A DNA stretch of 64,000 nt from NCBI RefSeq assembly GCF_030419005.1, contig NZ_CP106951.1, positions 1,364,001-1,428,000 on the forward strand, written 5' to 3'. Shown one piece after another: positions 1 through 64,000 of the stretch (the stretch's first letter is position 1; every line of letters begins with the position of its first letter). A program made the translations under genes and the position numbers. This DNA comes from Eleftheria terrae. GTDB lineage: Bacteria; Pseudomonadota; Gammaproteobacteria; Burkholderiales; Burkholderiaceae_C. A model generated the notes under the pieces. That model was not told where the DNA came from and did no database searches. It saw only the letters and a list, made by a program, of their open reading frames with translations.

Positions 1-1131
1 CACCGCCAGGGCCTGGGCGGCAGCAGCGGGCTGGCCGGCGCCTTCGCGGTCGACCACCCGGGCCACGTAGTCGTCCAGCGTGAAGCGGCCCAGCAGATGC
101 GGCTGCCCCGTGGCGTCCCGGCGCCATGTCAGGTCACGCCGGCTTTCGATGTCGAGCTGCACGCCATTCGCGAAGCGCACCCGCCATCGACCATCGGGCA
201 GCACGCCTTCGGCCGCTGGCGCCGGCTCGATGGCCTGCAGCGGGTAGCGGCTGAAGAAGCTCACCTCGACGCAGGACGCGCCGCCGTCGGCTGCCGGCCA
301 GGGCTGGCCCGCCTCGCGCTGTGCGTCGAGGTGGCGCAGCACGAGGGGCGCCCACCTCGGCACCACTTGCGCGCTGCTGCCGCGGGCGGCCATCCACAGG
401 GGCGTGCCCTCGCGCGTCCAGCCCGAGGCACCGGACCAGCGCTCGCCCGCCGCGCCCGGCTCGCGGCGCTCCAGCGTGAAGGTCTTCAGGCGCAGCCGCC
501 CGCCCACCTCGCCGAGCGCCTTGCGGCCCGGGCCTTGCAACCAGTAGCCGGCCAGGTCGTCCTGGGCCTGCTGGCGCGTGGCAGCCGGCCAGCGTCCGAG
601 CCAGGCCAGCCAGTCGGCCAGCGGCACCCGGGTGCGCTCGCCAAGCCCGCCGGCTTGCTGCAGCACGGACAAGGACGGCGGCAGGGCCTGCAGCGTCTCG
701 CCCAGCAGCAGCCGGTCCCAGCCCAGGCGCGAGGGCTGGAAATAGAGGCCGCAGGAACGCCACAGGGCGGCGCCACGCGAAATGCGCTGGCCCGGCTCGC
801 AGCAATAGACCTCCTCGCGCTGCCGGCCGGTGCAGGTGTAGTCGCCCTCGCGCACCGGGTTGTCGGCCAGCCGCGCATAGGCAGCCAGCTTCCACAGGCT
901 GCCCAGCGGCACCTCGTCGCCATGCGCGAAGGGAGCGGACGGCAATGGGCGGGAGCTGCCGTCGGGCGCCAGGGCCACCGCATGGAAGCCGCCGGCGGCA
1001 TCCAGCCAGGCCAGTTGCAGCTCACCGCGCGCCGGTTCTCCCGCCTGGGCAAAGGCGCAGCAGCCGGCCGCCGCCAGGGCGGCCAGCCGCAGCCCCGGCC
1101 TGCGGCCGGACGCCTGAGAGGAATGCGCCAT
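1..1131 (-). CDS. yfaQ: DUF2300 / SpoIID-like exported protein, YfaQ-like (3' end outside window)
   Basis: The reading frame opens with ATG at 1131 and runs without a stop to base 1, giving 377 residues and continuing past the edge. An N-terminal hydrophobic stretch (roughly residues 10-30, AALAAAGCCAFAQA) looks like a signal peptide. Near the visible end the sequence FTLDDYVARVVDREG, followed by an AAAAQALAV stretch, resembles the SpoIID amidase/transglycosylase core, which contains a conserved Glu. An AAGGTGG ribosome site precedes the start. It lies 29 bp after the alpha-2-macroglobulin gene, as expected for the last gene of a yfaA-T-S-Q operon in E. coli order. Family membership rests on context plus the SpoIID-like motif. 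An envelope or peptidoglycan role is inference. Confidence 0.75.
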   Translation of the reverse strand, partial: MAHSSQASGRRPGLRLAALAAAGCCAFAQAGEPARGELQLAWLDAAGGFHAVALAPDGSSRPLPSAPFAHGDEVPLGSLWKLAAYARLADNPVREGDYTCTGRQREEVYCCEPGQRISRGAALWRSCGLYFQPSRLGWDRLLLGETLQALPPSLSVLQQAGGLGERTRVPLADWLAWLGRWPAATRQQAQDDLAGYWLQGPGRKALGEVGGRLRLKTFTLERREPGAAGERWSGASGWTREGTPLWMAARGSSAQVVPRWAPLVLRHLDAQREAGQPWPAADGGASCVEVSFFSRYPLQAIEPAPAAEGVLPDGRWRVRFANGVQLDIESRRDLTWRRDATGQPHLLGRFTLDDYVARVVDREGAGQPAAAAQALAV

Positions 1132-1160
1132 GCCTGCCACCTTGCCCGGGATGCGCCGCC

Positions 1161-4100
1161 TCAGCGCACCTCCCAGCGCAGCACGCCGCCCTCGACCGCC
1201 TCGAAGGCCTGCGACTGCGGCTGGTACATGCGCCACAGCCGTGCCGGCGGCAGCGCGAAGCGGCCCTTCTGGCCAAAGCGCACCAGATGCTGGAAGACGA
1301 CCGACTTGCCCGCCTCCAGCGCATCGACCGGCACGGTGTAGCCGGTGGCGGAGGCCTCGCCCACCGCCCGCTCGATGGGTTCGCTATTGGCGCCATCCAC
1401 CAGCGAGACGCCCCAGGTGCTCGGCTCCATCTGTGCGCCCGGCGGCAGTGCCAGCTCGACCAGCGCAAAGGACAGCGGCCGGCGCGAGTTGACGGTGACC
1501 ATGTCGAGGTACAGCTCGCTGGTGGACAGCGCGTCGCCCGGCTCCACCGCCTCCGCCTCGAAGCCCTTGCCCTTGGGCTTGAGCCGGAACAGCGTGCGCG
1601 TCACCTCGGCGGCCAGCGTGTTCTTGCTCGCATCGATGCGGCCGCGCAGGCGCACCGAGAGGGTCAGCGGCTGCGCGGTCGGCGCGCTCCACTCCACCGC
1701 GGCGGGCGGCTGGGCGGCGGTGCTCACGTATTCGGTGTTGCCGCTGGCCGTCATGCGGGCCTTCCAGCCCGACTTCGGCGCCTCGGTCGCAGCGGCCTCG
1801 GGCTTCAGGCTCAGGCCCTGGCTGCGCGACAGCACCGCCAGCGCGAGCGCGCGATCCACCGTGGGTTCGGCCTCGCTGGCGCGCTGCAACGCGGCCGACA
1901 AGGCCTCCCCGCTCACCGGCCGGCGGCCGGCCCAGACCAGCACCGCCTGCGACAGCAGCGAGTCGGACGCCTCCATCCGGGCATAGGCCGCCTCCAGCGC
2001 GGCGCGCACCGCGGGCGGCAGCTCCTTGCGGTCGGCACGGGCCAGCTGGGCAGCGATGGCAAGTGCCAGGTCGTTGGCGGCTTCGCCCTCGCCGTCCCGG
2101 CTCAGCCAGTGCTCGCCCGCCGTACCACGCGCGACGGCCCGTGGCGCCGGCGCTGCCACCGGCGCGCTGGCCGGTGCCGCGACGCCACTGGCGGCGCTTG
2201 CCGCCGCCGGTGCGGCCACCGCCGGCACCTTGCCGGCAAGCTCGGCGAGCAAGCCTTCGGTCATGGTGGCGGTGGGCAGCTGCAGCTCATGCATCAGCCA
2301 CAACGCCCAGGCCCGCTGCACCAGCGGCTCCTTCACGCCTTCGCGGCTGTACAGGTCGAGCAGGCCGTCGGCATGGCCGTCCGGCAGGCTGGTGCCGAGC
2401 GCCTCGGCGGCACGTTGGTCGGCATAGTAGGCGTAGGCGCTCAGGAAGACGCTGTCGGAGGTGCCCGATCCCCACCAGCCAAAGACCGCATTCGGGCCTG
2501 CCATGGCCGCCAGCCGCAAGCGCGCGGCATAGAGGCGCTGGCGCAGCGGCGACTGCGCCGGCACATCGGCACCCAGGCCCTGCAGCGCCAGTGCCAGGGG
2601 CACCATGCGGCTGGCCGTCTGCTCGACGCAGCCATAGGGGTAGTCGATGAGGGCATCCGCCACGCGCGACCAGGAGGCCGCACCACTCGGCAGCACGCGC
2701 AGCCGCACATCGCCGGCCCCGGCCGGCAGCGCCAGCGGCACCCGGGTGCTGCCCGCCGGCACCGACAGGAGCTGCTCCTGCTCGCCCTGCCAGGCCACCG
2801 GCAGCACCGACAAGCGGGTCAGCAGCGCATCGACCCGCTGGCCGTTGCTCTGGATCTCCACCTTCACGTCGGCCGCTTCCTTCAGCGCCGGCAGTTCGGT
2901 GGCCAGGAAGTTGGCCCCCGGCTTGGCTTCCAGCTCACGCACCAGGGGCGGCTGGCCGGGCAGCTCGAAGCTCACCTTCAGCCGGCTCGCGCTCGTGCCC
3001 TGGTTGAAGATGGCCAGCGTGGCCTGCGGGCGGTCGCCTTCACGCAGCCAGGTCGGCGCGGTCCACTTGGCGAAGACCGGTTGGTCGGACAGGAAAAACG
3101 CCCGCCGCTCGCCCACCAGCCCATCGGCCCCTCCGGTGCCGTACGCCTTGGCAGTGACACGCCAGCGGGTCAGGGCGTCGGGCACGGTGAAGCGCACCTG
3201 CGCCCGGCCAGCCGCATCGGTGCGCACCACCGGTGCGAAGTAGGCGGTGTCGCGCTCGTCGCGGCGCGGACGCTCCAGCAGCTTGATGCCGCGCTCGTTG
3301 CGCTGCTGGCCGATGGAGCTGGCGTCCTGCGGGTCCAGCGCCTCGTCAAAGGAAATGAAGGACAGGCTGGACTGGGTGCGCACGTTGTTGCGGCGCAGGT
3401 GGTAGAAGAACTCTTGCACGCTGGGCGCCAGTTCGGGCTGCAGCGCGTAGACCATCTCGTCGACCACCCCGATGCTCAGCACCGCTGACGCCGGCCGGCC
3501 GGCCGCATCGGTACTCGTGACGTCGAGCACCACCGTCTCGCCCGGACGATAGCTCGGCTTGTCGGTGCGCAGGCTCAAGCGCAGGGCCGGCTGCTCCACC
3601 ACCAGCCCGGCGTTCTGGAAGCCGAACTCCTGCCCCTTCACATAAGCCACCGAGAAGGTGATGTTGGGCGCATGCTCGGCACGCACCTCGATGCTCGCTT
3701 CCCACTGCCGGTCGTTGAGGCGACGCAGGCGGGCCACGCCGCGCGGCGCGGCCAGGCGGCCGTACTGCTCGACACGGTCACGCTCCAGCGTCAGCAGCGC
3801 ATCGTCCACCGCCACCGGGAAGGTGATCAGCGCGCGGGCGGTCTCGCCGGCGCGGTAGCGCGCCTTGTCCAGCACGACTTCCACCGCGCCCTGCGGTGGC
3901 TTGAGCTCGCCGCCCGACACCCAGAACGGTGCCGCGCCCAGCAGGCTGTCCTGCGCGTCGCGCAGCTCCACCGTGTACGAACCCGGCCGCTTCAGCGCCA
4001 GTTGCAGGCTGCGAGCACCGGCCGCCAGGCTGCCCTCGGTGCGGGTCTGGCTTTCCTGGTGCAGGGCGACCCACTTGGCCGGCTGCGTCGGCTGGGCCGC

Positions 4101-5867
4101 CGCCTCCTCGGGCGCCAGGGTCCAGGCCACGTTTTCCTCCGGCGCCGCATAACGGCGCTGGGGCTGCAGCCGCCAGGCGGCCGCGGCGCGCTCCACCAGC
4201 AGCTCCTTGGTCGCCTTCACGCGGGTGGCGGCACCGTCGGTGGCCAGCACGGACAGCACCACGCGGCTGGGTTCCTTGGCCGGCGGCAGCTCGAACTGGG
4301 CCACGCCGTCACCGTTGGTGCTCAGCTCGGTGTCGCTGGCCAGCTGCAGCGGGAACAGCCCGCCATACAGCAGGTCGCCTTCGACCATGGTCAGCACCTG
4401 CGCCCGTGCGCTCAGCTTCAGCGTCGCGCCGGCCACCGGCTTGCCGTCCGGGTAGGCCAGGCGCACCCGGCCAGTGATCTTCTCGCCGGTCTTGAAGCTG
4501 GCTTGCGCCGGCTCCACCAGCACCTCGTAGTGCGGCTTCACATACGGTGCGACACGGAACGCAGCGCTGTAGCTGTCCTCGCCACGCGTCATCACGATCT
4601 CATAGCCGCCAGCCACCGCGTTCTCGGGCAGGCGCAAGCGGGTCGCGCCACCGTCTTGCGGGTGGTAGTTCACACGGTCCTTGTGCACCAGCGCGCCGGT
4701 GGCGTCCAGCACCTGCACCTCCACCGTGCCGGCCGGCAGGGCGGTAGAACGCACTGCCGAGCTGAACTCGCGGCCGTAGAGGCGGATGTTCACCTCATCG
4801 CCCGGTCGGTAGAGCGGCCGGTCGGTGTACGCGTAGAGCTTGGCGTTGTAGATCTCGCTGTCGTAGTAGAAGTTCTCGGTGACGAACACGCCGCCCTGCC
4901 CGTCCACCCCGAAGGCATAGCTGGTCTGCGGCACCGGCTTGTCGACCACCAGCACGCCGTGCTCGTCGGTGCGGCCGGAGCCCAGCACGCCGGCCAGGTC
5001 GGTCCACACCACTTCCGCCTGGGCGGGCTTGCCGCCTTCACGCAGGGCGGTCCAGATCAGGAACTGGTCGCCCGCCGTCTTGGTCACCGCCACACTGTCG
5101 GACACGAAGAGCAAGGCCACCGCACGATGCCGGCCGACCACCGCCTCCACCACATAGAGGCCCGGCTTCTGGCGGCCCAGCGGCACGTAGACATTGCCTT
5201 CCGTCGGCGGCGTGAATTCGCTGGACGAGCCGGCCAGCTTCAGCTCGGCCGGCGGTGCGATGGGCTTGGCGAACTGCACCGGATACCGCAGGCGCTGCAC
5301 CTCGGTCAGGCCCGGCAGCGCCTTGTAGGGGCTGGGATAGGTGTAGCTGGTCTCCTTGTTGATGTCCTTGGAGGTCTTCAGCTGCGGCGCCTGCCCGGTC
5401 ACCGCCACCCGCACATCGCCCTTGAACAGGTTCTGCCAGATCTGCCGCGCACGGCGCCACCAGCTGTCCCAGAGATAGCTCAGCGTGTTGGCCAGGCCCT
5501 CGGGGCGGGCCGCCGCCTTGACATCGATGCGGTGCAGGTTGCGCTGCTGGCGCAGGAAGTCCAGCGGCCGCTCGACGCGGTAGAGCGCGATGTCGGCACC
5601 GTCGGCGTGCTCCACCTCCGACAGGCGGCCACTGGCCACCTCCAGCCGCACGCGGGCTTCGTCGGTGCTGGAGAAGCTGCTGTCGGTCAGCAGGAAGAAC
5701 GGTGCGCCGCGCGGCGGCCGGAAGCCGGCCTCCTCGTCGGAAGCCAGGGCGAGGCCGGCCGTCAGCAGCGCCAGCAAGGCCGCGAGCAGCAGCGCGAAGC
5801 CGGCCCCCAGTCGACGCAGCGGGGACGGGCGGAAAGCGGAAAGGGTCAGGGTCGAAGTCGAGGGCAT
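1161..5867 (-). CDS. yfaS: Bacterial alpha-2-macroglobulin, YfaS-like
   Basis: A 1568-residue protein, close to the roughly 1530 residues of E. coli YfaS. The N-terminus has a basic start and a long hydrophobic segment ending ALAS (about residues 20-42), a signal peptide without lipobox Cys, so a periplasmic protein is expected. MG-type beta domains fill the first two thirds. The thioester motif GCVEQ is intact with Cys at residue 1080 and Gln at 1083. The region before it (DALTRWRVTAKAYG) is the conserved stretch after the bait region. The known family role is trapping of proteases in the periplasm. It lies 3 bp after the DUF1175 gene and 29 bp before the DUF2300 gene. It has no neighbouring pbpC, so it is the YfaS-context type rather than the YfhM/PbpC type. 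Confidence 0.93.
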   Translation of the reverse strand: MPSTSTLTLSAFRPSPLRRLGAGFALLLAALLALLTAGLALASDEEAGFRPPRGAPFFLLTDSSFSSTDEARVRLEVASGRLSEVEHADGADIALYRVERPLDFLRQQRNLHRIDVKAAARPEGLANTLSYLWDSWWRRARQIWQNLFKGDVRVAVTGQAPQLKTSKDINKETSYTYPSPYKALPGLTEVQRLRYPVQFAKPIAPPAELKLAGSSSEFTPPTEGNVYVPLGRQKPGLYVVEAVVGRHRAVALLFVSDSVAVTKTAGDQFLIWTALREGGKPAQAEVVWTDLAGVLGSGRTDEHGVLVVDKPVPQTSYAFGVDGQGGVFVTENFYYDSEIYNAKLYAYTDRPLYRPGDEVNIRLYGREFSSAVRSTALPAGTVEVQVLDATGALVHKDRVNYHPQDGGATRLRLPENAVAGGYEIVMTRGEDSYSAAFRVAPYVKPHYEVLVEPAQASFKTGEKITGRVRLAYPDGKPVAGATLKLSARAQVLTMVEGDLLYGGLFPLQLASDTELSTNGDGVAQFELPPAKEPSRVVLSVLATDGAATRVKATKELLVERAAAAWRLQPQRRYAAPEENVAWTLAPEEAAAQPTQPAKWVALHQESQTRTEGSLAAGARSLQLALKRPGSYTVELRDAQDSLLGAAPFWVSGGELKPPQGAVEVVLDKARYRAGETARALITFPVAVDDALLTLERDRVEQYGRLAAPRGVARLRRLNDRQWEASIEVRAEHAPNITFSVAYVKGQEFGFQNAGLVVEQPALRLSLRTDKPSYRPGETVVLDVTSTDAAGRPASAVLSIGVVDEMVYALQPELAPSVQEFFYHLRRNNVRTQSSLSFISFDEALDPQDASSIGQQRNERGIKLLERPRRDERDTAYFAPVVRTDAAGRAQVRFTVPDALTRWRVTAKAYGTGGADGLVGERRAFFLSDQPVFAKWTAPTWLREGDRPQATLAIFNQGTSASRLKVSFELPGQPPLVRELEAKPGANFLATELPALKEAADVKVEIQSNGQRVDALLTRLSVLPVAWQGEQEQLLSVPAGSTRVPLALPAGAGDVRLRVLPSGAASWSRVADALIDYPYGCVEQTASRMVPLALALQGLGADVPAQSPLRQRLYAARLRLAAMAGPNAVFGWWGSGTSDSVFLSAYAYYADQRAAEALGTSLPDGHADGLLDLYSREGVKEPLVQRAWALWLMHELQLPTATMTEGLLAELAGKVPAVAAPAAASAASGVAAPASAPVAAPAPRAVARGTAGEHWLSRDGEGEAANDLALAIAAQLARADRKELPPAVRAALEAAYARMEASDSLLSQAVLVWAGRRPVSGEALSAALQRASEAEPTVDRALALAVLSRSQGLSLKPEAAATEAPKSGWKARMTASGNTEYVSTAAQPPAAVEWSAPTAQPLTLSVRLRGRIDASKNTLAAEVTRTLFRLKPKGKGFEAEAVEPGDALSTSELYLDMVTVNSRRPLSFALVELALPPGAQMEPSTWGVSLVDGANSEPIERAVGEASATGYTVPVDALEAGKSVVFQHLVRFGQKGRFALPPARLWRMYQPQSQAFEAVEGGVLRWEVR

Positions 5868-5870
5868 GAC

Positions 5871-6590
5871 TCAGCGCGACAGGAAGCCGAAGCGGAACAG
5901 CCCGGCGAAGTTGGGGTTGTGGGCATGCGGGCGCCAGCGGGTATCGGACAGGCGCATCAGCTGCTCCCAGGGCAGCTGGCGCAAGCCGTTGTCGCCGGGC
6001 CGGGGTTCGGCGCCGTTGTGATAGGCCACACGGCGGCCGGTCCAGACCATCAGGTGCTGGTCGTCCCCCTGGTCGAAGAACAGCAGGTCACCGGGCAATG
6101 CGTCGGTGCGGCTCTTGCCGACATAGCGGGTGTTGTTCTGCACGATGGCGATGGCTGGTGCGTAAGCGGCACGCCGGCCTTCGGGCAAGGCCCAGGCGCC
6201 GGCCCAGCCGCGCTGGTCCTCGCCCAGCGCCAGCTCGGGGGGGCGCGGCTTGCCACTGCTCCAGCCCATCGCCTGCACCCAGGCCGCCGTGTGCGGGCGC
6301 AAGGCCTCGGCGGCCGCAAAGCGCACCAGGCCCGCGCAGTCGCGGTGCACCCAGCGCGGCGAGGGCCGCAGCACCTGGTCTTCCACCAACGCAACGAACC
6401 ACTGCCGGAAGGCTTGGCACTGCGCCGCGTCCAGCGGCCGCAACGCAGCCACCGGCTCAGGCGCCGCGGCCCATGCAGCCGGCATCGGGCAGGACGCCAG
6501 CAGGCCCGCCTGCAGCAGGCGGCGACGTGACCAGCCCGGCGCAGCAGCGAGCCGGCCGGTGCGGCCACTCGACAAGCGCAGCAGCGTCAT
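5871..6590 (-). CDS. yfaT: DUF1175 protein with NlpC/P60-like features, YfaT-like
   Basis: 239 residues. The N-terminus contains SRRRLLQAGLLASC followed by AAWAAA, a twin-arginine-like signal peptide. Two segments look like an NlpC/P60 cysteine peptidase: DCAGLVRF with Cys85, and PGDLLFFDQGDDQHLMVW with His179, plus His191 in AYHNG. That placement fits a Cys-His-His triad, although DUF1175 is usually listed only as an unknown family. The start ATG overlaps the stop of the DUF2138 gene (ATGA, 6587-6590), so translation is probably coupled, and the A2M gene begins 3 bp downstream. Family assignment is by operon position and length. The peptidase role is inferred from motifs. Confidence 0.8.
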   Translation of the reverse strand: MTLLRLSSGRTGRLAAAPGWSRRRLLQAGLLASCPMPAAWAAAPEPVAALRPLDAAQCQAFRQWFVALVEDQVLRPSPRWVHRDCAGLVRFAAAEALRPHTAAWVQAMGWSSGKPRPPELALGEDQRGWAGAWALPEGRRAAYAPAIAIVQNNTRYVGKSRTDALPGDLLFFDQGDDQHLMVWTGRRVAYHNGAEPRPGDNGLRQLPWEQLMRLSDTRWRPHAHNPNFAGLFRFGFLSR

Positions 6591-8308
6591 GGCGTCCCCG
6601 CGGCCTGCTTGCTGCCGGCCTCCTGGTGCACCAGCAGCGGCACCCAGCCGGCTTGCGAGCCACCCTTGGCCGAGGCCGGCAGGCCCACCTGCACCGTGCC
6701 CAGGCGGGCCACCGCCTTCAGGCGGGGGGGCAGCAGCTCGCGAGCGACGCGGCTGAAGGTGGGCACCGTCGACGGCTTGAGCACGCGCCAGGTCTCGGCG
6801 TCCAACATCCCGCTCAGCTGGCCGCCGTCGATGTAGAGCACCGGCACCGCGCCGTCGACCGGTTTGTCCGAAAGGGCCGGGTAGGTCTTGGCGGCCACGG
6901 CCACCGCCTGCTCCACCGCGCGTGCATCGGTCGAGGCGATCAGTGTGGGGCCGAGGCGGGCGATGGAGACGACGTCGGCCCGTTGGCCGTTGTGTTTCAC
7001 CGCGCCGAACTCGTGCACCACCGTGCGCTTCCAGACCTTGCCACCGGCGGGACGGCTCAGGGTGCTGGCCTGCACGCCCTGCTCGGCCGACGGAGCGGCG
7101 GTGGCAGCACCGGTGCTGTCGTCGGCATCGTCCGCGTCGTCGGCTGCCGGCCGGCGGGCGTCGGCGGTGACCCGCTGCAGCAGGCGCGCCAGCGTCTCGT
7201 CATGCCGGCCTTCGACACCGTCCCGCAGCTGCAGGGCCAACGTCGGCGCAAACAGTCCACCGGCGCGGCCCCAGCAAACGCCGGCCACCGGCTGCAGGTC
7301 CTTGGCCAGCGCGACGCCGGCATCCCCGTCCAGCGTCTGCAGCAGCGGCTCGGCGCGTGACAGGTCGAGCGGCAGTGCGGCGCACAGCGCACTGGCACGC
7401 GGCAGCGCGCTCCACAGCCGGGTGGCCCCACCGCGCCAGAGATCCAGCGCAGCACCGCTGGCCTGGGCCGACAGCGACCAGCTGCCTTGGCTCGACAGGT
7501 CCAGCCGCAGCGCCTTCACATCAGGAAAGAAATGCTGGTAGCCGAAGGACAGGAATGCGGTCTTCGCTGCGATCTGTTGCTGCAGCCCACGCGGCTCGTC
7601 CAGACCGAAGTCGCGGGCAAAAGGCGACACCTCGCCCGCGTCGGTGCCCAGGGCCTTCGCCACAATGTCGGCGGCTGGGCCCGACACCGAGCCGTCCTCC
7701 TTCAGCAGCAGGCCGGGATGCGACAAGACCACGGTGCGCTCGCCTCGCGAGGCAAACAACCAAGTGGTGCGCGCATTGATGCGCGCTGCATAGACGGTGC
7801 TCTTGCGACCGATCAGCGGCCCGACCTCACCGGCCACGCTCAACTGCGAATCGGGCAGCGCCACCTTGGCCAGTTGCAGCACCGCCTGCGTCGCCAAGTT
7901 GTGCTCCAGCATCAGCACGAAGTGCTCGGGCCGGCCCTTGCCGTCCCGCCACAGCGCAATCTCGCCGGGCGCGTCGAGCACGGTGGCGACCAAGCGGTCG
8001 CTCCAGGTCAGCTGGTGGTCATAGGCCAGGCGCTTGACGGTGCCCAGCAGCGAGAGCCGCGTCGGGTGGTCTTCGTAGTAGTGGACGAAGTCTTCGGTGA
8101 GGATGTCGCGCAGCAGCGGCGCGGCGACCAAGTCCTTGGACAGGGCGGACAAGCGGGCCGAGCGCACCAGCAGATCCGGCTGGCCCAGGTCCACCTCCAG
8201 CGCATTGAAGCTGCCGGCGAAGCGGCCCCGCGTCAGCGCCGCCACCGCGATCGCCACCACCAACACGCCCGCCATCCCGATGGCGAACCAACGCGCTTTG
8301 CGATTCAC
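6587..8308 (-). CDS. yfaA: DUF2138 protein, YfaA-like, membrane anchored
   Basis: 573 residues from the GTG at 8308, which is preceded by GGGAAGGG at a good distance. The in-frame ATG at 8359 would add 17 residues that look non-coding and lacks a ribosome site. Residues 1-30 hold a basic start and one hydrophobic helix (WFAIGMAGVLVVAIAVAAL), likely a signal anchor with the bulk in the periplasm. It is the first gene of the four-gene operon with the NlpC-like, alpha-2-macroglobulin and SpoIID-like genes, the order of E. coli yfaA-T-S-Q. No catalytic motif was recognised. An Asp-rich linker (DDADDADD) occurs in the second half. Molecular function is unknown. Confidence 0.8.
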   Translation of the reverse strand: MNRKARWFAIGMAGVLVVAIAVAALTRGRFAGSFNALEVDLGQPDLLVRSARLSALSKDLVAAPLLRDILTEDFVHYYEDHPTRLSLLGTVKRLAYDHQLTWSDRLVATVLDAPGEIALWRDGKGRPEHFVLMLEHNLATQAVLQLAKVALPDSQLSVAGEVGPLIGRKSTVYAARINARTTWLFASRGERTVVLSHPGLLLKEDGSVSGPAADIVAKALGTDAGEVSPFARDFGLDEPRGLQQQIAAKTAFLSFGYQHFFPDVKALRLDLSSQGSWSLSAQASGAALDLWRGGATRLWSALPRASALCAALPLDLSRAEPLLQTLDGDAGVALAKDLQPVAGVCWGRAGGLFAPTLALQLRDGVEGRHDETLARLLQRVTADARRPAADDADDADDSTGAATAAPSAEQGVQASTLSRPAGGKVWKRTVVHEFGAVKHNGQRADVVSIARLGPTLIASTDARAVEQAVAVAAKTYPALSDKPVDGAVPVLYIDGGQLSGMLDAETWRVLKPSTVPTFSRVARELLPPRLKAVARLGTVQVGLPASAKGGSQAGWVPLLVHQEAGSKQAAGTP

Positions 8309-8487
8309 AACTGCCCTTCCCTCTCTGCGTCCGTTTGTATCTGAGGCCCGCGCGAGCATACCTGCTCAGCCACGCTCTGCATCCCCCCATGATGGAGGAT
8401 GGGCAGCGGTTCGAGCGCGAGAAGCAGGCATTTCCGCGCACTATGTCGCAGTGCAGTCGAGAGAAGCATCACAGCAAAAGGAAAAAG

Positions 8488-8958
8488 ATGAGCATGCAAG
8501 TACTTCGGCGTGCCTGGGCCCGGCTTTTCAGGGGCACGAGCCGAACGCCTGCAGCGGACGCAGCGTCGGTGGTCCATGAAGAATTGCCGACCTGGGTCCT
8601 GGAGGCGATGGCGTTGTTGATTGGCGGGCCAGTGAACCCCGCCGTCTTCGAGCGGTGGTACAAGCGCGCCCTGCGCGACAGCAGCCATCGTTATGTGACG
8701 CTGCAGGCGCAGTTCGGCACGGTCACGTATGTGGTGGATCGTGAGCGGCAACGCTGCTTCGCCGACCCCAACGGCAGTGCCCTGCACTTCCAGGGCGCGG
8801 TGTTGACCCTCGAAGGGGACGAGAGCCGCTTCCAGCCCTTCCCGGCAGTGACGGATCTCTACACCGTCGACCTTGCCTCGGGCACGCTGGCCTGGCAGGA
8901 CTGCCCGCACACCGGCGCCATGCAGGATTTCGAGCGCTTCACGAATTCGCATGCGTAG
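8488..8958 (+). CDS. Hypothetical protein, 156 aa
   Basis: Start chosen at ATG 8488 because an AAAAGGAAAAAG ribosome site precedes it; the frame extends upstream to 8335 without such a site. No signal peptide or membrane segment is visible. The protein has an Arg-rich start, a stretch with mixed hydrophobic and acidic residues (VVHEELPTWVLEAMALLIGG) and a Tyr/Val-rich middle that suggests a compact alpha/beta fold. I do not recognise the family. It stands alone between the divergent yfaA-like operon and a terminator at 9018-9050, so it is probably monocistronic. Confidence 0.6.
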   Translation: MSMQVLRRAWARLFRGTSRTPAADAASVVHEELPTWVLEAMALLIGGPVNPAVFERWYKRALRDSSHRYVTLQAQFGTVTYVVDRERQRCFADPNGSALHFQGAVLTLEGDESRFQPFPAVTDLYTVDLASGTLAWQDCPHTGAMQDFERFTNSHA

Positions 8959-9017
8959 CTCGCCACCCCGCACCTGGGCAACGCGACGCGGAGCCCTCAG
9001 CCCTCAGCCCTCCAGAA

Positions 9018-9050
9018 ACGACAAAGCCCTCACGAGGAGGGCTTTGTCGT
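9018..9050. terminator. Hairpin terminator between the 8488 gene and tRNA-Val
   Basis: A 13-bp perfect stem (9018-9030 with 9038-9050, arm ACGACAAAGCCCT) encloses a 7-nt loop. On the plus strand TTCTTCTT follows; on the minus strand TTTC follows. It sits 60 bp after the hypothetical gene and 9 bp past the encoded CCA of the minus-strand tRNA, so it probably serves both. Confidence 0.8.
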
Positions 9051-9059
9051 TCTTCTTAT

Positions 9060-9134
9060 TGGTGGGTGGTACAGGGATTGAACCTGTGACCCCTGCCGTG
9101 TGAAGGCAGTGCTCTACCGCTGAGCTAACCACCC
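9060..9134 (-). tRNA. tRNA-Val (CAC)
   Basis: The minus strand reads GGGTGGT at the 5' end, pairing with ACCACCC, then discriminator A and an encoded CCA at 9060-9062. The D arm is TAGCTCAGCGGTAGAGCA. The anticodon stem CTGCC/GGCAG carries loop TTCACAC with anticodon CAC (reads GUG, Val). The T arm contains GGTTCAATCCC. All cloverleaf elements are complete. Confidence 0.95.
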
Positions 9135-9194
9135 GGGATTCCGGTTTCAGTCGTCAACTTCTTGTTTGTTTGTCGTTGCGACCGAAGAACGCAA

Positions 9195-9902
9195 TTATGG
9201 CAGAACTTTTCGCCAAATGGTAGCCCCCGACGAAGATTTATCGAGCTGGACCAAAACCGCCTCGTGCTCGACCGTCTCGGCCTCGGTGGCCAGCAGCACC
9301 GGCAGCTGGAACTGGCTCAGATCAATGCGTTCCACTTCCAGCTCCTGCGGCCCACCCTCATCGGCCTCGATGACCAGCGACTCCTGGCCGCGCGTCATCT
9401 GGATGTAGACCTCGGCCAGCAAGCCGGCATCGAGCAGGGCGCCGTGCAGCGTACGGCTTGAGTTGTCGACCTCCAGCCGCTTGCACAGCGCGTCCAGCGA
9501 GTTCGACTTGCCGGGGAACATCTCGCGCGCCATCAGCAGGCTGTCGGTCACACCCGCCACCAGCGTGTGGAACTTCGGGCGCCCCAGGCGCTTGAGCTCG
9601 GCGTCGAGGAAGCCGACGTCGAAGCTGGCGTTGTGGATGATGATCTCGGCCCCGGCCAGGTAGTCGAGCAGCTCGTCCGCAATGGCGGCGAACACCGGCT
9701 TGTCCGCCAGGAACTCGTCGGTCAACCCGTGGATCTTCACCGCGTCCTCATGGTTCGGGCGCTCCGGGTTGACGTAGAAGTGCTTGTTGTTGCCGGTCAA
9801 CCGGCGGTTCACCATCTCCACGCAACCGATTTCGATGATGCGGTCGCCGGACTCCGGGCTCAGGCCGGTGGTTTCGGTGTCGAAGAAGATCTGTCGCGTC
9901 AT
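9195..9902 (-). CDS. dnaQ: DNA polymerase III subunit epsilon (3'-5' proofreading exonuclease)
   Basis: 235 residues, near the usual length. The DEDDh exonuclease motifs are all present: Exo I FDTETTG (Asp8, Glu10), Exo II HNASFDVGFL (Asp95) and Exo III HGALLDAGLLA (His153, Asp158). It removes misincorporated nucleotides as part of the replicative polymerase core with the alpha and theta subunits. The C-terminal third is the linker/alpha-binding tail. It follows fdx by 40 bp on the same strand and may be the last gene of the isc operon transcript, although dnaQ often has its own expression. The tRNA-Val gene lies 60 bp downstream. Confidence 0.95.
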   Translation of the reverse strand: MTRQIFFDTETTGLSPESGDRIIEIGCVEMVNRRLTGNNKHFYVNPERPNHEDAVKIHGLTDEFLADKPVFAAIADELLDYLAGAEIIIHNASFDVGFLDAELKRLGRPKFHTLVAGVTDSLLMAREMFPGKSNSLDALCKRLEVDNSSRTLHGALLDAGLLAEVYIQMTRGQESLVIEADEGGPQELEVERIDLSQFQLPVLLATEAETVEHEAVLVQLDKSSSGATIWRKVLP

Positions 9903-9942
9903 GCGGCGATTATCGCGAAGCGGCCGCTGCGGCCGCGCCGGC

Positions 9943-10281
9943 TCAGTGGTTCTCTCTCGCGTGATTGATCGAATACTTGGGGATTTCGATCGTCACGTCC
10001 TGCTGCGCCAGGATCGCCTGGCAAGACAGCCGCGACTGCGGCTCCAGGCCCCAGGCGCGGTCCAGCATGTCCTCCTCGCCTTCCTCGGGCTCGTTGAGCG
10101 AGTCGCCGCCCTGGCGCACGATGACGTGGCAGGTGGTGCAGGCGCAACTCATCTCGCAGGCGTGCTCGATCGCGATGTCGTTGTCGAGCAGCGCCTCGCA
10201 GATCGAGGTGCCGGCCGGCGCCTGGATCTCGGCGCCTTCCGGGCAGAAGTCGTTGTGGGGCAGAATCTTGATGATGGGCAT
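9943..10281 (-). CDS. fdx: ISC-type [2Fe-2S] ferredoxin
   Basis: 112 residues, the normal size of the adrenodoxin-like ferredoxin of the ISC system. Cluster ligands are Cys42, Cys48, Cys51 (in HACEMSCACTTC) and Cys87 (SRLSCQ). It supplies electrons to the IscS/IscU assembly step in the cytoplasm. The gene is 11 bp downstream of hscA, the standard position at the end of the isc operon. No iscX follows; dnaQ comes next instead. Confidence 0.96.
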   Translation of the reverse strand: MPIIKILPHNDFCPEGAEIQAPAGTSICEALLDNDIAIEHACEMSCACTTCHVIVRQGGDSLNEPEEGEEDMLDRAWGLEPQSRLSCQAILAQQDVTIEIPKYSINHARENH

Positions 10282-10292
10282 GGTGTAGGGAA

Positions 10293-12149
10293 TCAGACCT
10301 CTTCGACGCTGCGTCCCGCCAGCGCCTGGCGGATGCTGCGGTTCATGCGCTCGGCCGCGAAGCTCTCGGTGCCCTTGGCCAGGTCTTCCAGCGCGGCTTC
10401 AATCACGCGGTGGTCTTCCTGTTGCGCCGCGCGCGCCACGGCAGCCGTGAGTGCATCGATGGAGGCGCGCTCCTCGGGCGCCAGCAGGTCGCCGTCGCGC
10501 TCGAGCGCCACCTGCGTGGCCAGCAGCAGGCGCTCGGCTTCCACCCGGGCCTCACGCAGCGCACGCAGCTTCATGTCGCTCTCGGCGGTGCTGAAGCTCT
10601 CGTGCAGCATGCGGGCGATCTCGTCGTCGCTCAGGCCGTAGCTGGGCTTGACCGCAATGGCCGCCTCGACACCCGAGCCCTCCTCGCGAGCCGACACGTT
10701 CAGCAGGCCATCGGCATCGACCTGGAAGCTGACCCGGATGCGCGCCGCACCCGCAGCCATCGGCGGGATGCCGCGCAGTTCGAAGCGGGCCAGCGAGCGG
10801 CAGTCGCTCACCAGCTCACGCTCACCTTGCACGACGTGGATGGCCATCGCGGTCTGGCCATCCTTGAAGGTGGTGAAGTCCTGGGCGCGGGCGGTCGGGA
10901 TGGTGCTGTTGCGCGGGATGATGCGCTCGACCAACCCGCCCATGGTCTCGAGTCCGAGCGACAGCGGGATCACGTCCAGCAGCAGCAACTCGCCGTTCTC
11001 GCGGTTTCCGGCCAGGGCGTTGGCCTGCACCGCAGCGCCCAGCGCCACCACCTCGTCCGGGTTCAGGTTGGTCAGCGGCGCCTGGCCGAAGTACTCGCCC
11101 ACCGCGGCCTGGATGCGCGGCATGCGGGTCGAGCCGCCCACCATCACGACACCCTGCACCTCCTGCTTGTCGACCTTGGCATCGCGCAGCACCTTGCGCA
11201 CCGACAGCAGGGTGCGGTCCACCAGCGAGGCGGTGAGCCGGTCGAACTGGGCGCGATCGATCGGCAGGTCGATGTCGCCACCCGCCAGGCTGCAGCGCAG
11301 CCGCGCCGATGTGGCCTCGGTCAGCGCTTCCTTGGCCGCGCGGGCCGCGACCAGCACCGCCCGCTTGTCGTGCGCAGAGTCGGCAGCCAGCCCGGCCTGC
11401 TGCAAGGCCCAGTCGGCCAGCGCACGGTCGAAGTCGTCACCGCCGAGCGCCGAGTCGCCACCGGTCGCCACCACCTCGAAGACACCCTTGGTCAGGCGCA
11501 GCAGCGAAATGTCGAAGGTGCCGCCACCCAGGTCATAGACCGCATAGAGGCCTTCGGACCCGTTCTCCAGCCCATAGGCGATGGCCGCCGCGGTCGGCTC
11601 GTTGATCAGGCGCAGCACATGCAGGCCGGCCAGCTTGGCGGCATCCTTGGTGGCCTGGCGCTGCGCGTCGTCGAAATAGGCCGGCACGGTGATCACCGCG
11701 CCGAACAAGTCGTCGTTGAAGGTGTCCTCGGCCCTGAAGCGCAGCGTCGCGAGGATCTCGGCCGACACCTCCACCGGTGACTTCGGGCCTTCCCGCGTGG
11801 CGAGCTGCAGCATGCCCGGCGTGTCGATGAACTCGTAGGGCAGCTTCTCGCGTCCCTCGATGTCCGCCACCGAACGCCCCATGAAGCGCTTGACCGAGAC
11901 GATGGTGTTCTCGGGGTCGTTGGCCTGCTCCGCCAAGGCTGCATGGCCAATCTGGCGGCGGCCTTCGCCGAGGTAGCGCACGGCCGAGGGCAGGATGGCA
12001 CGGCCATGGTCGTCCGGCAGGCATTCCGGCAGGCCGTGGCGCACCGCCGCGACGAGGGAGTGGGTGGTGCCTAGGTCGATGCCGACCGCGATGCGGCGCT
12101 GATGCGGGTCCGGCGACTGGCCCGGTTCGGAGATCTGTAGCAATGCCAT
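10293..12149 (-). CDS. hscA: Fe-S assembly Hsp70 chaperone HscA
   Basis: 618 residues from ATG 12149 ([10 protein letters not shown]), matching E. coli HscA (616). The open frame continues upstream to 12482, but that part overlaps hscB in another frame and is not Hsp70-like. The ATPase domain shows IDLGTTHS near residue 24, the GGGTFD phosphate loop and [11 protein letters not shown]. The substrate-binding domain follows after about residue 390. It binds the LPPVK peptide of IscU and drives cluster release with HscB. It sits between hscB and fdx. Confidence 0.96.
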
Positions 12150-12201
12150 GGTGTAGGACGGGAACGTGGGGCGCGAGCCTCGGGTTTCTTTCTTCTGCCT
12201 T

Positions 12202-12729
12202 CTATTGTCCCAAGGCTTCCAGCTTGCGATCGACTTCCTCGGCGAAACGCTCGACGAACATGAGGGCTCTGACCTGCTGGGCCGCCGCGGCAGGATCATG
12301 CCGATCGTCGAGCTCGTCTTGCAGGGTCGCCAGCATCGTGCGGCGCCGCTCCGCCACCTCGGCGGCCAGCGCCTCCAGCGGCTCAAGGCCAGCCGCTTCC
12401 TCAAGGGCCTCACGCCATTCCATCTGCTGCTGCAGGAAGGCGTGCGGCATCGCGGTATTGCTTTCGGCCTTGATCGGCGCACCGTGCAGCTCGCACAGGT
12501 AGGCGCCGCGCTTGAGCGGGTCTTTCAGGCGCTGGTAGGCCTCGTTGACCCGCACGGCCCACTGCATCGCAGCGCGCTGCGCACCGGCCCCTTGGGCCGC
12601 AAAGCGGTCGGGGTGCACCTCGGCCTGCAAGGCCTTCCAGCGCGCATCGAGCACGTCGCGGGCGACCGTGAAGCGCCGCGGTATCCCGAACAGCTCGAAA
12701 TCGTCCACGTCCAGCTTCATCGCCTGCAT
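12202..12729 (-). CDS. hscB: Fe-S assembly J-domain co-chaperone HscB
   Basis: 175 residues. The N-terminal J domain carries the HPD motif at residues 39-41 (QAEVHPDRF), which stimulates the HscA ATPase. The C-terminal helical part ([18 protein letters not shown] onward) matches the IscU-binding domain. ATG 12729 is used; ATG 12720 (MKLDVDD) is an alternative and neither has a strong ribosome site. It is followed by hscA after 52 bp and preceded by iscA. Confidence 0.95.
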
Positions 12730-12839
12730 CCCGTGCGCCCGAGAGCCGGCGCGTCGCTGAATCGTTGTGTCATCGTCCCATGCAGGCGGGGGCCCTCCCC
12801 GCGCCTCCCGCCGACCGGTTTTGGTTCAGATCTGAAGCT

Positions 12840-13163
12840 TCAGATCCGGAACGATTCGCCACAGCCGCAGCGATCCTTCTCGTTGGGGTTGTTGAAGCGG
12901 AAGCCCTCGTTCAGGCCCTCGCGCACGAAGTCGAGCTGCGTGCCCTCGAGGTAAGGCAGGCTCTTTGGATCGACCAGCACCTTCACGCCGTGGCCTTCGA
13001 AAATGTAATCTTCCGGCGCCACTTCGTCGGCATATTCGAGCTTGTAGGCCATGCCGGAGCAGCCGGTGGTCTTGACCCCCAGGCGCACTCCAACTCCCCG
13101 CCCGCGTTTGGCGAGGTAGCGCGTCACGTGCCGCGCTGCGGCTTCGGTCAGTGTCACAGCCAT
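12840..13163 (-). CDS. iscA: Iron-sulfur cluster assembly protein IscA (A-type carrier)
   Basis: 107 residues with the three A-type carrier cysteines Cys35 (TTGCSG), Cys99 and Cys101 (DRCGCGESF). Such proteins carry iron or assembled clusters from IscU to targets. It lies 19 bp after iscU and 110 bp before hscB in the standard isc order. Length and motifs are typical. Confidence 0.96.
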
Positions 13164-13182
13164 CGTGTATGTGCCTGCTCGA

Positions 13183-13575
13183 TCAGGCCGTGGCGGCCGC
13201 CTTGGCCTTGTAGTCTTCCACCGCGGCCTTGATGGCGTCCTCTGCCAGGATGGAGCAGTGGATCTTGACCGGCGGCAGCGCCAGTTCCTGGGCGATCTGC
13301 GTGTTCTTGATGCTGATCGCCTCGTCCAGCGTCTTGCCCTTCACCCATTCGGTGACCAGCGAGCTGGACGCGATGGCCGAACCGCAGCCATAGGTCTTGA
13401 AGCGCGCATCCTCGATCACCCCGGTGCTCGGATTGACCTTGATCTGCAGCTTCATCACGTCGCCGCAGGCCGGAGCGCCCACCATACCGGTACCCACCGT
13501 CTCGTCGCCCTTTTCGAAGGAACCCACGTTGCGGGGGTTCTCGTAATGGTCGATCACCTTGTCGCTGTAAGCCAT
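13183..13575 (-). CDS. iscU: Iron-sulfur cluster scaffold IscU
   Basis: 130 residues. Scaffold ligands are Cys37 (GAPACGDV), Cys64 (TYGCGSA) and Cys107 (VKIHCSIL), with Asp39 and His106. The HscA-recognition motif LPPVK is at residues 100-104. The nascent [2Fe-2S] cluster is built here with sulfur from IscS. The gene is 30 bp after iscS and 19 bp before iscA. Confidence 0.97.
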
Positions 13576-13605
13576 GTCACTCTCCTACTACTAGCACTTG
13601 TTCGG

Positions 13606-14826
13606 TCAGTGGGCGGCCCACTGGATCGTGCTGAGATCCACGCCGTCCTTGTACATCTCCCACAGCGGGGACAGCTCGCGCAGCTTGGCCACACGGTCCT
13701 TGAGGAGGCTGACCGCATGGTCGATCTCCTCTTCGGTCGTGAAGCGGCCGATCGTCATGCGCAGGGACGAATGCGCGAGTTCGTCGCTGCGGCCCAGCGC
13801 ACGCAGCACATAGCTCGGCTCCAGGCTGGCCGAAGTGCAGGCCGACCCGGACGACACGGCAATGCCCTTGACGCCCATGATCAGCGACTCGCCCTCGACG
13901 AAATTGAAGGAGATGTTCAGGTTGTGCGGAACGCGGCGCTCCAGGTCGCCGTTGACAAACACCTGCTCGATGTCCTTCAGGCCGTCCAGCAGGCGTTGCT
14001 GCAGCGCGCGGATGCGCTGATGCTCGGTCGCCATTTCCTCGCGGGCGATGCGGAACGCCTCGCCCATGCCGACGATCTGGTGTGTCGGCAGGGTGCCGGA
14101 ACGCATGCCGCGCTCATGGCCGCCGCCGTGCATCTGCGCCTCCAGACGCACCCGCGGCTTGCGGCGCACATACAGTGCGCCGATGCCCTTCGGGCCGTAG
14201 GTCTTGTGAGACGCCAGGCTCATCAGATCGATCGGCAACGTGGCCAGGTCGATCTCCACCTTGCCGGTGGCTTGCGCAGCGTCAACATGGAAAATGATGC
14301 CACGCTCCCGGCACAGATTGCCGATGGCGGTGACGTCCTGGATCACGCCGATCTCGTTGTTGACGAACATCACCGAGGCCAGGATGGTGTCCGGCCGCAG
14401 CGCGGCCTTGAACTTCTCGAGGTCCAGCAGGCCGTTTTCCTGTACGTCGAGGTAGGTCACCTCGAAGCCCTGGCGCTCCAGCTCGCGGCAGGTGTCCAGC
14501 ACCGCCTTGTGCTCGGTCTTGACAGTGACGAGGTGCTTGCCCTTGGTCTTGTAGAACTGCGCTGCACCCTTGAGGGCTAGGTTGTTCGACTCGGTGGCGC
14601 CGGACGTCCAGACGATCTCGCGCGGATCAGCGTTGATCAACTGCGCCACCTGGGTCCTCGCCTTCTCGACCGCCTCTTCGGCTTCCCAGCCCCAGGCGTG
14701 GCTGCGGGAAGCAGGGTTGCCGAAATGCTCGCGCAGCCACGGAATCATCGCGTCGACCACGCGCGGATCCACCGGCGTCGTCGCGCCGTAATCCAGGTAG
14801 ATGGGGAAGTGGGGAGTCATGTCCAT
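13606..14826 (-). CDS. iscS: Cysteine desulfurase IscS
   Basis: 406 residues, class V aminotransferase fold. The PLP lysine is Lys208 ([12 protein letters not shown]) and the persulfide-forming cysteine is Cys330 in [14 protein letters not shown], the long-loop form typical of IscS. It supplies sulfur for Fe-S clusters and tRNA thiolation. ATG at 14820 two codons in is an equally possible start. It lies 66 bp after iscR. Confidence 0.97.
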
Positions 14827-14892
14827 GGTGCTTGCATCAGGAGCCGCTCGGCTCCGGCTGGCTGGAGAGAAAGCGGGAGTGGGAACAGCGGG

Positions 14893-15423
14893 TTACTTCG
14901 AGAAGGCGTTGCCCAGCGCGAAGACCGAATTCGGTGCATTGACCTTGATCGGCTTGACGACGGGCTGGCTGGAGATGGCACGCTTGACCGGTTGCTCCTC
15001 GATCGAGATGCCCCGGGCAATCTGGTCTTCGACCAGCTTGCGCAGCGTGATGGAATCGAGGTACTCGATCATCTTGGCATTCAGGCTGGCCCACAGGTCA
15101 TGGGTCATGCAGCGGCCCTGGTCGCTCATGCAATTTTCCTTGCCGCCACAGCCGGTCGCATCGATCGGCTCGTCCACGGCCACGATGATGTCGGCCACCG
15201 TGATTTCCTCGGCCTTGCGGCCCAGCGAGTAGCCGCCGCCCGGCCCACGGGTGCTTTCCACCAGTTCATGCCGACGCAGCTTGCCGAACAGCTGCTCCAG
15301 ATAGGACAGCGAAATCTGCTGGCGCTGGCTGATGGCCGCCAGCGCAACCGGCCCTTGATGCTCCCGCAATGCGAGATCGATCATGGCAGTGACGGCAAAA
15401 CGACCTTTGGTGGTAAGACGCAT
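14893..15423 (-). CDS. iscR: Fe-S responsive Rrf2 regulator IscR
   Basis: 176 residues with an N-terminal winged helix (MRLTTKGRFAVTAMIDLAL), a wing GPGGGYSL and the [2Fe-2S] ligands Cys92, Cys98, Cys105 and His108; the last loop has one residue more than in E. coli (Cys104, His107). IscR with its cluster represses its own operon, which links assembly capacity to demand. As first gene of isc it fits autoregulation, supported by two IscR-like boxes around the promoter at 15538-15584. An extended C-terminal tail (about residues 140-176) has low complexity. Confidence 0.96.
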   Translation of the reverse strand: MRLTTKGRFAVTAMIDLALREHQGPVALAAISQRQQISLSYLEQLFGKLRRHELVESTRGPGGGYSLGRKAEEITVADIIVAVDEPIDATGCGGKENCMSDQGRCMTHDLWASLNAKMIEYLDSITLRKLVEDQIARGISIEEQPVKRAISSQPVVKPIKVNAPNSVFALGNAFSK

Positions 15424-15537
15424 GGCAAGCTCCTTAATCGTTCAGCTAGCTCTGCTGAAGGTGTGTTGAACCCAAAACAACAGGTGATTCGGGTAAACCC
15501 TCGGTGGCCCTTCGGTTGTTTCCCGTGCGGTGATTTC

Positions 15538-15584
15538 CCGACTGATTTACTCGAATTTTACGTGAAGCCTACTTTTTTAGTCAA
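15538..15584 (-). promoter_or_regulatory. isc operon promoter with two IscR type-1-like boxes
   Basis: On the minus strand TTGACT (15584-15579) and TAAAAT (15560-15555) are separated by 18 bp, a good sigma-70 promoter about 115 bp upstream of the leader end. Two segments match the IscR type-1 consensus YYGACTRWWWYAGTCRR: 15568-15584 (15 of 17 positions) overlaps the -35, and 15538-15554 (16 of 17) lies at the expected start point. Their centres are 30 bp apart. The -35 and the first box lie within the last codons of the upstream phosphatase gene. Confidence 0.8.
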
Positions 15585-16109
15585 GTTCTGAGGCGAAGAA
15601 CCGGCAGGATCCTGCGCCGCTTGCGCGAGCAGGTGGTCAAGCAGCCCGGCACAGGCGTCTTCCAGGTAGTCCAGGACCACATCGAAGCCGGCTGGCGAGC
15701 CGTGATAGGGATCGGGCACCTCCTCTTTGGCGTGGCGCTGCGCAAATTCCATCAACCGGCGCAGCTTGTGTCGGTACTCCGGCGGACAGGCGGCACGCAG
15801 GCAGTCGAGGTTCTCGTGGTCCATGGCGAGGATCAGGTCGAAGCGCTCGAAGTCCGCCGGCACCACCTGGCGCGAGCGCAATGCACACAGGTCGTAGCCG
15901 CGACGCTGTGCATGCGCCAGCGCGCGCGGATCCGGCGGCTCTCCCAGGCGGTAGCCATGGGTGCCCGCGGAATCGACAAGCAATCGAGATGCCAGCGAGG
16001 TTTTTTGTACCAGATGCCGGAACACGCCCTCGGCGCTTGGCGAACGGCAGATGTTGGCAGTGCAGACAAACAAGAGGCGTAACGAAAGTACAGGGTCGGA
16101 GCTGGCCAT
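15558..16109 (-). CDS. Low-molecular-weight protein tyrosine phosphatase
   Basis: 183 residues. The P-loop VCTANICRSPS gives the C(X)5R signature (Cys16, Arg22) and the general acid is Asp133 in VPDPYHG. It hydrolyses phosphotyrosine or small phosphomonoesters in the cytosol. The common link to exopolysaccharide kinases is not seen here; the neighbours are iscR downstream and a divergent ROK regulator. The C-terminus (NLTKKVGFT) is encoded by DNA that also forms the isc promoter, and its TAA stop is the first half of the -10 box. Confidence 0.92.
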   Translation of the reverse strand: MASSDPVLSLRLLFVCTANICRSPSAEGVFRHLVQKTSLASRLLVDSAGTHGYRLGEPPDPRALAHAQRRGYDLCALRSRQVVPADFERFDLILAMDHENLDCLRAACPPEYRHKLRRLMEFAQRHAKEEVPDPYHGSPAGFDVVLDYLEDACAGLLDHLLAQAAQDPAGSSPQNLTKKVGFT

Positions 16110-16207
16110 GGCGCCAGTCTAAGGGGCCGACCCGCGGCCGCCCGGCGGCGCCCGCCTGCCGGCGGGCAGCCCGGCATAATCCCCGGCTTTCCAGCTCGGC
16201 CTTACCT

Positions 16208-17479
16208 ATGTCCATCACTGGTGACCATCGGCTCCTGAAGCGTCTCAACCGCAGTGCCGTGATACGACAGGTCCGGCAGGCGCCGGGGAGCTCGCGGGCT
16301 GACCTGGCCCAGGCCTTGGGTCTGACGAAATCGACCATCAGCCTGCTCTCGCAGGAGCTGATCGAGGAGGGCTGGCTGGTAGAGGTCGAAGCCGAACCGC
16401 AGCCGCTACAGGCGCGCGGCACCGGCCGCCCGCCGACGCCGCTGATGCTGGACGAACACCGCCTCGCCTTCATCGGGGTGGACCTGGGCCTGGCGTCGGC
16501 CACCGTGGTGGCCACCAATCTGGTCGGCAAGATCCTGGCCGAGCACAGCGGCCCGGTCGACATTGCATCGCCCGCGCAGACCTGCGAGCGGGTCGCGATG
16601 ATGGTGCATGCCTTGCTCGAAGACCCCGAGCTGCGCCGGCGCGGCGTCGTGGGGCTGGGCCTGGGGGTGCCGGGCGCCGTCGATGAACGCACCGGCATGC
16701 TGCGCTTCGCTCCGAACCTGGGCTGGAAAGGCGTGCCGCTGCGCGACCTGCTGCGCGACGCATTGGCCGGAGGCCCGGCCGCCCAGCTGCCCCTGTATGT
16801 GCAGAACGATGCCGATGTGGCTGCCTTGGGCGAGTTCGAGTTCGGCGAGCCCCCGGTGTCCGAGCCGCTGGTCTTCCTGGGCCTCGGCACGGGCGTGGGC
16901 GCGGGCATCGTCGTCAACGACCGATTGCTGACCGGCGCCGGCGGCTTTGCCGGGGAGATCGGCCACACCGTGCTCGACGCCCAGGGCCCCCGCTGCAGTT
17001 GCGGGCGGCGCGGTTGCGCCGAGGCGTTCGTGGGGCTGGCAGCGCTGGTGCAGGCGGTGCTCGGCCAAGACAGTGCGCCGGTCACTCGAGACCCGGCCAT
17101 GCTGCTGCGCAGCCTGCCAGCCTCGGTGTTCGCGACCGGGCAGGCGGTGCACGACGAGGCGATCGGTGCCGCACTGGAGCGCGCCGGGCACTACATCGGG
17201 CTGTTGCTGCAGAACCTCTGGGCGGCCTTCGACCCAGCGCTGATCGTGCTGGGCGGGCCCACCTGCGAACTCGGCGAATCGCTGCTGGGGCCGGCCCGCG
17301 AGCGCCTCGCTCACTATGCGGAAGCGGCCGGGCTGCAGCCGCCACTGGTGCGGCAGGCGCGCTTCGGACGCCTGGCCCACGCAGTGGGCGCCGCAGCCGC
17401 GGTGATCCACTACCAGGTGCGACCCTTGTCGGACGCCACGCAGCAGGCCAGCAGCATGATCGCGGCGGACGCCGGCTGA
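16208..17479 (+). CDS. ROK family transcriptional regulator (NagC/Mlc/XylR type)
   Basis: 423 residues from ATG 16208. The N-terminal winged helix-turn-helix (about residues 14-60, SSRADLAQALGLTKSTISLLSQ) is followed by a sugar-kinase-like ROK domain with EIGH (250-253) and the zinc motif CSCGRRGC (Cys263, Cys265, Cys270). NDAD at 200-203 is the active-site region. Members sense a sugar or sugar phosphate and repress uptake or catabolic genes. There is no sugar gene next to it, so the target cannot be named. A CATAAT box lies about 28 bp before the start. It is divergent from the phosphatase. Confidence 0.88.
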   Translation: MSITGDHRLLKRLNRSAVIRQVRQAPGSSRADLAQALGLTKSTISLLSQELIEEGWLVEVEAEPQPLQARGTGRPPTPLMLDEHRLAFIGVDLGLASATVVATNLVGKILAEHSGPVDIASPAQTCERVAMMVHALLEDPELRRRGVVGLGLGVPGAVDERTGMLRFAPNLGWKGVPLRDLLRDALAGGPAAQLPLYVQNDADVAALGEFEFGEPPVSEPLVFLGLGTGVGAGIVVNDRLLTGAGGFAGEIGHTVLDAQGPRCSCGRRGCAEAFVGLAALVQAVLGQDSAPVTRDPAMLLRSLPASVFATGQAVHDEAIGAALERAGHYIGLLLQNLWAAFDPALIVLGGPTCELGESLLGPARERLAHYAEAAGLQPPLVRQARFGRLAHAVGAAAAVIHYQVRPLSDATQQASSMIAADAG

Positions 17480-17507
17480 GCGCAGCGGCTGGTGGGCCGC
17501 CGGCGGT

Positions 17508-19595
17508 TCAGCGCAGCGGCACCACGTGGTCGCCACCGCTGGCACCGAAGGCCTGCTCCTTCAGCAACGCCAGCTGGTCCCGCAGGCGGGCCGCCTTCTC
17601 GAACTCCAGGTTGCGGGCGTGCTCGAGCATCTGCTTCTCGAGCTGCTTGATGCGCTTGCCCAGGTCCTTTTCCGACAGCGCCTCGACCTTGGCGGCCTCC
17701 TCGGCGGCCTTGAGGTCCTGGCGCGTTTCCTGGCCGGAGAACACACCGTCGATCAGCTCCTTGATCTGCTTGGTGACGCTGCGCGGTGTAATGCCTTGCG
17801 CCGCGTTGTGCGCCAGCTGCCGCTCACGCCGGCGCTGCGTTTCGCCGATGGCCCGGTTCATCGAGTCGGTCATCTTGTCGGCGTACAGGATGGCTTTGCC
17901 GTTGACATTGCGCGCCGCACGGCCAATGGTCTGGATCAGGGAGCGCTCGGCACGCAGGAAGCCTTCCTTGTCGGCGTCCAGGATGGCGACCAGCGACACC
18001 TCGGGGATGTCCAGCCCCTCGCGCAGCAGGTTGATGCCAACCAGCACGTCGAAGGTGCCAAGGCGCAGGTCGCGCAGGATCTCCACCCGCTCCACGGTGT
18101 CGATGTCCGAGTGGAGGTAGCGCACCTTGACGCCGTTGTCTGACAGGTAGTCGGTCAGCTGCTCGGCCATGCGTTTGGTGAGCGTGGTGATCAGCACCCG
18201 CTCATTGACTTCGATGCGCTCGCGGATCTCTTGCAGCACATCGTCCACCTGGTGGGTGGCGGGGCGCACCTCCACCACCGGATCCACCAGGCCGGTAGGC
18301 CGCACGAGCTGCTCCACCACCTGCCCCGCCGTGCGCTTCTCGTAGTCGGCCGGGGTGGCGGAGACAAAGACCACCTGGCGCATCTTGCGCTCGAACTCCT
18401 CGAACTTCAGCGGCCGGTTGTCGAGGGCGCTGGGCAGGCGAAAGCCGTACTCCACCAGCGTCGTCTTGCGCGCCCGGTCGCCGTTGTACATGCCGCCGAG
18501 CTGGCCAATCATCACGTGGCTTTCGTCGAGGAACATCAGCGAGTCCGGCGGCAGGTAGTCCACCAGCGTGGACGGCGGATCGCCCGGGCGCGAGCCCGAG
18601 ACATGGCGGGTGTAGTTCTCGATGCCCTTGCAGTGGCCGATCTCCTGCAGCATCTCCAGGTCGAAGCGGGTGCGCTGCTCGAGCCGCTGCGCCTCCACCA
18701 GCTTGCCGGCCTTGACCAGTTCGTCGAGCCGCGTGCGCAGCTCCTCCTTGATGCCTTCGATCGCCGACAGCACCCGCTCGCGCGGTGTCACGTAGTGGCT
18801 GCTGGGGTAGATGGTGAAGCGCGGGATCTTCTGGCGGATGCGCCCGGTCAGCGGGTCGAACAGCTGCAGCGAATCGATCTCGTCATCGAACAGCTCGATG
18901 CGGACTGCCAGCTCCGAATGCTCGGCCGGAAAGACGTCGATGGTGTCGCCGCGGACCCGGAAGGTGCCGCGCCCGAAGTCGATCTCGTTGCGCTTGTACT
19001 GCATGCGGATCAGCTGCGAGATGGCGTCGCGCTGGCCGATCTTGTCACCGACCCGCATCGTCATCACCATCTGGTGGTAGTCGCTCGGATTGCCGATGCC
19101 GTAGATGGCGGAGACCGTCGCGACGATGACCACGTCACGCCGCTCCAGCAGGCTCTTGGTGGCCGACAGGCGCATCTGCTCGATGTGCTCGTTGATCGCG
19201 CTGTCCTTCTCGATGTAGAGGTCGCGCTGAGGCACATAGGCCTCGGGCTGGTAGTAGTCGTAGTAGCTCACGAAGTACTCCACCGCATTGCGCGGGAAGA
19301 ACTCGCGGAACTCGGCATACAGCTGGGCCGCCAGCGTCTTGTTCGGCGCGAACACGATGGCCGGGCGCCCGCAGCGGGCAATGACATTGGCCATCGTGAA
19401 GGTCTTGCCCGAGCCGGTCACGCCCAGCAGGGTCTGGAAACTGAGGCCGTCGTTCACCCCCTCCACCAGCTGCGCGATCGCGTTGGGTTGGTCACCGGCC
19501 GGTGGATAGGGCTGGTACAGCTGGAAGGGCGAGTCCGGAAACTGCACGAACTTGTTGTCGTCGAGCGCGGGAACTTCGGTCAATGTGTCGGCCAT
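17508..19595 (-). CDS. uvrB: Excinuclease ABC subunit B
   Basis: 695 residues. Walker A GVTGSGKT is at residues 58-65, the damage-probing beta-hairpin region contains [12 protein letters not shown], helicase motif VI is near QTIGRAARN, and the C-terminal UVR domain (about 655-690) binds UvrC. It loads onto damaged DNA handed over by UvrA. The gene is divergent from the aminotransferase across 139 bp. I found no clear LexA box (CTG-N10-CAG) in that gap. Confidence 0.98.
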
Positions 19596-19734
19596 GGGAA
19601 GGTCAGCAGCCTAGAATGAAGGGGCTACGGGCCGCCAGATGCTCCATGTGTGAAGTAATTGGCTGCGACTGGGGCCGGTAGCCATCAAGGTTAGCCCAAT
19701 TGCCCGCTCCCCTCCACTGACAAGGATAGTTTCC

Positions 19735-20934
19735 ATGGCATCGCTTTTTGCCGCTGTCGACATGGCTCCGCGCGACCCCATCCTGGGTCTCAACGAACAG
19801 TTCAACGCCGATCCCAACCCGAACAAGGTCAACCTGGGCGTGGGCGTGTACTACGACGACAACGGCAAGCTCCCGCTGCTGAAGTGCGTGCAGGCCGCCG
19901 AGCAGCAGATGCTCGAGGCCCCGAAGGCGCGCGGCTACCTGCCCATCGACGGCATCGCGGCCTACGACAAGGCGGTGCAGGGCCTGGTCTTCGGCGCCGA
20001 CAGCGCCGCCGTGAAGGCAGGCCGCATCGCCACCGTGCAGGGCCTCGGCGGCACCGGCGGGCTGAAGGTGGGCGCCGACTTCCTGAAGAAGGTGAATCCC
20101 GACGCCCGCGTGCTGATCAGCGACCCCAGCTGGGAGAACCACCGCGCGCTGTTCGAGAGCGCCGGCTTCACGGTCGGCACCTACGCCTACTACGATGCGG
20201 CCAAGCGAGGCATCAATTTCGAAGGCCTGCTGGCCGACCTCAAGGCGGCAGCGGCCGGCACCATCGTCGTGCTGCACGCCTGCTGCCACAACCCGACCGG
20301 CTATGACCTGTCGCCCGCCCAATGGGAAGAGGTCATCGAGGTCGTCAAGGCCGGCAGCCTGGTGCCTTTCCTCGACATGGCCTACCAGGGCTTCGGCGAA
20401 GGCATCGCCGAAGACGGCGCCGTGGTCGGCCGCTTCATCGCGTCGGGCCTTGACTTTTTCGTCTCGACCTCCTTCTCCAAGAGTTTCTCGCTCTATGGCG
20501 AGCGGGTGGGCGCCCTCAGCGTGGTGGCGCAGACCAAGGAAGAAGCCGATCGCGTGCTGAGCCAGCTCAAGCGCGTCATCCGCACCAACTACTCGAACCC
20601 GCCGACCCATGGCGCCCAGGTGGTGGCCACGGTGCTGACCACACCGGCCCTGCGCCAGATGTGGGAGCAGGAACTGGCCGAGATGCGTGTGCGGATCAAG
20701 CAGATGCGCGGCGCCCTGGTCGAAAAGCTGAAGTCGGCAAATGTTGCACAGGACATGAGCTTCGTGACGCAGCAAAAGGGAATGTTCAGCTATTCAGGAC
20801 TGAGCAAGGAGCAAATGCAGCGTTTGCGTACGGAATTCGGCGTCTATGGCGTCGATTCTGGTCGCATCTGTGTCGCCGCCTTGAACAGCAAGAACATCGA
20901 CTACGTGGTCGCCTGCATCGCCAAAGTCATTTGA
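19735..20934 (+). CDS. Aspartate/aromatic aminotransferase
   Basis: 399 residues, class I PLP aminotransferase of the AspC/TyrB group. The Schiff-base lysine is Lys249 in SFSKSFSLYGERVG. Conserved NPTG (HNPTGYD) and the C-terminal substrate arginine (SGRICVAALN) are present. It interconverts oxaloacetate, aspartate and possibly aromatic amino and keto acids; sequence reading alone does not separate AspC from TyrB. An A-T-rich stretch and AAGGATAG before the start serve as ribosome site. A strong terminator follows at 20953-20981. Confidence 0.93.
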   Translation: MASLFAAVDMAPRDPILGLNEQFNADPNPNKVNLGVGVYYDDNGKLPLLKCVQAAEQQMLEAPKARGYLPIDGIAAYDKAVQGLVFGADSAAVKAGRIATVQGLGGTGGLKVGADFLKKVNPDARVLISDPSWENHRALFESAGFTVGTYAYYDAAKRGINFEGLLADLKAAAAGTIVVLHACCHNPTGYDLSPAQWEEVIEVVKAGSLVPFLDMAYQGFGEGIAEDGAVVGRFIASGLDFFVSTSFSKSFSLYGERVGALSVVAQTKEEADRVLSQLKRVIRTNYSNPPTHGAQVVATVLTTPALRQMWEQELAEMRVRIKQMRGALVEKLKSANVAQDMSFVTQQKGMFSYSGLSKEQMQRLRTEFGVYGVDSGRICVAALNSKNIDYVVACIAKVI

Positions 20935-20952
20935 TGTTGTCATCTGTGTGAC

Positions 20953-20981
20953 AAAAAATGGGCCGACTGGCCCATTTTTTT
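20953..20981 (+). terminator. Intrinsic terminator after the aminotransferase gene
   Basis: A 12-bp stem AAAAAATGGGCC (20953-20964) pairs with 20969-20980 around loop GACT and runs into a T7 tract. It starts 19 bp after the stop codon. Confidence 0.93.
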
Positions 20982-21178
20982 CGCCTTGGACTCGGTTTCT
21001 GGCTTTGGAATCCGGGCTTATTCCGGGTTTCGGCGAAGGCCTGCCTCTGCAAACATCCGATTACCGAACTTAGAATGGTGCGCCGCAACATCCGTTCGGC
21101 TTGCGCACGCCGCTTGCACCACTCCCTCGGCCACGGGCCGCCGCTGCACGGCGCCTGTACGTAGAGAAAGGGCCTCCG

Positions 21179-22420
21179 ATGCTGTACCAACTGTATGAAA
21201 CCCAACGCGCCTGGCTCAGCCCTTTTGCGGAGTTCGCGAGCGCTTCATCCAAGCTCTACAGCCACCCGCTGTCGCCGCTGACGCACACGCCGGGCGCCGA
21301 CCGGGTCGCCGCCTGCTTCGACCTGATGCACCGCTTGGCGAAGGAATACGAGAAACCGCAGTTCGGCATCACCACGGTTCAGGTCGAAGGCACCGACATC
21401 GCGGTGCAGGAACAGATCGCGGTCAACAAGCCCTTCTGCCAGCTGCGCCGCTTCAAGCGCTTCACTGACGAGGTGGAGCTGCTCACCACGATGAAGTCGC
21501 AACCCTCGGTGCTGGTGGTGGCGCCCCTGTCGGGCCACCACGCCACCCTGCTGCGCGACACGGTCCGCATGCTGCTGCGGGACCACAAGGTCTACATCAC
21601 CGACTGGGTCGATGCCCGCATGGTGCCGCTCGACGCGGGCCCCTTCCATCTCGACGACTATGTCGAGTATGTGCAGGACTTCATCCGCCACATCGGGCCG
21701 GACGTGCACGTCATCTCGGTCTGCCAGCCCACCGTGCCGGTACTGGCGGCTATCTCGCTGATGGCCAGCCGCGGCGAGCCGACGCCGCGCACGATGACCA
21801 TGATGGGTGGGCCCATCGATGCCCGCAAGAGCCCGACCGCGGTCAACAACCTGGCGATGAACAAGAGCTACGAGTGGTTCGAGAACAATGTCATCTACCG
21901 GGTGCCGCCCAACTACCCGGGCGCGGGACGGCGCGTTTACCCGGGCTTCCTTCAGCACACCGGCTTCGTCGCGATGAACCCGGACCGGCACCTCAGCTCG
22001 CACTACGACTACTTCCTGGACCTGGTGCGTGGTGACGATGAAAGCGTCGAGCAACACCGCACCTTCTACGACGAGTACAACGCGGTGCTCGACATGCCCG
22101 CCGAGTACTACCTGGACACCATCAAGACCGTCTTCCAGGACTTCGCACTGGTCAATGGCACCTGGCAGGTGAGGGGCGAGTACGTCCGGCCGCAGGACAT
22201 CAAGACCACCGCGCTGCTGACCGTGGAAGGCGAGCTGGACGACATCTCCGGCGCCGGCCAGACCCGCGTGGCACACGAACTGTGCACCGGCATCCCGAAG
22301 GACGAGCAGCCGCACTACACGGTGGAAGGTGCCGGGCACTACGGCATCTTCTCCGGCCGGCGTTGGCGCGAGAAGGTGTATCCCCGGGTGCGCGATTTCA
22401 TCGCCAAGCACGAGAAGTAA
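21179..22420 (+). CDS. phaZ: Intracellular polyhydroxybutyrate depolymerase
   Basis: 413 residues from ATG 21179. The PhaZ-type catalytic triad is visible: Cys182 in SVCQPTV (a Cys replacing the lipase-box Ser), Asp354/355 in GELDDIS and His387 in EGAGHYG, at nearly the positions known in Cupriavidus PhaZ1. The enzyme mobilises PHB granules in the cytoplasm. Polymer synthesis genes are not in the window. A TAGAAT box at 21071-21076 may be its -10, giving a leader near 95 nt. No terminator separates it from the next gene. Confidence 0.93.
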
Positions 22421-22578
22421 AGCCGCGGCCGCCGGCCCGGTGGCCCGTGGCTACAATGCGCCGCGCCGCGCGGCGTTGCCTGCGATCCCTCGCAAGCCAG
22501 GCGCCGGTGGGCGCGGTGTTGCCGGCATCCGGAGCAACGCCACCCCCCGCCCGCCCTGCCCTGACCGTCCCGGCGTCC

Positions 22579-23259
22579 ATGTCTTCCGAGTCCATGCCTC
22601 ACCCTACCGTCACGGCCGACGCCATCGATGCACTGCTGCCGCAGACGCAATGCACCCGGTGCGGGTATCCGGACTGCCGCAGCTATGCCGAAGCGATCGC
22701 CGAGGGCCGCGCCGGCATCGACCAGTGCCCGCCCGGCGGCGCCGAGGGCATCGCCCGACTGGCTGCGCTCACCGGCCAGCCCGAGCGGCCGCTGAACCCG
22801 GCCCATGGCATCGAGGGCGAGCGCCGGCTGGCGATCATCGACGAAGACTGGTGCATCGGCTGCACGCTGTGCATCAAGGCCTGCCCGGTGGACTGCATCG
22901 TCGGCGCGCCGAAACAGATGCACAGCGTGATCGACGCCTTGTGCACCGGTTGCGAGCTGTGCGTGCCGGTCTGCCCGGTCGATTGCATCTCGCTGGCCTC
23001 GGCCACCCCGGGGCGTACCGGCTGGCAGGCGTGGAGCGAGGAGCAAGCCGGCCAGGCACGCGAGCGCCATGCCTTCCACCGCCTGCGGCTGGTGCGCGAC
23101 AAGCAGGAAAACGACGAGCGACTGGCCGCCAAGGCCGAGCGCAAGCTGGCCAACCTGCCGGCCGAAACCCGCCTGACCGATCCGGCGCAGATCGACCGCA
23201 AGCGGGCCATCATCGAGGCCGCGCTGCAGCGCGCCCGGCAGCAGCGCAGCGGCGGTTGA
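22579..23259 (+). CDS. rsxB: RnfB/RsxB-like electron transport ferredoxin, soluble form
   Basis: 226 residues from ATG 22579. An N-terminal Fe-S domain (CTRCGYPDC, then QCPPGG) is followed by two 4Fe-4S modules, [15 protein letters not shown] and [15 protein letters not shown], and an Arg/Lys-rich helical tail. The first 20 residues carry no hydrophobic anchor, whereas classical RnfB has one, and no rnfACDGE gene is near. A start further upstream would add an Arg/Ala-rich stretch that is still not a membrane helix. TACAAT at 22452-22457 may be a -10 box. nth follows after 27 bp, the same neighbour as in the E. coli rsx operon. Confidence 0.85.
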
Positions 23260-23286
23260 ACCCGCGGCTCGCTACACTTGCGCCGC

Positions 23287-23931
23287 ATGCGCGTCTCTGA
23301 CATCGAGCCCTTCTTCGCCACCCTCAAGGCTGCCAATCCGCAGCCCAACACCGAGCTGGAGTACACCAGCGTCTTCGAGCTGCTGACGGCGGTTCTGCTG
23401 TCGGCACAGGCGACCGACGTCGGTGTGAACAAGGCCACCCGCCGGCTGTTCCCGGTGGCCAACACACCGCAGAAGATCCTGGCGCTGGGCCACGACGGGC
23501 TGTGCGAGTACATCAAGACCATCGGCCTCTACCGCAGCAAGGCCAAGCACCTGCTGGAGACCTGCCGCATCCTGGTGGAGCAGCACGGCGGCGTGGTGCC
23601 ACGCACTCGCGAAGCGCTCGAGGCCTTGCCGGGCGTGGGCCGCAAGACCGCCAATGTGGTGCTCAATGTCGCCTTCGGCGAGCCGACGATGGCGGTCGAC
23701 ACGCACATCTTCCGCGTCAGCAACCGCACCGGACTGGCGCCGGGGAAGAACCCGCTGCAAGTCGAGCTGGCCTTGCTGCGCCGCGTGCCACCCGCCTACC
23801 TGGTGGACGCCCACCACTGGCTCATCCTGCACGGCCGCTATGTCTGCGTGGCGCGCAAGCCGCTGTGCTACAAGTGCGCCGTTGCCCAGTACTGCGATTT
23901 CACCCCGAAGACACCGCCACCGTCAGGCTGA
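23287..23931 (+). CDS. nth: Endonuclease III (DNA glycosylase/AP lyase)
   Basis: 214 residues from ATG 23287. With this start Lys120 (LPGVGRKTANVV, the helix-hairpin-helix) and Asp138 (VDTHIFR) fall at the exact positions of E. coli Nth, and so do the 4Fe-4S ligands Cys187, Cys194, Cys197 and Cys203. A TTG nine bases earlier is in frame but less likely. It removes oxidised pyrimidines. A TACACT box ends 8 nt before the ATG with no ribosome site between, so a leaderless transcript is possible. Its 3' end overlaps that of the convergent cobC-like gene by 32 bp. Confidence 0.96.
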   Translation: MRVSDIEPFFATLKAANPQPNTELEYTSVFELLTAVLLSAQATDVGVNKATRRLFPVANTPQKILALGHDGLCEYIKTIGLYRSKAKHLLETCRILVEQHGGVVPRTREALEALPGVGRKTANVVLNVAFGEPTMAVDTHIFRVSNRTGLAPGKNPLQVELALLRRVPPAYLVDAHHWLILHGRYVCVARKPLCYKCAVAQYCDFTPKTPPPSG

Positions 23932-24463
23932 AGCGCCGCAGCGCGCCATAGCGGGGCGCTGCCGGCCAGTCACCGGGCGAGTGCGGCAGGCCGCGGCCGG
24001 CAGCCAGCAGCGCCACGGCGTTCATCCAGCCGCCGTGGCCCACCACCAGCCGCACCGCGGCCGGCTCCTGCTCGCGCAGGAAGGACAGACAACGGTCGAA
24101 CAGCTGGACCAGCGCCTCGCCACCACCCGGCGCCAGGGCAGCGAAATCGTCGCACCAGGCCTGCACCGGTCCGGCGCCAATATCCTGCCAATGCCGGCCG
24201 TCCCACTCGCCGAAGTCGAGTTCCGCCAGCCGTGCGTCGCACTCATGGCGCCAGCCCCAGCGCGCCAGCCAGCGGCCCACCGCCGCGCCCCGCTGCAGCG
24301 GCGAGGTCCACACCTCGCGCGGCCAGCCTTCGCGGCGCGCCGCGCGGCGAATGCGGTGGGCCAGCCGCTTCGCCTTGCGCGGGTCTACCGGCAGGTCGGT
24401 TCGGCCGATGCAGCGGCCCTGCGCACCGCGGGGCTTCGGGTGGCGCCAGATCAGGCAGTGCAT
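23900..24463 (-). CDS. cobC: Histidine phosphatase, CobC-like (alpha-ribazole phosphatase)
   Basis: 187 residues from ATG 24463. The phosphohistidine motif is LIWRHPKP (His8, with Pro where most members have Gly), Arg and His partners lie in TSPLQRGAAVGRWL and VVGHGGW. It is expected to remove the 5' phosphate from alpha-ribazole phosphate or adenosylcobalamin phosphate. The start lies 13 bp inside cobS, so it is the last gene of cobU-T-S-C. The frame is open further upstream to 24853, but that part is the cobS shadow. Confidence 0.85.
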   Translation of the reverse strand: MHCLIWRHPKPRGAQGRCIGRTDLPVDPRKAKRLAHRIRRAARREGWPREVWTSPLQRGAAVGRWLARWGWRHECDARLAELDFGEWDGRHWQDIGAGPVQAWCDDFAALAPGGGEALVQLFDRCLSFLREQEPAAVRLVVGHGGWMNAVALLAAGRGLPHSPGDWPAAPRYGALRRFSLTVAVSSG

Positions 24464-25248
24464 CGCCACGCCCCGAGCACCGCCAGGTAGGCGGCCAGCT
24501 CGCTCAGTTGCTGGGAAGCGCCCAGGCAGTCGCCGGTGTAGCCGCCCAGCCGCCGGCGGAACCAGCGCCGGCAGTACAGGCCGGCTGCCGCCATGGCCAA
24601 CAGTGCTGCCGCCACGGCCGGCAGCGAGAGCCAGGCCAGGCAGGCAGCGCCAGCGCATGCCGCCCACCCGAGCGCCACCGCCCAGCCCGGGTTCGACAGA
24701 TGGCGCGACAAGGGCTTGGCCTTGGCCTGCTCCAGGTCGCCGGCATAGGGCAGCCAGCGGATCAGGCTCACCGCCACGGTGCGTGAGCCGGTGTGGGCCA
24801 GCAGCAAGGCCGGCGCGGCGAGCGCAGGTGGCATGCTGGCCAGCGCTGCCCACTTCAGGCCGAGCATCACGAACAGGCCCATGGCCCCATAGGCGCCGAT
24901 GCGCGAATCCTTCATGATCTCCAGCGCGCGCTGGCGGCTGCTGGCGCCGCCCAGGCCGTCACAGGTGTCGGCCCAGCCGTCCTCGTGAAAGCCGCCGGTC
25001 AGCAGCAGGCTGGCGGCGATGCACAGGCCGGTGGCGGCCGGCATGCCCAGCACAGTGGCTGCCGCCAGCAGCACCGAGGCAGCCACCGCCCCCACCGCGG
25101 CGCCCACCAGCGGGAAGTGCCGCGCGCTGGCCTGCAGCCATGCATCCTGATAGCCCACCCAGCGCGTCAACCAGTCCGGCAGCGGCAACCGGGTCAGGAA
25201 CTGGCAGCCGATCAGCGCCAGGCGCACCTCGTGGGCGAGCCACCTCAT
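24451..25248 (-). CDS. cobS: Adenosylcobinamide-GDP ribazoletransferase (cobalamin synthase)
   Basis: 265 residues, polytopic. [16 protein letters not shown] carries the acidic metal-binding motif, followed by [10 protein letters not shown]. Several hydrophobic helices (about residues 50-80, 105-130, 185-215) place it in the inner membrane. It joins adenosylcobinamide-GDP with alpha-ribazole. Its ATG overlaps the cobT stop (ATGA at 25245-25248), so the two are translationally coupled. Confidence 0.95.
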
Positions 25249-26300
25249 GTGCCAGGCATGCCGTCGGACACCCCGGCCGACTCGAAGCTGGCCATCTCGT
25301 CGAGCAGGCGCAGGCTGGAATCGATCAACGGCCAGGCCACCGCGGCGCCCGAACCTTCGCCGAGCCGCATGCCAAGGTCCAGCAGCGGCTCGGCGCCCAG
25401 GTGCTGCAGCAGCGCCCGGTGCCCCTGCTCGCCGGAGCAGTGCGCAAACACGCAGTAGTCGAGCAGCGCCGGTGCAAGTGCCCGCGCCACCAGCACCGCT
25501 GCGCTGGCGATGAAGCCGTCCACCACGATGACACGACGCTCATGGGCGGCCTCCAGCATGGCGCCGACCATCATCGCGACCTCGAAGCCACCCAGTGCCG
25601 CCAGCGCAGCCAGCGGTTCGCGCGCCTCATGGTTCACCTCGAGTGCCTGGGCCAGCACTCGCTGCTTGCGCTGCAGCGCCGCGTCGTTCAGGCCGGTGCC
25701 CCGGCCGACGCACGCTTCGATGGGCAGGCCACACAGGCGTGCCATCAACAAGGAGGCGCACGAGGTGTTGCCGATGCCCATCTCCCCCAGCAGCACCACA
25801 TTGCCGGGCCGCTCGCGCAGCACCTGCGCACCGGCGGCCAGGGCCGCCTGGCACTGGGCCGCTGTCATCGCCGGGCCCCGGCTCGCGTCCTGGGTGCCAG
25901 CAGCGATCTTGCGCAGCTGCAGGCCCGGCCGCGGCTGGAAGTCGTGCCGGACGCCCGCATCCACCACCGTCAGCGCCATACCGTGCTGGCGTGCCAGCAC
26001 GCTCACCGCGGCCCCGCCCGCCAGGAAGTTCTCCACCATCTGCCAGGTGACGTCGCTAGGGTAGGCCGAGACGCCCTGCGCAGCCAGACCATGGTCGCCG
26101 GCAAACACGATCAGCTGCGGCTGCTCCAGCTGCGGTGTGTCACTGGCCAGCGCCAAGCCCAGCTGGAGCGCCAGGCGCTCCAGCCGCCCGAGCGCGCCAA
26201 GCGGCTTGGTCTTGCGATCGATACGTTGTTGCAGGCGCGCGGCGAGGGCGGCATTGGCGGCAGGCGCCACCGAGGGTGCGAGATAATCGAAGTGATTCAT
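25245..26300 (-). CDS. cobT: Nicotinate-nucleotide-dimethylbenzimidazole phosphoribosyltransferase
   Basis: 351 residues from ATG 26300, the typical size. Recognisable family segments are [10 protein letters not shown] near the start, [14 protein letters not shown] in the middle and the C-terminal [19 protein letters not shown] with the catalytic Glu. It makes alpha-ribazole phosphate, the lower-ligand precursor. It is 19 bp after cobU and overlaps cobS by 4 bp. Confidence 0.96.
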
Positions 26301-26319
26301 GTGTGAAGGGATTCTTGCC

Positions 26320-26880
26320 TCACGCGGCTGCCGCCGGCTTGACCTGCATCGGAATGCCCGCGACGGTGAGCGTGACTCGCGCGGCGATCTCGGCCACCTG
26401 CTGGTGCAGACGCCCGAGCGCATCCACCGCGGCCCGCGCCTCGCGGCTCAGCGGCATCACGCCCCAGCCGATCTCGTTGGACACCAGCAGCACCGTGCCC
26501 GGCACCTGCTGCAAGGCCAGCAGCAGCGCCTCGACGGCCGGCTGCGCCGGCTCGGGCGCCACACCGGGCGGTGGACAGAGCAGTTGCGACAGCCACAGCG
26601 TCAGGCAGTCGACCAGCACGCAGCGCCCCGGCGTCGCGTGCTCGCGCAGTGCTGCGGCCAGGGCCGCGCCGCCGGGCGGCAGTTCAATGCTCTGCCAGCT
26701 TGCAGGACGACCGGCCCGATGGCGGGCGATGCGCTCGCGCATCTCGTCGTCGCCAGGCCATGCGGTGGCAATGTAGACCACCTCGGCACCCTGCTGCTCG
26801 CAGTGCGCGGCGAGCCGTTCTGCATGCCGGCTTTTGCCGGAGCGGGCGGCACCCAGGATCAGGTGTACGGACGATGACAA
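26320..26880 (-). CDS. cobU: Adenosylcobinamide kinase / guanylyltransferase
   Basis: 186 residues if translation starts at TTG 26880, which has GAGGGAGG about 8 nt upstream; no ATG fits, and the upstream ATG at 26982 would overlap the divergent zapB-like gene. P-loop GAARSGKS is at residues 10-17, followed by RHAERLAA. The C-terminal [15 protein letters not shown] is typical. It phosphorylates adenosylcobinamide and transfers GMP. It heads the cobU-T-S-C set. I saw no cobalamin riboswitch in the 95 bp before it. Confidence 0.9.
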
Positions 26881-26975
26881 CAGCCAGCCTCCCTCTTGGA
26901 TACCCCCTGTTGGCGGGGACAGCGCGGGATTGTAAGAGCCCGTTCTACAATGGCCGAGGAGGATGTCTCGCCGAT

Positions 26976-27200
26976 ATGTCACAGACCGATGAACTCGCGG
27001 ACCGCGTGGAGCGCCTGCTGGTGCGCTACGAGGAACTCAAGCGCACCAATGCCCTGCTGGAGCAGCAACTGGCCGGCGTGACCGCGGAGCGCGACAGCCT
27101 GCGCTCACGCCTGAGTGCCGCGCGCAGCCGCATCGACGCCTTGCTCGAACGCCTGCCTGAAGCCATCGCGCCGCAAGCCGGCGGCGAGAAAGAGGTCTGA
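26976..27200 (+). CDS. Small coiled-coil protein, ZapB-like
   Basis: 74 residues, almost wholly one predicted coiled coil with Leu heptads (LADRVERLLVRYEELKRTNA onward, about residues 5-60). The stop and the zapA start share a base (TGATG at 27198-27202), so the pair is coupled. In proteobacteria a short coiled-coil gene in this position is usually annotated as a cell-division ZapB-related protein, which would stabilise the Z-ring with ZapA. The function is inferred from context. TACAAT at 26946-26951 is a possible -10. Confidence 0.8.
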   Translation: MSQTDELADRVERLLVRYEELKRTNALLEQQLAGVTAERDSLRSRLSAARSRIDALLERLPEAIAPQAGGEKEV

Positions 27201-27526
27201 TGAAGCAGATCGAAGTGACCATCATGGGGCAGAGCTACATCCTCGGTTGCACCGAAGGTGGCGAGGCGGCCTTGCTGGAGGCGGTGAACCATGTCGACCG
27301 CGAGATGTGTGCGATACGCGATGCGGGCAAGGTGAAGGCGCGCGAGCGCATCGCGGTGCTGGCTGCGCTGAATGTGGCTTTCGAACTTGCACAGCGGCCA
27401 CCGGCTTCGGCACCTTCGGTGGCGCCTGGCCAGGTGCCGGCGCCCGCGGTATCGCCAAGCACAGATGCGGCCGCCCTGGTCCGTCGCATCGACGAGGCCC
27501 TAGGACAAGACGGGCAACTCATCTGA
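27200..27526 (+). CDS. zapA: Cell division protein ZapA
   Basis: 108 residues. MKQIEVTIMGQSYILGC is the ZapA/DUF710 N-terminal signature and is followed by the helix with LEAVNHVDREM and VAALNVAFEL. A Pro/Ala-rich linker occupies about residues 73-92. It binds FtsZ and cross-links protofilaments. The conserved gene order zapA then 6S RNA is preserved here. Confidence 0.92.
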   Translation: MKQIEVTIMGQSYILGCTEGGEAALLEAVNHVDREMCAIRDAGKVKARERIAVLAALNVAFELAQRPPASAPSVAPGQVPAPAVSPSTDAAALVRRIDEALGQDGQLI

Positions 27527-27541
27527 GCCCGCCATCCGGCG

Positions 27542-27547
27542 TAGAAT
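27542..27547 (+). promoter_or_regulatory. Probable -10 box of the 6S RNA promoter
   Basis: TAGAAT ends 6 nt before the G at 27554, which is where the closing helix of 6S RNA begins. No convincing -35 hexamer is seen 16-18 bp upstream, so the assignment rests on the -10 match and position. Confidence 0.5.
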
Positions 27548-27553
27548 CAATCC

Positions 27554-27730
27554 GTCCGTCGCGTTCGCGGGAGTTTTATATTTCCTTGAACCGATGCTCT
27601 TTGAGCAAGGGCTTGGAACATCGTCCTGCTGGTGTGATCGTCTCGCGTCAGATGAACCCGAAGCTTGACTGACCTCGCCCACCTGAATCCCCTGGGTTCA
27701 GGAATGCGGCTCTCGGCTCGTGGCGGACAC
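27554..27730 (+). ncRNA. ssrS: 6S RNA
   Basis: The gene lies right after zapA, the standard site. Central and apical parts carry the betaproteobacterial 6S pattern, including TTGGAACATCGTCCTGCTGG and the 3' central-bubble hairpin CCTGAATCC/GGGTTCAGG. I set the ends from the closing stem: GTCCGTCGCG (27554-27563) pairs with CGTGGCGGAC (27719-27728) over 10 bp with two G-U pairs, and CGGGAG (27568-27573) pairs with CTCTCG just inside. 6S RNA mimics an open promoter and binds sigma-70 RNA polymerase in stationary phase. The ends are uncertain by a few bases. Confidence 0.88.
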
Positions 27731-27745
27731 CTTCCGATTTCTCGC

Positions 27746-28224
<479 letters not shown>

Positions 28225-28228
<4 letters not shown>

Positions 28229-29037
28229 ACATCGAATGGTGGTTCGTCACCGAGCTGCTCGCCCTCGGCGCCTGCACCGGTTTCCTGGCCGGCCTGCTCG
28301 GCATCGGTGGCGGCATGCTGCTGGTGCCCTTCCTGACCCTGATCCTCACGCACCGCGGTGTCTCGGCTGATCTGTCGGTGAAGATGGCCATCGCCACTTC
28401 GATGGCCACCATCCTCTTCACCTCCATCTCCAGCGTGCGCGCGCACCACAAGCGCGGCGCGGTGCGCTGGGGCCTGGTGGGCGGGTTGGCACCTGGCATC
28501 GTGCTGGGTGGCCTGCTCGGTGGGGCAGGCGTGTTCGCGCTGCTCAAGGGGCAGTCGCTGGCCCTCATCTTCGCGGTCTTCGTCGGCTTTTCGGCCACCC
28601 AGATGCTGCTCGACAAGAAGCCCGCGCCCAGCCGGCAGATGCCGGGGCTGGCCGGCCGCACCGCCGCGGGCGGCGGGATCGGCTTCATCTCGGGCCTGGT
28701 CGGCGCCGGGGGCGGCTTTATCTCGGTGCCATTCATGACCTGGTGCAATGTGCCCATCCACAACGCGGTGGCCACCAGCGCAGCCCTCGGCTTCCCGATC
28801 GCGCTCGCCAATACGCTGGGCTACCTGATTGGCGGACGCGAGTTGGCCCCGCCGCTGCCCGGCGCCTTCGGCTACCTCTACCTGCCGGCCCTGGTGGTGA
28901 TCGCTTCGGCCAGCGTGCTGGCCGCCCCGCTGGGGGCACGTGCAGCACACGCGATGAACGTGCGCCAGCTCAAGCGTGCCTTTGCCTGCACGCTCTACCT
29001 GCTCGCCGCCTACATGCTCTACAAGGCGCTGGCCTGA
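28225..29037 (+). CDS. TauE/SafE family sulfite/sulfonate exporter-like protein
   Basis: 270 residues from TTG 28225, which overlaps the EVE stop (TTGA) and has GGAGA upstream; no better start exists in frame. The two-repeat TauE pattern is clear: GFLAGLLGIGGGMLLVPFL near residue 15 and GFISGLVGAGGGFISVPFM near residue 155, each with glycine-rich re-entrant turns. About eight membrane helices are expected. The substrate is not given by the sequence. Its 3' end overlaps the convergent GGDEF gene by 19 bp. Confidence 0.9.
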
Positions 29038-30080
29038 GGGGGCGGCGCGGCCGGCCCAAAGGGAATGGCCGCCAGCATCACGCAGTTGCTGCCACGGCGC
29101 TTGGCCTCCTCGAGCGCCGCATCGGCACTGCGCAGCAAGCCCTCTCGGTCATAGGCGGTGTGCGGGAAGCTGGCCACGCCCATGGACACGGTGAAGTGCA
29201 GCTCGGCGCCCTCCAGCATCACCAGCTGGGCCTCGCACTGCCGGCGCACGCTTTCCATGCGGGCATGCGCCGTGGCCAGGCCGACGCCTGACAGCACCAC
29301 CGCGAAACGGTCCTCGCCAAGCCGGCAGGGCGCATCCATCACCCGGGTGTTGCTGCGCAGCAGCCGACCCAGCGCCTGGAGCGTGCGCTCTGCCGCCTCG
29401 CGGCCGTGAGTGGCCAGCAAGCGCGCATGACCATCCACCTGCACCGATACCAAGGCGAACTCGCGGTGTTCGCGCATCGAGAGGTCGATCTCACGATGCA
29501 GCTGCTCTTCGAAGTGGCGGCGGTTGTAGACGCCGGTGACCGGGTCGCGCACCGCCTGGTCGCGCACTTCCTGGCGCAGCTCCTCGTTCTGGCGCTGCTG
29601 CTGTTCGAGCTGCGCCAGCGCCTGGCGCAGCTGCGCCTGGTGGCGCCGCGGCTCGGTCACATCGGTCCAGACGCCGCACAGATAGCGAGCCTCGGCCAGC
29701 GGGTCCGGCACCACCGCCACCCGCACCGCCGCCAGTTCCACCGGCTGCCCGCCCGGTGTGCCGGGCAGCTTGTCGTCACGGTGGAGCGGATGGCGCTGGG
29801 CCAGTGCGGCCTGATCGGCGCTCTTCAACGGCACAGCGAATTCGGGCGGCAGCAGTTCATCGTCCGTGCGGCCCAGCACCTCTTCGACGGCGCGGCCCAG
29901 CAAGCGGGCTGCGGCGGGGTTGGCATAGACATAGCGGCCATCGCCATCCTTGGCATAGACGGCGCCCTGGCTGTGTTCCGTGGCTGCCAGCAGCAGCGCG
30001 AGCAAGGCCGGCGACGGCAGGTCGGGCGGCGTCTGGCTGGGCGCGCTCTGCGCCCCGGCGATGAGTTGCGGCTGTTCCAT
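29019..30080 (-). CDS. PAS-GGDEF protein with degenerate GGDEF motif
   Basis: 353 residues from ATG 30080; TTG 30122 would add 14. An N-terminal PAS domain (about residues 30-150, AVYAKDGDGRYVYANPAAARLLGR) leads through a coiled coil (QLEQQQRQNEELRQEV) into a GGDEF domain starting DPVTGVYNRRHFEEQL. The signature loop reads RLGEDRFAVVL where active enzymes have RxGGDEFAVLL, so the second Gly and the metal-binding Glu are replaced. It may lack diguanylate cyclase activity and act as a receptor. No EAL domain follows. The product is cytoplasmic with no membrane segment. Confidence 0.85.
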   Translation of the reverse strand: MEQPQLIAGAQSAPSQTPPDLPSPALLALLLAATEHSQGAVYAKDGDGRYVYANPAAARLLGRAVEEVLGRTDDELLPPEFAVPLKSADQAALAQRHPLHRDDKLPGTPGGQPVELAAVRVAVVPDPLAEARYLCGVWTDVTEPRRHQAQLRQALAQLEQQQRQNEELRQEVRDQAVRDPVTGVYNRRHFEEQLHREIDLSMREHREFALVSVQVDGHARLLATHGREAAERTLQALGRLLRSNTRVMDAPCRLGEDRFAVVLSGVGLATAHARMESVRRQCEAQLVMLEGAELHFTVSMGVASFPHTAYDREGLLRSADAALEEAKRRGSNCVMLAAIPFGPAAPPPQASAL

Positions 30081-30250
30081 GAGCGGGCCTGGCGAACCGA
30101 TCGCGGCTCCAGGACGGTGCAATGTCGGGTTCCGCGGGCGACTTGCCGCACGGATGCGTCATTGTCCACCCAAGCGCCTGAACATGTGCTGGCATGGCGC
30201 GAGCAGCCCCCTCGTTCAGGGCATCGGGCAAGCGCGAAATAGTGCCGCTT

Positions 30251-31525
30251 TCAGCGGGTGAGCAGGTCGATGCTGCGCTCATAGCGCTCTGTCAGCCGGT
30301 CGAACAGCTCCAGCAGGTCCTCGCTGGCTGCTGCCAGTGCGAGCCGCCCGTCGGCCCTGTGGGCCTGCTGCAGCCCGCTCGAGAACGACCGCCAGCTCAG
30401 GCTCGCCGCCTCCAGCAACTGGCGGATGTCGGAGGTGGTGAGCGGGGCCGCCTGGAGCCAGGCCAGCGATTGTTCGAACTGCTGCACCGTCTCGCGCAGG
30501 CCAGCCTGAGCGGCGTCGGCCTGGGCGCCTTCGAGCAGCCGCGCCAGCAGCGCCTGCTTGGCCAGGCGCTGCGACAACATGCGCTGCCGCCCGCAGATAT
30601 TGACGATGTGCAATGAATGGAGCTGGCTGGCCGACTCGAGCACCGTCGTGAGCCGCTCGGCGCCCTTGAGCAACCGTCCGGCCAGCTCGTCGAGCGGCGC
30701 CAGGGGCGCGACCTGTGCCGGACGGCCGAGGCTCGGCTTCAACTCTGCCCACAGTCGCTGCACTTCATCCAGCAAGTCGCCGAAGGTGGCTGCGGGCAGG
30801 CTGCGCGACAGCACGTCGAGGTTGGCCTCCACCCGGCTCACCGAGGCAGCCATCAGGGCCCGCGAGCCGGCCGTGTCGACCTCGGCCGCGAGCAGCGCAT
30901 GCAACTTGACCAGGCGCTGCGACAGCATGCGCAACTGCCCCGCGCGGTTGATGGCCTCAGCGTAGCGGGCTGCATCGATGACCTGACGCGAGACCTGGCC
31001 GACGCGCCGGTTGTCACGCATCGACAAGGTGCGCAGCAGTCGGAACGCTTCTTCTTCGGAGACCTGGGTGGCCCGCATCAGGATACCCTTGGCACGGTCC
31101 ACCAGCTTGCGTTCCTCGAAGCGGTGGCTCACGTCCTCGAGCGCGGTGCGCAGCTGCTGCTCATGGCGGAAGCGGGCCTGGGCCAGGTGCAGCAAGGGGC
31201 GCACTCGCTGGGGCGCATAGCCGTCGACCACCCAGGCATGCACGCCCGCGGCCAGCGCCCGGCTCATCTTGTCCGCATCGGCATCGGCCGTGAAAACCAC
31301 CACCGGCAGCGGCGCGGTAGAGGCCAGCGCCGCAAGGGCCTCGAACATCGGCTCGTCGGGCACCGCCTCGGACCAGACCAGCAGGTCCGGTGCATGGCGC
31401 ACCGTGTCCCGCACCACATTGCGGCGGTCCACCGCACCAAGCACGTGAATGCCGACCCCGTCGAGGTCGGCCACCAGCATGGCAGCCGCGGCCGCTTCTG
31501 CACACACCACCAGCACCGACGTCAT
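30251..31525 (-). CDS. Pseudo-receiver / ANTAR regulator with two nitrate-sensor-like P-box segments
   Basis: 424 residues. Residues 1-115 form a receiver-like domain whose phospho-acceptor position is Ser52 (PDLLVWS) and which lacks the N-terminal acidic pair, so phosphorylation is unlikely. The ANTAR domain spans about 125-185 (LVDRAKGILMRATQVSEEEAF). It is followed by two PilJ/NarX-type segments: AINRAGQLRMLSQRLVK at 191-207 and NICGRQRMLSQRLAK at 309-323. These resemble the nitrate-binding P-box of NarX and NasR. ANTAR proteins bind paired hexaloop hairpins in leader RNA to prevent termination. It is divergent from narK, whose leader carries such a hairpin. Confidence 0.9.
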   Translation of the reverse strand: MTSVLVVCAEAAAAAMLVADLDGVGIHVLGAVDRRNVVRDTVRHAPDLLVWSEAVPDEPMFEALAALASTAPLPVVVFTADADADKMSRALAAGVHAWVVDGYAPQRVRPLLHLAQARFRHEQQLRTALEDVSHRFEERKLVDRAKGILMRATQVSEEEAFRLLRTLSMRDNRRVGQVSRQVIDAARYAEAINRAGQLRMLSQRLVKLHALLAAEVDTAGSRALMAASVSRVEANLDVLSRSLPAATFGDLLDEVQRLWAELKPSLGRPAQVAPLAPLDELAGRLLKGAERLTTVLESASQLHSLHIVNICGRQRMLSQRLAKQALLARLLEGAQADAAQAGLRETVQQFEQSLAWLQAAPLTTSDIRQLLEAASLSWRSFSSGLQQAHRADGRLALAAASEDLLELFDRLTERYERSIDLLTR

Positions 31526-31606
31526 TCGCCCCTCTTGCTCTCAGCCAGACCGACGGGCGTAGATGCAAAGAACACGCCATGGCGGTGCACGCAAGCGCGG
31601 AAGCTT

Positions 31607-31622
31607 TGGCATGGACGTTGCT
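31607..31622 (+). promoter_or_regulatory. Sigma-54 promoter of the nitrate transporter gene
   Basis: TGGCATGGACGTTGCT matches TGGCAC-N5-TTGCT with one change. GG (31608-31609) and GC (31620-31621) are separated by 10 bp, the exact sigma-54 spacing. The predicted start point is near 31632. A GGTGCA half-site (31584-31589) lies 18 bp upstream but no full NtrC palindrome is seen. Confidence 0.72.
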
Positions 31623-31631
31623 TTTGCATCG

Positions 31632-31698
31632 CCTCGGGTGTGACGATGCACCCAGGCCGGTCACAGCACCGCCGGCCATGCGCACAGCGCCGTGCGCA
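31632..31698 (+). promoter_or_regulatory. Candidate ANTAR antitermination leader (two hairpins)
   Basis: Hairpin 2 is a 7-bp perfect stem TGCGCAC/GTGCGCA (31679-31685 with 31692-31698) with hexaloop AGCGCC, which has the A1 and G4 required by ANTAR proteins. Hairpin 1 (31632-31656) pairs CCT and GGGTGT with GCACCC and AGG, with one bulge and hexaloop GACGAT: G4 fits, position 1 is G not A. Hairpin 1 begins at the predicted sigma-54 start. The 3' half of hairpin 2 (31691-31698) can alternatively pair with 31758-31766, so the structure could be switched. Confidence 0.6.
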
Positions 31699-31907
31699 GC
31701 CATGTGCCTCCATGTCCCCGCCGCAGGCGAGGACCCTGTTCCTGCTGGAGAGCATCATGCGCCACGCCCCCATTCACCCGGGCCGCCCCCTGCCGGCCCC
31801 CCTGCCCCGCCCTGCCGCCGGTCGGCGCTCGTCGCCCGCGCCGACCTCCCGTGCAGGCCAGGCCTGAATCCATCCCCGTCCACGTTCCATCCGTCCGGAG
31901 TCGCTTC
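31699..31907 (+). other. Rest of the narK leader: C-rich tract and GC hairpin
   Basis: This untranslated stretch contains a strongly C-rich, G-poor segment around 31761-31818 and a 9-bp perfect hairpin GGTCGGCGC/GCGCCGACC (31820-31828 with 31838-31846) with a 9-nt loop. There is no T tract after it, so it is not a classical intrinsic terminator; a Rho-dependent or pause-type site would fit. The ribosome site CGGAG is at 31896-31900. Confidence 0.5.
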
Positions 31908-33179
31908 ATGGCAGGCTACAAGAGCTTTCTTTCCTCAGGTCATTGGCCCACGCTGCTGGCCTCTTTCCTGTACTTCGATTTCTGCTTCGCCATCTGGGTG
32001 CTCAACGGCGCCATGGGGCCCTTCATCGGCGAGGCCTTCCAGCTCAGCGCAGCGCAGAAGGGCTTCATGGTGTCGGTGCCCATCCTGGCCGGCGCGCTGA
32101 TGCGCTTCCCGCTCGGCGTGCTGGCGCAGTACATCGGGCGCAAGAACGCGGCGATGGTCGAGATGAGCCTGATCGTGCTGGCACTGGCCTTCGGCTACTT
32201 CTTCGTCGACAGCTATGACTCGGTACTGGCCATGGGCGTGCTGCTGGGCATTGCCGGCGCAAGCTTCGGTGTGGCGCTGTCGCTCGGCTCGGGCTGGTTC
32301 CCGCCGCAATACAAGGGCCTGGCGATGGGCCTGGCAGGTGCGGGCAACTCCGGCACCGTGCTGGCGGTGCTGTTTGCCCCACCGCTGGCGACCCACTATG
32401 GCTGGCAGGCCGTGTACGGCATGGCGGCCTTCACGATGTTGCTGCCCATGGCCGTGATGTGGCTGGCCGCGAAGGAGCCGCCCGACCGGGAGCACCAGAC
32501 CCTGCGCGAGCACCTGTCCTGCCTGTTCGAGAAGGACGGCTGGGTCTTCAGCCTGATCTACGTGGTGACCTTCGGCGGCTTCATCGGCCTGTCCAGCTTC
32601 CTGCCGACCTACTTCTACGACCAGTTCAAGGTGACCAAGATCGAGGCTGGTCAGCTCACCATGCTGGCCACCCTGATGGGCTCCGCGGTACGGGTGGTGG
32701 GCGGCTACATCTCGGACCGCATCGGCGGCGTCAACACGCTGACGGCGGTGCTGCTGATGGTGGCCGCCTGCCTGGTGCTGTGCGGCCTGGCGGGGCAGTC
32801 GGTGGTCGTCACCACGCTGCTGTTCATGCTCTGCTTCGCGGCGCTCGGTGCCGGCAACGGGGCGCTGTTCCAGCTGGTGCCGCTGCGCTGGCCACTGAGC
32901 ACCGCAGTGGCGGGCTCGATGATCGGCGAGGTCGGCGCGCTGGGCGGCGGCCTGGTGCCCAACGCGATGGGCCTGTCCAAGCAGCATGCCGGCAGCTACC
33001 TCTGGGGCTTTGTCGTCTTCGCGGTGCTGGCGCTGCTGATGCTGCTGGTGCTGCGGGTGGCCCAGATCCGCTGGACCCGCACCTGGGCCGAGAAGGGGGG
33101 CCGCGCGCGCCCGCCGGCAGCCACAACGCCGGCCCCGCACGACTATGGCCGGGCCCGCTACACCACTCAGGCCGAGTGA
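31908..33179 (+). CDS. Nitrate/nitrite MFS transporter (NarK/NasA family)
   Basis: 423 residues from ATG 31908 with CGGAG 8 nt upstream. Twelve membrane helices are expected. Both nitrate signature regions are present: AGAGNSGTVLAVLFAPPLA in helix 5 and GAGNGALFQLVPLRWP in helix 11, and the arginine MRFPLGVLAQ in helix 2 belongs to the substrate site. It imports nitrate for assimilation. Initiation from a sigma-54 promoter and a leader controlled by the adjacent ANTAR protein are inferred. It is convergent with the kinase gene. Confidence 0.92.
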   Translation: MAGYKSFLSSGHWPTLLASFLYFDFCFAIWVLNGAMGPFIGEAFQLSAAQKGFMVSVPILAGALMRFPLGVLAQYIGRKNAAMVEMSLIVLALAFGYFFVDSYDSVLAMGVLLGIAGASFGVALSLGSGWFPPQYKGLAMGLAGAGNSGTVLAVLFAPPLATHYGWQAVYGMAAFTMLLPMAVMWLAAKEPPDREHQTLREHLSCLFEKDGWVFSLIYVVTFGGFIGLSSFLPTYFYDQFKVTKIEAGQLTMLATLMGSAVRVVGGYISDRIGGVNTLTAVLLMVAACLVLCGLAGQSVVVTTLLFMLCFAALGAGNGALFQLVPLRWPLSTAVAGSMIGEVGALGGGLVPNAMGLSKQHAGSYLWGFVVFAVLALLMLLVLRVAQIRWTRTWAEKGGRARPPAATTPAPHDYGRARYTTQAE

Positions 33180-33249
33180 GCGCGGAGGCATGCACGAGAT
33201 GACGATGCGCCGGCGCCCCGCCCACTGCCCGCCTGCTGCCTGCTGCGGT

Positions 33250-34950
33250 TCAACGCGGCAGGAACAGCAGCCAGATCACCAGCAGCAGGTTGAACAGCAG
33301 CGACAGCCCCAGGCCGATCTTCCACAGCGCCGCCTCGTCGCGGGCCACCAGCGGGGTGGCCCCCGGGGCGGGCAGCGGGCGCGAGGCACCTCGTTCGAGC
33401 GCGAGCGCGAACTCCTCAGCGGTTTCGAAGCGCTGGGCCTTCTCGCGGGCGACCGCCTTCAGCACGACATGGTCCAGCCAGATCGGCACGTCGGGCCGGC
33501 TGCGCGACGGCGCGCACGGGTCGCGGCGGAAACGCCCGCTCTGGTAGGGCTCGATCTCGCCATAGGGCAGCCGACCGGTCAGCCAGCGATACAGGGTGAC
33601 ACCGAGCGCGTAGAGGTCGCTCGCGGCATCGGCCGGCTCGGCGTCCCCGTGGGGGCCGGGCCACTGCTCGGGGTTCATGTAGCTCGGCGTGCCGGCATGC
33701 AACAGGCGCTGCGCCTGCGGTTCGCGACCGGAGACGGCGGCCCCCAGGTCGAGCACGCGCCATTGCCCATCGACGCCGAGGTGCAGGTTGGCGGGCTTGA
33801 TGTCACGATGAATCACACCCTGCCGATGCAGCCCGCCCAGGGCGCGCACCACGGCCAGCGCGGCGGCCACGACCTGGTCGACGCCGAAGCGCCGGCCACT
33901 CGCCAGGCACTGCTCCAGCGTCTGGCCTTCATGCCAGTCGAACACCAGGTAGAAGGCGCTGGCGTCGCGCTGCTCGCGCAGGCGCACGAACCCGCTGCCG
34001 GCGCGACTGCCCAGCCAGGCCTCGTGCGCCAGCATCGCGCGCTCCTGCGGGTCGGCGGCGCGCGCCTCGTGCAGCGTCTTCAGGGCCACCGGCTCGCCGC
34101 GAACCGGTTCGCGCGCCCGGTAGAGGCGATGCACGCCGTCGTCGCTGACGAGCACTTCGATGACATGCCCGTCCAGGCGGTCGCCGGCCTTGAGCCGCGG
34201 CGGCACCGGCAGCTGGCGGCCCAGCAGCAGCATGTCCTCCAGCCGGGCCTCGGCCAGGTGCAGCACCCGCATCACCAGCGCGGTGGCGTTGTCGCGGCTG
34301 CCCGCGGCAACGGCTTCGCGCACGATGGCCTCGCTGGCCAGGCTGGCGTCGCCGTGCAGGGCCAGCGCCGCCAGCCGGCTGCGCTTGAGAGCGCGGTGCA
34401 CGCCGTCGCTGGTCAGCAGCAGCACGTCGTCGGCCTGCAGCCGGCCTTGCAGGTAGTCCACGCGCACCAGGTCGTCCAGGCCCAGGGCCCGCATGAGGCG
34501 GTGGCGCAGATCGGGATGGTCGAAGCTGTGGTCCTGCGTCAGCTGCACGCACTCGCCGTCGCGCAGCAGCCAGGCCCGGGTGTCGCCCACATGCGCCACC
34601 GTGTAGCCCTGTCCCTGCAGCACCACCGCCGTCAGCGTGCACATGGCAGCCGGTCCGGCACGGCGGCGGTTGTGGTCGGCCAGCCAGGCGTTGTGGGCGC
34701 CAATCAGGCGGTCGAGCGCGACGGTGGTGTCCCAGGTGTCGGGGGTGGCGTGGTAGTCGCGCACCAGGCTCAGCACGGCCGTCTGGGCCGCCTCGGCGCC
34801 ATGGCCCCCCGCCGAGACGCCGTCGGCCAGCGCAGCGATCCAGCCACGGGCGGCCTCGCCGGGCGGGGGCGCCACGGCGGCCGCGAAGTCCTCGTTGCCG
34901 GGCCGCGGGCCGCGCTCGCTGCAGTGGCCGACGTCCACTTCCAAACCCAT
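33250..34950 (-). CDS. Fused PP2C phosphatase and Ser/Thr protein kinase, membrane anchored
   Basis: 566 residues from ATG 34950, preceded by AGGGA; the frame open to 35181 is ignored. Residues 1-235 are a PP2C domain (GNEDF, LADGVSAGGHG, GDTRAW, TSDGVH, SRDNAT). Residues 265-520 are a Hanks-type kinase with VALKTL lysine, HRDIKPANL, DLGAA in place of DFG, and GTPSYMNPEQ. The glycine loop is weak. The last 22 residues form one membrane helix (GLGLSLLFNLLLVIWLLFL), so it is tail anchored with a cytosolic body. It lies between narK and nirB, the same place as PA1782 in Pseudomonas. Its substrates are unknown. Confidence 0.92.
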   Translation of the reverse strand: MGLEVDVGHCSERGPRPGNEDFAAAVAPPPGEAARGWIAALADGVSAGGHGAEAAQTAVLSLVRDYHATPDTWDTTVALDRLIGAHNAWLADHNRRRAGPAAMCTLTAVVLQGQGYTVAHVGDTRAWLLRDGECVQLTQDHSFDHPDLRHRLMRALGLDDLVRVDYLQGRLQADDVLLLTSDGVHRALKRSRLAALALHGDASLASEAIVREAVAAGSRDNATALVMRVLHLAEARLEDMLLLGRQLPVPPRLKAGDRLDGHVIEVLVSDDGVHRLYRAREPVRGEPVALKTLHEARAADPQERAMLAHEAWLGSRAGSGFVRLREQRDASAFYLVFDWHEGQTLEQCLASGRRFGVDQVVAAALAVVRALGGLHRQGVIHRDIKPANLHLGVDGQWRVLDLGAAVSGREPQAQRLLHAGTPSYMNPEQWPGPHGDAEPADAASDLYALGVTLYRWLTGRLPYGEIEPYQSGRFRRDPCAPSRSRPDVPIWLDHVVLKAVAREKAQRFETAEEFALALERGASRPLPAPGATPLVARDEAALWKIGLGLSLLFNLLLVIWLLFLPR

Positions 34951-35078
34951 CTTGTCCCTGCCTGCTGTGCAGCGCCATGCGCGCCGGCGGGCATTGTCCC
35001 CGGGAAGCTGCGCGGCGCCAAAACAGTGCGCCCGGCCGGCCCGCTTCAAGCCAAGGACGCAGCGAACGCACTGCGTAT

Positions 35079-35094
35079 TGGCACCCTTTTCGCT
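35079..35094 (+). promoter_or_regulatory. Sigma-54-like promoter of nirBD-nasA
   Basis: TGGCACCCTTTTCGCT has a perfect -24 element TGGCAC and a -12 element TCGC with GG (35080-35081) and GC (35092-35093) 10 bp apart. The predicted start near 35105 gives a 24-nt leader with GGAG before the nirB ATG. There is no room for an ANTAR hairpin pair. Confidence 0.65.
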
Positions 35095-35128
35095 TGAACC
35101 CGTCGGCGCATAGCCTTGGAGTAAGACC

Positions 35129-37573
35129 ATGAGGAAGATGAAACTGGTGATGGTGGGCAACGGCATGGCGGGCGTGCGCACGCTCGAGGAGCTGCTGAAG
35201 ATCGCCCCCGACCTCTACGACATCACCGTCTTCGGTGCCGAGCCGCATCCCAACTACAACCGCATCCTGCTGTCGCCGGTGCTGGCCGGCGAGCAGACGC
35301 TGGACGAGATCGTCCTCAACCCGCTGGACTGGTATGCCGAGCACGGCATCACCCTGCACCTGGGCAAGAAGGTGGTCGACGTGGACCGGCGCCGGCGTGT
35401 CGTCACCGCCGAGGACGGCACCACCGCCGAATACGACCGGCTGCTGCTGGCCACCGGCTCCAACCCCTTCATCCTGCCGGTGCCGGGCAAGGACCTGGAC
35501 GGCGTGATTGCCTACCGCGACATCCAGGACACCAACACGATGATCGAGGCTGCGCAGCGCTACAAGCACGCGGTGGTGATCGGTGGCGGCCTGCTGGGCC
35601 TGGAGGCGGCCAACGGCCTGATGCTGCGCGGCATGCAGGTGAGCGTGGTGCACATCGCACCGTGGCTGATGGAGCGCCAGCTCGACGATGTGGCGGGCAA
35701 GTTGCTGCAGAAGTCGCTCGAGGAGCGCGGCCTGAAGTTCCTGCTCGGCGCCCAGACCGCGGCCCTGATCGGCGACCAGGACGGCGGCCGTGCCGGCCGT
35801 GTGATGGCGGTGCAGTTCAAGGACGGCAAGGAGGTGCCGGCTGACCTGGTGGTGATGGCCGCCGGCATCCGCCCCAACACCACGCTGGCCGAGAAGATCG
35901 GCCTGCATTGCAACCGCGGCATCGTCGTCAGCGACACCCTGCAGACTGTCACCGACGCGCGCATCTATGCGGTCGGCGAATGCGCCGCCCACCGCGGCAT
36001 CGCCTACGGCCTGGTGGCACCGCTGTTCGAGCAGGGCAAGGTCTGCGCCACCCACCTGGCCGAGTTCGGCATCGGCCGCTACACCGGCTCGCAGGTGTCG
36101 ACCAAGCTGAAGGTCACCGGCATCGACCTGTTCTCGGCCGGCAACTTCATGGGCGGCGACGGCACCGAGGAGATCGTGATGAGCGATCCCTATGGTGGCG
36201 TCTACAAGAAGCTCGTCATCAAGGACGACCAGCTGGTCGGCGCCTGCCTCTACGGCGACACCGTGGACGGCAGCTGGTACTTCCAGCTACTGCGTGAAGG
36301 CCGCAAGGTCAGCGAGATCCGCGACAAGCTGATGTTCGGCGAATCCCACCTCGGCGTGGCCGGCCACGAAGGCCAGAACAAGGCCGCCAGCATGGCCGAC
36401 GATGCGGAGGTGTGCGGCTGCAACGGCGTCACCAAGGGCACCATCTGCAAGGCCATCAAGGAGAAAGGCCTGTTCACGCTCGACGAGGTGCGCAAGCACA
36501 CCAAGGCCAGCGCCTCCTGCGGCTCCTGCACCGGGCTGGTGGAGCAGATCCTGATGTCCACCGCGGGCGGCGACTATTCGGCGACGCCGAAGAAGAAGGC
36601 CTTGTGCGGCTGCACCGACCACAGCCATGCCGAGGTGCGCCAGGCCGTCCGCGAGCACAAGCTCATCACCATCGACAGCGTGTTCCGGTTCATGGAGTGG
36701 CGCACGCCCAACGGCTGCGCCAGCTGCCGCCCGGCGGTGAACTACTACCTGATCTCCACCTGGCCCAAGGAGGCCAAGGACGATCCGCAGTCGCGCTTCA
36801 TCAACGAACGCTCGCATGCCAACATCCAGAAGGACGGCACCTACTCGGTGATCCCGCGCATGTGGGGCGGCGAGACCACCGCCGCCGAGCTGCGCCGCAT
36901 CGCCGACGTGGTGGACAAGTACCGCATTCCCACCGTCAAGGTGACCGGCGGCCAGCGCATCGACCTGCTGGGCGTCAAGAAGGAAGACCTGGTCAACGTC
37001 TGGCGCGACATCGGCATGCCCTCGGGGCATGCCTATGCCAAGGCGCTGCGGACGGTGAAGACCTGCGTGGGCAGCGAATGGTGCCGCTTCGGCACCCAGG
37101 ACAGCACCCAGATGGGCAAGGACCTGGAACGCGCCCTGTGGCGCATGTATGCGCCGCACAAGGTGAAGCTCGCCGTCAGCGGCTGCCCGCGCAACTGCGC
37201 GGAATCGGGCATCAAGGATGTCGGCGTGATCGGGGTCGACTCCGGCTGGGAGCTCTACATCGGCGGCAATGGCGGCATCAAGACCGAAGCCGGCCACTTC
37301 TTCTGCAAGGTGAGGACCGCCGAGGAGGTGCTGGAGTACAGCGGCGCCTTCCTGCAGCTCTACCGCGAGGAAGGCTGGTACCTGGAGCGCACCGTGCACT
37401 ACCTGCAGCGGGTCGGCATGGAGCACATCAAGAAGGCGGTGCTGGAAGACGCCGCCAACCGCAAGGCCCTGTGGGAGCGGCTGCAGTTCGCGCTGGACGG
37501 CGAGCCCGATCCCTGGTTCGAGTTCGACAAGGCGCGGGTCGACACCCGCCAGTTCGAGCCGCTGTCGGCCTGA
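35129..37573 (+). CDS. nirB: Assimilatory nitrite reductase [NAD(P)H], large subunit
   Basis: 814 residues. Residues 1-310 are the FAD/NAD(P)H domain (VGNGMAGVR, GGGLLGLEAANGL, YAVGECAAHRG). Two BFD-type [2Fe-2S] segments follow (CGCNGVTKGTICKAI with CGSC, about 424-465, and CGCTDHSH with GCASC, about 490-530). The C-terminal sirohaem/4Fe-4S half carries CVGSEWCRFG and SGCPRNCAESG. It reduces nitrite to ammonium in the cytoplasm with NirD. nirD starts 33 bp downstream. CTTGGAGT is the ribosome site. Confidence 0.97.
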   Translation: MRKMKLVMVGNGMAGVRTLEELLKIAPDLYDITVFGAEPHPNYNRILLSPVLAGEQTLDEIVLNPLDWYAEHGITLHLGKKVVDVDRRRRVVTAEDGTTAEYDRLLLATGSNPFILPVPGKDLDGVIAYRDIQDTNTMIEAAQRYKHAVVIGGGLLGLEAANGLMLRGMQVSVVHIAPWLMERQLDDVAGKLLQKSLEERGLKFLLGAQTAALIGDQDGGRAGRVMAVQFKDGKEVPADLVVMAAGIRPNTTLAEKIGLHCNRGIVVSDTLQTVTDARIYAVGECAAHRGIAYGLVAPLFEQGKVCATHLAEFGIGRYTGSQVSTKLKVTGIDLFSAGNFMGGDGTEEIVMSDPYGGVYKKLVIKDDQLVGACLYGDTVDGSWYFQLLREGRKVSEIRDKLMFGESHLGVAGHEGQNKAASMADDAEVCGCNGVTKGTICKAIKEKGLFTLDEVRKHTKASASCGSCTGLVEQILMSTAGGDYSATPKKKALCGCTDHSHAEVRQAVREHKLITIDSVFRFMEWRTPNGCASCRPAVNYYLISTWPKEAKDDPQSRFINERSHANIQKDGTYSVIPRMWGGETTAAELRRIADVVDKYRIPTVKVTGGQRIDLLGVKKEDLVNVWRDIGMPSGHAYAKALRTVKTCVGSEWCRFGTQDSTQMGKDLERALWRMYAPHKVKLAVSGCPRNCAESGIKDVGVIGVDSGWELYIGGNGGIKTEAGHFFCKVRTAEEVLEYSGAFLQLYREEGWYLERTVHYLQRVGMEHIKKAVLEDAANRKALWERLQFALDGEPDPWFEFDKARVDTRQFEPLSA

Positions 37574-37606
37574 AGCCATCCAAGAACAAGCAAGGAGCCC
37601 CGCATC

Positions 37607-37990
37607 ATGAGCCAATGGAAAGCCATCTGCCGCGTCGACGACATCCCGGTGCTCGGCGCCCGCCGCGTCGCCCGCCCCGGCGCCTGTGACGTTGCCATCT
37701 TCCGCAGCGCCAGCGACAAGGTGTTCGCGCTGCTCGACCGCTGCCCGCACAAGGGCGGCCCGCTGTCGCAGGGCATCGTGTTCGGCGAAAGCGTGGCCTG
37801 CCCGCTGCACAACTGGACCATTGGCCTGGCCGACGGCTGTGCCCAGGCGCCGGACGTCGGCTGCACGCAGAAGTTCAGCGTGCAAGTGGAGGACGGCCAG
37901 GTCTACCTCGACCTGGACGAGCTGAACCGCCTCGCTCTCGACGCCGGCCTGGCCGAGGCGCAGGCCGTCATCCGCCTGGTGGCCGCCTGA
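37607..37990 (+). CDS. nirD: Assimilatory nitrite reductase, small subunit (Rieske-type)
   Basis: 127 residues with both Rieske ligand pairs, CPHKGGPLSQG and CPLHNW, so it probably binds a [2Fe-2S] cluster. E. coli NirD lost these residues. It completes the NirB enzyme. It is preceded by AAGGAG and followed by nasA after 38 bp, so the three genes form one operon. Confidence 0.96.
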   Translation: MSQWKAICRVDDIPVLGARRVARPGACDVAIFRSASDKVFALLDRCPHKGGPLSQGIVFGESVACPLHNWTIGLADGCAQAPDVGCTQKFSVQVEDGQVYLDLDELNRLALDAGLAEAQAVIRLVAA

Positions 37991-38028
37991 AGACGCCCGC
38001 GACCATCACCGACCAGCAAGGGGCCAGC

Positions 38029-40821
38029 ATGAAAGAAACCCGCTCGACCTGCCCGTATTGCGGCGTCGGTTGCGGCGTGATCATCGAATCGCAGGGGCAG
38101 CAGATCACCGGGGTGCGCGGCGACCCCGCGCACCCGGCCAACTTCGGCCGCCTCTGCACCAAGGGCAGCACGCTGCACCTGACGGCCGCCGCGCCGGTGA
38201 CGCTGCAGGCGCGGCTGCTGCATCCACAGCGGCGAGCCCGCCGCGGCGAGGTGCCGCAGACCGTGGGCTGGGACGCGGCGCTCGACGAGGCGGCGGAGCG
38301 CTTCGCCCGCATCGTCGAGCGCGACGGCCCGGACGCGGTCGGCTTCTACATCTCGGGCCAGCTGCTGACGGAGGACTACTATGTCTTCAACAAGCTGGCC
38401 AAGGGGCTCATCGGCACCAACAACGTCGACACCAACTCCCGGCTGTGCATGAGCAGCGCGGTCGCTGGCTACAAGCAGACCCTGGGCGCCGACGCCCCCC
38501 CCAACTGCTACGAAGACATCGACCATGCCCAGCTGATCTTCATCGCCGGCGCCAACACGGCCTGGGCCCATCCCATCCTGTTTCGCCGCATCGAGGAGGC
38601 ACGACGCGCCAATCCGGCGCTCAAGCTGATCGTGGCCGACCCCCGGCGCACCGAGACGGCCGAGGTGGCCGACCTGCACCTGCCGCTGCTGCCGGGCACC
38701 GACGTGGCGCTGTTCCACGGCCTGCTGCACCTGCTGCTGTGGGACGGCCGCATCGACACGCGCTACATCGAGGCCCACACCCACGGCTTCGAGGCGCTCA
38801 AGGCCACGGTGCGCGACTACACGCCGCGTGAAGTGGCGCGCATCTGCGGCATCGATGAAGCCGCGCTGGTGCAGGCGGCGCGCTGGTTCGGCGAGTCCGC
38901 CTCGGTGCTCTCGCTGTACTGCCAGGGCCTGAACCAGAGCAGCAGCGGCACCGCGAAGAACGCGGCGCTGATCAACCTGCACCTGGCCACCGGCCAGATC
39001 GGCCGGCCCGGCGCCGGCCCCTTCTCGCTGACCGGCCAGCCCAATGCGATGGGCGGCCGCGAAGTGGGCGGCCTGGCCAACCTGCTGAGCGCCCACCGGG
39101 ACCTCGCCAATCCACAGCACCGCGCCGAGGTCGCCGCGCTGTGGGGCGTGCCCGAGGTACCGGCCACGCCTGGCAAGACCGCGGTGGAGATGTTCGAAGC
39201 GGCGGCCCGCGGCGAGATCAAGGCCTTGTGGATTTCCTGCACCAACCCGGCACAGTCGATGCCCGACCAAGCGACCGTGCGCCGCGCGCTGGAGCGCGCG
39301 GAGTTCGTGGTGGTGCAGGAAGCCTTTGCCTCGACCGCCACCTGCGCCTATGCCGACCTGTTGCTGCCGGCCACCAGCTGGGGTGAGAAGGACGGCACGG
39401 TGACCAACAGCGAGCGCCGCATCAGCCGCGTGCGCCCTGCCGTGGCGGCGCCCGGCGAGGCCCGGCATGACTGGCGGGCGGTGGTCGACTTCGCCCGCCG
39501 GCTGGAGCGCCGCCTGCCGCACCGCCTGCATGGCCGCGACACCCTCTTTCCCTACGAGACGCCGGAAGACGTCTGGTGCGAGCACCGGGAAAGCACCCGC
39601 GGACGCGACCTCGACATCACCGGCCTCAGCTACGCCCTGCTGGACAGCGCCGGCCCGCAGCAGTGGCCCATGCCCGAAGGCGCCCGCAGCGGCACGCCCC
39701 GCCTGTATGCCGACGGCCACTTTCCCACCGCCGACGGCCGCGCCCGTTTCGCCAACGTGGCGTATGCCGCGGTGGCCGAGCCGCGCGACGCTCGCTACCC
39801 GTTCAGCCTCAACACCGGCCGCCTGCGCGACCAGTGGCATGGCATGAGCCGCACCGGCACGCTGGGCCGCCTGTTCGGCCATGTGCCGGAGCCGGCGGTG
39901 CAGCTCCACGCGCAAGACATGCAGCGGCGCGGGCTCAAGGACGGCGATCTGGTCTACGTCACGTCGAGGCGTGGCTCCATCGTGCTGCCGGCGCAGGCCA
40001 GCGAGCAGGTCGGCCCCTCGCAGGCCTTCATCGCGATGCACTGGGGCGAGGAATTCCTGTCCGGCAGCACCAGCACCGGCGAGCCGGCGCGCGGCATCAA
40101 TGCGCTCACCACGCCGGCCTACTGCCCGAGCTCCCGGCAACCCGAGCTGAAGCACACCGCAGTCAAGGTGCTGAAGGCGGAGCTGCCGTGGTCGCTGCTG
40201 GCAGTCGGCTGGCTGCCCCAGGAGCAGGCCTTGCGCGCTCGCGCCGAGTTGCGCACCCTGATGCGCGCCTTCCCCTTCGCCAGCTGCGTGCCCTTCGGCC
40301 GCGAACCGAGTGCGGACGGCTTGTCGGGCCTGCAGTTCCGCGCCGCGGCACATGACGCGCCGGCGGCGGAAGTGGTGACGCGCATCGAGGCACTGCTGGG
40401 CTTGAGCGGTGCCGACGTGCTGCGCTACAACGATGCCCGGCGCGGCCAGCGCCGTGCCATGCGCCTGGTGCCGCAGGGCGGCAAGGAAAGCCGGCTGCAT
40501 GCTTTCGTGCTGGCCGGTGACACCAGCGCCGAAGCCTGGATCAAGGCCGTGCTGCAGGACCAGTTGCCGGCGCAGGCCTATGGCCGGCTGCTGCTGGTGC
40601 CGGGGGCCAAGGCACCGGTGGCGGTGCAGGCGCGAGGCCGCCAGGTCTGCACCTGCTTCAACGTCTCGGAGCCGCAGATCGCCCAGGCCCTGCCAGGCTG
40701 CAGCGGCCCGGCCGACCACCAGCTGTCGCAGCTCCAGGAGCGGCTCAAGTGCGGCACCAACTGCGGCTCCTGCGTGCCGGAGCTCAAGCGCCTGATCCGC
40801 CTGCAATTGAGCGTGGCTTGA
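38029..40821 (+). CDS. nasA: Assimilatory nitrate reductase catalytic subunit
   Basis: 930 residues. The N-terminal 4Fe-4S site is CPYCGVGCGVII followed by CTKGS near residue 45. The molybdopterin domains run to about residue 700, including NSRLCMSSAVAGYKQTLGAD. The C-terminal 60 residues are a BFD-like [2Fe-2S] module with CTCFNVSE and CGTNCGSCVPEL, the arrangement of NasA enzymes that accept electrons without a separate small protein. It reduces nitrate to nitrite in the cytoplasm, feeding NirBD. No NasC-type reductase gene is present nearby, so the electron donor is unknown. Confidence 0.96.
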   Translation: MKETRSTCPYCGVGCGVIIESQGQQITGVRGDPAHPANFGRLCTKGSTLHLTAAAPVTLQARLLHPQRRARRGEVPQTVGWDAALDEAAERFARIVERDGPDAVGFYISGQLLTEDYYVFNKLAKGLIGTNNVDTNSRLCMSSAVAGYKQTLGADAPPNCYEDIDHAQLIFIAGANTAWAHPILFRRIEEARRANPALKLIVADPRRTETAEVADLHLPLLPGTDVALFHGLLHLLLWDGRIDTRYIEAHTHGFEALKATVRDYTPREVARICGIDEAALVQAARWFGESASVLSLYCQGLNQSSSGTAKNAALINLHLATGQIGRPGAGPFSLTGQPNAMGGREVGGLANLLSAHRDLANPQHRAEVAALWGVPEVPATPGKTAVEMFEAAARGEIKALWISCTNPAQSMPDQATVRRALERAEFVVVQEAFASTATCAYADLLLPATSWGEKDGTVTNSERRISRVRPAVAAPGEARHDWRAVVDFARRLERRLPHRLHGRDTLFPYETPEDVWCEHRESTRGRDLDITGLSYALLDSAGPQQWPMPEGARSGTPRLYADGHFPTADGRARFANVAYAAVAEPRDARYPFSLNTGRLRDQWHGMSRTGTLGRLFGHVPEPAVQLHAQDMQRRGLKDGDLVYVTSRRGSIVLPAQASEQVGPSQAFIAMHWGEEFLSGSTSTGEPARGINALTTPAYCPSSRQPELKHTAVKVLKAELPWSLLAVGWLPQEQALRARAELRTLMRAFPFASCVPFGREPSADGLSGLQFRAAAHDAPAAEVVTRIEALLGLSGADVLRYNDARRGQRRAMRLVPQGGKESRLHAFVLAGDTSAEAWIKAVLQDQLPAQAYGRLLLVPGAKAPVAVQARGRQVCTCFNVSEPQIAQALPGCSGPADHQLSQLQERLKCGTNCGSCVPELKRLIRLQLSVA

Positions 40822-41171
40822 GGACCGGCCCGCGGCAGTGCCCGTGTCCCCGGCGCCCGCGGCTGCTGCGAGCGTGGATCGCCGCCACGCGTCATCGGCA
40901 GGGCTCGGCGCGGGAAGACAGGGAACACGGCGCGCACCGCGGGCAAGCAGGGATGCAGCTGCCCCTGGCGGCTCGGTGCCCCGCGGCGCCTGCAGCATTC
41001 CCGGATCCTTCGTGTTCTGCGTCGTGGCGCGCCGGGTGGGGCCAACCACGGCCCCAGCCCCCGCGTCGCGCCAAGGCGGCCTCGCCCACGCCGCAGCCAT
41101 GCGAATGGCCTGAGAATTGCGGTTCGCCCTGCAAGGCCACTCGATGGCCGGCATCCCAGCCAAGGAGACAC
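40822..41171 (+). promoter_or_regulatory. 350-bp gap before ybiB with a sigma-54-like promoter
   Basis: Most of the gap is GC-rich with no ORF or hairpin-terminator that I would defend. At 41106-41120 TGGCCTGAGAATTGC keeps GG (41107-41108) and GC (41119-41120) 10 bp apart, with a good -12 (TTGC) and a weaker -24 (TGGCCT). The predicted start is near 41132. AAGGAG before ATG 41172 is the ribosome site. Confidence 0.5.
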
Positions 41172-42131
41172 ATGAGCATCGCCAAATACATCAAGGAGAT
41201 CGGCCGCGGCAAGGAGGGCGCGCGCGCCCTCGACCGGGAGCAGGCACACGACCTGATGTCCCAGGTGCTCGACGGCCAGGTGAGCGACCTCGAGCTGGGC
41301 GCCTTTGCCATCGCGATGCGCATCAAGGGCGAATCGCTGGACGAGCTGGATGGATTCCTGGCCGCCACTGTCGAGCGCTGCCTGCCCATCGAATGCATGC
41401 GCCCCACCGTGGTGCTGCCGTCCTATAACGGGGCCCGGCGGCTGCCCAACCTGACGCCCTTGCTGGCCCTGTTGCTGGCGCAGGAGGGCGTGCCGGTGCT
41501 GATCCACGGCATGCCCGAAGACCCCGCCCGGGTGACCACGGCCGACATCTTCCGCGACCTCGGCCTGCCGGTGGCGCAGGACGCTGCCGGCATTCAGCAG
41601 GCCTGGCGGCGGCGCGAACCGGTCTACATCCGCACCGACCGGCTGTGCCCGCCGCTGGCGAGGTTGCTGGATGCACGCTGGGTCATCGGCCTGCGCAACC
41701 CCGGCCACACGGTGGCCAAGCTGCTGGACCCCTGCACCCCGGGCAGCGCGCTGCGGGTGGTCAACTACACCCATCCCGAGTACGGCAGCACCCTGACCCA
41801 GTTCCTGCAGCAGACCGGTGCCAACGCGCTGCTGATGCGCGGCACCGAGGGCGAGCCGGTGGCCGACCCGCGCCGCACGCCCCGCATGGACGTGTTCCTG
41901 CATGGCCAGCCCCAGCCGGCACTGAGCGTGCCGGCCCGCGAAGGGGTGTTGACCGAGATGCCCCTGCTGCCGCGGCAGTGCGACGCGCCAACCACCGCCG
42001 TCTATATCCAGAGCGTGGTCAGCGGCGAGAAGCCAGCCCCCCCGGCCTTGCTGCAGCAAGTGGAATGCATCTTGCATTCCCTGCGGCGTCTACCGATCGC
42101 CATCACGGACCGAGATGAACGCTCTGCCTGA
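41172..42131 (+). CDS. ybiB: TrpD2/YbiB family protein (anthranilate phosphoribosyltransferase fold)
   Basis: 319 residues. The N-terminal helical bundle (YIKEIGRGKEGARALDREQA, LGAFAIAMRIKGES) and VLPSYNGARRLPNLTPLLAL match YbiB/TrpD2, which keeps the TrpD fold but, in E. coli, binds nucleic acid and lacks TrpD activity. It sits between the nitrate reductase operon and cobA and overlaps cobA by 17 bp, an arrangement repeated in other betaproteobacterial nitrate loci. Its job in nitrate use is not known. Confidence 0.88.
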   Translation: MSIAKYIKEIGRGKEGARALDREQAHDLMSQVLDGQVSDLELGAFAIAMRIKGESLDELDGFLAATVERCLPIECMRPTVVLPSYNGARRLPNLTPLLALLLAQEGVPVLIHGMPEDPARVTTADIFRDLGLPVAQDAAGIQQAWRRREPVYIRTDRLCPPLARLLDARWVIGLRNPGHTVAKLLDPCTPGSALRVVNYTHPEYGSTLTQFLQQTGANALLMRGTEGEPVADPRRTPRMDVFLHGQPQPALSVPAREGVLTEMPLLPRQCDAPTTAVYIQSVVSGEKPAPPALLQQVECILHSLRRLPIAITDRDERSA

Positions 42132-42912
42132 AGCCGCTGCCGCCCGCCGCCCCACAGTCACGCTCGTCGGGGCCGGCCCGGGTGATCCCGAACTGCTCAC
42201 CGTCAAGGCCGTCAAGGCCATCCGCCGCGCCAGCGTGCTGCTGGTGGACGACCTCGTCAGCGAAGGCGTGCTCCGCTATGCCAGGCGCAGCGCGCGTGTA
42301 GTGAGGGTGGGCAAGCGCGGCGGCTGCAGCAGCACCCCACAGGACTTCATCGGGCGGCTGATGCTCAACGAGGCACTCAAGGGCGAGCGGGTCGTGCGGC
42401 TCAAGGGTGGCGACCCCTTCATCTTCGGCCGCGGCGGCGAGGAGCAGGAGCACCTGCGGGCCGCGGGCGTGGAGGTGGAAGTGGTCAACGGCATCACCGC
42501 CGGCCTGGCGGCCACCACCAGCCTGGGGGCGCCGCTCACGCACCGCGACCATGCGCACGGCGTGATCTTCGTCACCGGCCACGCCCGCAGCGACGGCGCA
42601 CCGCTGGACTGGCCACAACTGGCCGCTACGGCGGCGCAAGGCTTCACGCTGGTGATCTACATGGGGGTGGCCCAGGCGGCCCAGCTGGAGGCCGGCCTGC
42701 TCAGCGGCCTGCCGGCCGGCACTCCGCTGGCCATCGTGCAGCACGCCAGCCTGCCCGGGCAGCGCCAGGCGCTGTCCACGCTGGGCCAGCTGCAGGCAAC
42801 CCTGGAGCGCGAAGGCCTCGGCAGCCCGGCCGTCATCATCGTGGGCGATGTGCTGCGCGGCCTGGCGGCTGCCAGCGCGGCGGCCAGCCCCTTCAGTGCG
42901 GCTGCCGCCTGA
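42115..42912 (+). CDS. cobA: Uroporphyrinogen-III C-methyltransferase (sirohaem route)
   Basis: 265 residues with the SUMT signatures LVGAGPGDPELLTVKA, VRLKGGDPFIFGRGGEE and VVNGITAGLAA. It makes precorrin-2 from uroporphyrinogen III; here it most likely supplies sirohaem for NirB, since the separate B12 genes at 24-27 kb only finish the lower ligand. No CysG-type oxidase/ferrochelatase domain is fused to it. Its start lies inside the ybiB end. Confidence 0.93.
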   Translation: MNALPEAAAARRPTVTLVGAGPGDPELLTVKAVKAIRRASVLLVDDLVSEGVLRYARRSARVVRVGKRGGCSSTPQDFIGRLMLNEALKGERVVRLKGGDPFIFGRGGEEQEHLRAAGVEVEVVNGITAGLAATTSLGAPLTHRDHAHGVIFVTGHARSDGAPLDWPQLAATAAQGFTLVIYMGVAQAAQLEAGLLSGLPAGTPLAIVQHASLPGQRQALSTLGQLQATLEREGLGSPAVIIVGDVLRGLAAASAAASPFSAAAA

Positions 42913-43519
42913 CGAAGAACAGCGCCGCACCCACCAGCATCAGCACGCCGCCGAAGCACCGGTTCTGCCAGCGGCCGGCCCGCTCGCTGCGCAGCCAGCG
43001 CTGCAGGTTGGCCGCCAGCAGCGCGTAGCCGTGCATCACCACCAGATCGACCGCCGTCATCGTCGCGCCCAGGATCAACAGCTGCAGTCCCAGGGGGCCG
43101 GCCGGATCGATGAACTGCGGCAGCACCGCCACCATGAAGACGATGCCCTTGGGGTTGGTGGCATTGGTCAGCGCCCCGGTCAGGAACCGCCGCCGCGCCG
43201 ACATGGGGGCCACCTGCTGGCCGGCCTGGCGCGCCGCCGGCGCCCGCCACTGCTGCACACCCAGCCACAGCAGGTAGAGCGCGCCCACCGTCTTGACCAC
43301 GGCAAAGGCGGTTTCCGACGCCAGCAGCACCGCGCCCAGACCCGCGCCGGCCACCACCAGGATGAACAGCAGGCCCGCCTGCAGCCCCAGGATGGTGACG
43401 CTGGCCCGCGCAAAGCCGTAGGAGAGCCCGTGGCTCATCGACAGCACCGCCCCCGAGCCCGGCGACAGCGCAATGGCCCAGGCTGCAAAGAAGAACACCC
43501 ACCACGCATCCCAGCTCAT
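42893..43519 (-). CDS. LysE/RhtB family exporter
   Basis: 208 residues, about six membrane helices. The family start motif AWAIALSPGSGAVLSMSHGLSYG and the middle segment TGALTNATNPKGIVFMVAVLPQFID are clear. Members export amino acids or related metabolites; the substrate is not predictable. Its 3' end overlaps the convergent cobA by 20 bp. Confidence 0.9.
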   Translation of the reverse strand: MSWDAWWVFFFAAWAIALSPGSGAVLSMSHGLSYGFARASVTILGLQAGLLFILVVAGAGLGAVLLASETAFAVVKTVGALYLLWLGVQQWRAPAARQAGQQVAPMSARRRFLTGALTNATNPKGIVFMVAVLPQFIDPAGPLGLQLLILGATMTAVDLVVMHGYALLAANLQRWLRSERAGRWQNRCFGGVLMLVGAALFFVRRQPH

Positions 43520-43587
43520 CCCTCACCCCTTCTGCATTTGTCATTGACGCGGCAGCGCACCACCGCACGCCCCGGCGAGCCGACGGC

Positions 43588-44760
43588 TCAACCCACCTGT
43601 GCCAGTGCCCGCCGGGAGGCTGCTGCCAGCACGCCGGCGAACAGGACCACCACGAACAAGGCCGCCGTGAGCGACCAACCCTCGGCCAGCATGCCGATCA
43701 CCGGCGGGCCGGCCATGAAGCCCAGGTAGCCCACCGAGGACACCGCCGCGATGCCATGGGCCGGCGTGGTGCCCGGCACGCTGGCTGCCGCGCTGAACAG
43801 CACCGGCACCACATTGCCCAGCCCGGCTCCCACCAGTGCGAAACCGATCAGCGCCACCACCGGCTCGCGCACCAGCAGCACCATCGCCATCGCCAGCGTC
43901 GCCAGCAAGGCGCTGGCGAACATCAGCGGCGCCGCCGCCACCCGGGCGCGCAGCCAGTCGCCGCCGAAACGGGCCGCGGCCATCGCGCCCGAAAAACTCG
44001 CATAGGCAAGCGCCGCCAGGTCTTGCGGGCTGCCCAGCTCCTTCTGCATGAAGAGCACGCTCCAGTCGTACATGGCGCCTTCGGACACCAATCCCAGCGC
44101 CGCCAGCACGCCCAGCAGCAGCAGCACGCCACTCGGCAGGCGAAAGCGCGTTGGCTCGGACGGTGCAGCCACATGCGGCAGCATCTGCAGGCAGCCCGCC
44201 CATATCGCCACCGCCGTCGCCACGGCGGCCCACAGCAGGTGGCTCTTCGGGTCCACCAGCCACCCCAGCAGCAGGCTGCCCAGGCCCGCGCCTGCCATGC
44301 CGCCGAGGCTGAACAGGGCATGGAAGCCACTCATCAGCGGCCGGCCCTCCTGCCGCTCCAGCTCCGACGCCTCGGCATTGATAGCCACGTCGAACACGCT
44401 GCTCATCACCCCGAACAGCGCCAGCGCTGCGAGCAACCCGGGATAGCTTGGAAAGCTGAGCAGGCAGCCGATCGCCACCGTGGAGCTGAGGCCGCACACC
44501 CAGGCGACCGACTTCGGCCCATAGCGGCCGATCAGCCGGCCGGCCTGCGACAGCCCCAGCAAGGCACCGACGCCGGCCGCCAGCATCGCCATGCTCAGCG
44601 CCCATTCGCCAATCTCGTAGTGAGCACGCACCGTCGGCACGTGCACACCCCAGGTCGCGAACAGGAAGCCGGCGCAGAAGAAGTTGGCACGCGTGCCCCA
44701 GCGTGCAGCGCGCAGCGAAGCAGACGGGCGGGCCAGGGACCCGCTGGTGGATGCGGACAT
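43588..44760 (-). CDS. MFS transporter
   Basis: 390 residues from ATG 44760; the frame stays open upstream to 46326, but that segment is antisense to the fatty acid hydroxylase-like gene and is ignored. Twelve hydrophobic helices and the loop 2-3 region LSQAGRLIGRYGPKSVAWV are visible. The segment VFDVAINAEASELERQEGRP is typical of the YbjJ-like group of MFS proteins. The substrate is unknown. It is divergent from the 44935 gene. Confidence 0.87.
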   Translation of the reverse strand: MSASTSGSLARPSASLRAARWGTRANFFCAGFLFATWGVHVPTVRAHYEIGEWALSMAMLAAGVGALLGLSQAGRLIGRYGPKSVAWVCGLSSTVAIGCLLSFPSYPGLLAALALFGVMSSVFDVAINAEASELERQEGRPLMSGFHALFSLGGMAGAGLGSLLLGWLVDPKSHLLWAAVATAVAIWAGCLQMLPHVAAPSEPTRFRLPSGVLLLLGVLAALGLVSEGAMYDWSVLFMQKELGSPQDLAALAYASFSGAMAAARFGGDWLRARVAAAPLMFASALLATLAMAMVLLVREPVVALIGFALVGAGLGNVVPVLFSAAASVPGTTPAHGIAAVSSVGYLGFMAGPPVIGMLAEGWSLTAALFVVVLFAGVLAAASRRALAQVG

Positions 44761-44934
44761 GGGGGAACAACCGGTTGGATGCAGCACCCGTCGAGGAGCA
44801 CTGCAGGGAGGATCCCCCCATTCTAGGGAGCAGACGGTGACGGATGCAGGACTGCCCGGATAATTGCCGGGCACTGAGAGGGACACAGGCCGCGACACCT
44901 TGCCGCTGCCGCGCCGGTTGGAAGGGACGGGGTC

Positions 44935-46062
44935 ATGCTGCTGGAAAAGATCAATCAACTGGGCGAGTCGCATGGCCACCTGCGCCGCGGCACCGGCATG
45001 GTGTCCGGGGTGGTGGCGCTGACCCTGGCCCTGCTGTGCTTCCTGGGGGTGCTGGCCTTCCACTTCCCGCAATACCTGACGACGCCGCAACTGCGCAAGT
45101 CCTACGATGTGCAGACCCTGCGCAGCGTGATGTACTGGGCCATGGTCATCGCCGGCTCCACCGCGCTGCTCAACGTCGTGTTCGGCCGCGTGCGCTGGCT
45201 GTCCTTCGCGGCCTTCACGCTGGTGGCCCTGACGCTGGCGCTCGGCGGGCACAAGGTGCCGGTGAACGACTTCCCGGACCACACGCCCTACATCGGCCTG
45301 GACTGGTTCATCCTCGACCTGCTCGGCTCGACGCTGATCTTCATCTTCATCGAGAAGCTGTTCCCGCTGCGGCGCCAGCAGCCCGTGTTCCGTGCCGAAT
45401 GGCAGTGCGACCTGCACCACTTCATCGTCAACCACATGGTGGTGGGCTTCATCCTGCTGGCCACCAACCTGCTGGTGCACCAGCTCTTTGGCTGGGCCGT
45501 CAAGGACGGGGTGCAGGCCTGGGTGCAGGACCTGCCCTTCCCCGTCGCGCTGTTCCTGATCGTGCTGGTGGCCGACCTGGTGCAGTACTGGACCCACCGG
45601 GCTTACCACGAGGTGCCGGCGCTGTGGCGGCTGCACGCGGTGCACCACAGCGTGAAAAGCATGGACTGGCTGGCCGGCTCCCGGCAGCACATCCTGGAGC
45701 TGGTGCTGACCCGCACGCTCGTGCTGGCACCGATCTTCGTGCTCGGCTTCTCCAAGGAAGTCATCGACACCTACATCGTCATCGTCGGCTTCCAAGCCGT
45801 TTTCAACCATGCCAATGTCGACGTCCGGCTCGGACCGCTCGGCTACCTGCTGGTCACGCCCAACTTCCACCACTGGCACCACTCGCAGGACCAGGAGGCG
45901 CTGGACCGCAACTACGCGGCCCACTTCGCCTTCCTCGACCATCTTTTCGGCACCGCCGTGAAGGCCGACCGCAAGTGGCCACGCGACTACGGCGTGCTGG
46001 GCGACTATGTGCCGGTGGGCTTCTGGAAGCAGTTGAAGTTTCCGTTCACGTGGAAGGGTTGA
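44935..46062 (+). CDS. Sterol desaturase / fatty acid hydroxylase family protein
   Basis: 375 residues, membrane protein. The di-iron histidine boxes are HRAYH, HAVHHS and HHWHHS with an extra NHAN, all in the order of the family, after about six hydrophobic segments. The family hydroxylates or desaturates lipids using O2; the substrate here is not known. It is followed after 67 bp by the YhiN-like flavoprotein but has no clear partner reductase. Confidence 0.9.
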   Translation: MLLEKINQLGESHGHLRRGTGMVSGVVALTLALLCFLGVLAFHFPQYLTTPQLRKSYDVQTLRSVMYWAMVIAGSTALLNVVFGRVRWLSFAAFTLVALTLALGGHKVPVNDFPDHTPYIGLDWFILDLLGSTLIFIFIEKLFPLRRQQPVFRAEWQCDLHHFIVNHMVVGFILLATNLLVHQLFGWAVKDGVQAWVQDLPFPVALFLIVLVADLVQYWTHRAYHEVPALWRLHAVHHSVKSMDWLAGSRQHILELVLTRTLVLAPIFVLGFSKEVIDTYIVIVGFQAVFNHANVDVRLGPLGYLLVTPNFHHWHHSQDQEALDRNYAAHFAFLDHLFGTAVKADRKWPRDYGVLGDYVPVGFWKQLKFPFTWKG

Positions 46063-46129
46063 CGTCGCGGCGCCCGGCCTGAAGCCGGCGCATCGTCGCC
46101 GATCGGGCGAGGGACGATAATCCCGCGCC

Positions 46130-47365
46130 ATGCAGAAGTTCGACGCGGTCATCATCGGAGCAGGCGCCGCCGGGCTGTTCTGTGCAGGCATTGCCGGCCA
46201 GCTGGGCCAGAAGGTGCTGCTCATCGACCATGCAGCCAAGGTGGCGGAGAAGATCCGTATCTCCGGCGGCGGCCGCAGCAACTTCACCAACCGCGACGCC
46301 GGCCCGGCCAACTTCCTGTCCGACAACCCGCACTTCTGCCGCTCGGCGCTCGCCCGCTACACCCCGCAGGACTTCATTGCGCTGGTGCAGCGCCACCGCA
46401 TCCCCTTCCACGAGAAGCACAAGGGCCAGCTCTTCTGCGACCACTCCAGCGAAGACCTGATCGCCATGCTGCTGCGTGAATGCGAGCAGGGCCGGGTGCA
46501 GCGCTGGCAGCCGTGCGAGGTGCAGGCCGTACGGCACGGCGTGCGGGGCTTCGAGCTGGACACCTCGGGCGGCCCGGTGCAGGCGCCCCGCCTGGTGGTG
46601 GCCACCGGCGGCCTGTCGATTCCGAAGATCGGTGCGACCGATTTCGGCCACCGGCTGGCACGCCAGTTTGGCCACCGGCTGGTCGAGCCGCGCCCGGCGC
46701 TGGTGCCGCTCACCTTCACGTCGGAAGCCTTTGCGCCATATGCCGCACTGGCCGGCCTCTCGCTGGAGGTGCGCATTGCCGCCGGTGCCGGCAAGGCTCG
46801 CACCGAGTTCCTCGAAGACCTGTTGTTCACCCACCGAGGCCTGAGCGGACCGGCCGTGCTGCAGATCTCGAGCTTCTGGCGGCCCGGACAGCCGCTGCAA
46901 CTGGATCTCGCCCCCCAGCTCGACCTGGCCGCCCACCTGCGCGCGGCCAAGGCCGGCTCGCGCAAGCAGCTGGGCAACGAGCTACACGGCCTGCTGCCGG
47001 CACGGCTGCTCGACACCTGGCTGGCTGCCGTGCCGCAGCTGGCCACCCGGCCGATCGCCGAGGTCAAGGACAAGGACCTCGACGGCCTGGCCCAGCGGCT
47101 GCATCGCTGGGAGCTGCTGCCCGCCGGCACCGAGGGTTATCGCAAGGCCGAGGTCACCGCCGGCGGTGTGGACACGCGGGAGCTCGGCTCGCAGGACATG
47201 CAGAGCCGGCACGTGCCCGGGCTGTATTTCATCGGCGAGGTGGTGGACGTCACCGGATGGCTGGGTGGCTACAACTTCCAATGGGCCTGGGCCAGCGCGG
47301 CTGCCTGCGCACGGGCGCTCGCGGCGAGCCAGTCGGCCCCGCGCGAGGCGGCACCGCAAGCGTGA
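46130..47365 (+). CDS. NAD(P)/FAD-dependent oxidoreductase, YhiN/HI0933 family
   Basis: 411 residues. FAD-binding [19 protein letters not shown] at the start, [11 protein letters not shown] next and the C-terminal [22 protein letters not shown] are the family signatures. The physiological substrate is unknown. GATAAT (46116-46121) ends 8 nt before the ATG and there is no ribosome site, which suggests a leaderless mRNA. Confidence 0.92.
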
Positions 47366-47417
47366 AGCAGGCCACGGCCCGCGGCGACGGCTCGCAGCAG
47401 TGGAATCCAGCAGGCAT

Positions 47418-47446
47418 TTTGCATTTGCGAAATTTCTACCTATAAT
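47418..47446 (+). promoter_or_regulatory. rpsU promoter
   Basis: A consensus -10 TATAAT (47441-47446) has TTTGCA (47418-47423) 17 bp upstream as an imperfect -35. The region is AT-rich against a GC-rich background. The leader to rpsU would be about 140 nt. Confidence 0.75.
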
Positions 47447-47594
47447 CGCGGTCTTTGCTGGCAAACCCGCGTCCGTCGCATTTCGCTGTCTTTTCGCCGT
47501 GAGCCCAGCCCGTACACCTGGGCCTAGCTTGCAGCACACAGTGAACAGACACCGTCTTGGCGGCAACGCACGTATCCAAGGATCCGATCTCTCA

Positions 47595-47807
47595 ATGACT
47601 ACCATTCGCGTCAAAGAAAACGAGCCGTTCGACGTGGCCCTGCGCCGCTTCAAGCGCACCATCGAAAAGCTGGGCCTGCTGACCGAGCTGCGTGCCCGCG
47701 AGTTCTATGAAAAGCCGACCGCCGAGCGCAAGCGCAAGAAGGCCGCCGCCGTCAAGCGTCACTACAAGCGCGTGCGCAGCATGCAGCTGCCCAAGAAGCT
47801 GTACTGA
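47595..47807 (+). CDS. rpsU: 30S ribosomal protein S21
   Basis: 70 residues beginning [20 protein letters not shown], basic throughout and ending in the S21 tail [13 protein letters not shown]. It joins the 30S subunit late and helps mRNA pairing with 16S rRNA. A terminator follows 32 bp after the stop. yqeY comes next, the usual neighbour, but dnaG is absent here. Confidence 0.97.
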
Positions 47808-47839
47808 TCCGCTGACGCGCTCGCCGACAGCGCACTGAC

Positions 47840-47875
47840 AAAGCCCGCCTGGGGACGCCCACGCGGGCTTTTTCG
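47840..47875 (+). terminator. Intrinsic terminator after rpsU
   Basis: AAAGCCCGC (47840-47848) pairs with GCGGGCTTT (47863-47871), a 9-bp stem around a 14-nt loop, and runs into a short T tract (TTTTT, then CGTTGTT). Confidence 0.85.
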
Positions 47876-47968
47876 TTGTTGGGCCGCTTTGGCGCGCCAC
47901 CCACCTCCGCCCTGCCGCCGCCTGCCGCGACGCAGTACCATCACCCCTTCGTTTCGCCAGAGACCGCC

Positions 47969-48415
47969 ATGAGCCTGAAGAACCAGATCACCGAAGACAT
48001 GAAGGCAGCGATGCGCGCCAAGGAAGTCGAGCGCCTCTCGACCATTCGCATGCTGCTGGCCGCCATGAAGCAGAAGGAAGTCGACGAGCGCGTGGAGCTG
48101 GACGACGTGGCCGTGGTCGGCATCGTCGACAAGCTCATCAAGCAGCGCAAGGACTCCCACACCCAATACAGCGCTGCCGGTCGCACCGACCTCGCCGACA
48201 AGGAAGCCGCCGAGATCAAGGTGCTCGAGGCCTACCTGCCGCAGCGGCTGAGCGCCGAGGAGATTGCCGCCGAGGTGGCCCGCATCGTTGCCGAAACCGG
48301 CGCTGCCGGCCCGGGCGACATGGGCAAGGTGATGGGCGTGGCCAAGACCCGGCTGGCCGGCAAGGCCGAGATGGGCCAGGTCTCCGCCGCCATCAAGCAG
48401 GCGCTGAGCCGATAA
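47969..48415 (+). CDS. yqeY: GatB/YqeY domain protein
   Basis: 148 residues from ATG 47969. MSLKNQITEDMKAAMRAKEV and TIRMLLAAMKQKEVDER are the YqeY start; the C-terminal half (GPGDMGKVMGVAKTRLAG) is the domain shared with the tRNA-binding tail of GatB. Its cellular role is uncertain. It is 160 bp after rpsU and 28 bp before the small phosphatase-like gene. Confidence 0.94.
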   Translation: MSLKNQITEDMKAAMRAKEVERLSTIRMLLAAMKQKEVDERVELDDVAVVGIVDKLIKQRKDSHTQYSAAGRTDLADKEAAEIKVLEAYLPQRLSAEEIAAEVARIVAETGAAGPGDMGKVMGVAKTRLAGKAEMGQVSAAIKQALSR

Positions 48416-48443
48416 TTCGCCACCACCCCACCGGGAGAAGACG

Positions 48444-48791
48444 ATGAGCCTGCCGATCCAGCAGTTGTCCAGTGAAGTGTGTGTCGCGCCCCAGCTCGAG
48501 CCTGCGGCCATGCAGGCGGCTGCCGAGGCCGGCTTCAAGAGTGTCATCAACAACCGCCCGGACCATGAAGGCGGCCCGACCCAGCCCACCAGCGAGCAGA
48601 TGGAGGCGGCTGCCAAGGCGGCCGGCCTCCAGTATGTGCACCTGCCGGTGAGCCCCTCGGTGCAAACCCCCGAGGAGATCGCCCGCTTCGCCGAGTTGCT
48701 GGAGACGCTGCCCAAGCCGGTGCTGGCCTTCTGCCGCTCTGGCGGGCGGTGCACCCGCCTGTTCCAGGCGGCCACCGCCACCCGCGGCTGA
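48444..48791 (+). CDS. TIGR01244-type phosphatase-like/sulfurtransferase protein
   Basis: 115 residues. The N-terminus (QQLSSEVCVAPQLEPAAM) and SVINNRPDHEGGPTQPTSEQM match the small protein-tyrosine-phosphatase-like group also called beta-lactamase hydrolase-like. The active loop is AFCRSGGRCTRLF with a C(X)4R pattern. Relatives are fused to persulfide dioxygenases or flank sulfide-oxidation genes; no such gene is adjacent. GGGAGA precedes the start. Confidence 0.88.
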   Translation: MSLPIQQLSSEVCVAPQLEPAAMQAAAEAGFKSVINNRPDHEGGPTQPTSEQMEAAAKAAGLQYVHLPVSPSVQTPEEIARFAELLETLPKPVLAFCRSGGRCTRLFQAATATRG

Positions 48792-48796
48792 GGCTT

Positions 48797-48820
48797 GCCG
48801 CCTGCCTGAGGGCAGGCGGC
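48797..48820. terminator. Perfect hairpin between convergent genes
   Basis: A 10-bp perfect stem GCCGCCTGCC/GGCAGGCGGC around loop TGAG fills the 36-bp gap between the plus-strand phosphatase-like gene and the minus-strand TRAP gene. There is no T tract on either side, so termination is likely but not certain. Confidence 0.55.
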
Positions 48821-48827
48821 CTCCCGC

Positions 48828-49910
48828 TCACAGGCGGGACGATTGCATGTAGCGGTCGAACTGCGCTTCAGTGAAGCGGAACCACAGGTTCTGGTCGCGC
48901 CTGAAGTTCGCGTAGTCGGCGTAGACCTTCTTCCAGTTCGAGTTCTTCGCGCTGAGCTCGGAGTACAGCGCCATCGACTCCCGGAAGGCGGCATCCATCA
49001 CCGCCTTGGGCAGCGGCAGCACCCGGGCCTTGGCGGCCACCAGCTGCTTCAGGGCTGCCGGGTTGCGCGCGTCGTAGCGGGCCTGCATGTCGATGTGGGC
49101 GAAGGCCGAGGCCGCTTCCAGCATCGCCTTGTATTCCGACGACAGGCCGTCGTAGGCCTTGGTGTTGATGAAGAAGTCGAGCTGCGGGCCGCCCTCCCAC
49201 CAGCCGGGGTAGTGGTAGACCGGCGCCACCTTGTTGAACCCCAGTTTCAGGTCGTCATACGGGCCGACCCATTCGGCCGCATCGATGGTGCCCTTCTCCA
49301 GCGCCTGGTAGATCTCGCCGCCAGGGATGTTCTGCGGCACCGAGCCGAGCCGCTCCAGCACCCGGCCGGCAAAGCCGCCGATGCGCATCTTCAGGCCCTT
49401 CATGTCGGCCAGCGTCTTGATCTCCTTTCGGTACCAGCCGCCCATCTGTGCGCCGGTGTTGCCGCCCGGGAAGTTGACGATGTTGTACTGCGCGTAGAAC
49501 TCGCGCATCAGCTTCATCCCATTGCCCTCGTACATCCAGGCCGTCATCTGGCGCGAGTTGAGCCCGAAGGGAATCGCGCAGCCGATGGCGAAGGTCTCGT
49601 CCTTGCCGAAGAAGTAGTAAGGCGCCGTGTGCGCCATCTCGACCGTGCCGTTCTGCACGCCGTCGACCACGCCGAAGGGCGGCATCAACTCGCCGCCGGC
49701 ATGCACCGAGATCTGGAACTTGCCGCCACTGAGGTCGGCCACCTTTTTCGCGAACACCTCGGCCGCGCCGTAGATGGTGTCCAGCGACTTCGGGAAGCTC
49801 GACGCCAGACGCCAGCGCAGCGCCGCCTGCGCGCGCACCACGGCTGGTGCCGCACCGGCGGCCAGCACGCCGGCCAGGCCGGTGTGCCGTATGAAGGAAC
49901 GACGTTGCAT
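48828..49910 (-). CDS. TRAP transporter substrate-binding protein, paralogue 1
   Basis: 360 residues from ATG 49910, preceded by AGGAG; ATG 49931 lacks a ribosome site. The N-terminus MQRRSFIRHTGLAGVLAAG with AVVRAQA is a Tat signal peptide. The mature part is a DctP-type protein: ELMPPFGVVDGVQNGTVEM, GLNSRQMTAW, RIGGFAGRVLERLG and EWVGPYDDLKLGF. The RIGGF arginine usually binds the substrate carboxylate, and the whole resembles the 2-keto-acid binder TakP. It has the same length as the next two genes. No DctQ or DctM gene is in the window. Confidence 0.92.
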   Translation of the reverse strand: MQRRSFIRHTGLAGVLAAGAAPAVVRAQAALRWRLASSFPKSLDTIYGAAEVFAKKVADLSGGKFQISVHAGGELMPPFGVVDGVQNGTVEMAHTAPYYFFGKDETFAIGCAIPFGLNSRQMTAWMYEGNGMKLMREFYAQYNIVNFPGGNTGAQMGGWYRKEIKTLADMKGLKMRIGGFAGRVLERLGSVPQNIPGGEIYQALEKGTIDAAEWVGPYDDLKLGFNKVAPVYHYPGWWEGGPQLDFFINTKAYDGLSSEYKAMLEAASAFAHIDMQARYDARNPAALKQLVAAKARVLPLPKAVMDAAFRESMALYSELSAKNSNWKKVYADYANFRRDQNLWFRFTEAQFDRYMQSSRL

Positions 49911-50029
49911 GGAAGTGCTCCTCTCCGACATGAAAGCTGTGAATGAATCACTGTTTGTCTGAAGATTCTAGGAGTGCAACTTTCAGCTTCCTGCAAGGGT
50001 TTACCCATTCGGCCCTCGCCGGCCGAGCG

Positions 50030-50059
50030 GAAAAAGAAAAGCCCCGCCAAGGCGGGGCT
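50030..50059 (-). terminator. Intrinsic terminator after TRAP paralogue 2
   Basis: On the minus strand AGCCCCGCC pairs with GGCGGGGCT (50059-50040) and continues into TTTTCTTTTT. It lies 20 bp after the stop, so paralogue 2 ends its own transcript and paralogue 1 needs its own promoter. Confidence 0.9.
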
Positions 50060-50079
50060 GGAGCGGGTGCCGCGCGGCC

Positions 50080-51162
50080 TCAGAGCTTGGCCGACTGCAT
50101 GTAGCGGTCGAACTGCGCTTCGGTGAAGCGGAACCACAGGTTCTGGTCTCGGCGGAAGGCGGCGTAGTCGGCGTAGACCTTCTTCCAGTTCGGGTTGCTG
50201 GTGGACAGCTCGTCGTAGACCGCCATCGATTCCTTGAAGGCCGCATCCATCAGCGCCTTGGGGAAGGCAACCAGCTGCACCTTCTGGGCCACCAGCTGCT
50301 TCAGCGCGATCGGGTTGCGGGCATCGTACTTGGCCTGCATGTCCACGTGCGCATACGCGGAGGCCGCCTGCACCACCGCCTTGTACTCGGCCGACAGCGC
50401 CTCGTAGGCCTTGGTATTGATGAAGAAGTCGATCTGCGGACCGCCCTCCCACCAGCCCGGGTAGTAGTAGTACGGCGCAACGCGGTGGAAGCCGAGCTTC
50501 TGGTCGTCGTAGGGGCCGACCCATTCAGCCGCGTCGATGGTGCCCTTCTCGAGCGCCTGGTACAGCTCACCGCCGGGGATGTTCTGCGGCACGCCACCCA
50601 GGCGCTCGATGATCTTGCCGGCAAAGCCACCGATGCGGAACTTCAGCCCCTTCATGTCGGCCACGCTCTTCACCTGCTTGCGGAACCAGCCGGCCATCTG
50701 GGCGCCGGAGTTGCCGCCGGCGAAGTTGATGATGTTGTACTGCGCGTAGAACTCGCGCATCAGCTTCAGGCCGTTGCCCTCGAAGGTCCAGGCCGTCATC
50801 TGGCGCGAGTTCAGCCCGAAGGGGATGGCCGCGCCGATGGCGAAGGTCGGGTCCTTGCCGAAGTAGTAGTAGGGCACGGTATGGCCCATCTCGACCGTGC
50901 CGTTCTGAACGCCATCCACGATGCCAAACGGGGGCATCAGCTCGCCACCGGCATGCACGGTGATCTGGAACTTGCCGCCGGTCAGCTCCGACACCTTCTT
51001 GGCGAAGACTTCAGCCCCGCCATAGATGGTGTCGAGCGACTTCGGAAAGCTGGAGGCACAGCGCCAGCGCACGTTGGCCTGCGCATGCACGACGGCCGGT
51101 GCCGCACCGGCTGCCAGCACGCCGGCGATGCCGGTGCTGCGGATGAAGGAACGACGCTCCAT
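50080..51162 (-). CDS. TRAP transporter substrate-binding protein, paralogue 2
   Basis: 360 residues from ATG 51162 with AGGAG 10 nt upstream; a TTG two codons earlier is not needed. The Tat signal is MERRSFIRSTGIAGVLAAG with AVVHAQA. All DctP landmarks of paralogue 1 are shared, with a mature start of NVRWRCASSFPKSLDTIYGG. It carries an unusual Cys here (WRCASS), where paralogues 1 and 3 have WRLASS. A T-tract terminator lies directly downstream. It is an orphan binding protein of unknown ligand, probably a monocarboxylate. Confidence 0.92.
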   Translation of the reverse strand: MERRSFIRSTGIAGVLAAGAAPAVVHAQANVRWRCASSFPKSLDTIYGGAEVFAKKVSELTGGKFQITVHAGGELMPPFGIVDGVQNGTVEMGHTVPYYYFGKDPTFAIGAAIPFGLNSRQMTAWTFEGNGLKLMREFYAQYNIINFAGGNSGAQMAGWFRKQVKSVADMKGLKFRIGGFAGKIIERLGGVPQNIPGGELYQALEKGTIDAAEWVGPYDDQKLGFHRVAPYYYYPGWWEGGPQIDFFINTKAYEALSAEYKAVVQAASAYAHVDMQAKYDARNPIALKQLVAQKVQLVAFPKALMDAAFKESMAVYDELSTSNPNWKKVYADYAAFRRDQNLWFRFTEAQFDRYMQSAKL

Positions 51163-51400
51163 GAACAATCTCCTGTCGATATGTAGGATCGCGGGCAGCC
51201 CGCCCTGCAGGGCGTGCCGGTGCGACCGGCGTGAGCGATTCTAGGAGTGGGGTTGCCGCCGGACGCTGAGGGGTTTCCCCTCGTGGCAAGCACTCCACCC
51301 CGGCGCCGGCCGTCAGGCTGGCGCAAGCCAGTCGGGCAGGCACGGGCGTGGCACCCGCCGCTCGCGGCAGCGCCATCGCCCCGGTCCTGTCATGCGGGGG

Positions 51401-52483
51401 TCAGAGCTTGGCGGCCTGCATGTAGCGGTCGAACTGCGCCTCGGTGAAGCGGAACCAGAGGTTCTGGTCGCGGCGGAAGTTGGCGTAGTCGGTGTAGACC
51501 TTCTTCCAGTTCGGGTTCTTGGCCGACAGCTCGGAGTACAGCGCCATCGACTCCTTGAAGGCCGCATCCATGATGTCCTTCGGAAAGGGCAGCAGCTTGA
51601 CCTTCTGTGCCACCAGCTGCTTCAGCGCGGTGGGGTTGCGGGCGTCGTACTTGGCCTGCATGTCCACATGCGCGTAGGCCGAGGCCGCATCGATGATGGC
51701 CTTGTATTCGGCCGACAGGCCGGCATAGGCCTTGGTGTTGATGTACAGCGACAGCTCGAGGCCGCCTTCCCACCAGCCGGGGTAGTAGTAGTGCGGCGCC
51801 ACCTTGGCGAAGCCCAGCTTCTGGTCGTCGTAGGGGCCGATCCACTCGGCGGCGTCGATCGTGCCCTTCTCCAGCGCCTGGTAGATCTCACCGCCAGGGA
51901 TGTTCTGCGGCACGCCGCCCAGGCGCTCGATGACCTTGCCGGCGAAGCCGCCGACACGGAACTTGAGCCCCTTCACGTCGGCCAGCCCCTTGAGCTCCTT
52001 GCGGAACCAGCCGCCCATCTGTGCCCCGGTGTTGCCGCAGGAGAAGTTGATGATGTTGAACTGCGCGTAGAACTCGCGCATCAGCGTCATGCCGTTGCCT
52101 TCCTGCATCCAGGCCGTCATCTGGCGCGAATTCAGGCCGAAGGGAATCGCCCCGCCGATGGCAAAGGTGTCGTCCTTGCCGAAGAAATAGTAGGGCGCGG
52201 TATGGGCCAGCTCGACGGTGCCGTTCTGCACGCCGTCGACCACGCCGAAGGGCGGCATCAGCTCGCCACCGGCATGCACCGAGATGTTGAACTTGCCGCC
52301 GCTCAGCTCCGCGACCTTCTTCGCAAAGACTTCGGCGCCGCCATAGATCGTGTCGAGCGCCTTCGGGAAACTGGAAGCCAGACGCCAGCGAAGATTGGCC
52401 TGGGCCTGCACGACGGCAGGGGCGGCACCCGCTGCCAGCACCCCGGCGATGCCGGTGCTGCGAATGAAGGAACGGCGCTCCAT
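51401..52483 (-). CDS. TRAP transporter substrate-binding protein, paralogue 3
   Basis: 360 residues from ATG 52483 with GAGGA 10 nt upstream. The Tat signal MERRSFIRSTGIAGVLAAG with AVVQAQA is nearly identical to that of paralogue 2. The mature part follows the same pattern (RVGGFAGKVIERLG, EWIGPYDDQKLGF). Differences gather around the binding cleft, such as LELSLYINTKAYAG for GPQIDFFINTKAYEA, so the ligand may differ. The 238-bp gap to paralogue 2 shows no obvious terminator. Confidence 0.92.
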   Translation of the reverse strand: MERRSFIRSTGIAGVLAAGAAPAVVQAQANLRWRLASSFPKALDTIYGGAEVFAKKVAELSGGKFNISVHAGGELMPPFGVVDGVQNGTVELAHTAPYYFFGKDDTFAIGGAIPFGLNSRQMTAWMQEGNGMTLMREFYAQFNIINFSCGNTGAQMGGWFRKELKGLADVKGLKFRVGGFAGKVIERLGGVPQNIPGGEIYQALEKGTIDAAEWIGPYDDQKLGFAKVAPHYYYPGWWEGGLELSLYINTKAYAGLSAEYKAIIDAASAYAHVDMQAKYDARNPTALKQLVAQKVKLLPFPKDIMDAAFKESMALYSELSAKNPNWKKVYTDYANFRRDQNLWFRFTEAQFDRYMQAAKL

Positions 52484-52662
52484 GTTCGAATCCTCGTAGT
52501 GATCACACAAGCCCGGCCGGCATACCGCCACCGGTGCCGACCCATTCTAGGAAGCGGCGCCCCCCGGCAACACGGGGAGCATTCCTGTTCGCAATACTAC
52601 GTAGAGCCCCGCTTTTCTCAGCGGGCGTTCAGCCGGGCTGTGCTATCGCCGGACCACCGGCC

Positions 52663-54045
52663 TCAGGAGCCGGCGACCTTCATGCGGTCGATCAGCACCG
52701 AGCCGATGGTCTTGGAGCCCATCGTGTAGGCGTCGGCACCGATGGCCTGGATGCCCTGCCACATCTGCCGCAGGTTGCCGGCGATGGTGATCTCGTGCAC
52801 CGGATAGGCAATGCGGCCGTTCTCGACCCAGAAACCGGCCGCGCCGCGCGAATAGTCGCCTGTCACGTAGTTGACGCCCTGCCCCATCAGCTCGATCACG
52901 AACAGGCCGCGGTCGAGCTTGCGCAGCATGGCGTCGAGGTCGTCCTGCGGCTGGGTGAGCCGGCTGGTCATGGACAGGTTCTGCGAACCGCCGGCATGCC
53001 CGGTGGTGCGCATGCCGAGCTTGCGCGCCGAGTAGCTGGACAGGAAGTAGCCTTCGACCTGCCCGCCCTTGACGACATGGCGGGCCCGGGTGACCACGCC
53101 TTCGTCGTCGAACGGCGCGCTGCCCTTGCCCTTGGGGATGTGAGGGTCCTCGGCGATGTCGACGTGCTCGGGGAACACGCGGGTGCCCAGGCTGTCGTTC
53201 AGGAAGCTCGCCTTGCGGTAGAGGGCACCGCCGCTGGTGGCCTGCACGAAGCTGCCCAGCAGGCCGACGGCCAGCGTGGACTCGAACAGCACCGGGCACT
53301 CGCAGGTGGCGATCTTGCGCGACTTCAGGCGCGACAGCGCGCGCTCGGCGGCGTAGCGGCCCACCGCTTCGGCAGCGGCCAGCTCGGCCGGGTCGCGCAT
53401 CGAGGTGTACCAGGCGTCGCGCTGCATCTGGGCACCGCGCCCGGCAATGGGCGCCACCGACAGCGAATGCCGGGAGCTGGCATAGCCGCCCCGGAAGCCG
53501 CGGGTGTTGCCGGCGAAGAAATGCGATTGCTGGGCCGACACGCCGGCGCCTTCGGAATTGGTGATGCGGCGGTCGGTTTCCAGCGCGGCGGCTTCGCAGC
53601 GCCGGGCCAGCTCGGCCGCAGCTTCGGCATCGATGTCCCAGGGATAGAAGAGGTCGAGGTCGCGCTCGGCGGCCTCGCCCAGGGCCAGGTCCGCCTCGTC
53701 CGGCAGGCCGGCGGCCGGATCTTCGGCGGTGAAGCGGGCGATGTCGTAGGCCGCGCGCACCGTCTGCTCCAGTGCGGCGCGCGAGAAGTCGGACGTGCTC
53801 GCGTTGCCGCGTCGCTGGCCGAGGTAGACCGTGACGCCAAGCGACTTGTCCCGGTTGCGCTCGACATTCTCCAGCTCGCCCTTGCGGACCGAGACCGACA
53901 GGCCGACGCCCTCGGACACCTCCACCGCCGCATCGCTCGCCCCCTGCGCTTGTGCGAAGGCCAGGGCATCCTCGACCAGCTCGCGGAACTGGTCCTGGGC
54001 ATAGGCAAAGCCACGGGTGGGGGAAGAAGCAGCGGTATTGGGCAT
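52663..54045 (-). CDS. pmbA: Metalloprotease-type protein PmbA (TldE)
   Basis: 460 residues from ATG 54045; a longer open frame upstream is antisense to yjgA. The family segments VSVRKGELENVERNRDKSLGV near residue 50 and FDDEGVVTRARHVVKGG are present, and the C-terminal NYVTGDYSRGAAGFWVENG is conserved. It acts with TldD to cleave peptides such as microcin precursors; TldD carries the metal site and is not in this window. It is divergent from yjgA, as in E. coli. Confidence 0.95.
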   Translation of the reverse strand: MPNTAASSPTRGFAYAQDQFRELVEDALAFAQAQGASDAAVEVSEGVGLSVSVRKGELENVERNRDKSLGVTVYLGQRRGNASTSDFSRAALEQTVRAAYDIARFTAEDPAAGLPDEADLALGEAAERDLDLFYPWDIDAEAAAELARRCEAAALETDRRITNSEGAGVSAQQSHFFAGNTRGFRGGYASSRHSLSVAPIAGRGAQMQRDAWYTSMRDPAELAAAEAVGRYAAERALSRLKSRKIATCECPVLFESTLAVGLLGSFVQATSGGALYRKASFLNDSLGTRVFPEHVDIAEDPHIPKGKGSAPFDDEGVVTRARHVVKGGQVEGYFLSSYSARKLGMRTTGHAGGSQNLSMTSRLTQPQDDLDAMLRKLDRGLFVIELMGQGVNYVTGDYSRGAAGFWVENGRIAYPVHEITIAGNLRQMWQGIQAIGADAYTMGSKTIGSVLIDRMKVAGS

Positions 54046-54139
54046 GGTCGGGTTCTGGCCGGGCAGGCCTTGGATAAACGGCCGCTTTATCATACCCACC
54101 CAGTTGTTCATCGGGGCGAGTGCCCCGCCAGGCCTTTCC

Positions 54140-54685
54140 ATGCAGCACGATTCCGAGCCCCGCGACCCCGCAGAAGACGACCTCGACACGCGGCCGAGCA
54201 AAACCCAGCGCAAGAAGGACTCGCACGAGCTGCAGGCGCTGGGCGAGGCCCTGACCCAGCTCACCGACGACCGGCTGGCGCAGCTGGAGATTTCCGACTC
54301 GCTGCGCGACGCGGTCCAGCAGTACAAGCGCACCCGGTCGCACGAAGGCCTGCGCCGGCAGATGCAGTACATCGGCAAGCTGATGCGCCATGCCGATGTC
54401 GAGCAGATCCGCGAAGCCGTGGCGGCCCAGCAGCTGGGCCGGGCGAAGGACACGCTGTCCTTGCACCGGGCCGAGCTGTGGCGCACCGAACTGGTCGCCA
54501 GCGACGACGCGGTCACCCGCTGGGCGGCCGAACACCCGGGCAGCGACATGCAGCAGTTGCGCAGCCTGGTGCGTGCGGCCCGCAAGGACGCGGCCGCCAC
54601 GCCCGAGCAGCGCAACGGCCGTGCCTACCGGGAGCTGTTCCAGTTCATCAAGCCCCACCTGGCGGAGGACAACGGTGATGAGTGA
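54140..54685 (+). CDS. darP: Ribosome-associated protein DarP/YjgA
   Basis: 181 residues from ATG 54140. KTQRKKDSHELQALGEALTQL and YIGKLMRHADVEQIREAV are typical of the DUF615/YjgA family, which helps late 50S maturation. The N-terminal 25 residues are acidic and disordered. Its end overlaps the mog start by 8 bp. Confidence 0.95.
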   Translation: MQHDSEPRDPAEDDLDTRPSKTQRKKDSHELQALGEALTQLTDDRLAQLEISDSLRDAVQQYKRTRSHEGLRRQMQYIGKLMRHADVEQIREAVAAQQLGRAKDTLSLHRAELWRTELVASDDAVTRWAAEHPGSDMQQLRSLVRAARKDAAATPEQRNGRAYRELFQFIKPHLAEDNGDE

Positions 54686-55274
54686 GTTCGACCCGGTGCG
54701 CATCGGCGTGGTCTCGGTCAGCGACCGCGCGTCCGGCGGCGTGTACGAGGACAAGGGCATCCCGGCCCTGCGTGACTGGATCGGCCGCGCGGTGCGCAAC
54801 CCGGTGCACTGGGAGGCGCGCCTGATCCCGGACGAGCAGGACACCATCAGCGCGACCCTGCGCGAACTGGTGGACCAGCAGCGCTGCGACCTGGTGCTGA
54901 CCACCGGCGGCACCGGCCCGGCGCTGCGCGACGTGACACCGGAAGCCACCCTTGCGGTGGCTGACAAGGTCATGCCGGGCTTCGGCGAGCAGATGCGCCA
55001 GATCAGCCTGCGCTTCGTGCCCACTGCCATCCTGTCGCGGCAGGTGGCGGTCATCCGCGGCCAGGCGCTGATCATCAACCTGCCCGGCCAGCCCAAATCC
55101 ATCGCCGAGACGCTGGAAGGCCTGACGAATGCCGAAGGGCAGCCCGTGGTGCCCGGCATCTTCGCCGCGGTGCCCTACTGCATCGACTTGATCGGCGGCC
55201 CCTACCTCGAGTGCGACCCGGCGGTGTGCAAGGCCTTCCGGCCCAAGTCGGCATTGCGGCCGGCACAGGCCTGA
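54678..55274 (+). CDS. mog: Molybdopterin adenylyltransferase
   Basis: 198 residues. RIGVVSVSDRASGGVYEDKGI and the TTGGTGPALRDVTPEA loop identify the MogA/MoaB fold, with the MogA-type LPGQPKSIAETLEGL near the end. It adenylates molybdopterin before molybdate insertion, which nasA of this window needs. The start lies inside the yjgA end. A VHWEARLIPDEQ spacer is typical of MogA. Confidence 0.94.
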   Translation: MSEFDPVRIGVVSVSDRASGGVYEDKGIPALRDWIGRAVRNPVHWEARLIPDEQDTISATLRELVDQQRCDLVLTTGGTGPALRDVTPEATLAVADKVMPGFGEQMRQISLRFVPTAILSRQVAVIRGQALIINLPGQPKSIAETLEGLTNAEGQPVVPGIFAAVPYCIDLIGGPYLECDPAVCKAFRPKSALRPAQA

Positions 55275-55336
55275 GGAAGGACACCGGCCGCAGCGCGCTG
55301 GCGGCGCCGCACGCAGCGCGCCGCCGGCGGCTTGCC

Positions 55337-56107
55337 TTACTTCACCAGCTGGTTGAGGCGTTCGGCGTCGAAGTGCTCGGTGGTGTGGGCCTCGCCGGGC
55401 ACGCATTCGCGCGCGCTGCCGCCCCGCGACAGCTTCTCGATGGCCTGCCACAGCAGCGCGATCTGGTGTTCCTGGCTGGAGGCGTTGTCCACCAGGCCCT
55501 TGATCGCCTGCGACACCGGGTCGTCGCTCTGCGTCACGCCGTAGGCCGAGAAGCCCATGCGGGCGGCCGCCTGTTCGCGGGCGGCATCGGCTTCCTTGTT
55601 CAGGATGCGGGCCGGGTTGCCCACCGCGGTGGAGCCGGGCGGCACTTCCTTGACCACGACTGCGTTCGAGCCGATGCGGGCACCGTCGCCCACCGTGAAG
55701 CCGCCCAGCACCTGCGCATTGGCGCCGACGATCACGCCGCGACCCAGCGTAGGGTGGCGCTTGGTGCCCTTGTAGAGCGAGGTGCCGCCCAGCGTCACAC
55801 CTTGGTAGATGGTGCAGCCGTCGCCGATCTCGGCGGTCTCGCCGATCACGACGCCCATGCCGTGGTCGATGAAGACCCGCCGTCCGATGCGCGCGCCCGG
55901 ATGGATCTCGATGCCGGTCAGGAAGCGGCCGCAGTGCGAGATGAAGCGCGCCAGCCAGTAGAGCCGCCGCTGCCAGCACCAATGCGCCTTGCGATGCAGC
56001 ACCAGCGCATGCAGCCCCGGGTAACAGGTCAGCACCTCCCACGACGAGCGCGCGGCGGGGTCGCGCTCAAGGATGCAGGCGATGTCTTCTCTGAGGTGCT
56101 GGAACAT
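55337..56107 (-). CDS. cysE: Serine O-acetyltransferase
   Basis: 256 residues from ATG 56107. A short helical N-terminus is followed by the left-handed beta-helix of hexapeptide repeats ([20 protein letters not shown] and onward, residues 90-185), with the catalytic His in IDHGMG and [10 protein letters not shown]. It makes O-acetylserine for cysteine synthesis. The C-terminal 70 residues are less conserved. ATG 56179 gives 24 extra residues that do not look like the family. Confidence 0.94.
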
Positions 56108-56323
56108 GGCAGAAGCCGGTGGTTGCGGAACAGGGGACCGTTGCACGGCCGAAATCGATGAGCAGGACGAAACATCCACAGCGCCAGACGCTCCGCGATC
56201 AAGGAAGGTTGAAGCGCGGTGAAGCGTTGGCCCTGTGGATCCGGAATCGTTGCAGTTTAGCGGCGCGCCGCAGGCCGTGCGCTGGGCGGGGCCTTGCGAT
56301 CTGGCAGCCCTTGAGGAATCGCC

Positions 56324-57055
56324 TCACTTCGCGGAGCCGCCCCGCTTCTGCACCGCCCTCGCGATCCCTCGCAGGATGTGCACCTCCTCCTGCGTCAACT
56401 GCGCACGGTTGAGCAATTGGTTCAGCCGCGGCATCAGCTTGCGCGGCGCCGCAGGATCGAGGAAGCCGATGTCGGCCAGCGTGTCTTCCCAATGTCGCAG
56501 GGCGCCCTGCACCGCCGGCACGTCGGCCAGCCGGACGTCGGCCGTGCGCGGCGCGACCTCGAAGCCACCCAGCGCCTGCCGCCAGTCATAGGCTACCAAT
56601 TGCACCGCCTGCGCCAGATTGAGCGAGCCATAGGCCGGATGGGTCGGGATACTGAGCACGGCGTGGCAGCGGTAGACATCCTCGTTGCTCATGCCATAGC
56701 GCTCCGAGCCGAACACCAGGCCGACGCGGTGCGGCGAGCCGGCCAGCGCCTGGAACAGCGCCCGGGGCGCCTGGGTGGGCGGGCCGAAGTCGCGCGGCGT
56801 CATCGCGGTGGCGCAGGCAAAGCTGACGCCGTCGAGCGCCTGTTCCAAGGTCTCGACCACCCGCGCGCGGGCCAGGATGTCGGCAGCGCCGCTGGCCATG
56901 GCGATCGTCTCCTCCTGCACCAGCACATCGGCGAAGCGGGGTGCCACCAGCACCAGGTCGCTGAAGCCCATCACCTTCATCGCGCGGGCGACGGACCCGA
57001 CATTGCCGGGGTGGCTGGTCTGGACCAGGACAAAACGGGTCGGATCAGTGCTCAT
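56324..57055 (-). CDS. trmJ: tRNA (cytidine/uridine-2'-O-)-methyltransferase TrmJ
   Basis: 243 residues, SPOUT fold. LVQTSHPGNVGSVARAMKVMG at the start, LVFGSERYGMSNEDV and SIPTHPAYGSLNLAQAV near residue 140 are the SAM-binding knot motifs. It methylates position 32 of tRNAs. The C-terminal 80 residues form the TrmJ tail. Gene order suhB-trmJ-cysE is common in Burkholderiales. Confidence 0.94.
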   Translation of the reverse strand: MSTDPTRFVLVQTSHPGNVGSVARAMKVMGFSDLVLVAPRFADVLVQEETIAMASGAADILARARVVETLEQALDGVSFACATAMTPRDFGPPTQAPRALFQALAGSPHRVGLVFGSERYGMSNEDVYRCHAVLSIPTHPAYGSLNLAQAVQLVAYDWRQALGGFEVAPRTADVRLADVPAVQGALRHWEDTLADIGFLDPAAPRKLMPRLNQLLNRAQLTQEEVHILRGIARAVQKRGGSAK

Positions 57056-57202
57056 GCTGGGGACGGGTCAGTGCCTCGGGAGGCGCATGGCGCACGACAG
57101 CATCCGCGCCACGGCAGAAGGCATCGCTGGCGGGTGGCAGCGGCCGCTCGGCAAGCGTCCCGGATGTCGCGCGCGCAGCCGCTGCCATCGGAGGGTGCGC
57201 GT

Positions 57203-58264
57203 TCAACGCGGGGCGCCGGTGCGCCACAGCTCGAACCAGAGCTCGGGCCGCAGGCCGGCGCAACGGTCCATGTAGCTGAAGCGGGTCATCACGAAGTCGC
57301 GGCCGTCGAACTGCCATTCGGCCGACTCGCCGCAGTCGGCCACCCCACGGCCCTTGGCGAAGTGCTGCAGCACCCCGGTGCCGGGGTCGTAGCTGACATT
57401 GGTCAGGTGATCGTAGCGGCTGCCCAGTGGCGACTTCAGCACCAAGCGCTGGGCGGCATGCGGGGCCGCACGCTGCACACGGAACAGCAGGCTGCTGGTC
57501 TGGTAGGCGCCCGCCCAGCAGGCCAGGCTCACCAGCGCTTCACGCGCATCGAGCGCGTCGGCCTCGTCAACCATGCCTGGCGAGCCGGGCGCCTCGCAGT
57601 CCACCTCTTTCAGCAAGCCGGCCTGCGATCGCCGGACCGCGGCGATCAGGGCCCGGCCTTGGCGCTCGTCCAGGCCAGGTGGCACCGGCGACGCGGCAGG
57701 GGCGGGGGGCACCGGCGCCGCGGCGGGTACGCTGCTCGCCGGCTTGCTGCCACGGCGCAGCAACGCGGCAGCGGTGCCCAGGCGGCCCTGCTTCTCGTCG
57801 ATGAGCAGCAGCGCGGCGCTCAGGCCAGACAACGAGGCGGCGCCCCGTGCATCGCCGCTGCCATACGACAGCAACTGCCCGTTGCGGACGCGGGCCAGGA
57901 AATCGGCCGCTGCAGCCGGGCTCCGGGAGGCGATCTCGAAGGGCTGCTCGCCCTGGCCGTCGCTGCTGACCTGCCAGCCGGCCGCATCCAGCCCCAGCGG
58001 CCGGCCGTCGAGCTGCAGATCAGTCACCGAGAAGCGCTCGTCGCCTTCAAGCCGCACCGTCAGCCGGCCGGCGGGGCCGGCCGGCTGCTGGATGCGCAGG
58101 GTCAGGCGCTGCGGCTCGGCCGCCGCGGCCAGCGCCTCGCAATCACCGACGTTGTCGCAGCCCACCAGCCAGTCGCCGAAACCCTTGTAGACCGGCGCCG
58201 CCAGGGTGGCGGCCGCAGCCCAGGAACTGCCCAGCAGGCAACACATCACGGCGAGGAGTTTCAT
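57203..58264 (-). CDS. DUF1176 exported protein
   Basis: 353 residues from ATG 58264. A signal peptide (MKLLAVMCCLLGSSWAAA) leads into YKGFGDWLVGCDNVGDCEAL, the start signature of DUF1176. A Pro/Ala-rich linker (around residues 180-200) divides the protein. The C-terminus has RFSYMDRCAGLRPELWFELWRTG. There are several Cys pairs, which fits a periplasmic protein with disulfides. The function is unknown. It is divergent from suhB. Confidence 0.85.
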   Translation of the reverse strand: MKLLAVMCCLLGSSWAAAATLAAPVYKGFGDWLVGCDNVGDCEALAAAAEPQRLTLRIQQPAGPAGRLTVRLEGDERFSVTDLQLDGRPLGLDAAGWQVSSDGQGEQPFEIASRSPAAAADFLARVRNGQLLSYGSGDARGAASLSGLSAALLLIDEKQGRLGTAAALLRRGSKPASSVPAAAPVPPAPAASPVPPGLDERQGRALIAAVRRSQAGLLKEVDCEAPGSPGMVDEADALDAREALVSLACWAGAYQTSSLLFRVQRAAPHAAQRLVLKSPLGSRYDHLTNVSYDPGTGVLQHFAKGRGVADCGESAEWQFDGRDFVMTRFSYMDRCAGLRPELWFELWRTGAPR

Positions 58265-58394
58265 CACAAGGCAAGGATTCAGATCAGAAGGATAGAATCG
58301 CTATTATCTTTGCAGGGCCGGCGACTGCCGCCCCTGCCTGCTCTTTCTTCCCGCCAGCCCTTCCTCCCTGCCTGCCCTGACTTAGGTATTGCCC

Positions 58395-59375
58395 ATGTCC
58401 CAAGCCGCCCTCCATCCGATGCTCAACACGGCCATCAAGGCCGCCCGCGCCGCTGGCGCCATCATCAGCCGGGCGTCGATGGACCTGGACCTGCTGCGCA
58501 TCAGTACCAAGTCCTCGCCCAACGACTTCGTCACCGAGGTCGACCAGGCGGCCGAGCAGGTCATCATCGAAACGCTGCTGACGGCCTACCCCGGCCACGG
58601 CATCCTGGCCGAGGAATCGGGCCGCGCCCACGGCGCGAAGGACAGCGACTACGTCTGGATCATCGATCCGCTCGACGGCACCACCAACTTCATCCACGGT
58701 TTCCCGGTCTACGCCGTGTCCATCGGCCTGGCCTATCGCGGCCAGGTGCAGCAGGCGGTGGTCTACGACCCGGCCCGCAACGACCTGTTCTATGCCTCCA
58801 AGGGCCGTGGCGCCTACCTCAATGACAAGCGGATCCGCGTCTCCAAGCGCACCCGGATGGGCGATGCGCTGATCGGCACCGGCTTTCCCTTCCGCAAGGG
58901 CGACAACTTCCAGCGCTACCTGAAGATGTTCGAGCTGATGTCGCAGTCCTGCGCCGGGCTGCGCCGCCCGGGCGCAGCCGCGCTGGACCTGTGCTACGTG
59001 GCGGCCGGCTACTACGACGGCTTCTTCGAGACCGGCCTGAACCCTTGGGACGTGGCGGCCGGCTCGCTGATGATCACCGAGGCTGGCGGCCTGATCGGCA
59101 ATTTCACGGGCGAGTCCGACTTCCTCTACCAGCGCGAGGTGGTGGCCGCAACGCCGCGCATCTACGGCCAGCTGGTGCAGATGCTGGCGCCCTTCAGCCG
59201 GGTGATCAAGGAAGACGGCGCTGAAGGCGGCGAAAAGGCCAAGCCCGATGCAACCAGCATCGTGGCCGGCGAGGCCGAGGCGGCCGCGCCGGCGGCACCG
59301 GCCAAGAAGAAGGGCCCGGTGCGCATCCGCAAGGCGGACCTGGCCGCGCCCAAGGACGAAGACGCACCGCTCTGA
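58395..59375 (+). CDS. suhB: Inositol monophosphatase family protein SuhB
   Basis: 326 residues from ATG 58395. The metal-binding motifs are LAEESG near residue 75 and [15 protein letters not shown] near residue 95, with [19 protein letters not shown] at about 216. E. coli SuhB has 267 residues; here a tail of about 55 residues rich in Ala, Lys, Glu and Pro follows. The enzyme hydrolyses inositol phosphate and, in E. coli, joins the rRNA antitermination complex. A GC hairpin lies 5 bp after the stop. TAGAAT (58293-58298) is a possible -10. Confidence 0.93.
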
Positions 59376-59379
59376 AGCC

Positions 59380-59403
59380 GCAGGCCGGCCCTGGCCGGCC
59401 TGC
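59380..59403 (+). terminator. GC hairpin after suhB
   Basis: GCAGGCCGGCC (59380-59390) pairs with GGCCGGCCTGC (59393-59403), an 11-bp self-complementary arm with a tight loop, 5 bp after the stop. There is no T tract, so it may be a weak terminator or a 3'-end stabiliser. Confidence 0.5.
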
Positions 59404-59480
59404 TGTGCAGCGCAAGCGTGACCCGACCTGCGCCGCATCGGGCAAGTCGCGCGGCACGCCGCATGACCTGCCGTGCACCC

Positions 59481-60230
59481 TCAAGCCGGAGTTCCCGGCC
59501 GAGCGGCGCGGCGACGCCGGCCCCAATAGCCCAGCCCGGCAAGGCCACCGCCCAACAACGCCAACGTGCTGGGCTCGGGCACCGGCGCCAAGGTCGGCGC
59601 ATAGGTGCTGACCCACTCTGATCCATAGCTGCCGCCGAAGAGCGCCACCTGCATGGTGGCGCTCTCGGTGAAGTTGACGGCATTGCTGTCAATGACGAAA
59701 TAGGCGTCCTGCTTGCCCACCAAGCCGCCCGGGCCCATCTTGTCGTAGAAGTCGATGCGAATGGTGCAGCCGGGCTCCGTGCACTGTTCGCCTTGTCCCG
59801 GCGAGTAGTAATTCCGGATCTCCGCGTCCATCGCGGCCTGGCGCTCCCACCCCTCTTGGGCTGGCACCTCCAGGTTGTAGGCCTTGAGCTTCAGCTGGTC
59901 GACGCGGCTGTAGGTGTAGAAGTCGGAGAGGTTGAAGAAAGTCACCGGAACGCTGGCCGATTCCACACTGAGGTGGTAGTGGAAGTCCACCGTTCCATCG
60001 ATGCTGCGCACCACGCTGGAGGTGACGGTGCCGAGAGCCGCCCCCTGCGGGCCGTCGAGCGAATAGGCGAAGGTCTTTTCCGCAATGACGGAACCCGCCA
60101 GCCATGGCGACTGCTGCAAGGTCGTGGAGGAAAAGCGGGTGGCGGCGGGAAACGGGATCGCCTGGGCGGCCGGGGCCAGAAGGGCGCATGCCGCGGCCAG
60201 GCAGGACGCCGAAAACAGGTTGAGGCGCAC
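59481..60230 (-). CDS. PEP-CTERM sorting domain protein
   Basis: 249 residues from GTG 60230, with AGGAG at 60236-60240. A signal peptide (about residues 1-25, ending AAQA) is followed by a Ser/Thr-rich beta-type domain of unknown function. The C-terminus VPEPSTLALLGGGLAGLGYWGRRRR is the PEP-CTERM tripartite signal for exosortase. The exosortase gene is not in the window. The AGGAG lies in a 5-bp stem with CTCCT (60250-60254), a possible translation-control hairpin. The extended frame upstream to 60707 is antisense to the next gene. Confidence 0.85.
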   Translation of the reverse strand: MRLNLFSASCLAAACALLAPAAQAIPFPAATRFSSTTLQQSPWLAGSVIAEKTFAYSLDGPQGAALGTVTSSVVRSIDGTVDFHYHLSVESASVPVTFFNLSDFYTYSRVDQLKLKAYNLEVPAQEGWERQAAMDAEIRNYYSPGQGEQCTEPGCTIRIDFYDKMGPGGLVGKQDAYFVIDSNAVNFTESATMQVALFGGSYGSEWVSTYAPTLAPVPEPSTLALLGGGLAGLGYWGRRRRAARPGTPA

Positions 60231-60471
60231 AGAAACTCCTGAGTGTTTTAGGAGCCTGCAGCTTAGCGAGCCGGACATGGCAGCGCATTCACCCGCAGCA
60301 AGGACAAAGCAGCGGCAATGTATCTTCGGTAAGTTGGCGCAAACCACTGGCCGACCGCGAGCTTGGCGGCTGTGCACGCGGGCCCGGCTCGGTGCGGAGC
60401 GGGCGCCGTGACTGCCTGGCGCTGCTCGTGCCATAGTGGGATCGTGAAGCACTGCGTGATCGTTCCCACCG

Positions 60472-60888
60472 ATGATGAACAAGCAGGTTCTCTTTTCGTA
60501 TGGCGGCCCTGATGGCGCTGCCCGGTTCTGGGCGGTCCTGTGGCTCCTCGGGAGCGCAGCCGTTTCCTGGGTCCGGTTCAAGGCCCCGGTCGCGTCTGGC
60601 GTGCTGGCGAGCACGGCGGTGCTGGCCGTCGCCGGCCTGAGTTGCGCCATCACCGTGACGCCCCGGTCGGTCGAGATCCACCGGTCGCTGTGGCGCCTCA
60701 GGTACAAGACCTATCGAGCCGAGCGCATCGACCATGTGGGCTACGACGGGGAGTACGGCACGGAGGCAGGGGCGCTCTGGATGGTGGTCGTCCTGCAAGG
60801 CAAGGAGGTGTACTTCGCCTCACGGCGAACCATGCGTGAGGTACACGACCGCCTCGCGGCGGTCATCGAGTCTCAGCGGGTCGGTTGA
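60472..60888 (+). CDS. Small membrane protein, hypothetical
   Basis: 138 residues. Two membrane helices (FWAVLWLLGSAAVSWVRF and VLASTAVLAVAGLSCAI, residues 18-60) precede a soluble basic domain with ITVTPRSVEIHRSLWRLRYK, which resembles a PH-like or YcxB fold. I do not recognise the family. ATG 60475 (MNKQ) is an alternative start. Confidence 0.65.
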   Translation: MMNKQVLFSYGGPDGAARFWAVLWLLGSAAVSWVRFKAPVASGVLASTAVLAVAGLSCAITVTPRSVEIHRSLWRLRYKTYRAERIDHVGYDGEYGTEAGALWMVVVLQGKEVYFASRRTMREVHDRLAAVIESQRVG

Positions 60889-61227
60889 AGACACCAAGGC
60901 GCGCCGCGCGCCGGGCTCGGCAGCCGCAATCCGTCTGTCGGACTTTTGCAGCGGTATGTCCGGGTTCCTGCCGACTTCACCCCCTCCCACCGAGGGCCAC
61001 AAGCGCCTTCGATGGTAAGGTGTTGGCCCTGCGTCGGCAGCCCGGCCGCACCGGCGCCGACAATCGCCGGCGTCGCTTTTCAATCAGGGCGCGGCGTGCG
61101 CCGCGTAGGATTTCGGTCTCCCCGGAAAGCGCTATCTCAACTCAAGGCAAGCAGCCGCCAGCCGGCGTGGCGATCGCCGGCGGCACGCAGCCTTTCCTCA
61201 TTTTTCTTAGACGATAGACACTCAGGC
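60889..61227. other. Intergenic region before mutS
   Basis: A 339-bp gap. It contains GC-rich hairpins such as GCGCGGC/GCCGCGT near 61090 and a TAGGAT box near 61107, but no convincing promoter pair, ORF or terminator. A TTTTTCTTAG stretch (61201-61210) breaks the GC background. I see nothing else in it. Confidence 0.4.
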
Positions 61228-63837
61228 GTGAAAGACGAGTCGAATCAATCACTTGGCGGAAAGCCGGACACCACTCATACCCCGATGATGCAGCAGTACC
61301 TGCGCATCAAGGCGGACTTTCCCGAGACGCTCGTCTTCTACCGGATGGGCGACTTCTATGAGCTGTTCTTCGACGACGCCGTCAAGGCCAACCGCCTGCT
61401 CGACATCACGCTGACCACCCGCGGCCAGTCGGGTGGCCAGCCGGTGGTGATGGCCGGCGTGCCCGTGCATTCGGTGGAAGCCCATCTGTCCAAGCTCATC
61501 AAGCTCGGCGAGGCGGTGGCCATCTGCGAGCAGGTGGGCGATGTCGGTGCCAGCAAGGGGCCGGTGGAGCGCAAGGTGGTGCGGGTCGTCACCCCCGGCA
61601 CCGTCACCGACACCGAACTGCTGGCCGACAAGCGCGACACGCTGCTGCTGGCGCTGCACCACAAGGGCGCCACCTATGGGCTGGCCTGGCTGGGGCTGAG
61701 CAATGGCCAGCTGGGCATCACCGAATGCTCGGGCCGCGAACTCGGCACCTGGCTCGCCCGGCTGAACGCGGCCGAGTTGCTGGTGGCCGGCGACGAATGG
61801 CCCGAGGCCGTGCGCCAGTGCCGGGCCCCCTTGACCAAACGCCCCGCCTGGCAGTTCGATGCGGCGCTGGGGGCGCGCAAGCTTTGCGAACAGCTGCGGG
61901 TGGCCAGCCTGGGCGGATTCAACGCGCAAGACCTCACTGTGGCCCATGCCGCCGCGGCGGCGCTGCTTTCGTATGCCGAGCACACCCAGGGCCGGGCCCT
62001 GGCGCATGTGAGCACGCTCAGCGTCGAGCGCGCCAGCGAGCTCCTGGAGCTGCCTCCGGCCACCCAGCGCAACCTGGAGCTGACCCAGACGCTGCGCGGC
62101 GAAGACAGCCCCACCCTGCTGTCGGTGCTGGACACCTGCCGCACCGGCATGGGCAGCCGGGCGCTGCGCCGCTGGCTGACCTACCCGCAGCGCGACCGCG
62201 GCATTGCCGTGGGCCGCCATGAAGCCATCGGCGCCTTCATCGCCCACGGCTATGACGCGCTGCGCGACACGCTCAAGCAGATCAGCGACGTCGAGCGCAT
62301 CACCGCCCGGGTGGCGCTGCGCCAGGTGCGCCCGCGCGAGCTGTCGGGCCTGCGCGCGACGCTGGAGGTGTTGCCCCAGCTGCGCACCACGCTGCCGGCC
62401 GAGGCCACGCCGCTGCTGGCCGAGCTGCACGAGGGCCTGACGCCGCCGGCCGAGATCGGCCAGCTGTTGCGCAGCGCCATCGCGGAAGAGCCGGCGGTGT
62501 TGGTGCGCGACGGTGGGGTGATCGCCCCCGGCTTCGATGCCGAGCTGGACGAGCTGCGCGCCATCAGCCAGAACTGCGACAGCTTCCTGATCGACCTGGA
62601 AACCCGTGAACGCGGCCGCACCGGCATCGCGAACCTGCGGGTGCAGTTCAACCGCGTGCACGGCTTCTATATCGAGGTGACCCAGGGCCAGCTCGACAAG
62701 GTGCCGATGGACTACCAGCGCCGCCAGACGCTGAAGAACGCCGAGCGCTTCATCACGCCGGAACTGAAGGCCTTCGAGGACAAGGCCCTGTCGGCCCAGG
62801 AGCGGGCGCTAGCGCGCGAGAAGATGCTCTACGAGCAGCTGGTCGACCGCCTGCAGCCCCACCTGCCGGCGCTGGGTGCGCTCAGCCGCGCGCTGGCCGG
62901 CCTGGACGCCCTGGCGGCGCTTGCCGAGCGGGCTGCGACGCTCAACTGGGTGCGGCCGCAGTTCGTCAAGGAACCCTGCCTGGACATCGAGCAGGGCCGC
63001 CATCCGGTGGTGGAAGCACGGCTGCAGGAAACCGGCAACGGCCCCTTCATGCCCAACGACTGCCGGCTGGACGCCAACCGCCGGATGCTGGTCATCACCG
63101 GCCCGAACATGGGCGGCAAGTCGACCTTCATGCGCCAGGTGGCGCTGATCGCACTGCTCGCGGCCATCGGCTCCTACGTGCCAGCCGGCCGCTGCCGGCT
63201 CGGCCCGATCGACGCGATCCACACCCGCATCGGTGCCGCCGACGACCTGGCCAACGCCCAGTCCACCTTCATGCTCGAGATGACCGAGGCGGCCGCCATC
63301 ATCCATGGCGCCACCGAGCATTCGCTGGTGCTGATGGACGAGATCGGCCGCGGCACCTCGACCTTCGACGGCCTGGCCCTGGCTGGCGCCATCGCCACCC
63401 ACCTGCACGACAGGAACCGCTCCTTCACGCTGTTCGCCACCCACTACTTCGAGCTGACCGAGTTCCCGGCCAAGCACGAGCGGGCGGTCAACGTGCACGT
63501 CTCGGCGGTCGAGTCGGGCGAGGACATCGTCTTCCTGCACGAGATCCAGCCCGGGCCGGCCAGCCGCAGCTACGGCGTGCAGGTGGCTCGCCTGGCCGGC
63601 ATGCCGGCCACGCTGGTGCGCCAGGCACGCCACACGCTAGAGGCCCTGGAGGCCCAGCAGCGGGACAGCCAGGCGCAGATCGACTTGTTTGCCGCCCCTG
63701 CCGCGCCGGCCGCCGAGGAGCGCGACCCCTCGCCGGTGGAGCAGGCGCTGGCCGCCCTGCAGCCCGACGCGCTCTCGCCCCGCGAGGCCCTCGACGCGCT
63801 GTACCGCCTCAAGGATTTGCAAGGGAGACCCGCATGA
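61228..63837 (+). CDS. mutS: DNA mismatch repair protein MutS
   Basis: 869 residues if started at GTG 61228 (a start at ATG 61282 or 61285 would lose the HTPMMQQY leader that E. coli MutS shares). Mismatch-binding [11 protein letters not shown] near residue 40, Walker A GPNMGGKS at 625-632, [16 protein letters not shown] for Walker B and signature are present. It binds mispairs and recruits MutL. The start lacks a strong ribosome site. Its stop overlaps the next ATG (ATGA). Confidence 0.96.
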
Positions 63838-64000
63838 CGTACTGCGTGGCCATGTGCCTCGACGATGGCCTGGTGTTCCTGTCCGACTCGCGCACCAATG
63901 CCGGGCTGGACCAGATCAGCACCTTCCGCAAGATGACCGTGTACGAGCGAGAAGGCGACCGCGTGATGGTGTTGATGGCAGCGGGCAACCTTGCCATCAC
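63834..64000 (+). CDS. Anbu-type proteasome homologue (5' part only)
   Basis: 55 codons to the window edge. [34 protein letters not shown] matches the start of Anbu, the bacterial ancestor-like beta subunit; Thr2 after Met removal would be the nucleophile and the DSRTNAG and STFRKM segments are typical. The start overlaps the mutS stop (ATGA, 63834-63837), so it is coupled to mutS. Its usual partners (ATP-grasp, transglutaminase, alpha-E proteins) are beyond the edge. Confidence 0.85.

Follow-up and report, generated by a model that had tools for sequence, protein, structure and literature searches.

A sigma-54-driven leader RNA with ANTAR-type hairpins, a linker helix and a probable pseudoknot beside an ANTAR-PilJ regulator gene in Eleftheria terrae

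ANTAR regulators govern nitrogen use in many bacteria, and the nasF leader of Klebsiella oxytoca, a target of this kind, starts from a sigma-54 promoter. The nitrate ANTAR leaders known so far work by keeping an intrinsic terminator from forming (PMC3369931, PMC3369936, PMC7496416). In eut leaders the two hairpins are joined by linkers of 5–12 nt, and 14 nt already impairs eutP (PMC3369931), whereas actinobacterial ANTAR RNAs, for which linkers of 2–25 nt were accepted, often overlap ribosome sites (PMC8164766). When Ramesh et al first searched 83 genomes with eut genes, an overlapping terminator was present in about 30% of the hits in ANTAR-bearing organisms; Burkholderia is among the hits, and those without a terminator may act on translation (PMC3369931). 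In a study of sigma-54 regulons, 66 such promoters are predicted for members of the ANTAR group COG3707 (PMC12316311).

Here, we describe in one window of Eleftheria terrae DNA (the whole stretch of 64,000 nucleotides analysed, whose numbering is used throughout) a leader that very probably is transcribed from a sigma-54 promoter and read by a protein of pseudo-receiver-ANTAR-PilJ-PilJ architecture. The locus is like the nasF/NasR system of K. oxytoca in its pair of hexaloop hairpins, in a one-component nitrate ANTAR protein (for the window regulator a likely assignment) and in its link to nitrate assimilation. It differs in the regulator, as NasR consists of a NIT domain followed by ANTAR, whereas the window regulator has a pseudo-receiver, ANTAR and two PilJ domains. 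The nasF leader has an intrinsic terminator (PMC3369931, PMC3369936), whereas none was found at the window leader, and the accessible description of the nasF leader contains no linker helix or pseudoknot, whereas the window leader has a linker helix, S1, and a probable pseudoknot. These two elements set the leader apart within the known ANTAR leader RNAs. We found no description of this leader in the literature searched, which was largely that of open journals, and some of the related leaders may already be among the hits of Ramesh et al.

The promoter, TGGCATGGACGTTGCT at 31607–31622 on the plus strand, matches the sigma-54 consensus TGGCAYGN4TTGCW exactly, with GG at −24, GC at −12 and the fixed spacing, which bears out the −24/−12 geometry claimed in the initial annotation. 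At up to one mismatch this pattern occurs four times in the 64-kb window (1.86 expected), and exact matches to TGGCAYRN4TTGCW number seven in the whole genome (7.03 Mb in 4 contigs), against four for a reversed control pattern. Pfam identifies two sigma-54 genes in the genome. From the position of the −12 element, transcription would start at about 31632–31633, and the spacing between the sigma-54 site and the first hairpin, P1, is conserved among related leaders. An NtrC-type palindrome, GCAC-N5–8-GTGC, is absent from 31301–31620, which counts against our main explanation. The hexamer TGCACC is found 27 times upstream of 51 leaders, against 3.4 times in shuffles; since these upstream regions overlap ANTAR coding sequence, the excess may reflect codon use, or alternatively an activator half-site. 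On the minus strand, TGGCGTGTTCTTTGCA (31579–31564) is one mismatch from the sigma-54 consensus and faces the ANTAR gene; we considered it as a divergent sigma-54 site for that gene and rejected it, as only some relatives have similar sites. Elsewhere in the genome, an exact sigma-54 site at C2:1717633–1717648 lies about 1.2 kb from the second sigma-54 gene (C2:1715928–1716401), on the same strand.

The leader opens with hairpin P1 (31636–31653, plus strand), in which GGGTGT pairs with GCACCC around the loop GACGAT (31642–31647). The initial annotation had drawn this hairpin at 31632–31656; its GACGAT loop stands, and the extra pairs of the longer form overlap the left arm of S1. Hairpin P2 (31679–31698, plus strand) pairs TGCGCAC with GTGCGCA around AGCGCC (31686–31691), and here the 7-bp stem and the hexaloop with A1 and G4 were found just as annotated. 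The pair thus has two hexanucleotide loops with G at position 4 of each, as ANTAR targets do; A at position 1 is present in P2 only, P1 having G, and the linker of 25 nt (31654–31678), folded as a hairpin, is not the short linker (5–12 nt) of Enterococcus faecalis eut. In a scan of both window strands for two [AG]N[CT]GNN hexaloops on stems of at least 6 bp and 41–46 nt apart, P1/P2 was the only pair, and 100 Markov-shuffled single strands gave a mean of 0.06, six of them having one. A covariance model, R1, scores the P1/P2 leader at 89.8 bits, partly by construction because the model includes the window sequence, and the next-best place in the genome at 27.2 bits (E 0.02). We took this second match, whose overlying reading frame has no Pfam match, as chance. 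Rfam, suggested at the outset as a check, returned neither an ANTAR family nor another relevant one for the whole window at gathering scores, nor for 31400–32000 up to an E of 10.

How well is this arrangement kept in relatives? In a search of named genomes, 39 of the best 80 of 270 loci were taken to carry the full-length regulator; they come from Methylibium, Rhizobacter, Polaromonas, Hydrogenophaga, Ramlibacter, Azohydromonas, Variovorax, Aquabacterium, Mitsuaria, Xenophilus and metagenome assemblies. Leaders were examined at 61 loci, 57 of them distinct. For a first set, P1 was chosen by eye among listed candidates, all restricted beforehand to loops with a purine at position 1, a pyrimidine at position 3 and G at position 4 (for L042 it was set from P2); 51 of the 57 loci then had a sigma-54 site (at least 9 of 11 bases) 33–37 nt before the loop, 48 of these sites matching at least 10 of 11. 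Because the lists already required those letters, loop counts from this set were circular, and the search was therefore repeated with the promoter as anchor and the loop letters free. A hexaloop hairpin of at least 5 bp was present at the expected place in 52 of the 57 distinct loci (50 original picks plus L007 and L040; none for L012, L024, L039, L042 and L064), with G at loop position 4 in all 52, C at position 3 in 45, and either A (34) or G (18) at position 1. The window's G1, initially annotated as a deviation, is thus there, though not as a defect, since with 18 of 52 loops sharing it G1 is ordinary for the clade. This suggests that G can replace A at loop position 1, and that search models strict for A1 would miss such leaders.

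The second hairpin is less widespread. P2 with an ANTAR-type loop could be assigned in 22 of 51 leaders, including the window's (in L004 the loop has 7 nt), and alignments A2 and A3 were built from these 22; the search with letters free finds 17 hexaloop hairpins of at least 5 bp where P2 is expected, of which 16 have G4. In 29 of the 51, many from Variovorax and Aquabacterium, P1 is kept and P2 is not assignable, and this group speaks against a universal two-hairpin rule and counts against our main explanation. Ten Variovorax leaders (L053, L054, L056–L058, L061, L066, L073, L094 and L103) have the P1 loop AACGAA and no ANTAR-type P2; the 3′ strand of their P1, GCACC, could instead pair with a conserved tetramer, GGTG, that lies a few nucleotides downstream. 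These P1-only Variovorax leaders may be a one-hairpin ANTAR target or something else. In L020, seven T directly after P1 give this hairpin the look of an intrinsic terminator, roughly 30 nt away from where transcription is inferred to start.

The 25-nt linker is, to judge from covariation and arm swaps, the hairpin S1 (31655–31677, plus strand; arms 31655–31660 and 31672–31677). GCAC in the S1 loop (31666–31669, plus strand) can pair with GUGC after P2 (31704–31707, plus strand), and as S1 crosses this pairing the result would be a pseudoknot with P2 inside, which we consider probable. In A3, aligned by MAFFT without structure, 97.7% of cells are paired in P1, with both-side changes in four of six pairs; the corresponding values are 94.2% and six of seven pairs for P2, 79.4% and four of five for S1, and 90.9% and four of four for the pseudoknot, variants of which include GUAC/GUAC in L043 (Ramlibacter) and L044 and UGU/ACA in L008 and L046. 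Together, the A3 helices reach 91.3% paired cells, against 80.8% in shuffles that ignore kinship and for a structure read from the same sequences (0 of 500 reach it), and 31–56% when slid. Under the same shuffles S1 alone compares with 64.6% (0 of 500), its doubly changed pairs being matched by 206 of 500, and the pseudoknot alone with 82.6% (0 of 500), for which 16 of 500 shuffles matched the number of doubly changed pairs and 350 the pair types. When arms were swapped between species, P1, P2 and S1 each gave 0 of 5,000 (the P2 offset of L033 being one base off in this test), whereas the pseudoknot, with a free helix search, was not significant (1,944 of 5,000), which counts against it. Six further leaders, from a model without the pseudoknot, keep 17 of 24 pseudoknot pairs: all four in L141 and L142, with tetramers unlike GCAC/GUGC, three in L137 and L138, two in L143 and one in L144, the last two counting against the pseudoknot. 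In A5, whose 31 distinct rows were fitted to the three hairpins P1, S1 and P2, 85.8% of pseudoknot cells are paired. The nirB leader of Dechloromonas denitrificans has a linker of 3 nt and that of Dechloromonas sp. H13 a linker hairpin, as read by eye, which suggests how S1 may have arisen.

Conservation and covariation thus support a sigma-54 promoter that feeds straight into a two-hairpin ANTAR-type leader, as initially proposed, and add to that proposal the covarying linker helix and the probable pseudoknot, as well as the ribosome-binding site and 36-codon reading frame discussed below. At the level of sequence, comparison shows the promoter, P1, S1, P2 and the association of leader and regulator, and strongly supports the pseudoknot; conservation in our view settles the reality of the two-hairpin leader, and the window leader is, on this basis, a real ANTAR leader.

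The gene divergent from the leader (30251–31525, minus strand), recognised as such from the start, is the only ANTAR gene of the genome. Pfam places ANTAR at residues 131–183 of its product, finds two PilJ stretches and nothing else, and hence no NIT domain as in NasR; the suspicion that its architecture is unlike that of NasR was well founded. An AlphaFold model (mean pLDDT 92.9; 30 sequences) contains a receiver-like domain and a long helix besides ANTAR and two helical bundles. Solved relatives by profile include Rv1626, EutV, AmiR, the ANTAR part of NasR and 6gcv, a chemotaxis-transducer domain that we take to be McpN, and the best fold match is EutV bound to RNA (6ww6). Leaders regulated by EutV in Enterococcus and Listeria share the two-hairpin hexaloop motif with the window; in contrast to the hairpin-folded 25 nt found here their linkers are short, and EutV is a phosphorylated response regulator. 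In the window protein, the phospho-aspartate column of the receiver is, by our reading, not conserved. The order of pseudo-receiver and ANTAR, seen in the model and in matches to receivers, AmiR and EutV, is that of NasT, and the NasS–NasT systems of Paracoccus, Azotobacter and Pseudomonas also share nitrate assimilation targets with the window. Their sensor, however, is a separate NasS, whereas the window sensor is fused to the C-terminus as tandem PilJ.

The PilJ domain of McpN from Pseudomonas aeruginosa, to which the profile match 6gcv points, carries a nitrate N-box, [IVL][ND]xAGxQRML[ST]Q, and PilJ domains lacking this box did not bind nitrate (PMC6381276). A near-identical box is present in each PilJ half of the window regulator, INRAGQLRMLSQ and VNICGRQRMLSQ, with one mismatch each to the McpN consensus; McpN PilJ is a periplasmic chemoreceptor domain, whereas the window has two ANTAR-fused copies with no evident export role. 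Among 30 relatives, at most one mismatch is found in 26 for the first box and in 17 for the second, and the full box in 2 and 8, respectively. By analogy with McpN, nitrate is the likely ligand of the regulator. The divergent ANTAR protein is also the likely reader of the leader, a suggestion already made in the initial annotation and strengthened by a sigma-54 site with a hexaloop hairpin at fixed distance lying beside the regulator in 52 of 57 loci. RNA binding by the regulator, nitrate induction and a sigma-54 activator are what we infer from these relations. Proteins with tandem PilJ only, matching residues ~186–419, occur in many genomes of the family (for example C2:2901747–2902445 in E. 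terrae itself), and in some the gene is less than 10 kb from the ANTAR-PilJ gene.

What would such a leader control? The gene that follows (31908–33179, plus strand; Pfam MFS_1) encodes an MFS transporter near nirB and a molybdopterin oxidoreductase gene and is, by context, a nitrate transporter. Across the 61 loci the first gene 3′ of the leader is a transporter in 45 and nirB in 11 (56 in all), and neither in 5, some of which are at contig ends. The window's nirB was considered as a second target and rejected, having no R1 match and no sigma-54 match within one mismatch. Between leader and transporter, the ribosome-binding site TGGAG and the start codon ATG (31757–31759) occupy 31746–31759 (plus strand), at a similar place in relatives, and begin a 36-codon reading frame (31757–31867, plus strand) over a C-rich, G-poor tract, possibly a leader reading frame with a Rho entry site. 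Its 111 nt contain 60 C against 31 G, an excess reached by 0.09% of window stretches. When searched for from 70 nt to the gene, a Shine–Dalgarno sequence (SD) with a start codon is present at 106–123 nt after the P1 loop in ten leaders; with the search set to 104–125 nt and six leaders added, it is present in 16 of 27, a count that drops L033 (contig end). In L035 and L037 this start codon is the transporter's own.

In the lowest-energy fold of the window leader GUGCCUCC, which follows P2, pairs with the ribosome site UGGAGAGCAU while S1 and P2 are kept; the same fold opens P1, the 5′ strand of which pairs near 31765, and this counts against our main explanation. The pseudoknot strand 31704–31707 together with 31708–31712 has an alternative pairing with 31746–31755. 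The window leader differs in this respect from the actinobacterial RNAs, in which the motif itself overlaps the ribosome site, whereas here the strand after P2 would cover it. Anti-SD letters follow P2 in 11 of 16 leaders with a ribosome site and in 1 of 11 without (Fisher 0.005), an association that was framed after looking and ignores kinship; the 5 of 16 without such letters count against it, and a swap test of the tail against the downstream sequence was not significant. A 70-nt C-rich stretch in the top 1% of its locus occurs in only 5 or 6 of 19 testable leaders, and a Rho-like tract as a general rule was therefore rejected.

On balance we favour, as a fairly likely explanation of the whole, a nitrate-gated ANTAR leader with a pseudoknot and with an output through the ribosome site and Rho. 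Under nitrogen shortage, sigma-54 polymerase would start at about 31633, and the first 75 nt of the transcript would fold into P1, S1, P2 and the pseudoknot. A dimer of the pseudo-receiver-ANTAR-PilJ-PilJ protein would bind the P1 and P2 loops once nitrate fills the PilJ boxes, with S1 and the pseudoknot standing in for the short linker that other ANTAR targets have, and setting the distance between the two loops. Binding would shift the RNA towards the pseudoknotted fold, which engages GUGC; without protein, GUGCCUCC would pair with UGGAGAGCAU, and the closed ribosome site would let Rho stop transcription ahead of the transporter gene. Rho could do so because the ribosome site serves the 36-codon reading frame over the C-rich tract; in some relatives the transporter's own start is at this position. 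Taken alone, the ribosome-site switch with Rho polarity as output is a tentative proposal, to which we give somewhat less than an even chance.

Classical antitermination as in Klebsiella nasF, in which formation of P2 would exclude a terminator that escapes recognition because it has no good U-tract, is the strongest competitor, albeit an unlikely one. NasR, AmiR and EutV are known to act in this way (PMC3369931, PMC3369936, PMC7496416), several relatives have strong hairpins 3′ of P2, and a terminator-like site was detected in 2 of the 20 leaders that resemble the window's and in 8 of the 24 belonging to the other group. The same scan found such sites in 3 of 3 Pseudomonas nirB leaders used as controls (and in 0 of 2 from Dechloromonas), but no intrinsic terminator in 31400–32000, and hence none overlapping P2, and nothing terminator-like in 18 of the 20 window-like leaders. 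The initial annotation had seen the locus as a mirror of Klebsiella nasF; the sigma-54 start into an ANTAR-type leader agrees with that, whereas Klebsiella-type antitermination is not supported, as the intrinsic terminator was not found. It is very improbable that the ANTAR protein alters only the stability or localisation of the RNA, with termination and translation uninvolved: in 52 of 57 loci a strong hairpin does lie within a few bases of where the transcript is inferred to begin and could there influence decay, but an SD start codon at similar distance and the ability of the tail to cover it would be left unexplained.

The leader RNA also occurs in other settings. The regulator has some match in 126 of 150 genomes of the family, E. 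terrae being one of the 150, and in 22 of them a match spans ANTAR and both PilJ domains. R1 matches 26 of the 150 at E ≤ 0.01, 15 of them below 1e-7, and a PilJ-type regulator is present in 10 of these 15. One of the ten, G056, has the RNA before nirB, far from the PilJ-type gene, and a NasT-like gene as well. Among the remaining five of the 15, the sole ANTAR gene of G097 and of G109 encodes a NIT-ANTAR protein, and G091, G103 and G129, the last from the window's genus, have a NasT-like protein, by which we mean an ANTAR domain plus likeness to residues 45–187 of the window regulator. The NasT-like gene of G103 and G129 adjoins a gene for an NMT1_2-family protein, and an additional, weaker match to ANTAR is present in G091 and G103. 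The leaders L137, L138 and L141–L144 all precede a nirB gene of 81–86% identity and have, by eye, a sigma-54-like site at the expected place. In a search beyond the family set, R1 gave a match in only two among 369 genomes from the class, and these two belong to the window's own family. As the R1 RNA occurs with PilJ-type, NIT-ANTAR or NasT-like regulators, the leader RNA appears to have been retained through changes of nitrate sensor, which suggests that sensors have been exchanged over one conserved RNA. Whether these leaders form a pseudoknotted subclass of ANTAR RNAs, in which the pseudoknot strand also acts as lid on the ribosome site, a nitrate-loaded ANTAR protein opens this site to translation and shuts out Rho rather than blocking an intrinsic terminator, and sensors of the PilJ, NIT and NasT-like kinds are exchanged, is slightly more doubtful still than the ribosome-site output by itself. 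The occurrence of the RNA next to the ANTAR gene, as well as in genomes that have a different ANTAR protein for nitrate, base pairs that covary with pairing kept and a G at loop position 4 that is constant with letters free make it most improbable that the hairpins are DNA or promoter features with the transporter under sigma-54 alone, for which the lack of an assigned P2 in 29 of 51 leaders could be cited.

As the leader is compact and conserved, has no recognisable terminator and combines a ribosome site with a covarying pseudoknot, these alternatives are directly testable. Two further features of the window may be mentioned. A gene for a fused PP2C phosphatase-protein kinase (33250–35028, minus strand) lies between the transporter gene and nirB, and is found near nitrate genes in many relatives too. 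Rfam also identifies an ordinary 6S RNA at 27550–27733 on the plus strand (52.2 bits).
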